DNA of 36,259 nt, taken from positions 1-36,259 of the forward strand of contig JADHOM010000022.1 in NCBI GenBank assembly GCA_016778985.1, in the 5' to 3' direction. The stretch comes from Alphaproteobacteria bacterium. Its GTDB lineage: Bacteria; Pseudomonadota; Alphaproteobacteria; Puniceispirillales; UBA1172. The notes below the pieces were generated by a model. The model worked only from the letters and a program-made list of their open reading frames with translations. It had not been told where the DNA came from and made no database searches. The position numbers were made by a program, and so were the translations under genes. Below, piece after piece: positions 1 through 36,259 of this stretch. The first letter of the stretch is position 1; every line of letters starts with the position of its first letter.

Positions 1-143
1 AATCTTTCATATTATTCATCATTTTCTCCATATTTCTTTTAGAAACAAATCAAAAATCTTAGCCTTTCAGAGCAGATAGTTTATCTACCCTGCCAGAGTG
101 TCGCCCTGCCTCAAACTCTGTGTTCAAAAAAACATCTATAATG

Positions 144-248
144 ACTAATACTGGGATAACTAATACTGGGATAACTAATACTGGGATAACTAATACTGGG
201 ATAACTAATACTGGGATAACTAATACTGGGATAACTAATACTGGGACG
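144..248. repeat. 15-bp tandem repeat, seven copies
   Basis: The unit ACTAATACTGGGATA is repeated head to tail seven times. The first six copies look identical and the last diverges in its final bases. The period is a multiple of three, so both strands stay open: the plus strand would read Thr-Asn-Thr-Gly-Ile repeats (ATG at 141, stop at 309-311) and the minus strand a Val-Ile-Pro-Val-Leu repeat. Neither reading has a convincing ribosome binding site or any recognisable flanking domain, so I call this a minisatellite and not a gene. Near-perfect identity between copies suggests recent expansion by slippage. Confidence 0.9.
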
Positions 249-303
249 ACCAAGGCTGGTTTATCGAGGCTAACTCCCCATCCAGCAGCACTAATTGATT
301 ATG

Positions 304-326
304 ACAGGTGATTGTTATTCACCTGT
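304..326. other. Inverted repeat / weak hairpin
   Basis: An 8-bp perfect dyad, ACAGGTGA (304-311) and TCACCTGT (319-326), has a 7-nt loop. No proper T-run follows on either strand, so a role as terminator is uncertain. It sits just after the minisatellite. Confidence 0.4.
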
Positions 327-612
327 TTGATGTAAACTGATACTGATATGCTCTGGAAATGATAAACATTACCTTATTAAAATCGTCAAGTAAAGACCTC
401 CCCCAGACTGGTCAAACCCGACCCTCAACACCTCGGTTTCGCATTCATCTATTAGGGGCGTCCTTCGACTGCGTCCTAGCCTTTGATAATATTATGATTT
501 TATAATAAAAGCGCATTTTTATGTCAAAAAATGCAGTATTATCTAGGCAATAGGGGATAAGATGATGTAGAGAATTAGCTACACACATCATTACAATTTT
601 GAAATCTGACAT
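327..612. other. Gene-free stretch before the DMT transporter
   Basis: No convincing coding region is visible here. Positions 390-480 are more GC-rich than their surroundings and contain the 7-mer GCGTCCT twice (458-464 and 471-477). I could not match this part to a tRNA, SRP RNA, 6S RNA or known riboswitch. A TATAAT hexamer lies at 501-506 but has no -35 box at good spacing. The promoter of the downstream transporter probably lies in this stretch. Confidence 0.4.
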
Positions 613-1560
613 ATGACAATACTCCTCGATGACGATCATAACCAGCATGGTAAAGCCGTCTTTTTTATGGTTATTGCGATGCTGTTATTACCTGGGCTTG
701 ATGCCTTTGCTAAATTGCTTAGCAAAGACATGTCAGCAGGTCAGATTGTCTTTTATCGGTTTATTTTTCAGGCCAGTTTTATGCTGCCTATCGTTCTCTA
801 TCGGAAAGAGCTGCTGATATCGTTACGCATCAAGCCACTAATACAGTTCATGCGCGGGGTTTTAGTCGCCTTAGCCACATTATTTTTCTTTTCAGCCCTA
901 AAATATATGCCGATGGCAGAAAGCATTTCTATTTTCTTTGTTGAGCCCATGATTTTAACGATATTATCGTCTCTGCTATTGGGTGAAACAATCAGGTATC
1001 GCCGCATCATTGCCATTATCATTGGGTTTATCGGGGCCACTATTATCATTAGCCCTAGTTATGAGATGTTTGGCTGGTCAGCGATCTGGCCACTTTGTGC
1101 TGCGGTTTGTTTTGCTCTATATGTAGTTCTAACGCGCCAGATTAGCGGTCTAGTTGGCGTCTATCCTATGCAATTTACCGCCGGCCTGATGGCCTCTCTC
1201 GTCATGGCAATAGCCTTATCGGCAGGCTATCAATTTGACATTGACGTTTTAATACCATCTTTGCCAAGTCTTGATACCCTATGGATGATTGTTGGGCTTG
1301 GGATTTTTGCTACTATCGGCCATATCTTCCTAGTTAATGCTGTTCGTCATGCCAATGCTAGCTTGCTGGCGCCATTTCAATATCTCGAAATTGTTGCCGC
1401 CACTATCTTAGGGTATTTCATCTTTTCTGATCTACCTGATCAGCAAACGCTGATTGGCGTCGTCATTATTATTGGGTCAGGAATGTATCTCATACATCGT
1501 GAGCGCGTCTTAAGTCAGCGTGAGCAAAATGAGCCGCAAGAAATGTCATCACCCCATTAG
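613..1560 (+). CDS. EamA/DMT-superfamily transporter
   Basis: This 315-residue inner-membrane protein is almost entirely hydrophobic and fits about ten membrane helices arranged as two EamA repeats, the usual form of drug/metabolite transporters (DMT superfamily). After a short hydrophilic N-terminus the first helix covers roughly residues 14-34. An internal segment rich in Pro, Met and Glu (PMAES) ends the third or fourth helix, as is common in the family. The C-terminus is polar. EamA proteins export metabolites such as amino acids or take up compounds such as S-adenosylmethionine or carboxylates, and the substrate cannot be read from the sequence. The ATG at 613 gives a full-length family member although no strong Shine-Dalgarno sequence precedes it. 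The gene stands alone, 171 bp before the VOC gene. Confidence 0.85.
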   Translation: MTILLDDDHNQHGKAVFFMVIAMLLLPGLDAFAKLLSKDMSAGQIVFYRFIFQASFMLPIVLYRKELLISLRIKPLIQFMRGVLVALATLFFFSALKYMPMAESISIFFVEPMILTILSSLLLGETIRYRRIIAIIIGFIGATIIISPSYEMFGWSAIWPLCAAVCFALYVVLTRQISGLVGVYPMQFTAGLMASLVMAIALSAGYQFDIDVLIPSLPSLDTLWMIVGLGIFATIGHIFLVNAVRHANASLLAPFQYLEIVAATILGYFIFSDLPDQQTLIGVVIIIGSGMYLIHRERVLSQREQNEPQEMSSPH

Positions 1561-1731
1561 CCCTTACAGGAAGACTATCATTACGATTTTGCTGATTCTT
1601 TCATGAGCAAGGCTTTATTTTGACAAAATACTACCTACATAAAAATTAGGCATAATTATCAGGTATCAATATCAGGTTAACCACGCAAGAGACTATGCCT
1701 AACTATAAGCGGCATATAAAAGGAGAGACCC

Positions 1732-2211
1732 ATGATCAAAGGGCTACACCACAAAGCTTATCGGTGCAAAAACAGCGAAGAAACTAGACAGTTTTATGAA
1801 GACTTTCTTGGGCTATCGCTGGCCGGCGCATTAGAGATTGAAGAAACGAAAACCGGACGCAATACAAAAGTTCTGCATAGTTTCTACCGCATGGATGATG
1901 GCTCATTCATCGCATTTTTTGAAGCCCCAGATCGGCCATTTACGTTCACAGATCACCATGATTACGATCTTCATCTGGCTTTAGAGGTTACCCCTGACGA
2001 TTTGTTGCATATGTTCGAAAAAGGCAAACAAGCAGGCATAGAAACCCGCGGTATTTCCGATCATGGCTTTATTGATTCGATTTATTTCAGAGACCCAAAC
2101 GGATACGTAGTCGAATTGACCGCCAAAAAGCCAGATCATGATGACCATCTTCATCCACATAACAGCAAAGCCAAAGACATACTTGCAAACTGGACTGCTC
2201 AAAATCATTAA
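1732..2211 (+). CDS. VOC-family (glyoxalase/dioxygenase fold) protein
   Basis: This 159-residue single-domain protein has the vicinal-oxygen-chelate fold. An N-terminal His pair (residues 6-7) is followed by the FY-x-DFLGL helix. His81 lies in a DLHLAL strand, and the terminal RDPNGYVVEL strand supplies Glu128. These residues fit the usual His/Glu metal site. Family members include glyoxalase I, extradiol dioxygenases and antibiotic-binding proteins, and nothing visible fixes the substrate. The C-terminus adds a His/Asp-rich tail (about residues 135-143, HDDHLHPH) beyond the fold, which might bind extra metal. The start follows a good ribosome binding site, AAGGAGAG, about 6 nt upstream. The gene appears monocistronic; no clear terminator follows. 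Confidence 0.85.
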   Translation: MIKGLHHKAYRCKNSEETRQFYEDFLGLSLAGALEIEETKTGRNTKVLHSFYRMDDGSFIAFFEAPDRPFTFTDHHDYDLHLALEVTPDDLLHMFEKGKQAGIETRGISDHGFIDSIYFRDPNGYVVELTAKKPDHDDHLHPHNSKAKDILANWTAQNH

Positions 2212-2370
2212 ACTGCCAAAAATTCGATGCTAATGATCAGTCAAACATCCTTTAATTAGTAAATGCATTAAAAAAAGTATGATTTTTTGTTGATTTACGT
2301 TATGTTAATTTTTTGATTATTATTAACTATACAACATTTATTTTTATAGCAGTAGAATTAGGGCTCTGAA

Positions 2371-3528
2371 ATGATCAGCAAAATGCGTTTCATCATCACT
2401 ACTGTATCTTGCATGATGGCCACATCAGTATTTGCTGGCGGCCTCCCAGGTGCAGATGAAAACAACTCTACAGAAGATACTAGCAGCGCTATAAGCTCCA
2501 CTGATGCTTCAACAGATAGCAACTCACCTCTAAATACAAAATCTTCATCCGGCAATTCATCGCCTGAAACCAGTGCAACATCACAAGCCTCAGGCGCAAG
2601 CAATGATGATAATAACAGTGATGATGAGGGCTTTGACGCCATTGAGGATGATCCCCTGATCGTTGATGCCACCGCCATTATGGATGATGACGGCATGGGA
2701 GAAGTATCAGTTCAGTGGCAAATGCTGTCCAAAGACGGCGGCTGGATGAATTTGACCGGTGCCACTCAACAATCTTTCACCCCTCGGCAAATCCATGTTG
2801 GCCATCGTTTGCGCGTTGTCATCACATATGTTGATGGGCAGGGTAATCTAGAAACCTTGATCAGCCCTCGTTCTAGCGAAGTGAAAAATGTCAATGACAA
2901 GCCAACTGGCGCCCCTATTCTGCTTGGTAACCCGTTTGAAGAAGACGCGCTAGTTGTCGATACTAGTACCATTTCAGACGAAGATGGTATTGGCTCATAT
3001 GAAGTCATCTGGCAAAGATCATCAACAAAAACAAACTGGCAAACATTTCCAAATGCAACCAGCGAAGTGTTGCGGTTAACGCAGTCACATGTTGGATTTT
3101 CCTACCGCTCGGTTATCACCTATATGGATAATCAAGGCACTCGTGAGATTTTGATTTCCAATCCATCTGAAACCGTTGCCAATGTTGACGACCCTGTTGA
3201 AGGTGAAGTCATTATTGTCGGTAAAGCGCTTGAAGGATCAGCATTATCTGTGACTACATCTGGCGTTTCTGATGAAGACGGAATTGCCAGCCTTTCCATT
3301 AGCTGGGAAGCATCAAAAGATGGCCGCACATGGCGGGCGATTGATGGCTCCAATTTCAACCAAATTGCACTTAATCAATCGCATGTTGGGCTTCAAATTC
3401 GGGCGAAGGCCAGTGTAGTTGATACCTTTGGCGTTGAGACACTGATTTATAGTCAGCCAAGCAACACAGTCAAAAACGTAAATAATAAGCCAAGTGGCTC
3501 AATTAACGTTCGCCGCGTTGGCAGCTAA
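2371..3528 (+). CDS. Secreted protein with three Ig-like repeats
   Basis: This 385-residue protein starts with a Sec signal peptide: a basic start, a hydrophobic core and a likely cut after VFA, around residue 22. A Ser/Thr/Asp-rich low-complexity linker follows (about 28-88), then three diverged repeats of about 98 residues (about 85-180, 181-278 and 279-376). Each repeat carries a D-E/D-DG-I/M-G/A loop, a central Trp, the motif HVG, a Y-x-D-x-QG-type strand and a closing NVN/D-x-P-x-G linker. This pattern is the Ig/cadherin-like repeat found in many copies in large bacterial adhesins and RTX-type surface proteins. Three copies, with no visible anchor, secretion signal domain or catalytic domain, is a short version. 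It probably ends up in the periplasm or outside the cell. An AGGG about 9 nt upstream supports the start; M5 is a possible alternative. A terminator follows. Confidence 0.75.
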   Translation: MISKMRFIITTVSCMMATSVFAGGLPGADENNSTEDTSSAISSTDASTDSNSPLNTKSSSGNSSPETSATSQASGASNDDNNSDDEGFDAIEDDPLIVDATAIMDDDGMGEVSVQWQMLSKDGGWMNLTGATQQSFTPRQIHVGHRLRVVITYVDGQGNLETLISPRSSEVKNVNDKPTGAPILLGNPFEEDALVVDTSTISDEDGIGSYEVIWQRSSTKTNWQTFPNATSEVLRLTQSHVGFSYRSVITYMDNQGTREILISNPSETVANVDDPVEGEVIIVGKALEGSALSVTTSGVSDEDGIASLSISWEASKDGRTWRAIDGSNFNQIALNQSHVGLQIRAKASVVDTFGVETLIYSQPSNTVKNVNNKPSGSINVRRVGS

Positions 3529-3551
3529 TCTAGTTCAATCATATTTTAATT

Positions 3552-3578
3552 AAAACAGCCGATTCTGGCTGTTTTTTT
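3552..3578 (+). terminator. Rho-independent terminator after the Ig-like repeat gene
   Basis: A 9-bp stem, AAAACAGCC (3552-3560) with GGCTGTTTT (3567-3575), has a 6-nt loop and runs into a T-tract ending at 3578. It lies 24 bp after the stop codon. Confidence 0.85.
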
Positions 3579-3596
3579 CGTCTTTTCATATTTTTT

Positions 3597-3647
3597 TGCG
3601 AATCGACTCAAATTTGCATTGACACCGATTCGCATTTCATGTGTAAT
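3597..3647 (+). promoter_or_regulatory. Sigma-70-type promoter with operator-like inverted repeat
   Basis: TTGACA (3619-3624) and TGTAAT (3642-3647) are separated by 17 bp, a near-consensus vegetative promoter. A perfect 9-bp inverted repeat, TGCGAATCG (3597-3605) and CGATTCGCA (3626-3634), brackets the -35 box, with 29 bp between equivalent positions of its arms. That layout fits a repressor or activator site. Transcription would start near 3654, leaving a leader of about 160 nt before the ATG at 3817. Confidence 0.55.
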
Positions 3648-3816
3648 TTTTCAGTATGTTGTATCCAGAGCAAATCACTTCACTATATCTGGTAGGCATC
3701 AAAATTGGTGCTAAAGCAAATATGTTACACTATTTTCACGATAATTTCACTTCATGCCCTGAATATACGGCGTCGGAGCATAATGAAATATTCTTACGCA
3801 TCAGAGGAGAATATCA

Positions 3817-4116
3817 ATGAGCCATATCATTGAACCCCTTCGGGAAGACGGTAAAGTCATTCCTTTTCGCCATCCTAACGATGATGTCCATCATACCAAA
3901 ACAAGCACGATTGCTGCCCTTGTCGCCGTTACAATCATACATGATAATTGCATTTCTGCCGAAGATAAATTACTGGAAATTATTGAAAAAAGTGGGGAAG
4001 CAGAAGTGTTAAACAACGAAGATGCGTTTTCTGAACTGGGGTTATGTCATACAGATGAGCCTGTCGACCAATTAACTCCTGTCAATGATAATTCTCATCC
4101 GGTGCACCTCATCTAG
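3817..4116 (+). CDS. Unrecognised 99-residue protein
   Basis: I do not recognise this small soluble protein. The N-terminus carries a VIPFRHP motif, the middle is a helical, mildly hydrophobic stretch (about residues 29-43, TSTIAALVAVTIIHD), then comes an acidic helix (LLEIIEKSGEAE), and the tail is polar. No signal peptide is evident. Translation is well supported by an AGAGGAG site 7 nt before the ATG. The gene has its own near-consensus promoter and a strong terminator, so it is a real single-gene unit, probably well expressed. It sits between the secreted repeat protein and the Sia phosphatase gene. A role with either is only a guess. Confidence 0.7.
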   Translation: MSHIIEPLREDGKVIPFRHPNDDVHHTKTSTIAALVAVTIIHDNCISAEDKLLEIIEKSGEAEVLNNEDAFSELGLCHTDEPVDQLTPVNDNSHPVHLI

Positions 4117-4139
4117 CCTCATTATATGCACCTGATATT

Positions 4140-4168
4140 AACCGGCCTGCCTGTCAGGCCGGTTTTTT
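4140..4168 (+). terminator. Rho-independent terminator
   Basis: A 10-bp GC-rich stem, AACCGGCCTG (4140-4149) with CAGGCCGGTT (4155-4164), has a 5-nt loop and is followed by a T-run to 4168. It ends the transcript of the 99-residue protein gene and insulates it from siaA. Confidence 0.9.
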
Positions 4169-4297
4169 GACCTCATTTCTGTTTGTTATTTCTGTTTATC
4201 ATCTCTGTTTACGGTGCTGAGATTTGCGTTATTTATCTCGCTTGTGCTAATTTATGATTAAGTTTGTTGGGATTGCTGTGGGGTAAGGAAAAAAGAT

Positions 4298-5287
4298 ATG
4301 GATTTATTTCACATTGATTTATCTCACTCTCTTGGCCTTTTTATCATCATGGTCATGCTGGTCTTGACGAATATCTTTATGGTTATCGTTTATTTTCGGA
4401 ATATCAGAGAAACCCAGACATTACATCAGCAAATCATTGCCACCAGCAAAGGGCTGGAAGCGGTAATTGATGTGCGAACGAAAAAGCTACGGCAAGCGAA
4501 CACAGCCATATCTGTATCTATTGATTATGCTGCTCTGCTTCAGCGCAATCTGCTGCCACCTCAGCATCTGCTCGAAGAGCAAATCGGTGAAGTCGCAGTT
4601 ATTTGGCAACCAAAAGATGTCGTCAGTGGTGATTTCTACTGGTCTGGACAGATTGGCACAAAACAGGTCTTAGTTGCTATGGATTGCACAGGTCATGGTG
4701 TTCCTGGGGCGTTTATGACCATGATTGCTCATTCCGCGCTTGAACAAATCCAATCACACCAAGATGCCCTCGTCGATATGGGAAAGCCAGAACTAAACGC
4801 AACCAGTATATTACATTTGCTTCATGACTGGGTTTATCGGCTACTTCATCAAAACAAATTAAACCATAGATTAAATGGCATTGATGCAGGGGTAATTGTT
4901 ATGGCTGATGATCGCCAAGAGTTAGACTTTGCTGGCGCGCATATGGATATATTTACTATCTCTCCTGATGGGTTAGCGCATCGCCATAAGGGCGATAAAA
5001 TCTCATTAGGCTATGGCAACACAGTGTTTCCATCTGTACAAAATATCAAATTTGATATTGATCCAGGGCAAATTTTTGCCTTAACAACCGATGGCTTACT
5101 ATCGCAGCCAGGGTCCGAGAAAGCGATAGGGTTTGGGTATCAGCGTTTTGTGAATACATTAAAACAAGCAAAAGCAACTTCTCCTGCCAGCATAGCCAAA
5201 TATATCATGCAACAATTGCGGGAATGGCAAGGTAAGGAAACCCGCCGAGATGATGTTTTGCTAATCTTAATTCAACCCAGACCATAG
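4298..5287 (+). CDS. siaA: SiaA-like PP2C/SpoIIE-type protein phosphatase
   Basis: This 329-residue membrane-tethered phosphatase probably dephosphorylates the neighbouring SiaC. One N-terminal membrane helix (about 11-33) is followed by a coiled-coil-like linker (about 36-70), and a SpoIIE/PP2C domain fills the rest. Metal-binding motifs are intact: VSGDFYW (Asp112), DCTGHGVPGA (Asp129), the TTDG segment and a final RRDDV near residue 316. The ISVSIDYAALLQ stretch before the catalytic domain is typical of SiaA-type phosphatases. The Pseudomonas SiaA is about twice as long, with a periplasmic sensor and HAMP domain. Those are absent here, so signal input must differ. AAGGA 8 nt upstream supports the start. 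The gene is convergent with siaB-siaC, with 46 bp between the ends and no clear terminator. Confidence 0.82.
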   Translation: MDLFHIDLSHSLGLFIIMVMLVLTNIFMVIVYFRNIRETQTLHQQIIATSKGLEAVIDVRTKKLRQANTAISVSIDYAALLQRNLLPPQHLLEEQIGEVAVIWQPKDVVSGDFYWSGQIGTKQVLVAMDCTGHGVPGAFMTMIAHSALEQIQSHQDALVDMGKPELNATSILHLLHDWVYRLLHQNKLNHRLNGIDAGVIVMADDRQELDFAGAHMDIFTISPDGLAHRHKGDKISLGYGNTVFPSVQNIKFDIDPGQIFALTTDGLLSQPGSEKAIGFGYQRFVNTLKQAKATSPASIAKYIMQQLREWQGKETRRDDVLLILIQPRP

Positions 5288-5333
5288 CCATAACCGCCTC
5301 ATGATAGCTAATGCGACCTAATCATATGCTGGC

Positions 5334-5729
5334 TTAGGCATCATCCCTTTCGTTAATCCTAATATGAAATTGCAATCTATTGACCTCTTCGGCAATATCC
5401 TCAGCAAACTCCTGCATAATATCATCATCCGAAATACAGAACCAATCCACATGGATTTCATGCCCTTTATTGGCTTGCGCCTCAAGCCTATTTAGCATTT
5501 CCAAAAGCTGACGGGCTGAACTGGAATTGAAGTAACTTAAATTAATGGTGCAGCGCAACCTGCATCCCGGTTGACTAAAATAGTGATCCAACGATTCAAA
5601 TACGGGATCATAAAAGCGGTAAATTTCTTCGGGATAAGACTCCCCTTCAATTAAAAGGGTTTGGGTATCAGGATTTAGCTCAATACGCGGTGTTCTTAAT
5701 GTTGCTTCACGAATAAAAACATCTGTCAT
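5334..5729 (-). CDS. siaC: SiaC family (DUF1987) regulatory phosphoprotein
   Basis: This 131-residue protein matches the DUF1987/SiaC family along its length: TPRIELNPDT near the start, the SYPEE-x-x-FYDPV segment, a central LSYFNSSSAR strand-helix junction and an acidic C-terminal helix. In Pseudomonas aeruginosa SiaC is phosphorylated on Thr68 of an N-T-S-S motif by SiaB and dephosphorylated by SiaA; the unphosphorylated form activates the diguanylate cyclase SiaD. The equivalent residue here is Ser69, still phosphorylatable. An in-frame GTG at 5741 overlaps the siaB stop by one base, but the ATG at 5729 gives better agreement with the family's length and numbering, so I prefer it. The gene is translationally coupled to siaB. 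No siaD is in the window. Confidence 0.87.
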   Translation of the reverse strand: MTDVFIREATLRTPRIELNPDTQTLLIEGESYPEEIYRFYDPVFESLDHYFSQPGCRLRCTINLSYFNSSSARQLLEMLNRLEAQANKGHEIHVDWFCISDDDIMQEFAEDIAEEVNRLQFHIRINERDDA

Positions 5730-5740
5730 AATAATACTCA

Positions 5741-6307
5741 CTAATATGATATTACTCTGATTGTAAAAAACATTGCTCCATTTTCAGCTGGATCAAACAG
5801 GTATTGTGGTGGTGATGAGGATCGCCGCATGATTTGTATCAAACCAAGATTAGCCCCCTTACTTGAGGTAGCTAAGGGTTGACGAATCGTTTTCATGAAT
5901 AATTGGCGCAATTCATCTGATGTTAAGGCTGACAACATATCGAGCCGCTGACGTAACAACTCCGCCTGCTGGTGGGTAACATAATTGCCGCTGACAATAC
6001 TAATTGCATCATTTTCATGGCTAATGGCTAGCATCCCATAACTAGGATCATTGCCATTAGGGGCTGTCAGGTGAACCACTTCACTACCATACCTTATCAT
6101 ATTCTGCATTATTTCCACATAAAGCGAAAATGCACGAAGTTGTTGCTTGGGGGGGAGTGGTATGCCGCACATATATTGGCGTAATTTCTGACCAAACTGA
6201 TCCAGGGTTTCTTCAGATAAAATGCCATTATAACTCAGAAAGCAATTCTGAGCTGTCGCCATAATATTCTTCGCTTTAACGTATTCTAAACCCGCTACCT
6301 GCTTCAT
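5741..6307 (-). CDS. siaB: SiaB family (DUF6272) protein kinase
   Basis: This 188-residue soluble protein matches the SiaB/DUF6272 family, an atypical histidine-kinase-like fold that phosphorylates SiaC. A GHKL-type N-box is visible as EIMQNMIRYG (Glu65, Asn69), and the C-terminal half holds the conserved GANLGLIQIMRRS segment close to where a G-box would lie. It has no membrane helix or sensor domain, like the Pseudomonas protein. GAGG about 8 nt before the ATG supports the start. It is the first gene of the siaB-siaC pair and faces the acyltransferase gene across a 234-bp spacer. The opposing action of this kinase and the SiaA phosphatase on SiaC is inferred from family knowledge. Confidence 0.83.
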   Translation of the reverse strand: MKQVAGLEYVKAKNIMATAQNCFLSYNGILSEETLDQFGQKLRQYMCGIPLPPKQQLRAFSLYVEIMQNMIRYGSEVVHLTAPNGNDPSYGMLAISHENDAISIVSGNYVTHQQAELLRQRLDMLSALTSDELRQLFMKTIRQPLATSSKGANLGLIQIMRRSSSPPQYLFDPAENGAMFFTIRVISY

Positions 6308-6481
6308 ATCTTATACCTCAAGACTACATTGTGTGAGGATAGATATTATTTAAATTCTGCCTTGAAAAAATCATTATGGCAAGTCTTTTGGATAAATTAA
6401 GCGCCACAGCAGTAGCAATCAATCGTACATACTGGCTAGATATGATCTATTCGTGTAACAAAACCGTAGCATTAAACCGCC

Positions 6482-6511
6482 TTGTCACCATATGCGAAAA
6501 CAAGGTATAAA
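6482..6511 (+). promoter_or_regulatory. Candidate promoter of the acyltransferase gene
   Basis: TTGTCA (6482-6487) and TATAAA (6506-6511) are separated by 18 bp. The start of transcription would fall near 6518, about 24 nt before the ATG. No operator is evident. Confidence 0.45.
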
Positions 6512-6541
6512 AGACTAGTATTGATTGAGTGATTTATTTTT

Positions 6542-7375
6542 ATGCGGCTGACCGATAACCCACAAACTGTTCCTATTTTTTCTTTTGCCAATGGTGAGCT
6601 AGGACCAATAGCTAGTCGAATTATTCGCGGCCTTGAGCGTTTTACAGGTCAACCGCGTATAAAGAAAATTTATCTCGATTATATCAATGATGATCGACCT
6701 GATAGTCTGTTTTGGCAAGATGCTGTTGATCGGCTCAATATTTCTGTCAACCTAAAGTATGATGATGCCGCATATATTCCGGCAAGTGGCCAGCTGCTTG
6801 TTATTGCCAATCATCCTTTTGGTGTTGTTGATGGACTAGTGCTGTGCTCTGAATTATCCAAAATTAGGTCAGATTATAAGATCATCACACATGAAGTATT
6901 GCGCCAAGCTCCTGCTGTTATGCATCAGATTCTACCAATCAATTTTTCTGAAACAGCGGAAGCCCTAGCCACCAATATGCAAACCCGCCATGATGCCATG
7001 AAACAGTTGCAGCATAATGGTGCGCTTATTCTATTTCCATCTGGTGCTATCTCATTAGCGCCCCGAATTATTGGCACTGCACGCGATGCGCAATGGAAAA
7101 CATTTGTTGCGAAACTAGCGCAGATTGAGGACACGACCATTCTGCCTGTATTCTTTGACGGTCAAAATAGCATTAGCTATATGATGGCGCGGCGGCTCAG
7201 CCAAACGCTTGGTTATTCGTTGATGTTTAGAGAGATTTGCCGGCTCATGGGGCAACAGATCAATGTCACGATTAGAAAGCCAATCTCTAACAACGTCCTC
7301 AGGCAATTTAATAACCGCACTAAGATGACAGAATATTTAAGGAATTTAACTTATGGGCAGGATAGTAGCACTTAA
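6542..7375 (+). CDS. PlsC-like lysophospholipid acyltransferase family protein
   Basis: This 277-residue protein belongs to the acyl-CoA/ACP:lysophospholipid acyltransferase superfamily. The catalytic motif is NHPFGVVDG (His91, Asp97), a spacing of five residues between His and Asp that is typical of the NHPxGxxDG subfamily, not of classic PlsC (HX4D). The later block LILFPSGAIS (about residues 160-169) matches the glycerol-3-phosphate-binding FPEG-type motif. The domain should sit on the cytoplasmic face of the inner membrane and acylate a lysolipid, such as lysophosphatidate or lyso-ornithine lipid. The exact acceptor is unknown. It ends 10 bp from the end of thiN, which is convergent. Confidence 0.78.
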   Translation: MRLTDNPQTVPIFSFANGELGPIASRIIRGLERFTGQPRIKKIYLDYINDDRPDSLFWQDAVDRLNISVNLKYDDAAYIPASGQLLVIANHPFGVVDGLVLCSELSKIRSDYKIITHEVLRQAPAVMHQILPINFSETAEALATNMQTRHDAMKQLQHNGALILFPSGAISLAPRIIGTARDAQWKTFVAKLAQIEDTTILPVFFDGQNSISYMMARRLSQTLGYSLMFREICRLMGQQINVTIRKPISNNVLRQFNNRTKMTEYLRNLTYGQDSST

Positions 7376-7385
7376 GACGCGATAA

Positions 7386-8105
7386 TTAACCCCAATCTAG
7401 CCATGTGTTATCTTCAGTTATTGCCGCCGCTAAATAGACCCAAGATGCGCTCGGTAACATAATAAAATATCCCGCCCCGGCTGCTGATGAAATATAAACA
7501 GACGTTATCTTTTTACCCGTTGTCTGATCAATACGGTTTGATGTTCCGATGGTTTTTCCCGCTTCCATCATGAGCCCATTTAATGGCCATTCCAGCCCTG
7601 TTGATGCCTTGAACTGATGCTGAGCAAGTGGCCATATAGAGAGCCGTTCACCAGCTGGTAAATCGCCTGTGAAATCAGCCGGACAATATATCAGCGCATC
7701 ATGACGGCCGATTAAAATAACCGGAACATGGCTCCGTGCGATTGCATGCAAAGCGGCCAGCGAATGATCAAAACGCCGACCAAGAAAGCCAAACCCTAAA
7801 CATAATGGCGCCGACAGACAGGATAGCGTTTTTTCAAGGTCAGTGCTGTTTTGCTCAGCGATATGGATGAGCCGTTCAGGTGGAAATTGGGATTGATCGG
7901 TAATTGAGTCAAAATCACCAATGATATGGTCAGGCATAACGCCCATATCTGCCGCAGCATTAGCACCACTATCGGCCGCAATAAGCGGAAAATGATGGAG
8001 GAGAGCCGATATTTGAGTTTCATCAACATGACTGCCGCCAAGGGCTATGACAGGCTTATCATAAGGTAATATTCTGGATCGGTTGCTGTTTTTATCTGTC
8101 ATCAT
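7386..8105 (-). CDS. thiN: Thiamine pyrophosphokinase
   Basis: This enzyme converts thiamine to thiamine diphosphate with ATP. The 239-residue sequence carries the family marks in order: ALGGSH near the start, ADSGAN, IIGDFDSI (metal and nucleotide binding), QNSTDLEKTL (thiamine-site motif), GFLGRRFDHSLA and a C-terminal thiamine-binding-like domain with SIWPL. Two adjacent ATG codons are available at 8105 and 8102. The AGGA upstream is 4 nt from the first and 7 nt from the second, so the second may be used. It is a lone gene with its own promoter. No TPP riboswitch precedes it, consistent with a salvage enzyme. Confidence 0.9.
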   Translation of the reverse strand: MMTDKNSNRSRILPYDKPVIALGGSHVDETQISALLHHFPLIAADSGANAAADMGVMPDHIIGDFDSITDQSQFPPERLIHIAEQNSTDLEKTLSCLSAPLCLGFGFLGRRFDHSLAALHAIARSHVPVILIGRHDALIYCPADFTGDLPAGERLSIWPLAQHQFKASTGLEWPLNGLMMEAGKTIGTSNRIDQTTGKKITSVYISSAAGAGYFIMLPSASWVYLAAAITEDNTWLDWG

Positions 8106-8137
8106 ATCCTGCCTTTATTACCCGATCATGACGTCAA

Positions 8138-8177
8138 TACCTGCCCTATTATAGGCAGGTACTCATGATGACAACAA
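8138..8177 (-). promoter_or_regulatory. thiN promoter inside an inverted repeat
   Basis: Read on the minus strand, TTGTTG (8177-8172), an 18-bp spacer and a perfect TATAAT (8153-8148) form a promoter about 35 nt before thiN. The TATAAT lies in the 8-nt centre of a perfect 8-bp dyad, TACCTGCC (8138-8145) and GGCAGGTA (8154-8161). A protein bound there would block the -10 box. No T-run follows, so it is unlikely to be a terminator. Confidence 0.5.
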
Positions 8178-8264
8178 TAGCAGATATGCCTTAAAGCCAG
8201 AACCTGACTTCTCGGATTCTGGCGTGTGGAATTCTGGTGTGGGAAAATAATAACGAAGACGGGT

Positions 8265-8340
<76 letters not shown>

Positions 8341-8394
8341 ATACCCATTGTGCTTATACCTACAATCAGAGTGTTGGTATTGGCAAGTAGTTTT

Positions 8395-8763
8395 TCACTT
8401 TTCTTCGTCATCTTCAGAATCAAGGAAGTCTTCGGCGATTGACGGCTCAGCATCAAGATTTTCGTCTTCATCATCAGATTTAGCCAATTTAATCAGCCCA
8501 TCATCATCGTCATCATCAATGCTATCATCATCAATGTCAGCTTCTTCAAGGCTGTCATCTATATCATCATCATCTTCAATTTTATCAGTATCCAACTGAG
8601 ATGCAGGCTTAGCCGCCGCGACTGGCTTTATGCGTCTGCTTTTAAGTGATACTTCTGGATCAAAGGCTTCGCCACATGCTGGACAGATAATTTTTTCTTT
8701 GTCAAAATCATAATATTTGGCACCGCAAGACTGGCATGTTCGTTTTGTTCCCAGTGACGTCAT
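8395..8763 (-). CDS. FYDLN-acid / TIGR02300 family zinc ribbon protein
   Basis: This 122-residue protein has an N-terminal zinc ribbon, with Cys10, Cys13, Cys27 and Cys30 in two C-x2-C knuckles, and a GAKYYDFD motif that corresponds to the GAKFYDLN block naming the family. The rest is a very acidic tail (about 62-122) made mostly of Asp and Glu, encoded in part by short ATC-type repeats read on the opposite strand. Function is unknown across the family. It is typical of alphaproteobacteria and commonly lies beside aroA and a tRNA-Ala gene, exactly as here. A GAGGA about 7 nt before the ATG supports the start. It is divergent from aroA. Confidence 0.87.
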   Translation of the reverse strand: MTSLGTKRTCQSCGAKYYDFDKEKIICPACGEAFDPEVSLKSRRIKPVAAAKPASQLDTDKIEDDDDIDDSLEEADIDDDSIDDDDDDGLIKLAKSDDEDENLDAEPSIAEDFLDSEDDEEK

Positions 8764-8865
8764 CGTACTTCCTCAATAATGTTCACATCTTTGCAAGGCA
8801 TTTCACTCAAAAAACTCGCTAGGTCAATAAAAAAACTGACCTGACAGTGGATTTTCGCTATATCC

Positions 8866-8896
8866 TTGCAATAATCAAGGGTAAAGCATGTATAAA
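8866..8896 (+). promoter_or_regulatory. Candidate aroA-cmk promoter
   Basis: TTGCAA (8866-8871) and TATAAA (8891-8896) are separated by 19 bp, which is long but workable. Transcription would start about 34 nt before the aroA ATG at 8937. Confidence 0.35.
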
Positions 8897-8936
8897 ATGG
8901 GTAAAACTGCACTTCTTTTGAAGGAAAAGATTCGTT

Positions 8937-10298
8937 ATGACGCAACTTACAGCCACCGCCTCAACCGCACTTGCCGGCAAGATTATCTGCCCCGGCGATA
9001 AATCCGTATCGCATCGATCACTGATTTTTGGTGCTCTCGCTAAAGGCACAACGACAATTACAGGCTTGCTGACAGGCGATGATGTCCTATCTACAGCTGC
9101 CGCCTTGCGGCAGTTAGGGGTAACTATTTCAAAACCTGAACGCAATGCCAAAGGCCAGTTTATAGCTGCGGTTACTGGCGTTGGATTAGGTGCCTTTGCT
9201 GAACCTGCCGCGCCTCTTGATCTCGGCAATTCAGGCACTGGCGCAAGATTGCTGATGGGTGTCATTGCCGGCTCTGGAATATCGGCTGTCTTTACTGGCG
9301 ATGCGTCGCTATCAAAACGCCCCATGCAGCGCATCATGACCCCTTTGAGCCAGATGGGAGCAGAATTTACGGCGCGTGATGGTGATAAGCTCCCCCTTAC
9401 AGTCAAGGGAACTCGTGCCCCTCTTTGTCTGGATTGGCAAAGCCCTCACGCCTCAGCCCAGGTGAAATCTGCCGTGCTGCTGGCTGGCTTAACTGCCCGC
9501 GGTAAGACGAGCGTTACGGAACCTGTGGCATCACGCGATCACACAGAACTCATGCTACGGCATTTCGGGGTTGATGTAGAAACAACAACGCATAGTGATA
9601 ACAGCTACACTGCCAGCATTATCGGCGAAGCTAGCCTAACTGCTGCCGATATTATCGTGCCATCTGATCCATCATCAGCGGCGTTTCCAGTCGTCGCGGC
9701 ATTAATCACAAAAAACAGCGCTATTACTGTCACCGGCGTCAGCATTAATCCTTATCGCTTTGGGTTATATCAAACGCTTATGGATATGGGCGCTGATTTG
9801 ACGATTAGCAATCAACGGATTGAGGGAGGTGAGCCGGTGGCTGATCTGATCTGCAAATCCTCTAGGCTTAAGGGTATTAATGTTCCAGCTAGCCGTGCCG
9901 CATCAATGATTGATGAATATCCGGTCTTAGCGGTTGCCGCCGCCTTTGCCGATGGTGATACCCATATGCCCGGAATAGAAGAATTGCGCGTCAAAGAAAC
10001 TGACCGTATCGCATTAATGGAACAGTGTTTGCGCAAGGGCGGGGTTGAGATTACTAGCACGCATGACAGCATGACCGTAACCGGTGCTAGCACTCATTCT
10101 GGCGGCATGACAATTGATGCCCAGCATGATCACCGTATCGCTATGTCTTGTCTGATCTTTGGTCTGGCCAGCGATAGGCCGGTCACGGTGTCTGGATGTG
10201 AGACGATTAATACCAGCTTTCCGGAATTTGCTGAGCTGATGCAATCAATGGGCGCTAATATCAAAAATAGCATTAGCCCAAATGGGGACAACATATGA
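8937..10298 (+). CDS. aroA: 3-phosphoshikimate 1-carboxyvinyltransferase (EPSP synthase)
   Basis: AroA joins phosphoenolpyruvate to shikimate-3-phosphate in the chorismate pathway that feeds aromatic amino acid and folate synthesis. The 453-residue sequence resembles class II, CP4-like enzymes: PGDKSVSHRS, GLLTGDDV, LDLGNSGTGARL, SKRPMQR, SAQVKSAVLLAG, DPSSAAFP, MIDEYPVLAVAAAFA, ELRVKETDR and DHRIAM are all present. At the position equal to CP4 Ala100 (E. coli Gly96) it has Gly100, so the main tolerance-linked alanine is missing. An AAGGA lies 11 nt upstream. The stop overlaps the cmk start as ATGA, so the two are translationally coupled. Confidence 0.95.
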   Translation: MTQLTATASTALAGKIICPGDKSVSHRSLIFGALAKGTTTITGLLTGDDVLSTAAALRQLGVTISKPERNAKGQFIAAVTGVGLGAFAEPAAPLDLGNSGTGARLLMGVIAGSGISAVFTGDASLSKRPMQRIMTPLSQMGAEFTARDGDKLPLTVKGTRAPLCLDWQSPHASAQVKSAVLLAGLTARGKTSVTEPVASRDHTELMLRHFGVDVETTTHSDNSYTASIIGEASLTAADIIVPSDPSSAAFPVVAALITKNSAITVTGVSINPYRFGLYQTLMDMGADLTISNQRIEGGEPVADLICKSSRLKGINVPASRAASMIDEYPVLAVAAAFADGDTHMPGIEELRVKETDRIALMEQCLRKGGVEITSTHDSMTVTGASTHSGGMTIDAQHDHRIAMSCLIFGLASDRPVTVSGCETINTSFPEFAELMQSMGANIKNSISPNGDNI

Positions 10299-10921
10299 TC
10301 ATTGCGGTTGATGGCACCGCCGCATCAGGCAAGGGGACATTAGCCAAGCGGCTAGCTGGGCATTTCAATCTCGCCCATCTTGATACAGGCGCCTTATATC
10401 GCGGCGTCGCTTTGCGCCTATTGCGGTGTTCAGAGGATGCTGATATTAGCCCTGATTTAGCTGCCAGCGAAGCTAGGCTCTTAACCTTGGATGATCTGAA
10501 TGATCCTGATTTGCGGCTTGAGAACACCTCAGCTATGGCCTCAAAAGTGGCTAGTATTCCAGCTGTCAGACAGGCTTTGCTCACCTATCAGCAAGATTTT
10601 GCCAAACACCCGCCAGATGACAAAGATGGTAGCATTCTTGATGGCCGTGATATAGGCACGGTTATCTTGCCAGATGCGGATATAAAGTTCTTTTGTGATG
10701 CTGATATTGAGATTCGTGCCGATAGACGTTATCAAGAGTTGATTTCGCGTGGAGAATCGGCTAAGTATGCCGACATTAGGGCTGGTCTTGCAGCTAGAGA
10801 TGATCGGGATAAGAGTAGACCGATTGCTCCTCTCAAACCAGCAATAGACGCTATTATGATCAATACAGGCCATATGTCGATTGATCAGATGGTGAAGCAA
10901 GCGATAACTTATATTGTTTAA
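10295..10921 (+). CDS. cmk: Cytidylate kinase
   Basis: Cmk phosphorylates CMP and dCMP using ATP. This 208-residue protein shows the P-loop DGTAASGKGT (about 6-15), LDTGALYRGVA, DGRDIGTVILPDA for CMP binding, and the lid arginines in RDDRDKSRPIAPL. It ends in the expected INTGHMSID segment. It is slightly shorter than the usual 215-230 residues but has no missing block. It overlaps aroA by 4 nt, a common arrangement, and is followed by a hairpin terminator, so rpsA is not simply read through. Confidence 0.95.
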   Translation: MIIAVDGTAASGKGTLAKRLAGHFNLAHLDTGALYRGVALRLLRCSEDADISPDLAASEARLLTLDDLNDPDLRLENTSAMASKVASIPAVRQALLTYQQDFAKHPPDDKDGSILDGRDIGTVILPDADIKFFCDADIEIRADRRYQELISRGESAKYADIRAGLAARDDRDKSRPIAPLKPAIDAIMINTGHMSIDQMVKQAITYIV

Positions 10922-10949
10922 GATATATCTGATCGTTTTAATATGAGCG

Positions 10950-10981
10950 CCAACATATGATAAGGCTATGTTGGTATTTTT
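10950..10981 (+). terminator. Terminator after cmk
   Basis: CCAACATA (10950-10957) pairs with TATGTTGG (10967-10974) across a 9-nt loop, followed by a U-rich tail to about 10981. The stem is AT-rich, so termination may be partial. Confidence 0.6.
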
Positions 10982-11016
10982 AACTTAACCAAGTGGCTGG
11001 AAACCATCTTGTAACC

Positions 11017-11103
11017 CCGTGACGACCCTTTGCCTTAACCCGTCACGGCTATCCCTATCCAGCCGGGATCTGGTTTTACCAGCTGTTACAAGATTTAACG
11101 GAG
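11017..11103 (+). promoter_or_regulatory. rpsA: Structured 5' leader of rpsA
   Basis: Between the cmk terminator and the S1 start lies a leader with several possible hairpins: CCGTGACG (11017-11024) with CGTCACGG (11041-11048), a weaker ATCCC...GGGAT pair (about 11051-11068), and CTGGT/ACCAG (11070-11082) with a 3-nt loop. A GGAG ribosome site follows at 11100-11103. Ribosomal protein S1 often represses its own translation through such leaders. That role is inferred here. Confidence 0.45.
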
Positions 11104-11110
11104 ATCACTT

Positions 11111-12838
11111 TTGTCAACAACCAACACAGGCCTAGAACAGGCTATGAGCGAAAATTTTGCTGATTTATTAGCAGAAAGCTTTAACGAAGACATGAATATC
11201 GAAGGCAGTGTCGTCTTAGGAACTGTCATTTCAGTCGAAAAAGAGGCCGTCATTGTAGATGTCGGCTTGAAATCCGAAGGTCGGGTTTCGATAAAAGAAT
11301 TTATGGCACCGGGCCAACAGGCTAGCGTTAATATCGGCGATCAGGTCGAAGTTTACGTTGAGCGTCTAGAAGACCGTAATGGGCAAGCCTTACTAAGTCG
11401 GGATAAAGCGCGCCGTGAAGAAGCATGGGCGGCGCTTGAAACCGCACACAACAATCAGGAACGTGTAACCGGTGTTATCTTTGGCAAGGTCAAGGGCGGC
11501 TTTACCGTTGATCTTGATGGCGCAACAGCCTTTCTGCCAGGTAGTCAGGTCGATATCCGCCCTGTCCGTGATCTCGGCCCATTTATGGGTACACCGCAGC
11601 CGTTTCAGATTCTTAAGATTGACCGCAAGCGTGGCAATATCGTTGTCTCACGCCGTGCTGTTTTGGAAGAATCACGTGCCGAGGCGAGAACTGAGCTTGT
11701 TTCAAATCTTTCCGAAGGCCAAGTGCTGACAGGTATCGTGAAGAACTTGACCGAATATGGTGCTTTTGTTGATCTAGGCGGCGTTGATGGTCTGTTGCAT
11801 GTGACTGATATTGCATGGCGCCGTATTAATCACCCATCTGAGGTTCTGTCAGTTGGTGAAAGCGTCGAAGTTAAAGTGATTCGCTTTAACACCGATACCC
11901 AGCGTATCTCTCTAGGCATGAAACAGCTTCAGGAAGACCCGTGGGAAGCCGCAAAAGCCAATTTCACCATTGGTTCTATTGTCAAAGGCCGAGTCACCAA
12001 TATTACTGACTACGGCGCTTTCATTGAATTGGCTGATGGTGTCGAAGGGCTTGTCCATGTCTCTGAAATGAGCTGGACGAAAAAGAATGTTCATCCGGGT
12101 AAGATCGTTTCCTCCAGTCAAGAAGTTGATGTCATGGTGCTTGATATTGATATGGAAAAACGCCGGATTTCACTTGGTATCAAGCAATGTGTTGCTAACC
12201 CTTGGGAAGACTTTGCCAATACGGTTAAGGCTGGTGATGAGATTGAAGGCGAGATTCGCAACATCACTGAGTTTGGGCTGTTCATTGGGCTAAATGATGA
12301 TATTGACGGTCTTGTTCATCTGACTGATATTTCATGGGATGTTCAGGGTGACGAAGCTATCCAATCCTTCAAAAAGGGTGAAAGCGTCAAAGCCAAGGTA
12401 CTTGAAGTCGACGTCACCAAAGAGCGCGTATCACTCGGCATCAAGCAATTGACTGATGATACGGTTGGCGAAACTCTTGCCAATATCAAAAAGGGTGACA
12501 TTGTCACCTGTACCATTACAAAGATTACCGATGGTGGATTAGAAGTCAGCGTCAGCGATAGCGTCACCGGCTTTATCCGCCGCAGTGACCTGTCGCGTGA
12601 CCGTGACGAACAGCGCCCAGAACGTTTTGCTGTTGATGAGAAAGTCGATGCTCAAGTCACCATGGTTGATGGCAAAGCGCGTAAGCTGTCGCTTTCGATC
12701 AAGGCACGTGAAATGACCGAAGAAAAGAAAGCTATGGCTGATTATGGCTCATCTGATTCGGGTGCCAGCCTTGGTGATATTCTTGGTGCTGCATTGGCCA
12801 AACGCAACACAACATCTGATGAAGGTAATGATAGCTAA
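11111..12838 (+). CDS. rpsA: 30S ribosomal protein S1
   Basis: S1 binds mRNA on the small ribosomal subunit and helps start translation. The 575-residue protein has six S1 (OB-fold) domains at about 34-97, 117-182, 203-271, 288-358, 375-446 and 460-531. Domains 3-5 are the most canonical, with repeats such as YGAFVDLGGVDGLLH. The length is normal. The likely start is a TTG at 11111, 7 nt after GGAG. The first in-frame ATG (11144, residue 12) has a poorer ribosome site. A weak start plus structured leader would suit autoregulation. The gene has its own strong terminator. A protease gene (sppA) is often found between rpsA and ihfB in related genomes but is absent here. Confidence 0.97.
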   Translation: MSTTNTGLEQAMSENFADLLAESFNEDMNIEGSVVLGTVISVEKEAVIVDVGLKSEGRVSIKEFMAPGQQASVNIGDQVEVYVERLEDRNGQALLSRDKARREEAWAALETAHNNQERVTGVIFGKVKGGFTVDLDGATAFLPGSQVDIRPVRDLGPFMGTPQPFQILKIDRKRGNIVVSRRAVLEESRAEARTELVSNLSEGQVLTGIVKNLTEYGAFVDLGGVDGLLHVTDIAWRRINHPSEVLSVGESVEVKVIRFNTDTQRISLGMKQLQEDPWEAAKANFTIGSIVKGRVTNITDYGAFIELADGVEGLVHVSEMSWTKKNVHPGKIVSSSQEVDVMVLDIDMEKRRISLGIKQCVANPWEDFANTVKAGDEIEGEIRNITEFGLFIGLNDDIDGLVHLTDISWDVQGDEAIQSFKKGESVKAKVLEVDVTKERVSLGIKQLTDDTVGETLANIKKGDIVTCTITKITDGGLEVSVSDSVTGFIRRSDLSRDRDEQRPERFAVDEKVDAQVTMVDGKARKLSLSIKAREMTEEKKAMADYGSSDSGASLGDILGAALAKRNTTSDEGNDS

Positions 12839-12871
12839 ATCATTATCTAGACACCTAAAAATAACATTTTT

Positions 12872-12903
12872 AAAGGCTCCTTTTTGTAAGGAGCCTTTTT
12901 TTT
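12872..12903 (+). terminator. Strong terminator after rpsA
   Basis: An 11-bp stem, AAAGGCTCCTT (12872-12882) with AAGGAGCCTTT (12888-12898), has a 5-nt loop and continues into an uninterrupted T-run to 12903. Confidence 0.92.
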
Positions 12904-12946
12904 GCAAGATTAATAAACAAATCTTCTCAATAACAGATTGATCGCA

Positions 12947-12975
12947 TTGACAAATTTATAAAGCATCTGCATAGT
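12947..12975 (+). promoter_or_regulatory. Candidate promoter of the ihfB-folC operon
   Basis: TTGACA (12947-12952), a 17-bp spacer and CATAGT (12970-12975, four of six matches to the -10 consensus) lie just before ihfB. Transcription would start near 12982 and give a very short leader that includes the AGAGG ribosome site. It follows the rpsA terminator, so the operon needs its own promoter. Confidence 0.45.
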
Positions 12976-12996
12976 TAATCGCATATAGAGGTGAAT

Positions 12997-13278
12997 ATGA
13001 CTAAATCTGAATTAATTTTACGTTTGGCGGAGCTTAACCCCAATCTCTATCACCGGGATGTTGAGCGTATTGTTAATTGTTTTTTTGACACGATTACCGA
13101 TGCATTAGCTGAAGGTAAACGCGTTGAATTACGCGGGTTTGGTGCCTTTTCCGTTCGTCAACGTGATGCTCGTCTGGGGCGCAACCCACGAACCGGCGAA
13201 GCGGTGGATGTTGATGAAAAGAAAGTGCCTTTTTTCAAAATGGGCAAGTCCATGCTAGAACGTCTTAATCAGTCATAA
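12997..13278 (+). CDS. ihfB: Integration host factor subunit beta
   Basis: IHF-beta pairs with IHF-alpha to bind and sharply bend DNA in replication, recombination and transcription. The 93-residue protein shows the HU/IHF fold: an N-terminal helical pair ([11 protein letters not shown]), the [15 protein letters not shown] strand and the DNA-binding arm with the tip motif GRNPRTGE. An upstream GTG at 12991 is in frame but falls inside the AGAGG ribosome site. The ATG at 12997 is 5 nt from that site and gives the standard IHF-beta start, so I use it. It is the first gene of a probable seven-gene operon. Confidence 0.95.
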
Positions 13279-13327
13279 GCACCATAAATAAACGCTTCAG
13301 CAATATCAGCCCTGGCAGAGTAATGAT

Positions 13328-13705
13328 ATGCACGTCCTAAAAACCATTTTGGGCTGGCTTCTTGGTTTGGTGATCCTTTCTCTTGTAGCCAACATTTCCA
13401 TTTCTAATAGCCATGAAACCGCTATTTATTTTTGGCCGTTTGAGCTGATTACCATAAAACCGCTATGGATGATTGTGCTTGGATCATTTTCAGCCGGATT
13501 AATTATTGGCGGGGTTATTTTATGGCCAAAGCTGTTGATGAGCCGATTGCGTAATCACCAAAGCAATCGCCGCATTCAGCGACTCGAGTCGGATTTGGCC
13601 GATTTATCAGATGATTTTAATAACCAGCCCCAGCATGAGCAAACGCCCGCACTTACCGCCGCATCTGCCCAACCAACTACGGCGAAAGATAAAAGCCATG
13701 ATTGA
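13328..13705 (+). CDS. lapA: LapA-domain (DUF1049) membrane protein
   Basis: This 125-residue inner-membrane protein has two membrane helices (about 3-24 and 44-66) separated by a short loop with the HETAIYFWPFEL segment. A basic coiled-coil-like stretch (about 70-95) and a polar, Gln/Thr-rich tail follow. In E. coli LapA works with LapB and FtsH in control of lipopolysaccharide synthesis. Whether this holds in alphaproteobacteria is less clear. The ihfB-lapA-trpF order is the usual one in the group. Its end overlaps the trpF start by 8 nt, so the two are translationally coupled. Confidence 0.85.
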   Translation: MHVLKTILGWLLGLVILSLVANISISNSHETAIYFWPFELITIKPLWMIVLGSFSAGLIIGGVILWPKLLMSRLRNHQSNRRIQRLESDLADLSDDFNNQPQHEQTPALTAASAQPTTAKDKSHD

Positions 13706-14354
13706 TTGCAAGATTTGTGGCTTGGCAAATCTGGCTGATCTGGAACAAGCTAATGCGGCAGGCGCAAGATGGGGCGGTTTTGTTTTTTACCCAAAATCGC
13801 CGCGCCACATCACGCTGTCTGATGCGGCCGCTATTGCCGCCGCCGCCGACAGCTCACAACTCGCTATCATGCGTGTAGCGCTAGTCGTTAATGCCGATGA
13901 CAACACACTTGATGAAATCGTTGAGGCGCTTAATCCGGGGATGATACAATGTCATGGGGATGAGAGCCCTGACCGTATTTTTGCCATTAAGTCGCGCTAT
14001 CAACGGCCTGTTATGAAGGCTGTTCGGATTGCTAATCTAATGGATATTCAAGCGGCGCTACGCTATGATGATGTAGCTGACTGGATGCTTTTTGATTCTG
14101 CCCCGGTTAATGCAGTTTTGCCTGGCGGAACAGGCCATAGCTTTGACTGGACATTAATGCGATCCTATATGGGAAAGACACCTTGGCTGCTGGCTGGTGG
14201 TCTGACGGCGGATACCATTAATGATGCGGTTAAGGCAAGTGGGACAAAATATCTTGATGTATCATCAGGGGTTGAAAAATCCGCTGGGATAAAAGACCAT
14301 AAGGCGATAAAGGTATTTGTTGAAACTGCCAAACAGATTGACCAGACAGGCTGA
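13698..14354 (+). CDS. trpF: Phosphoribosylanthranilate isomerase
   Basis: TrpF carries out the Amadori rearrangement of phosphoribosylanthranilate in tryptophan synthesis. The family start, DCKICGL, directly follows the ATG at 13698, with catalytic Cys in KICG. A longer open frame runs upstream but is the lapA region in another frame, so I reject it. The 218-residue barrel also shows RWGGFVFYPKSPR, the QCHGDESP strand (CHG), a catalytic Asp in LFDSAP, LAGGLTADTI and the closing DVSSGVE phosphate site. It overlaps lapA by 8 nt and precedes trpB by 21 nt. Confidence 0.95.
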   Translation: MIDCKICGLANLADLEQANAAGARWGGFVFYPKSPRHITLSDAAAIAAAADSSQLAIMRVALVVNADDNTLDEIVEALNPGMIQCHGDESPDRIFAIKSRYQRPVMKAVRIANLMDIQAALRYDDVADWMLFDSAPVNAVLPGGTGHSFDWTLMRSYMGKTPWLLAGGLTADTINDAVKASGTKYLDVSSGVEKSAGIKDHKAIKVFVETAKQIDQTG

Positions 14355-14375
14355 AGAGAAGGATATTAGGGTATT

Positions 14376-15599
14376 ATGAACGAACAATTAGCAAACTCGC
14401 TGCGCAACCAGCCTGACGAACATGGAAAATTTGGTATCCATGGTGGGCGCTTTGTTGCAGAAACCCTTATGCCCTTAATTCTGCAGGTCGAAACCGCTTG
14501 GAAAGAGTCTAAATCTGATCCTGATTTTGCGGCGGAAATGGAATATTACCGCAAGCATTATATTGGCAGACCATCGCCTTTATTCTTTGCCAAACGGCTG
14601 ACCGAATATTTCGGTGGGGCAAAGCTTTATATGAAACGTGATGAGCTAAATCACACCGGCGCCCATAAAATTAACAATGTGCTGGGACAGGCTTTGCTGG
14701 CTAAACGTATGGGCAAAACCAAAATTATTGCTGAAACTGGCGCTGGCCAGCATGGCGTTGCCTCCGCCACCGCATGTGCTTTATTTGGCATGGAATGTGA
14801 AGTCTTTATGGGGGCGGAAGACGTCGAAAGACAGAAACCCAATGTTGAGCGTATGCGGCTATTAGGGGCAAAGGTTCATCCCGTAACATCAGGGGCTGGC
14901 ACACTCAAAGATGCCATGAATGAGGCGCTCCGATATTGGGTGACGAATGCCGAAACCCATTTCTATATTATTGGTACGGCGGCCGGCCCACACCCATATC
15001 CAGCAATGGTGCGTGATTTTCAATCTATTATCGGCATTGAGGCAAAGGCCCAATTGCACGAAGCCGAAGGCCGTCTGCCCGATGCTATCGTTGCTTGTAT
15101 TGGTGGCGGGTCAAACGCCTTAGGGCTGTTTCATCCCTTCCTTGATGACAAGGATGTTGCCATTTACGGGGTCGAAGCCGCCGGACATGGGATCGAGACT
15201 GGTGAACATGCGGCCTCATTAAATGGCGGTAAGCCCGGCATATTGCATGGCAATCGCACCTATTTATTGCAAGATGATGATGGCCAGATTAAAGATGCCT
15301 ACTCCATTTCAGCCGGGCTTGATTACCCTGGCATTGGCCCTGAACATTCATGGCTTCATGAAATTGGTAGAGTCAATTATGTCAGCGCCACCGACCAAGA
15401 AGCGCTAGAATATTTTGCCCTTTGCTCACGCCTTGAAGGCATTATTCCAGCCCTAGAACCCGCGCATGCCATTGCCTTTATTGCCACCATGATAGGCGAT
15501 ATGGATAAAGATCAGATTGTCGTTATGAATATGTGCGGCAGAGGCGATAAAGACCTTGGCGCGGTGCTACCTATCCTCGAAAAACAGGGGAAACTATAA
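14376..15599 (+). CDS. trpB: Tryptophan synthase beta subunit
   Basis: TrpB joins indole to serine using pyridoxal phosphate. The 407-residue protein is full length. It has the start [16 protein letters not shown], the PLP lysine in HTGAHKINN (Lys98), the catalytic-region motif [11 protein letters not shown], the phosphate-binding GGGSNALG, and the late GRGDKDL. It ends in TAATG, sharing one base with the trpA start, so the alpha and beta subunits are translated in a coupled way. The trp genes split from the rest of the pathway (trpEGDC are not in view), as usual in alphaproteobacteria. No leader peptide or attenuator is visible before it. Confidence 0.97.
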
Positions 15600-16423
15600 T
15601 GGCTCTTGACCGTATTCAAGCCTGTTTTTCCGCTTGCCAAACCGATAATCGCGCGGCGTTGGGCATTTTTATCTCAGCCGGTGATCCTGACCTGACGACA
15701 TCTACCGAACTGTTGCTTGGGCTGCCCGATGCAAGCGCTGACTTTGTTGAACTTGGCATGCCATTTTCTGATCCGATGGCTGATGGGCCGGTTATTCAAG
15801 CCGCCTCACTGCGCGCGATTAAGGCTGGCATCACGATGGATAAAGTGCTTGATATGGCAAGCCAGTTTCGCGCTAAACATGCGGATGTGCCGCTTATCTT
15901 GATGGGATATTTTAATCCTATCTATATTTATGGGGTTGAACGGTTTCTGAACGCCGCGACGGCGGCTGGTGTTGATGGCTTGATCATGGTTGATTTGCCG
16001 CCAGAAGAAGATAATGAGCTATGTGTTCAAGCCACTGATAAAGGCTTAGCATTTATCCGTCTTGTCACCCCAACAACCGATGCTAAGCGCATCCCTGTGG
16101 TTGTTGAAAAGGCAAGCGGCTTTATCTATTACGTCTCAATCACAGGCATTACAGGGTCTGGCCGAGCCTCAGCAGATAGCATTGCCAGCGCTATGGCACA
16201 TATTCGCAATTTCACCGATTTACCCACGGTTGTAGGATTTGGTATCAAGCATCCTGACCATGTCCGTGCAGCAGGCGCCCATGCAGATGGTGTTGTTGTT
16301 GGCTCTGCGGTGGTATCCGTCATTGCCGATAATCTGTCAGATGATGGTATAGCGGCACCCGACACAGTAGAAAAAGCGTTTGCCGTGATCCGTGAACTTA
16401 ATACAGGAACACCCAGAATATAA
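15599..16423 (+). CDS. trpA: Tryptophan synthase alpha subunit
   Basis: TrpA splits indole-3-glycerol phosphate and passes indole to TrpB through a tunnel. This 274-residue TIM barrel carries both catalytic acids in the block VELGMPFSDPMADGP (Glu51 and Asp62), plus the phosphate-binding GFGIK and the YYVSITGITGS loop. The start overlaps the trpB stop by one base. The gene is followed 28 nt later by accD. Confidence 0.97.
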   Translation: MALDRIQACFSACQTDNRAALGIFISAGDPDLTTSTELLLGLPDASADFVELGMPFSDPMADGPVIQAASLRAIKAGITMDKVLDMASQFRAKHADVPLILMGYFNPIYIYGVERFLNAATAAGVDGLIMVDLPPEEDNELCVQATDKGLAFIRLVTPTTDAKRIPVVVEKASGFIYYVSITGITGSGRASADSIASAMAHIRNFTDLPTVVGFGIKHPDHVRAAGAHADGVVVGSAVVSVIADNLSDDGIAAPDTVEKAFAVIRELNTGTPRI

Positions 16424-16451
16424 GATGATTAACATGAAAGGAGCATAGGCT

Positions 16452-17321
16452 ATGAACTGGTTATCGCGTACTGTTCTTCCAAAAATTAAAGCATTGGTTT
16501 CACCTGAACCAGCTAAGGAAACCCTATGGATAAAATGCGGATCATGTTCGCAGATGATTTTTCATAGAGAGTGTGAAGATAACTGGAATACCTGTAATGC
16601 GTGCGGCTATCATATGCCCTTATCACCAGCAGCACGCGCTCAATTATTATTTGATGCGAATAGTATAGAAAGCATTTCCGTGATAACGGCCGAAAAAGAC
16701 CCTTTGGGATTTCGTGACCGCAAAAAATATTCTGACCGCTTAAAAGAAGCCAGATCAAAAACCGGCGATGATGATGCTATTTCGGTTGCCGCCGGAGAGA
16801 TTAATGGCAACCCTGCGGTTATTGCGACATTCAATTTTTCATTCATGGGCGGCTCAATGGGGCAAACCGTTGGCAATGGCATTGTCAAAGCCGCCCGTCA
16901 GGCTATCCAGAGGCAAGCGGCATTAATCATTGTCCCATCATCAGGCGGGGCGCGCATGCAAGAAGGTATTTTATCACTCATGCAGTTGCCGCGGAGCATT
17001 GTTGCAGTTGAAGAACTGCGGGAAGCTGGCCTGCCCTATATTGTTTTGCTAGCACATCCAACGACTGGCGGCGTTACCGCTTCATTTGCCATGCTGGGTG
17101 ATTTGCAAATTGCTGAACCAGGGGCAATTATTGGTTTTGCTGGTCGCCGTGTCATAGAAGAAACTGTCCGCGAAAAGCTGCCTGAAGATTTCCAATCTGC
17201 TGAATACCTGAAAGAGCATGGCATGGTCGATATGGTGTTGCCGCGGCGTGATCAAAAACGCGTCATTGGGTCAATTCTTGATATGCTGATGTCATCACAA
17301 CCAGCTAAAGCCGCCGAATAA
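16452..17321 (+). CDS. accD: Acetyl-CoA carboxylase carboxyltransferase subunit beta
   Basis: AccD with AccA transfers the carboxyl group from biotin to acetyl-CoA, making malonyl-CoA for fatty acid synthesis. The 289-residue protein has the N-terminal zinc ribbon (Cys29, Cys32, Cys48, Cys51) and a crotonase-like domain with the PSSGGARMQEG oxyanion block, TTGGVTASFAMLGD and GFAGRRVIE. An AAGGAG site precedes the ATG. It lies between trpA and folC, with only 3 nt before folC, the usual order in many proteobacteria. Confidence 0.97.
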   Translation: MNWLSRTVLPKIKALVSPEPAKETLWIKCGSCSQMIFHRECEDNWNTCNACGYHMPLSPAARAQLLFDANSIESISVITAEKDPLGFRDRKKYSDRLKEARSKTGDDDAISVAAGEINGNPAVIATFNFSFMGGSMGQTVGNGIVKAARQAIQRQAALIIVPSSGGARMQEGILSLMQLPRSIVAVEELREAGLPYIVLLAHPTTGGVTASFAMLGDLQIAEPGAIIGFAGRRVIEETVREKLPEDFQSAEYLKEHGMVDMVLPRRDQKRVIGSILDMLMSSQPAKAAE

Positions 17322-17324
17322 TCC

Positions 17325-18638
17325 ATGCCGCCAATATTGCAGAACCAACGCGCCGAGCATGCTCTCAAGCGGCTAGGACAGCTTCACCCGAAGCTGATTG
17401 ATTTAGGTCTTGATCGCACCTATGCCCTGCTTGAAAAATTGGGCTCGCCGCATCTTAATCTAGCACCGGTAATCCATATTGCTGGAACAAATGGCAAGGG
17501 CTCCACCCTCGCCTTTATCCGCGCTATGCTGGAACATAACGGCCAGACAGCGCATGTGTATTCATCGCCGCATCTTGTCCGATTTAATGAACGTATCAGG
17601 CTTGCTGGCAGGCTCATTGATGATGATACCCTGGCTGATTTACTTGAGCATGTTGAGGATAAAAACGGCGGCACAGATATCACTTTTTTTGAGGTGACCA
17701 CGGCCGCTGCTATGTTTGCCTTTGCCAAAACACCTGCCGATTTTACGTTATTGGAAACTGGCTTAGGCGGCCGCATGGACTCAACCAACGTCATTGATCA
17801 GCCCATAGTGACGATCATATCACCGATTGCCAAAGACCATGAACATTTTCTCGGCAATACCATCACCGCCATCGCTGCCGAGAAAGCTGGCATTATGAAG
17901 CCAAATGTGCCTGTTATCTCAGCCTGTCAACATCCTGAAGCGGCGGCAGTATTACACAAGCATGCGAAAACTTTGGGCTGTCCATTTTGGCAAATGGGCG
18001 AAGACATCACCATAAATGAACATCCTGATGGTGGGTTTATTCTGAACTGGCAAGACCACAAGATTGATTGCCCTGCCCCCGGACTAATGGGCGCGCATCA
18101 AAGGGAAAATGCCGCGCTTGCCGCTGTTGCTGCCATGCTGGCTTCACCAAAAATATCAATATCAGCTATTAAAGATGGCATTGCGGCAGCCGATTGGCCG
18201 GCGCGTATCCAAGCCCTCAAGACGGGCCGATTGATCAACCGCTGCCCCAAAGGACAACAGATTTGGCTTGATGGCGCGCATAACCGCCATGGCGCTGAGG
18301 CTTTGGCGCAGTCATTGAAACAGATACATCCTAGCAAATGGGTGATGATTGCTGGCGCCTTAAATACCCGACCAGCGGCTGATTTTCTCAGTGCCTTGAA
18401 ACCGCTTTTGCAGCATCTGATTACCATCACCATTCCTGATCAAGAGGCTAGCCTTGACGCAGATGAGCTTTGCCAAACTGCCATGCAATTGGGGATTGCG
18501 GCAACTGCCACCCCTGATCTGACCACCGCCATTGATCTAGCTGTTAGCCATAGCAACGGGGCATTGCCGATCATCATAGGCGGTTCGCTCTATTTATTGG
18601 GGCATGTTTTGACAGAAAATGAAACGTATCCGCAATAA
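17325..18638 (+). CDS. folC: Bifunctional folylpolyglutamate / dihydrofolate synthase
   Basis: FolC adds glutamate to dihydropteroate or folates. The 437-residue protein shows the N-terminal LDRTYALLEKLG block, the P-loop AGTNGKGST (about 53-61), the SPHLVRFNERI substrate segment, the ETGLGGRMDSTN metal-binding loop and ISPIAKDHEHFLG. The C-terminal Mur-ligase-like domain begins with LDGAHN. It is the last gene of the ihfB operon and ends 9 bp from the end of trxA, which is convergent. No hairpin terminator fits in that space. Confidence 0.95.
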   Translation: MPPILQNQRAEHALKRLGQLHPKLIDLGLDRTYALLEKLGSPHLNLAPVIHIAGTNGKGSTLAFIRAMLEHNGQTAHVYSSPHLVRFNERIRLAGRLIDDDTLADLLEHVEDKNGGTDITFFEVTTAAAMFAFAKTPADFTLLETGLGGRMDSTNVIDQPIVTIISPIAKDHEHFLGNTITAIAAEKAGIMKPNVPVISACQHPEAAAVLHKHAKTLGCPFWQMGEDITINEHPDGGFILNWQDHKIDCPAPGLMGAHQRENAALAAVAAMLASPKISISAIKDGIAAADWPARIQALKTGRLINRCPKGQQIWLDGAHNRHGAEALAQSLKQIHPSKWVMIAGALNTRPAADFLSALKPLLQHLITITIPDQEASLDADELCQTAMQLGIAATATPDLTTAIDLAVSHSNGALPIIIGGSLYLLGHVLTENETYPQ

Positions 18639-18647
18639 GCTTGCTGA

Positions 18648-18968
18648 TTAGATATTTTCTTCAATCCATTCAGCAAGTTTTGCTTTTGGCGCGGCGCCTA
18701 TTTTTTCAGCTTTTACCTTACCGCCCTCAAAAATTAGCAAGGTTGGAATACCCCGCACCCCATATTGTTGAGGGGTTTGTGGGTTTTCATCAATATTAAC
18801 CTTTACGATCTTAATCTGATCACCTAATTCATCTGACATTTCTTCCAAAGCAGGGCCAATAGCCTTACAAGGACCGCACCACTCAGCCCAGAAATCAACC
18901 AATACTGGTGTTTCTGAATCTAAAACGTCTTTAGAAAAATCACTGTCGGTTGTTTTAATAGTAGCCAT
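18648..18968 (-). CDS. trxA: Thioredoxin 1
   Basis: This 106-residue cytoplasmic thioredoxin has the active site WCGPCK (Cys31 and Cys34), the FWAEW start of that helix and the cis-proline loop RGIPTLLIF. Length and domain are standard. AGGA 7 nt before the ATG supports the start. It is downstream of addA by 56 nt and probably shares its transcript, an order (addB-addA-trxA) often conserved in alphaproteobacteria. Confidence 0.97.
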
Positions 18969-19024
18969 AATTATATCCTGAAAAGATCGTTACTTACTTA
19001 ATGTAATTACCGTTGGCGATAACG

Positions 19025-22000
19025 TCAAGAAGCCGTCTCAGGAATGTGAGAAAATGTTTTGACAGCATCCTCTAACATATCCTTATTGAGCCAGAATACG
19101 CGCGGGGCTTCGGTATAGATCAGCCCAGCCTTGATCTGTTTTTTGGGGTAAATTTTTCCTAAAAGATGGGCGTATAATCCCATTTGGCTGATATAGGATG
19201 GTGACACCGCACTCAATGTGTTGGGGCATTGTCCGGTCTTGAAATCAACAAATATCACCACTTCATCGGTTATAACCAACCGATCAATGACCCCACTAAC
19301 CGCCGTATTGCCAACCAATCCGTTGACAGGAGTCTCAGCGAAGGCTTGGCTTGAAAACAGCGCCGCCAGTTCGGGCATATTCATAATAGCTGTCGCTTCG
19401 TCCAGCCATTTGCGCTTAAGCTTTTCATCATCAGCGGCAGCACCTTGCGCATGGGCGTTAATTATCCGCGCCGCCGCCACATCACGCAAATTGTTATCAA
19501 GCATCGGCAGAGTTTCCAGTAATCGATGAATAATCTGGCCACGCAGAATAGCATCTTTCCTTGCCGTACCCGTAATTGACCCAACCGTTTGCGGCAGGGA
19601 AAGCCGTGATGGCGTTATCGGTCGCGGCGGCAAAGGTTCATCTGATGGTGGCTGATTAACCCATAACGGGATATCAGACGAGATTTCTGATGGCATATCG
19701 GGCGAAAATCGCTGACTATCATCTGAGTATGTATTCAGATCAGGGATAGCTGGATATGCCCCATAAAACCAGCCATTTTCAGTCTGCTCTGCCCCGCATT
19801 TAGCCATAGCGGCGGCAATGCGCTGATACCAGCTATCGTCTTCAAATCGGCTTTGGCGTTTCTCAAATGCACCAATATAAAGCCCATCTTCAGCGCGTGT
19901 CATGGCCACATAAAGCAAACGGTGGCCTTCTTCTTCGATAGCCTGCTTAGCCATATCAGACGCATCCATAACAGCATCTGCCTTAACCGGCACAAATCGA
20001 GTCGCCGCAGAAAAAAGAGGTAGGCTGTCCTCTAACCCATCCACTTTAACAGGTCTTAACGTGTTATTAATTGCTGTCATCCGAAAGGTATCAGGGATCA
20101 TGACAATTGGCGCTTCCAGCCCCTTGGCGCCATGCACCGTCATAATGCGAACAGCCTTGATATCACCATCCTCATCACGTTTAATATCCGTATCATCAGC
20201 TTGCATGGTTTGCAGAAACCCCAGCATTGATCCGGTATGTTCGTTCTCATATCGCTGAGCATGTTCCAGAAACTCACCCAGAATATCCAGCACTGGCAGA
20301 CCTTGGCGTTGAATAAAAGCGGCGCGTGTATCCATATCAAGCACCTTATTATAAAACTCATGAACGCCAGATTGTTCGGCAATGCCCATCAATTCCAACA
20401 GCCGATCATAGGCTTGCGCCACCGCCTCATCGGCATCTGGATTTTTGGCCAGCCGTGCAAATAGCGTTTCCTTAGCGCCTCTGTTGCGCGCCAGATGATA
20501 GAGCTGATCCTCGGTCAACCCAAATAATGGTGATTTAAGCACCGCCGCTAATGTCAGATTATCTTCGGGAAGCAACATAACCTCACCCAAAGCGACCAGA
20601 TCAAGACTGGCGATATCATCCATCAGTTTAATGCGGTCAGCCCCGGTTAGCGGTATCCCTTCGGCCTGTAACTCTCTATGCAGAGCATTATAAAAACTGT
20701 CCCTTTTCCGCAGCAAAATGAGAATATCGCCAGCACGGGCCAGCCGCTCAACCGAGGGCAGATAAATGCTTCCAATCATCTTTTTTATTGTGCTGGCGAT
20801 ATGTTTGGCATGGCTGATAATCACGTCATTTGTATCTGTATCTTGATCAGATGGCTTGCTCGGCATATCCAAATGCACCCACCCATCAACGCCCTTTCGA
20901 TGACATTGATGCGGCGATGGCCTGCCAATTCCAGATAAATGCGGTGCGTTTTCTGCGGCACCAATTACCTCATCAACAAGGCTGAGAATAGGTGCCGCCG
21001 TACGGAATGAGGTGTTGAGTTCTACTTGCTTAAATGGCCGTCCATATTGCGCGGATGCTTGAGCGACATAATCGCCTTGTTCAGAAAACTGATTGGGATC
21101 AGCCCCCTGAAAACTATAAATAGATTGTTTATAATCCCCCACCGAAAATACCGTTCTGTTAGGCTTTTGATTATCTTTCATATCTGTTTGATCATTGAGC
21201 TGATCGTCAAATAGCTGATCAAAAATACGCCATTGTTCAGGGCTGGTATCTTGCGCTTCATCAATCATCAGATAACGAATACCTTGATCCAATTTATAGC
21301 GTACCCAAGCAACACCGGAATCCTTCAGCAGGCGAGCTGTCATGCGGATAAGATCATCGTAATCCATCATGCCACGTTGCCATTTCAGCGACTGATAATG
21401 ATCAAACTCAGTGCGGGCAAGTTGAATTAAATCAAAACTATTCTGTGCCGTGTCCAGTGCATGAATAGCTTTCAGCTGACTCCTCAGCATATTGCCATGG
21501 AATGCCATTTCCTTTTTAAAGTCAGGATAATTTTCATCAACAGCTTTAGTCAGCAGTCGTGACAGCACCTTACCTTCGGACTCGGTCAGGAAAATTTTTA
21601 AATAGTCCAGCATCTGATCATGCCGCTTGTCATGATCAGCATTGAGCCATGACTCTAATGCCTTCGCCTTCGCCTTTTCGGTCACTGTCCCATATTCAGA
21701 CATAGCCTCAACAATGCGCCACAACAATTCCTCAGCCTTAGCATCAGGATGTGCAAGGGCGTTAATCAGTTGATGAACCCGCCCAGGATCATCGACAGCA
21801 TCCTCACATCCCATATACTCAAACACCAATCGCTTGACCTCTGATGGGGATTTGCTTGCCTGTTCGAGCAGAGCAGGATAACTGCCCATCTCCCTTATCA
21901 GTTCCATAATCTGATCAACATCACGAACCAAGGCTAGGCGTTCAAGCGCATCATTGATCGTATCCCCAGAGAGACTTAACGTCCGCGCTAGGGCTGTTTG

Positions 22001-22495
22001 TTTGATTTGCCGTGATTGCGTCTCTTCCATAACGCGAAAATACGGATTAATTCCTGCCTCACGCGGGAACCGGCGCAACACCGACTGGCAAAATGCATGA
22101 ATGGTCTCAATCCGTAAAAACGCAGTTGCATCAAGCAACCTAGCAAACAGGTTGCGGGCGCGTTCGAGCTGATCTTCTGATGGGCTGGCGATACCAATAT
22201 CCTTACATGCTTTGATCAGGTTTGCTTTTTCCAGATATGGCCATGTCATGATCGTGTCATATATTCGGTTGCGCATCTCAGTTGCCGCATTTCTGGTATA
22301 GGTGAGTGCCAAAATCTCAGACGGCTCGGCGCCATCTATCAAAAGCCTAAGCACCCGATAGGTCAGAACACGGGTTTTGCCTGTCCCTGCATGTGCAGAT
22401 ACCCATACCGATTGATGCGGTGAGGCGGCGCGGAATTGGGCGGCGGTAGCCGGATCAATAGCATTTGGATCAGTAGGATGTGTCAGATCAGTCAT
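19025..22495 (-). CDS. addA: Double-strand break repair helicase-nuclease AddA
   Basis: AddA is the UvrD-type helicase and nuclease subunit of AddAB, which trims double-strand ends and prepares them for RecA. The 1156-residue protein shows Walker A AHAGTGKT (about 34-41), IDEAQDTSPEQW (Walker B), GDYKQSIYSFQGADP, LNTSFRT, MTVHGAKGLE and LYVAMTRAEDGLYI. A C-terminal RecB-type nuclease domain carries GQIIHRLLE and the GVIDRLV...VDFKTG active-site block. An upstream in-frame start would add 35 residues that only overlap addB. The ATG at 22495 follows GAGGAAG and overlaps addB by 8 nt, so I use that. Both helicase and nuclease motifs are intact. Confidence 0.95.
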   Translation of the reverse strand: MTDLTHPTDPNAIDPATAAQFRAASPHQSVWVSAHAGTGKTRVLTYRVLRLLIDGAEPSEILALTYTRNAATEMRNRIYDTIMTWPYLEKANLIKACKDIGIASPSEDQLERARNLFARLLDATAFLRIETIHAFCQSVLRRFPREAGINPYFRVMEETQSRQIKQTALARTLSLSGDTINDALERLALVRDVDQIMELIREMGSYPALLEQASKSPSEVKRLVFEYMGCEDAVDDPGRVHQLINALAHPDAKAEELLWRIVEAMSEYGTVTEKAKAKALESWLNADHDKRHDQMLDYLKIFLTESEGKVLSRLLTKAVDENYPDFKKEMAFHGNMLRSQLKAIHALDTAQNSFDLIQLARTEFDHYQSLKWQRGMMDYDDLIRMTARLLKDSGVAWVRYKLDQGIRYLMIDEAQDTSPEQWRIFDQLFDDQLNDQTDMKDNQKPNRTVFSVGDYKQSIYSFQGADPNQFSEQGDYVAQASAQYGRPFKQVELNTSFRTAAPILSLVDEVIGAAENAPHLSGIGRPSPHQCHRKGVDGWVHLDMPSKPSDQDTDTNDVIISHAKHIASTIKKMIGSIYLPSVERLARAGDILILLRKRDSFYNALHRELQAEGIPLTGADRIKLMDDIASLDLVALGEVMLLPEDNLTLAAVLKSPLFGLTEDQLYHLARNRGAKETLFARLAKNPDADEAVAQAYDRLLELMGIAEQSGVHEFYNKVLDMDTRAAFIQRQGLPVLDILGEFLEHAQRYENEHTGSMLGFLQTMQADDTDIKRDEDGDIKAVRIMTVHGAKGLEAPIVMIPDTFRMTAINNTLRPVKVDGLEDSLPLFSAATRFVPVKADAVMDASDMAKQAIEEEGHRLLYVAMTRAEDGLYIGAFEKRQSRFEDDSWYQRIAAAMAKCGAEQTENGWFYGAYPAIPDLNTYSDDSQRFSPDMPSEISSDIPLWVNQPPSDEPLPPRPITPSRLSLPQTVGSITGTARKDAILRGQIIHRLLETLPMLDNNLRDVAAARIINAHAQGAAADDEKLKRKWLDEATAIMNMPELAALFSSQAFAETPVNGLVGNTAVSGVIDRLVITDEVVIFVDFKTGQCPNTLSAVSPSYISQMGLYAHLLGKIYPKKQIKAGLIYTEAPRVFWLNKDMLEDAVKTFSHIPETAS

Positions 22496-25400
22496 CGGTT
22501 TGCTCTTCCTCAGCGCTCGATATTGACCATTCTTTGACGCGTGCCAGATGCCGATAATCACTATATTGAAGCGACGGATGCGCCTCGACTTCTGATGCAA
22601 AACCCCAATCAGGATCCATCACATTGCTCAACTGGCGTTCAATATGGGGAATGATATCTTCGATTGTCATATTTTTGCTTGGTCGTGGGCATTTTTTAAC
22701 TGGCTCACTGGCCGTTCCTGCGAGTTTCCAATAGGCTAAATGAATTGCCTTTGGGGTGATATCAACATGTTCAAACCCCTGCTTCTGGGCGATCATTGCC
22801 TCAATAATAAGCTGGCAGTTTATGCCTAGATCAAACCTTTTTTGGCTTGGAATAGAGCCCGTTTTATAATCAATGATCAGCATTCTGCCATCTGCCATTA
22901 GATCAATCCTATCAGCCTCAGCGGTCAGGGTGATATCATGGTCAGCAATATCAAAACTCGCCTTGCCTTTCGTTTCAGCATAGGTTTTCAACATCATTTT
23001 ACGATGATCATTTTCATGATCAATAAACCACTCAGCGATCCGATAAAAACGTAACTTCCAGAACATTTTTATCCACGGTGTTCGGTTAAGGGCAGCAAGC
23101 TGGGCATCACCGTTCGCCTGAAGCTGTGCCAAGGCATCATCAGAAAGCACGCCTTCAGGTACGGTTTGCATAAACTGATCAATAGCGCGGTGAAACAATG
23201 TGCCCTTCATGGCTGGATCAGGCGTATCCATAATCGGATAAAGCGCTTTCAGCCCTAGCACCCGCCTCGCATAAATCGCATAAGGATCACGCATTAGAGT
23301 TTCCACCTGTGTCGCCGAAAATTGCGTCATATGCTGTTGCCGTTCATCGAAGCTAATCTTGGGGGCAGGCCGCACAGCAGGGGTAATGCGTTGAGGCGCG
23401 ATTTGGGTATGTCTTTTTGTGTCCAGCCCGGCATAGTAATCATTCTGAGGGAGAGGTATCTCACATGCTTTCAAGACAGTTTGCAATCGCCGCCACCAGC
23501 GTGACGGCTCTGTCGGCGCACCCGCATCAAGCATTGAGCGTGTCATTAAAACGTGCGGTGCCGCCATCGTCATCATCACATCATGCGCCGCCATGCCAGT
23601 TCGCCAAAACATCGTTGGCAAGCCAATTAAGGCGCGCATATGCTGGCTCATCCAAGGATCGGCTTGTGGCTGTGGCGGGATACATCCCTCATTCATGCCG
23701 CCAAGTATCATCAGATCACTGGCCTGCATCCTTGCCTCAACCAGCCCCATAATAGCCAGCCGTGGATGCAGACTTTCTTCAGGATATATTGTCTGACTGA
23801 CCATCAGCTCATGCAATAGGACCGCATAATTTTCGCGCTCGACAATAATATGATCTGCATAATTGCTAATCCCATGAAACAGATTGGCTAGCCTGTGGCC
23901 ATCTCTTGCTTGCCAGACCTGATACGGCGTCACCCCATCATGTGATAAGGCCTCCGCCGCTTGTGCATGGGCATCGGCAATAAGCGGCAAGCGCAAATTA
24001 TCATTTTCAAAATCCAGCAAAGCCTGACAAGGTGCCATCAGATGTTTGGACACAAACTGCCCCAGAGATGGATCAACAGCCGCTGCCAATTTCTGTAAAT
24101 GGGTAAGCCCACCACCTTGATAGCCATTTTCCTGACGTCGTATAACCTGCAGCTCAATTTTCCGCATCATCTGCCGGAATTGTGCTTTATCTATCCCCCC
24201 GCAACATAAAGGATGCTGCGATAAGGCAAGCAGGTTAAGGGGTGAGAAATGATCTGCCCATGCCTCTGCCAAGAGACGTAAGAATCCTGCCGCGCGCGTA
24301 TCGGAAAGCCGTATCCCTGCGCTTGACGGCACAGTGATCCCCCAGCGTGATAATTCAGCAGAGACAAGATCAGCTAATTGCTGATCTGCCGTAATCAATG
24401 TCGCGGTCTTGGCTGGTTCCTCCAGCACCTCACGCATGGCAAGGGCAATGGCTCGCGCCTCATGGCGGCGGTCGCGGCAGACCATCATCTGCATGCCCTC
24501 AACCGCCGAAGCAGGCACAGGAGTTTCGCGCAGGTCATACCAATGTCGCGTATGGTTGGTTAGCCGCATCACTTCACGGATAAGCCGGACGCGGCCTTTG
24601 CGATCAGCCGCAGCAATAGTCGGTGCTTTCGGCCAAGGCGCAACCGCCTCACGCGGCACCTCCAAAATATTGAGCAATCTAGCCATTTGAAATTGCGGAT
24701 GCGCTGATATCGTCTGATCAGATAGATGCGTTAAATCATGCCATTCGTCGCTATCCATCAGCGGATCAAAACCGGGCAAGACCAGATACCCATTGGGTAG
24801 ACCAAGTACCGCTTTCATCAATTCCTGCGTTGCCGGAACCGAACCTGTCGAGCCAGCAACAATGATCAGGTCATTCGTGGATTGCTTCGTCCAGGCTTTG
24901 GCACGCGCCCGGATCGCCGCATCACGCCATATCGCAGCGTCAGATTTTTGCTTTTCCGCCAGAACATCTGGCCATTTTTCTGTCAGAATAGTCAGGAAGC
25001 TAACAATCTGTTTCCAGTGGCTAGCCAGCTCATCAGGGACTAAATCATGCAAAGCATCAAACGATAGCCCATTGGTTTGCATCTGATCCAGAAACTCTCC
25101 CAATGCGCGCGCCAAGCCAAAGGCTTCGGCTTGCGTAATGCTGTCGCCATCATCATTCTGATGAAACAAATTGACCAAATGCGCTAATTGGAATTGCCGT
25201 TCAAGCGGATCAATGACTGGCGGCAAATGACCGCTATCCCAACCAGCCAACACCAAATCACTGGCGTCTTCTTCGATATCACCAATAGGTGTTAGGCGCG
25301 GCAGTAGCTGCGGCTGGCCTTGTGAGTGGCGCAGAAAAGCCAGTCTTACCGCTTGCGTCAGACGGCGGTTAGGCAAAAGTATAGTTGCCGATGCCATCAC

Positions 25401-25532
25401 CGCCGGATCATCAACAAGCGTCATGAAACCAGCAACAAGATCATCTGCAAATCGGGCACCGGCAGGGATATAGCATACATCTGCCAAATCACTTTTGCCA
25501 ATATCACCTTCGACTTGATCGCTTTTGGTCAT
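22488..25532 (-). CDS. addB: Double-strand break repair protein AddB
   Basis: AddB is the partner of AddA. This 1014-residue protein matches the alphaproteobacterial AddB type. The N-terminal half is a helicase-like domain without a convincing Walker A (ILLPNRRLTQAVR marks its start). The C-terminus is a RecB-family nuclease, with ATQVETLMRDPYAIYAR, FHRAID and the active site ADRIDLM...IIDYKTGS. The cysteines that hold the iron-sulfur cluster in the Bacillus enzyme are not seen, which is normal for this group. No good Shine-Dalgarno precedes the ATG; a TATAAT hexamer lies only 5 bp before it. The genes often found between tsaE and addB elsewhere (amgK-murU) are absent. Confidence 0.93.
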   Translation of the reverse strand: MTKSDQVEGDIGKSDLADVCYIPAGARFADDLVAGFMTLVDDPAVMASATILLPNRRLTQAVRLAFLRHSQGQPQLLPRLTPIGDIEEDASDLVLAGWDSGHLPPVIDPLERQFQLAHLVNLFHQNDDGDSITQAEAFGLARALGEFLDQMQTNGLSFDALHDLVPDELASHWKQIVSFLTILTEKWPDVLAEKQKSDAAIWRDAAIRARAKAWTKQSTNDLIIVAGSTGSVPATQELMKAVLGLPNGYLVLPGFDPLMDSDEWHDLTHLSDQTISAHPQFQMARLLNILEVPREAVAPWPKAPTIAAADRKGRVRLIREVMRLTNHTRHWYDLRETPVPASAVEGMQMMVCRDRRHEARAIALAMREVLEEPAKTATLITADQQLADLVSAELSRWGITVPSSAGIRLSDTRAAGFLRLLAEAWADHFSPLNLLALSQHPLCCGGIDKAQFRQMMRKIELQVIRRQENGYQGGGLTHLQKLAAAVDPSLGQFVSKHLMAPCQALLDFENDNLRLPLIADAHAQAAEALSHDGVTPYQVWQARDGHRLANLFHGISNYADHIIVERENYAVLLHELMVSQTIYPEESLHPRLAIMGLVEARMQASDLMILGGMNEGCIPPQPQADPWMSQHMRALIGLPTMFWRTGMAAHDVMMTMAAPHVLMTRSMLDAGAPTEPSRWWRRLQTVLKACEIPLPQNDYYAGLDTKRHTQIAPQRITPAVRPAPKISFDERQQHMTQFSATQVETLMRDPYAIYARRVLGLKALYPIMDTPDPAMKGTLFHRAIDQFMQTVPEGVLSDDALAQLQANGDAQLAALNRTPWIKMFWKLRFYRIAEWFIDHENDHRKMMLKTYAETKGKASFDIADHDITLTAEADRIDLMADGRMLIIDYKTGSIPSQKRFDLGINCQLIIEAMIAQKQGFEHVDITPKAIHLAYWKLAGTASEPVKKCPRPSKNMTIEDIIPHIERQLSNVMDPDWGFASEVEAHPSLQYSDYRHLARVKEWSISSAEEEQTDD

Positions 25533-25537
25533 GCCGA

Positions 25538-25543
25538 ATTATA
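25538..25543 (-). promoter_or_regulatory. Perfect -10 hexamer next to the addB start
   Basis: TATAAT is read on the minus strand and ends 5 nt before the addB ATG (25532). A promoter using it would start transcription at or beside the A of the start codon. The -35 region is weak, so this may be chance. Confidence 0.25.
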
Positions 25544-25648
25544 CCCTAACCCTATCCTAAAGCCTAGTTATACTTATTGGCTATCTATCTGTTTTTGCAT
25601 TAAATATATGCAGAATATGTAATATATTTGCATTCATAAATCATAAGA

Positions 25649-26209
25649 TTAAGACAAGATGCCAGCATTTGTGAGCATATTCCGCCAATAGGTCTCATGC
25701 CCCGAAGTGACGAGAAACCGCGCCTTTCTGTGATCATTTGTTGGCGCTCCAGTTAATGATATGAGCAGACCATGCGGCGGCAAAAATGCGCCTAATTTGC
25801 TAACCCATTCAATCACACAAATGGCATCCCCTTTGGCCGCCATTGCTTCTTCAAGACCAAACTCAAGAACGTCCTCAGGCGTATCAATGCGCCATAAATC
25901 GACATGCCAGATCATGCACAGCTCATCTTGACTTGCTTGATTAGCGTCTGGTGAGAGGCGCGGATAATGTTGGACCAGAGTATAGGTTGGGCTGGGGATA
26001 TCAGCATCAGGCTGATCACTGCGCGTCATCGCAGACCTGATCAGACCGCGCGCCAGAACAGACTTCCCTGCCCCCATCTCACCTTCTAAGCCAATCAGAT
26101 CACCTGCCTGAAGCCACGGCTCTAGCTGTTTACCTAAATCCGTGGTCGCCTGCTCATCTTCAAGATCACATTCTGCCAGACAGATATCGTATAACTGGCC
26201 TGCAATCAT
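25649..26209 (-). CDS. tsaE: tRNA t6A synthesis ATPase TsaE
   Basis: TsaE is the P-loop ATPase of the TsaBDE complex that makes N6-threonylcarbamoyladenosine at position 37 of ANN-decoding tRNAs. The 186-residue protein has Walker A GEMGAGKS (43-50), the family motif SPTYTLVQHY, HVDLWRI (the H-x-D-x-[YW]-R block) and a VIEWVSKLG segment near the C-terminus. It is longer than E. coli TsaE (153), with added residues at the N-terminus and before the HVDLWR block. It lies 3 nt after ahcY, so the two are probably one transcript. Confidence 0.92.
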   Translation of the reverse strand: MIAGQLYDICLAECDLEDEQATTDLGKQLEPWLQAGDLIGLEGEMGAGKSVLARGLIRSAMTRSDQPDADIPSPTYTLVQHYPRLSPDANQASQDELCMIWHVDLWRIDTPEDVLEFGLEEAMAAKGDAICVIEWVSKLGAFLPPHGLLISLTGAPTNDHRKARFLVTSGHETYWRNMLTNAGILS

Positions 26210-26212
26210 GGA

Positions 26213-27625
26213 TTAATATCGGTATTGATCAGATTTGAACGGCCCTTCTTGCGGCACGCCAATGTAACTTGCCTGATTATCATTCAGTTTAGTCAGTTTT
26301 GCGCCGACTTTTTCCAAGTGCAGCATGGCGACTTTTTCATCGAGATGACGCGGCAGAGTATAGACTTTATTGTCATATGCTGACGCATTATTCCACAGCT
26401 CCATCTGCGCTAGAACCTGATTAGTGAATGACGCCGACATGACAAATGATGGGTGACCAGTGGCACAACCCAGATTAACCAAGCGGCCTTTCGCCAGCAG
26501 AATCATTTTCTTGCCATCAGGGAATGTGATCTCATCAACTTGCGGTTTCACTTCATCCCATTGCATATTGCTTAGGGCATCGACCTGAATCTCATTATCA
26601 AAGTGACCAATGTTACAGACAATCGCACGGTCTTTCATATCACGCATGTGATCAACGGTAATGACGTCACGATTGCCCGTTGCTGTGACAAAAATATCAG
26701 CCTTCCTAGCGGCCTCTTCCATAGTCACCACTTCATAGCCTTCCATTGCTGCTTGCAGGGCGCAAATTGGATCAATTTCGGTTACCATGACGCGGGCACC
26801 ACCTTGGCGTAGGGATGCGGCTGATCCTTTGCCAACATCACCATATCCGCAGACTACGGCGACTTTCCCTGCCAGCATCACATCGGTTGCTCGGCGCAGG
26901 CCATCGACCAGCGATTCGCGGCACCCATAGAGGTTATCGAACTTTGATTTAGTGACGCTGTCATTGACATTGATAGCCGGGAAAGGCACGAGCCCTGCTT
27001 CTGCCATCTGATAGAGCCGCAACACCCCTGTTGTGGTTTCTTCAGACACCCCAACAATAGCATCACGTTGCCGTGTAAACCAGCCGGGGCTAGCCGCCAG
27101 CCGCTTCATAATTTGGGCTTTTAGAAACTCTTCTTCTTCGGATGCCGGATGCTCTAAAATTGTTTCACCAGCTTCGGCTCTGGCCCCTAACAGGATGTAA
27201 AGTGTCGCATCACCGCCATCGTCAAGTATCATATTAGCAACGTCACTATCCCCGTCACCATCATGACCTTTCCACTGAAAAATCTCATCAACAAAGGCCC
27301 AATAATCTTCAAGCGTTTCGCCCTTAAAGGCAAAGACCGGAATACCTCTCTCTGCTATCGCCGCCGCCGCCTGATCTTGGGTTGAATAAATATTACATGA
27401 TGACCACCGGATATCAGCGCCTAATTCAGCCAGCGTCTCAATCAACACCGCTGTTTGAATGGTCATATGCAAACAGCCTGCAATTCGCGCCCCTTTTAAC
27501 GGCTGCTGGCTCCCGAACTCCTCACGCAGAGCCATCAGGCCAGGCATTTCAGTCTGAGCGATTTCAATTTCTTTGCGACCCCAGCCAGCAAGTGAAATAT
27601 CTGCAACATGATAATCTTGTGTCAT
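26213..27625 (-). CDS. ahcY: Adenosylhomocysteinase
   Basis: This NAD-dependent enzyme splits S-adenosylhomocysteine into adenosine and homocysteine, relieving inhibition of methyltransferases. The 470-residue protein is full length, with the substrate region [30 protein letters not shown], the NAD-binding [12 protein letters not shown] and [12 protein letters not shown], and the conserved C-terminal KSDQYRY. GAGG about 8 nt before the ATG supports the start. No SAH riboswitch is seen in the 95-nt upstream gap. In many alphaproteobacteria ahcY lies near the HPr and chvGI genes, as it nearly does here. Confidence 0.97.
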
Positions 27626-27720
27626 CTTTATATCCTCGTATAAACCAGACCTCTCTTAACAAAAGCAAAACAAAATTGCAACCAAAACGGAGGTTTTATG
27701 CCAAATTGATGCTGGCTTGA

Positions 27721-28638
27721 TCAAGCCTCAGATGATAATTGCAAATGTTTTATTTGAGCGTTATATGATCGAGATTTAAGATAAGCGGCAACATATTCAA
27801 CCGCATATACAGACCGGTGCTTGCCGCCCGTGCATCCGAAACTGATGGTAAATTGAGACCGCCCCTCTTGCTGATATAACGGCAAGATTAAATCGAGCTG
27901 AGCTTTCAGTTGATTCATAAATCGCTCAAAAGCGGGGTCTTCTTGAATATAATCTTGTATCACTGCATCTAGACCAGTTTTATTGGTCAGATCACTGACC
28001 CAATGTGGGTTCGTCAAAAACCGCATATCAAAGACCAGATCAGAATCACTGGGCGCGCCATGCCGATAAGAAAAGCTCTGTATCTTGATTGGCATAGGTT
28101 CTTTCGCCGTACTGCCAACCGCCAGCAATAATTGCCGGCGCAATTGCTGCGGCGCAACACCTGTCGTATCTATGATGATATCAGCAAGTTCAGCGATATC
28201 TTTCATGCGATGAATATCTTTGTCGATAGCTTTTGACAAATCAGTCTCGCCATTCATATGCATTAATGGGTGCCTGCGACGGGTTACATTAAATCGGCGA
28301 CTAAGCTCATCTTTCATTGTTGTCAGAAAGATTAACATCACTCTCTGATCTAGCCGTTTTCTGATATCGGTAATTAATGTGAGGAAGGCAACTGATGAAA
28401 ATCCAGAGGTTCTGGCATCAATTGAGACGACCAATTGCCGTTTATTGGCCTCAACCTCGCGTGAAATGAGCTGATCAAAAAGATAAAGCGGTAAGTTATC
28501 GACCGCCGTGTAACCCGCATCTTCAAGAAAATGCAGGGCGGTAGAAATGCCCGATCCAGCCAATCCGCAAACAACCACCAATGGCTTAACAAGCGGCGTA
28601 TCTTGTGCTTCAATAATATGATCTTGTGGTTGCGCCAT
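27721..28638 (-). CDS. rapZ: RapZ-family nucleotide-binding protein with altered P-loop
   Basis: RapZ (YvcJ family) has an N-terminal P-loop domain and a C-terminal RNA- and metabolite-binding domain; in E. coli it controls glmS through small RNAs. The 305-residue protein has the hallmark EDAGYTAVDNLPL and, at the C-terminal end, SFGCTGGKHRSVY. The P-loop is GLAGSGIS (25-32): the lysine of G-x4-GK-[ST] is Ile31, so ATP or GTP hydrolysis may be lost. GAGGTGA before the ATG supports the start. The gene follows chvG directly; hprK, which usually lies between them, is missing. Confidence 0.9.
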   Translation of the reverse strand: MAQPQDHIIEAQDTPLVKPLVVVCGLAGSGISTALHFLEDAGYTAVDNLPLYLFDQLISREVEANKRQLVVSIDARTSGFSSVAFLTLITDIRKRLDQRVMLIFLTTMKDELSRRFNVTRRRHPLMHMNGETDLSKAIDKDIHRMKDIAELADIIIDTTGVAPQQLRRQLLLAVGSTAKEPMPIKIQSFSYRHGAPSDSDLVFDMRFLTNPHWVSDLTNKTGLDAVIQDYIQEDPAFERFMNQLKAQLDLILPLYQQEGRSQFTISFGCTGGKHRSVYAVEYVAAYLKSRSYNAQIKHLQLSSEA

Positions 28639-28677
28639 GTCTGCTCACCTCTATCAACAGATTAAGGTCATACATGA

Positions 28678-30312
28678 CTATGTCATAGATAGATCATCAT
28701 CACCACTTGAAAGCGGTAAACTGAGCTGCAAAATCGCTCCAGTGACTTTACCCTTAGCATCTCTGATATTTTGCGCTTTTAAGGTGCCACCATGGGCAGT
28801 GGCTATTTTTAGCGAAATTGACAGCCCAAGCCCGGAATGTTGGCCAAAGCTCTCATCAACAGGGCGTTCCGAATAAAAGCGATCAAAAATGGCTTCTAAT
28901 TTATTTTCTGGCATCCCAGGCCCTTGATCTGCCACCGTCACCAGCGCCTTGTCTTGGACTTTTGAAATAGTAAAATTGATCTCTCCTGCGGCTGGACTAA
29001 AGCTGGCGGCGTTACTTAACAGGTTGTCTAATATTTGGACAATTCGGTCGACCGCCACGCGAACTAATATCGGGGCTTCGGCTGTATTGACTGATAAGCT
29101 GACATGATCAAAAGCAAATCGCCGCGACCGCACAAACTCCTCCACCAAATGATTTAAGTTAATGGTTTCGTATTCAGCGACTGTCATATCGTTATCAATC
29201 CGGCTAGCCGCAGAAATATCGGTGATCAAGCGATCAAGACGGATAACATCAGCGTGGATAACCTCAAGCAGACGCTTTTGCTGGTCAGGGTCTTTTATCC
29301 GCTCAAAGGTTTCCACCGCACTTTTGAGCGAGGTCAGGGGGTTTTTAATCTCATGCGCAACATCTGCTGCAAATCCGGCAGTGGCGACCGCTCTTTCCTG
29401 TAATTCTCTAGTCATTAATGTGATATCGCGTGCCAGTTCACCAATTTCATCACTTCGATTAGTCAATTTTGGCAAATCAATCTGTTTCGCATTCGCCACT
29501 CTTACTTGATCGGCAGCCTTGGCTAATTGGCTGATCGGGCGCGTAATTGAGCGGGAAAAATAGGTGGCGATTAAAATTGTCGCAAACAGTACACCGACAG
29601 AAATTTGAAAAAACGAATACTGAACTGCCGCGACATCGCCTTCAATCTGTTCGCCTGACGCAGTCAGCAATAAGGCGCCTCTGACCACGCGCAGATTACG
29701 AATAGGGACAGCAACCCCTATCATCACTTGCCCCGATTTATCACGGCCTATGAATGACGCGGCTTCCCCTGATAGCGCTTGCGATACGCCAAGATAGTCG
29801 GCGGCTTGATCAGATTGTGTTTCTTTAATGAGAGGATAGTCTGTCTTGCTTGACATATGTGAGGACATATAGCTAACACCGTCGCGCAACCATGTCAGGA
29901 CAGTGTCGGTCATGCCTTGATCTTTTTTTCTGTCTACCGTTGTTGTGATGATACTTTGCGGCGCCGCCAGGCCAGTGGCACTAAAGCTATCAAGAATGAG
30001 ACTACCATTCGGTTGAAAGACCCGAATACGCGCATCAGGGATACTTGCGATTAATTGCGCCACTTGCCGCATCGTAACTGGTGACATTTCACTCTGCGCC
30101 AGTTGGGAGTATTCAGCATCAGTCAAGCCGATTGTCTGCGCCAGCGTTTCCCCTTGCCGTTCCAAAGCCATCAATTCAGCCGTGAAAACAGTCTCTCTGT
30201 ATTGATCAACATAAAACAAGCCAAGCAAAAAGGCGCCAACAGGGAATATGGCCACCGCAATGATGCGGAAGCCTAGTGATATCCGCATAGACCGATAAAA
30301 TTTATTGCTCAA
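28678..30312 (-). CDS. chvG: ChvG-family sensor histidine kinase
   Basis: ChvG (ExoS) is the sensor of the envelope- and acid-responsive ChvG-ChvI system of alphaproteobacteria. This 544-residue protein has a first membrane helix (about 14-35), a periplasmic sensor region (about 36-232), a second helix (about 233-252), a HAMP domain starting at SRSITRPI, the dimerisation motif [11 protein letters not shown] with His320, and a HATPase with [17 protein letters not shown] and HSGLGLSI. The start is uncertain: the TTG at 30312 overlaps chvI by 11 nt, and an ATG at 30288 is possible. In rhizobia a periplasmic ExoR holds the sensor off. No ExoR is in the window. Confidence 0.92.
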
Positions 30313-30991
30313 GATATTTATAGCCTACCCCGTAAAGCGTTTCAATCTGATCAAATGTATAGTCAACTTCACGAAACTTGCGGCGTAATCGTTTGATATG
30401 GCTGTCAATCGTGCGATCATCCAGATAGACATTTTCGCCATAAGCCGCATCAAGCAACTGATCTCTATTTTTAACAATGCCGGGGCGGCGCACCAATGCT
30501 GATAGAATCAAAAACTCCGTCACTGTCAATTTGACATCCTTATCTTTCCATTTGCAGGAATGGCGATCTGGGTCTAGCACCATATTACCCAGAACGATCA
30601 TTTGATCACTAGAAGAGGCAGCAGACTGATCGACACGGCGCAAAATCGCGCGCACCCTTTCGAGCAAAAGCCGTTGCGAAAATGGCTTCGTTATATAGTC
30701 ATCTGCGCCCATGCGAAGCCCCAATGCTTCATCAAGCTCATCATCTTTACTGGTCAGGAAAATAACAGGCATTTTGCTGATGTTACGAATGTTCTGTAAC
30801 AATTCCATACCGTCCATGCGCGGCATCTTAATATCCAAAATTGCCAAATCTGGTGGCCGGCGTTTCAAGCCAATCAGTCCCTGTTCACCATCGGAATAGG
30901 TATCAACCTCATACCCTTCGGATTCAAGTAATAAGGATACTGATGTGATAATATTCTGGTCATCATCTACTAATGCTATTTTGGAAGCCAT
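30302..30991 (-). CDS. chvI: ChvI-family response regulator
   Basis: ChvI is the DNA-binding partner of ChvG and controls envelope, exopolysaccharide and acid-response genes in rhizobia. The 229-residue protein has an OmpR-type receiver, with acidic pocket DDD near residue 9-11, phosphoacceptor Asp53 in AILDIKM and Lys in YITKPF, and a winged-helix output domain with [14 protein letters not shown]. An ATG 33 bp upstream (31024) and one at 31000 are in frame, but the GGAGG site lies directly against the 31000 codon and 9 nt before 30991, so 30991 is the better start. chvI leads a chvI-chvG-rapZ unit. Confidence 0.93.
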
Positions 30992-31147
30992 GGCATCCAT
31001 CCTCCTTGTCATGCCTGAAAGCACATGTCATATAGTTTAAACCACTTCAACAATGGATGCTATCCCCTTGGCTAGGGCATCAGTTTGTCAACAACATGGC
31101 GAAAACATGCCTGGCTGATTAAAGCTGCCATTGGGACGGAGATAGAG

Positions 31148-31630
31148 ATGCAAGATATAACCGAAACTGAGATGAGTAGGCGGGCAAAAACGCTGTTAAT
31201 GCGTCTGGGAAAAGCCACTTTATCAACGATAGATCGGCGCCATGGCGCGCCATATGGCAGCCTAGTTCTGATGGCGAGATGTCAATCCAATATGCCGCTT
31301 CTGCTGTTATCTGATCTGGCTGATCACACACAGAACCTGCTGGCTGATGCGCGAGTCTCGCTGATGCTGGATGGAACCGGTAGCGCCGATAATGGTCATA
31401 AAGCCATGACAGGTGAGCGTCTGACGATTATGGGGAATATTGAAAAAGGCGATAAAGACGATCTGCTTGCAGCCTTCCTCAGGGTGCATCCTGAGGCTGA
31501 ATTATATGCTGGATTTACCGATTTCAATTGCTATCGGGTGATCCCGGCGCGATTTCACCTAGTCGCTGGGTTTGGCCGCATCATGTGGCTTGAGGCTGAT
31601 CAGGTGATGTCAGCTGATACCATATCTTAA
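31148..31630 (+). CDS. HugZ-like split-barrel flavin/heme-type protein
   Basis: This 160-residue protein matches the pyridoxamine-phosphate-oxidase-like split barrel of the HugZ family: a helical N-terminus with RAKTLLMRLGKATLSTI, the strand APYGSLVLMA, LLLLSDLADHTQNL, the loop RVSLMLDG, and FNCYRVIPARFHLVAGFGR. Relatives bind FMN or break down heme for iron use. This copy lacks the second HugZ domain. Cofactor and role here are not shown. The ATG at 31148 follows GGAG by 7 nt. An upstream TTG at 31085 would add 21 residues without support. It is divergent from chvI and ends 7 bp from the end of polA. Confidence 0.75.
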   Translation: MQDITETEMSRRAKTLLMRLGKATLSTIDRRHGAPYGSLVLMARCQSNMPLLLLSDLADHTQNLLADARVSLMLDGTGSADNGHKAMTGERLTIMGNIEKGDKDDLLAAFLRVHPEAELYAGFTDFNCYRVIPARFHLVAGFGRIMWLEADQVMSADTIS

Positions 31631-31637
31631 GGCTAAG

Positions 31638-34526
31638 TTAATGCACTTCATCCCATGATAGACCTGATGATGCGTCAACAACCAACGGCACCGATAAATC
31701 CAATGTAGGCTCGGCGGCTTTTTCCATGACGCCTGTTATCAACGCCATGACTTCATCCGCCTGATCAGACGGACATTCAAAAATCAATTCATCATGGACT
31801 TGCAAAAGCATTTTTGCATCAAGGCCCGATGCTAAAATAGCAGCCGGCATTCGCACCATAGCTTGCTTTATAATATCGGCGGCGGTGCCTTGTATTGGGG
31901 CGTTAATGGCTTGCCTTTCAGCAAAGCCGCGCTGTGCCTGATTAGCCGATGTAATACCATTTATGTAAAGCCGCCGGCCAAACAATGTTTCCACATAGCC
32001 TTGTTCATGGGCGCCAAGTTTGGTTGCATCCATATAGGTTTTAATCCCTGGGAAGCGTTCAAAATACGCCTCAATATAGTCTCGCGCTTCACGCTGAGGG
32101 ACATGCAATTGCCGCCCTAACCCGAAAGCTGAAATCCCGTAAATGATGCCAAAATTAATCGCTTTCGCTCGGCGTCTTGTCTCACTAGTCATTTGATCTA
32201 GCGGCACATCAAAGACTTCCGATGCTGTCTGGGCATGAATATCGACCCCCTGCCGGAACGCATTGATCATGCTTTCCTCTTTGGCGATATGGGCAACTAG
32301 ACGCAATTCAATCTGTGAATAATCAGCCGAAATAAGCTTATGGTCAGGCGCCGACACAAAAGCTGTACGGATACGCCGACCTTCGGGCGTGCGAATAGGA
32401 ATATTCTGTATATTTGGATCACTAGACGACAACCGCCCGGTCGATGCCCCAACCATGGAAAATGAGGTATGGACACGCTTACTGTCGGGATGAATGGCAG
32501 AAACCAAGGCATCAGCATAAGTCGATTTGAGCTTAGCCAATTGCCGCCAATCAAGCACTTTTTCAGCAATCTCAACCCCTGATGCGGCTAAGTCTTCTAG
32601 AATATCTGCGCCTGTCGACCACGCCCCCGTTTTTGATTTTTTACCGCCTTGCAAGGCCATTGTATCAAATAGTATCTCTCCCAATTGTTTAGGTGAGCCA
32701 ATGTTAAATGCTGTCCCTGCCATCGCATGGATCTCTTGCTCTAGCGTAATTAGCCTGTCAGCAAACTCATGGCTGATATTGGCGAGGCGGCTGGCATCAA
32801 CCTTAATTCCGGCTATTTCCATATCGACCAAAATGGGGATTAATGGGCGTTCCAAGCGTTCATACACGCGCGTTTTATGTTCTGTGACTAATCGCGGTTT
32901 CAAGATTTGCCACAAGCGCAAAGTCATATCAGCATCTTCGGCCGCATAATCGCATGCCTCATCAGGGCTAACTTCATCAAACCGCCGTTTCTTTGCCCCT
33001 TTGCCGCAAATATCCGTATAGGAAATCATCGTATGGCTCAGATGATGCGCCACCAGATCATCAAGCTTATGGCCGATACCAGTGCCAGCATCTAAGACAA
33101 AAGATAAGCACATCGTATCATCAACAGGGTGCAATCTGACCGCCCCATTTACCGGCCGCGAGAAGACATGATCATCATATTTCAGATTATGGCCAATTTT
33201 CAAAATATGCGGGGCTTCTAACACAGGTTTGAGGATATCCATCACCGCATCAAGTGACATTTGATCAGGTAATAATCCAATATTGCTAGTGCCTTGTGAA
33301 TCTGCATTATTGTCACCTTGCGTATCTATATCGGCGCCGAGATCAAAATCCAGCTGGCCTTGGCTTTCTGTATTGACGCCGCGATGGCGGATCGGGATAT
33401 AGGCCGCCTGACCGGGATCGGTAGCAATGGCAATGCCGACAAGCAAGGCTGTTGAAGAATTGAGCGACGTTGTTTCTGTATCCACCGCCATGATACCCGT
33501 GGCTTCAATGCGTTCTACCCAATTCTTGAGCTGATCGGGAGTGTTAATCAGCTCATATTCAGCGGCTTCGATAACAACAGGAGTTGGAGCAGCAGAGGCA
33601 GAGTTAGGGGCAGAGTTAGGGGCAGATGATATATCGCTTTTACCATTCGCGCCCGCAGATGGCTGGCCAACTTGACCAGATGATATGCGGCTAATCAGGC
33701 GATTAAACTCTTGCGCTTTCAGAAAGCTAAGCATTTTATCCATATCATAAGGCCGGCGGGCAAGATCGTTAAGGGCAATCGGTAATGGCACATCATCACG
33801 CAAAGCTACAAGCTGGCGTGAAATCCGCGCCTGTTCGGCATAAGTGATCAGGCTTTCGCGGCGTTTTGGCTGTTTAATCTCTTCGGCACGCGCCAACAAG
33901 CTATCCAAATCACCGAAATTGTTAATCAGTTCCGCCGCCGTTTTGACGCCAATGCCAGGAACCCCCGGGACATTATCGGTTGAATCCCCTGCCAGTGATT
34001 GCACATCAACAACCTTATCCGGATTAACGCCAAACTTTTCCATGACTTCGGGCGCGCCAATGCGTTTTTGTTTCATCGGGTCAAGCATGGAGACATGGGG
34101 GCGGATTAATTGCATCAAATCTTTATCAGACGATACAATAACGACATCCAAATCTTTGCCCTCAGCCTCTTGCGCATAAGTAGCGATCAGATCATCTGCC
34201 TCAAATCCTTCTAATTCAGCAACAGGCAGATTAAGCGCTTCGGCGGCAACTCTGATCAAGGGGAATTGAGGAATTAGTTCTTCGGGGGCTTCCGACCGGT
34301 TAGCTTTATATTCAGGATAGATGTCATTGCGAAATGTCTTTCGCGCTTGATCAAGCACCACAACAACATGATCAGGATTAAGATCATCCAGCAATTTCAT
34401 GACCATGCTGGTAAAGCCAAACACCGCATTGACCGGAGTGCCGTCACCACGTGTCATCGGCGGCAATGCAAAAAATGCCCGAAAGATATAGGCTGAGCCG
34501 TCAATCAGAAGCAGCTGATGGCTCAT
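31638..34526 (-). CDS. polA: DNA polymerase I
   Basis: Pol I fills gaps and removes RNA primers. The 962-residue protein has all three domains. The 5'-nuclease (about 1-285) shows IDGSAYIFRAFFA, EGFEADDLIA and GDSTDNVPGV. The 3'-5' exonuclease looks active: DTETT with Asp349 and Glu351, GHNLKYD, VDDT and YAAEDAD. The polymerase domain has motif A DYSQIELRL, motif B RRRAKAINFGIIYG and motif C QVHDELIFE. A low-complexity linker (about 285-315, Ser/Ala/Pro/Asn) and a second Gln/Asp/Asn-rich insert in the exonuclease domain (about 384-415) are extra. It is downstream of the zinc finger gene by 3 nt. Confidence 0.97.
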   Translation of the reverse strand: MSHQLLLIDGSAYIFRAFFALPPMTRGDGTPVNAVFGFTSMVMKLLDDLNPDHVVVVLDQARKTFRNDIYPEYKANRSEAPEELIPQFPLIRVAAEALNLPVAELEGFEADDLIATYAQEAEGKDLDVVIVSSDKDLMQLIRPHVSMLDPMKQKRIGAPEVMEKFGVNPDKVVDVQSLAGDSTDNVPGVPGIGVKTAAELINNFGDLDSLLARAEEIKQPKRRESLITYAEQARISRQLVALRDDVPLPIALNDLARRPYDMDKMLSFLKAQEFNRLISRISSGQVGQPSAGANGKSDISSAPNSAPNSASAAPTPVVIEAAEYELINTPDQLKNWVERIEATGIMAVDTETTSLNSSTALLVGIAIATDPGQAAYIPIRHRGVNTESQGQLDFDLGADIDTQGDNNADSQGTSNIGLLPDQMSLDAVMDILKPVLEAPHILKIGHNLKYDDHVFSRPVNGAVRLHPVDDTMCLSFVLDAGTGIGHKLDDLVAHHLSHTMISYTDICGKGAKKRRFDEVSPDEACDYAAEDADMTLRLWQILKPRLVTEHKTRVYERLERPLIPILVDMEIAGIKVDASRLANISHEFADRLITLEQEIHAMAGTAFNIGSPKQLGEILFDTMALQGGKKSKTGAWSTGADILEDLAASGVEIAEKVLDWRQLAKLKSTYADALVSAIHPDSKRVHTSFSMVGASTGRLSSSDPNIQNIPIRTPEGRRIRTAFVSAPDHKLISADYSQIELRLVAHIAKEESMINAFRQGVDIHAQTASEVFDVPLDQMTSETRRRAKAINFGIIYGISAFGLGRQLHVPQREARDYIEAYFERFPGIKTYMDATKLGAHEQGYVETLFGRRLYINGITSANQAQRGFAERQAINAPIQGTAADIIKQAMVRMPAAILASGLDAKMLLQVHDELIFECPSDQADEVMALITGVMEKAAEPTLDLSVPLVVDASSGLSWDEVH

Positions 34527-34529
34527 CCC

Positions 34530-34799
34530 CTATGCCTCGTGCTCGTGCTCATGCTCATGCTCATGCTCATCACCTTTATCCTCAACATAAAGCCGCGAAC
34601 AATAAGGGCATCGCACTTGCCGTGTTGCTTCATCAAGGGTTAGCCAAACGCGCGGATGCCCTAGCGCACCACCAACGCCATCACAGGCTACCCGAACACC
34701 TGTCACCGGGAAAGGTGTCTGCATTTCCGCTGTATTTGGTTGCGGATGTGCTGGGGCGAGATGCTGTTCCGTTTTTGCTACAAGATTTGTTTTCGTCAT
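34530..34799 (-). CDS. zf-CHCC zinc finger protein with His-Glu tail
   Basis: This 89-residue protein carries a zf-CHCC domain like the NDUFS6 accessory subunit of complex I: VACDG, GHPRVWLTL and CPYCSR supply the Cys, His, Cys, Cys ligands. The NDUFS6-like family in alphaproteobacteria can associate with complex I or act alone; no nuo genes are near. The C-terminus ends in five His-Glu pairs, encoded by a degenerate GCTCAT/GCTCGT hexamer repeat, which may bind zinc. The start has AAGGGTG about 4 nt upstream. It precedes polA and probably shares its transcript. Confidence 0.82.
   Translation of the reverse strand: MTKTNLVAKTEQHLAPAHPQPNTAEMQTPFPVTGVRVACDGVGGALGHPRVWLTLDEATRQVRCPYCSRLYVEDKGDEHEHEHEHEHEA
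34536..34570. repeat. Hexanucleotide repeat coding the His-Glu tail
   Basis: On the plus strand CTCGTG and CTCATG hexamers follow each other about five times, with only silent His-codon variation. It encodes the alternating His-Glu tail of the zf-CHCC protein and may vary in copy number between strains. Confidence 0.8.
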
Positions 34800-35019
34800 T
34801 TTGCACCCTTATCATTGCCATATTATTGCATAAATCATGCGTTCTTCGCCTGCCTGATAGGTTAGCATGTTTCCTCTCAGACAACAGTGAAAAAACAGCG
34901 CACATTTATAGATTATAAATCTGGGCTTATATCAAATCGGCTCTATTAGGCTTGTATCACGGCATAACATGACTTATCTCTAAGCCTGACTTTTAAGCCT
35001 GATTTTATGTGAGGAAAAT

Positions 35020-36003
35020 ATGCTTAACGCATTAAATATAGCTCCCCCTGATGATGGCTTCGCCGTAAGGGTTAGCCATCTCAACAAAACCTATCAAGGC
35101 AAAACAGGTGCAAACCAAGCCCTGCGTGATGTATCGCTAAATATTAAAGCAGGCAGTATTTTTGGTCTGCTTGGCCCGAATGGCGCGGGCAAATCGACCT
35201 TGATTAATATTCTGGCTGGAACGGTGATCAAATCTGCAGGGTATGTTGAGGTCTGGGGGACAGACCTAGACACTAACGCCCGGCAGGTGCGATCAAATAT
35301 TGGGGTTGTGCCGCAGGAATTGAATATTGATGCGTTTTTTACCCCGCGTGAGACGCTGGAAATGCAGGCTGGCATGTTTGGCGTTCCGGCGAGAGAGCGG
35401 CGCAGTGATGATATTCTGGAGCTTATTGGGCTGACCGATAAGGCCAATGCCTATGCGCGGACATTATCAGGCGGCATGCGGCGGCGGCTCTTGGTCGGCA
35501 AGGCGATGGTGCATCAGCCGCCTATTCTGGTGCTGGATGAGCCAACCGCAGGCGTTGATGTGATGTTGCGGCAACGGCTGTGGAGCATGATTAAGACGCT
35601 TAACAATGCTGGCGTCACCATTGTGTTAACGACACATTATCTGGAAGAAGCTGAGAGTTTATGTGAGGAGATTGCCATATTAAATCACGGGCAAGTGATC
35701 ACCCAGGCGCGAACAGTGGATTTACTGTCAGGGGCTGGTACACGGCAGATGATCATCACACTGTCGGCGATAACCGCGAATGATGTCGAAAAGGTCAGGG
35801 CAGAATGGCGGCGGCTACACCCAAATCTAGCGACGCCAGATATGACGCTGGAGGGGCGGCAATTGCATCTGCGTTATGATCCAAAACTGGTGATGGCAGG
35901 CGCCATTATAATGACCGTGGGGGCGGCCGGATTAACGGTCGAGGATATCAGCACCAGAGAACCTGATCTGGAAGACGTGTTTTTAGCGCTGACCCAAAAT
36001 TAA
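35020..36003 (+). CDS. ABC transporter ATP-binding protein (ABC-2 type)
   Basis: This 327-residue ATPase is of the multidrug/ABC-2 export type. Walker A GPNGAGKST, Q-loop VPQE, signature LSGGMRRRL, Walker B ILVLDEPT and H-loop TTHYLEEAE are all present in order. A C-terminal extension (about 240-327) ends in EDISTREPDLEDVFLALT, as in CcmA/NatA-like exporters. GAGGA 4 nt before the ATG supports the start. An ABC-2 permease is usually encoded next to such a gene, but the following 200 bp hold only a tandem repeat and a tRNA gene, so the partner is elsewhere. Confidence 0.9.
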   Translation: MLNALNIAPPDDGFAVRVSHLNKTYQGKTGANQALRDVSLNIKAGSIFGLLGPNGAGKSTLINILAGTVIKSAGYVEVWGTDLDTNARQVRSNIGVVPQELNIDAFFTPRETLEMQAGMFGVPARERRSDDILELIGLTDKANAYARTLSGGMRRRLLVGKAMVHQPPILVLDEPTAGVDVMLRQRLWSMIKTLNNAGVTIVLTTHYLEEAESLCEEIAILNHGQVITQARTVDLLSGAGTRQMIITLSAITANDVEKVRAEWRRLHPNLATPDMTLEGRQLHLRYDPKLVMAGAIIMTVGAAGLTVEDISTREPDLEDVFLALTQN

Positions 36004-36009
36004 GGCCAC

Positions 36010-36049
36010 GAGATAGCTTGAGATAACACGAGATAACACGAGATAGAAG
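36010..36049. repeat. 10-bp tandem repeat
   Basis: GAGATA recurs every 10 bp at 36010, 36020, 36030 and 36040. The two inner copies are identical (GAGATAACAC) and the outer two vary in their last four bases. It lies just after the ABC ATPase stop and does not code for a protein. Confidence 0.7.
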
Positions 36050-36210
36050 AGCGGCAGATGTCGAGGGTGCGGATTTAAGGTTTCAGGCGAGGATGTGTTG
36101 ATTTAATGCGGTGGTAGGTCTGGTAAACGAAAGGACCTTAAGCGGCGGTGAGTAAAGAGCTTTATTTTGGCTAGTTTTCTTTTTGCCGCAATATGCTATA
36201 ACGAGGTTAG

Positions 36211-36259
<49 letters not shown>

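Follow-up and report, generated by a model that had tools for sequence, protein, structure and literature searches.

What does SiaC regulate in a genome that appears to encode no diguanylate cyclase? The question is raised by a siaABC locus in a 36,259-nucleotide stretch of DNA (the window) from a marine bacterium of the order SAR116, whose genome assembly comprises 2.10 Mb in 43 contigs and is 98.63% complete. In the literature found, SiaC, a DUF1987 protein, is an activator of a diguanylate cyclase; in its available text, one paper suggests a modulating role for DUF1987 proteins towards the proteins adjacent to them, naming no other enzyme class (PMC8457831). The first-pass annotation had noted a PP2C phosphatase, a DUF6272 kinase and a DUF1987 protein side by side with no GGDEF protein in the window, and had proposed that SiaC controls either some other target or a distant cyclase.

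The three genes are found as annotated, and all three family assignments hold in profile searches: the phosphatase matches PF07228 (SpoIIE/PP2C, 1.6e-19), the kinase PF19788 and the SiaC protein PF09345 (Table 1). The gene arrangement had also been read correctly; siaA converges on siaB and siaC, which lie on the opposite strand and overlap by one base. In the family scans each gene is placed in its family, yet remains below the P. aeruginosa equivalog cut-off, with 194 bits against 700 for SiaA, 77 against 150 for SiaC and 86 against 225 for SiaB; the SiaB-family model NF038262 gives 140 bits against a cut-off of 85.

Table 1. Features of the siaABC locus and its flanks (positions in the window).
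Feature	Position	Strand	Remarks
Left flanking gene	3817..4116	+	99 aa, without family match; adjoins the right flank in relatives without siaABC
siaA-like PP2C (SpoIIE) phosphatase	4298..5287	+	329 aa; short form, lacking HAMP and the periplasmic sensor
Hydrophobic N-terminal segment of the phosphatase	4331..4396	+	Single, likely membrane; about residues 12-33, by eye
siaA-siaC gap	5288..5333	.	46 bp; class III cyclase and/or ~100-aa gene here in many relatives
siaC (DUF1987/SiaC-family phosphoprotein)	5334..5741	-	135 aa; PF09345 5.5e-36, PDB 6k4f 8.4e-10
Ser73 codon of siaC	5523..5525	-	Counterpart of phospho-acceptor Thr68, by alignment to 6k4f
siaB-like kinase (DUF6272, SiaB family)	5741..6307	-	188 aa; PF19788 3.5e-30, NF038262 over cut-off
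Right flanking gene, acyltransferase	6542..7375	+	PF19576 2e-13

According to the available text of PMC7647112, P. aeruginosa SiaA has a sensor, two membrane spans and a HAMP domain, and the phospho-acceptor of SiaC is T68. Ser73 would provide the window SiaC with a phosphorylatable residue at the equivalent position. The NCBIfam SiaA model is matched by the window phosphatase only in its C-terminal part (residues 41-323 on profile positions 374-653 of 658), and a Pfam scan gave no match to a HAMP or sensor domain, in agreement with the earlier remark that these regions are missing. SiaA orthologues are 331 and 350 aa long in two congeners and 493-818 aa in the other SAR116 loci having one. 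Among the P. aeruginosa relatives, structures have been solved for SiaC (6k4f and 6kko, with 6kkp and 7e6g) and for the PP2C part of SiaA (6k4e). The window phosphatase matches 6k4e at 1.2e-37 and retains the GDF, GHG, TDG and RDD stretches, which we take to be the PP2C metal-site motifs; the glycine preceding GDF is replaced by serine in the window SiaA only, among three congeners. Of the features of SiaABCD, the window thus has a SiaC-family protein, a SiaB-family kinase and the SiaA PP2C catalytic domain, and it lacks the SiaA sensor and HAMP, a single siaABCD operon and, genome-wide, a GGDEF protein of the SiaD kind. Elsewhere in the window (2371-3528) a secreted-looking protein with units that appear repeated by eye is encoded, for which Ig-type Pfam matches are sub-threshold only.

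When the complete assembly, the window with it, was searched in six frames, no GGDEF match was returned, confirming and extending the first-pass observation, and neither EAL nor PilZ was matched in this genome; the GGDEF search was positive in 8 of 14 control genomes. At the level of the order 136 genomes were searched, 43 of them good. GGDEF was matched at E<=0.001 in 10 of the 136, over the cut-off in one, and in none of the 43 good genomes. The sole match over the cut-off is a 54-residue fragment at a contig end (L050) of a 77%-complete genome (G132). The nine others score 19-20 bits, below the cut-off, in frames of 724 aa (eight) or 451 aa (one), and are read as cross-matches, an assignment extrapolated for eight of them from the one scanned with Pfam (L022), which is a class III cyclase. 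EAL and PilZ are matched in none of the 136 genomes. On these searches the best reading is that the SiaABC systems of the order do not serve c-di-GMP signalling, and the distant cyclase of the first-pass annotation, if of the SiaD kind, finds no support: the genome-wide GGDEF search found no siaD homologue elsewhere. Since SiaC is here found without a diguanylate cyclase, some other protein must be, or once have been, its target.

For the lineage, the relatives suggest a candidate. PF09345 is matched in 18 of the 136 genomes of the order, in 17 of them over the cut-off, and 18 loci were compared (the window and L031-L047); two contigs with weak matches, an internal stop and flagellar-looking neighbours by eye (L048, L049) and the one with the GGDEF fragment (L050) are outside this count. 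The siaC locus of the congener G006 is 84% identical to that of the window. The commonest SAR116 layout is a rhodanese gene, siaB, siaC, a cyclase gene, a gene of about 100 aa and then siaA in convergent orientation. In 10 of the 18 loci the sia genes are adjoined, usually at the position of siaD, by a member of one cluster of CyaB-like class III cyclases of about 330-340 aa; Pfam scans of three of these cyclases all gave PF00211, and nine of the ten were aligned. One cyclase lies beside siaC and not downstream of it (L044), one is partly N-masked (L035), and in one locus siaC is cut by the contig end (L047). No adjacent cyclase is found in the window, L031 and L032, which belong to one genus, nor in L039, L041, L043, L045 and L046. 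A PF00211 gene with an SD stalk (see below) by siaC is accordingly a feature of SAR116 relatives and not of the window, and the suggestion that SiaC has some other target stands for the lineage. By sequence, the L034 cyclase is matched best in the PDB by CyaB (3r5g, 7e-52), and CyaB was also the top match when the predicted fold of another siaC-linked cyclase of the relatives was compared. Eight of the nine aligned SAR116 cyclases have Gln at the T-x-D-K/Q position where CyaB has Lys. This position presumably bears on ATP versus GTP use, so the nucleotide of the SAR116 cyclases could be either.

The loci of the order vary in other respects too. In a 99%-complete genome (G078) SiaB and SiaC are fused in one 344-aa ORF (L043:6474-7508), which is adjoined by the ~100-aa gene; this genome gave no match to GGDEF, CNB or a class III cyclase. 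Diverged siaB-siaC pairs without adjacent siaA occur in two SAR116 genomes (L045:6749-7706 in G133 and L046:943-1879 in G128), the latter being the second pair of its genome. Several SAR116 loci (for example L031:2026-2469 and L033:150-572), but not the window, have a gene of the rhodanese type ahead of siaB. The ~100-aa gene beside the module is seen at L034:8447-8749 and in nine similar loci, and the one copy scanned has no Pfam match. A profile search matched it in 76 of the 136 genomes, mostly weakly, so it is a member of a wider family, which was not found in the window's genome or in G006 and is represented in the congener G009 by a diverged member elsewhere in the genome. Its AlphaFold model (pLDDT 66.7 from 3 sequences) is too weak for use. 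Two near-complete genomes having both the cyclase and the ~100-aa gene (G119, G134) gave no CNB-domain match, and the same is true of G099, where the copy of the ~100-aa gene has an in-frame stop.

On a wider scale, a contig scan with a SiaC alignment confirmed at least 511 siaC loci, and the best 80 of these were named and compared. Because the search patterns favour SAR116-like SiaC (the P. aeruginosa locus is outside the 80), frequencies among the best 80 of at least 511 are not unbiased: the gene after siaC encodes a histidine-kinase-like protein in 35 loci, a class III cyclase in 28, a GGDEF protein in 5, SiaA in 2 and other proteins in 8, and there is none in 2. One gene was classed per locus, by HMM or motif, Pfam being used for five only; these were HATPase in L123, HATPase with CheX in L122 and L180, PF00211 in L154 and GGDEF in L175. 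Enzymes of different class share an N-terminal stalk motif of approximately RLVRxSDRxxxxL. A 50-residue profile of the stalk, trained on 23 of the 28 siaC-linked class III cyclases, was run on 3585 ORFs and matched 72 of them at E<1e-3, in 71 of these best 80 of at least 511 loci. The matches comprise 26 cyclases, which are the training class, and, from outside the training, 37 kinase-like, 7 GGDEF and 2 HATPase-CheX proteins; the 72 form 13 clusters at 50% identity, so the independent cases are fewer than 72. All 72 adjoin siaC or siaB. The gene already chosen as downstream partner accounts for 68 of them, and the other four are a GGDEF gene upstream of siaB (L148), a second GGDEF gene (L134) and two kinase ORFs with long starts (L140, L152). 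No stalk match was obtained in nine loci: L114 and L115 (both of the window's genus), L118 (masked), L119, L139, L167, L176, L178 and L188; L118 and L139 hold the two of the 28 cyclases that the profile leaves unmatched. The siaC-linked HATPase-CheX proteins, of about 716 aa and with the docking stalk, are found in a Campylobacterales locus (L122:2200-4350) and a gammaproteobacterial one (L180:6369-8516).

The stalk motif appears to coincide with the SiaC-binding site of SiaD. In the available text of PMC8457831, the SiaC contacts on SiaD are R74, K77, V78, R80, I81, S82, D83, R84, Y85, Q86, M88, R90 and D91. When a profile built from 28 stalks belonging to different enzyme classes, SiaD excluded (A3), was compared with 177,635 PDB sequences, SiaD (7e6g) came first (E 0.015, 18.2 bits), with KVARISDRYQQ aligned to RLvRlSDRnea at the SiaC-contact residues. 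As the next match is a designed helix at E 0.054, the SiaD statistic alone is modest, and the coincidence of position with the SiaC contacts is the stronger point. A second piece of SiaD, RLERIARISD, near the distal site, matched insignificantly. All 28 stalks have the Asp of the motif, as do all of 19 aligned cyclases. In an AlphaFold2 model of the L130 cyclase (19 sequences, pLDDT 81.8), residues 23-73 are predicted to form one helix with the SD at 51-52, resembling the helical stalk described for P. aeruginosa SiaD. As a control, class III cyclase ORFs that do not adjoin siaC were inspected (43 ORFs in loci L051-L080 and L109-L113), and none has the motif; it was found in no ORF of the window either. 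Across 22 SAR116 genomes, the only proteins matched confidently by the stalk profile (E 4e-12 or better) were six siaC-linked cyclases, all other matches being at E 0.078 or worse; the seventh siaC-linked cyclase of this set (G119) is N-masked.

In the window's own genome the best stalk match has E 0.51, and no confident match was obtained there or in the congeners G006 and G009. With both a partner gene and a confident docking-stalk match missing from the genome, the module looks orphaned, although a diverged partner could escape the 50-residue profile. The siaA-siaC slot lacks a cyclase in G006 and G009 as well, and G009 retains siaABC with no GGDEF and no PF00211 match. The genes that flank the locus adjoin one another in G001 and G004 with no siaABC match between them, the module having been lost or never present, and G005 has the same arrangement with the left flank cut at the contig end. 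SiaC was not found in G007, where a contig break is possible: its contig ends inside the flanking acyltransferase gene. In G003 a short contig ends at a rhodanese match by the acyltransferase gene, and with such contig ends the missing siaC of these two genomes is not counted as loss. G006 and G007 have CyaB-like cyclases not linked to siaC, which were considered as a displaced SiaC partner and rejected: they have another N-terminal stretch and no confident stalk match, and in G007 there was no SiaC match to go with them. Three class III cyclase proteins remain in the window's genome, besides three CNB-domain matches; two of these cyclases have TPR and the third has a 2Fe-2S domain. On one contig of this genome (C1, L109:8251-12192) the 2Fe-2S-linked cyclase is clustered with a cyclase-TPR protein and a small protein that has a CNB domain, and the matching contig in G006 and G007 carries a CyaB-like cyclase.

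Selection on the trio was assessed between the window and G006, the one usable pair, dS being saturated or high in every other pair computed. The dN/dS values are 0.34 for siaA, 0.38 for siaB and 0.60 for siaC. The pooled value of 0.38 (bootstrap 0.30-0.49) is about four times that of nine neighbours (0.091, 0.076-0.108; Fisher p 2e-21 on the difference counts of this one pair), and the changes are spread over both branches. An in-frame stop is found in siaB of G006 at codon 104 of the frame read (L032:8233-8235), with no N nearby, in one metagenome assembly. The idea of relaxed selection in all three genes has to be tempered: where pairs with more complete systems were compared, siaA and siaC again evolve faster than most neighbours and siaB does not, so the acceleration of siaB is the distinctive change. 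Selection is not gone, as dN/dS is well below 1 and neither the window nor G009 has a disrupted ORF among the three. The P. aeruginosa SiaC contact residues are partly kept in the order, four of the 14 being identical in the window. Compared with cyclase-linked SAR116 SiaCs, the window SiaC has the usual residue at 10 of the 14 contact positions and deviates at 10, 75, 79 and 114 (P. aeruginosa numbers).

Taken at the level of the lineage, these data make it very probable that SiaABC drives a class III cyclase via a docking stalk of the SiaD type. The ancestral output in the order would be the class III nucleotide cyclase encoded next to siaC. Unphosphorylated SiaC would dock on the SD motif of the long N-terminal helix of the cyclase, as on the Pseudomonas SiaD stalk; phosphorylation by SiaB would release it from the cyclase, and SiaA, controlled by its sensor, would dephosphorylate it. 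The sequences themselves show the gene content, a stalk motif common to several partner classes, the lack of any detectable partner or c-di-GMP protein, and relaxed constraint in one pair. From them we infer the binding, the activation with its sign, a loss of function, and the direction in which the window's genus has changed. There, both the cyclase and the SiaA sensor would have been lost, leaving an intact, less constrained trio with no recognisable partner. For the window copy itself we lean towards a switch that has been orphaned, is probably eroding and most likely on its way out, and that ancestrally acted on a class III cyclase.

The main competitor, which we regard as unlikely but worth keeping in mind, is that the trio is functional and rewired, with SiaC regulating an unlinked protein via an interface unlike the SD stalk. 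The intact ORFs, the preserved PP2C metal-site stretches and Ser73, and the shared residues at 10 of 14 contact positions would fit this, and another output is made plausible by G009, G078 and G131 (97-99% complete), which have SiaABC but neither a GGDEF nor a class III cyclase match among those listed. Against it stand the raised dN/dS, the stop in the siaB of a congener and the want of a candidate: the genome has no confident stalk match and no member of the ~100-aa family, which is found beside siaC in G078 and G131.

That SiaC acts on one of the three remaining class III cyclases without the canonical motif is improbable. The ancestral partner would have been of the same class and three CNB-domain matches accompany these cyclases in the genome, but all three are of other architecture (one 2Fe-2S, two TPR), none has the stalk, and G009 keeps SiaABC with no class III cyclase match. 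An assembly artefact, in which the organism has a partner missing from the assembly, is more doubtful still; the assembly is split into 43 contigs and reaches 98.6% completeness, yet the locus is contiguous within one contig and the slot is empty in G006 and G009 too. A classical SiaABCD with an unlinked SiaD is the least credible of all and was rejected: family membership of SiaA, SiaB and SiaC is all that speaks for it, while GGDEF is absent from the 98.6%-complete genome and from the 43 good genomes of the order, and EAL and PilZ from all 136.

In a wider perspective, we consider it likely that SiaC is an output-agnostic phospho-adaptor: with one SD docking helix carried by enzymes of at least three classes, the same switch could feed cAMP/cGMP, c-di-GMP or phospho-transfer signalling, and the window's genus would show such a switch after loss of its output. 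The three classes would be class III nucleotide cyclases, diguanylate cyclases and histidine-kinase-like proteins, some with CheX. A docking motif common to them would allow SiaC targets to be predicted from sequence in many genomes, and it makes the proposal testable with purified proteins. The locus would also illustrate how a phospho-switch can pass from one signalling system to another and end up stranded. In the mostly open-access text available, PMC8457831, PMC7647112, PMC9239204 and PMC12834913 included, no paper was found that ties SiaC to class III cyclases or histidine kinases, nor was literature found on SAR116 and cyclic di-GMP or on a class III cyclase with an antagonist. For Campylobacterota, a c-di-GMP enzyme and a chemoreceptor have been proposed as outputs of such switches (PMC9239204, available text).

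Among known systems, the HsbA-HsbD and BgrV-BgrR partner switches resemble Sia in that a STAS-type phosphoprotein controls a cyclase (PMC8457831, available text); they differ in that the outputs there are diguanylate cyclases. P. aeruginosa CyaB (3r5g), a class III adenylate cyclase, is similar to the siaC-linked cyclases of the window's relatives in its catalytic domain, whereas the relatives' enzyme has an N-terminal stalk of the SiaC type with no other domain found, and is absent from the window's genome. The closest parallel is SiaABCD of P. aeruginosa. The window differs from it in having siaA on the opposite strand, a SiaA without sensor and HAMP, Ser and not Thr at the phospho-site, scores that do not reach the equivalog cut-offs, and a genome without a SiaD or GGDEF match. 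The likeness lies in the SiaC-family phosphoprotein, the SiaB-family kinase and the PP2C phosphatase of the window, and in the SiaC-contact motif of SiaD, which recurs in the partners of the window's relatives.
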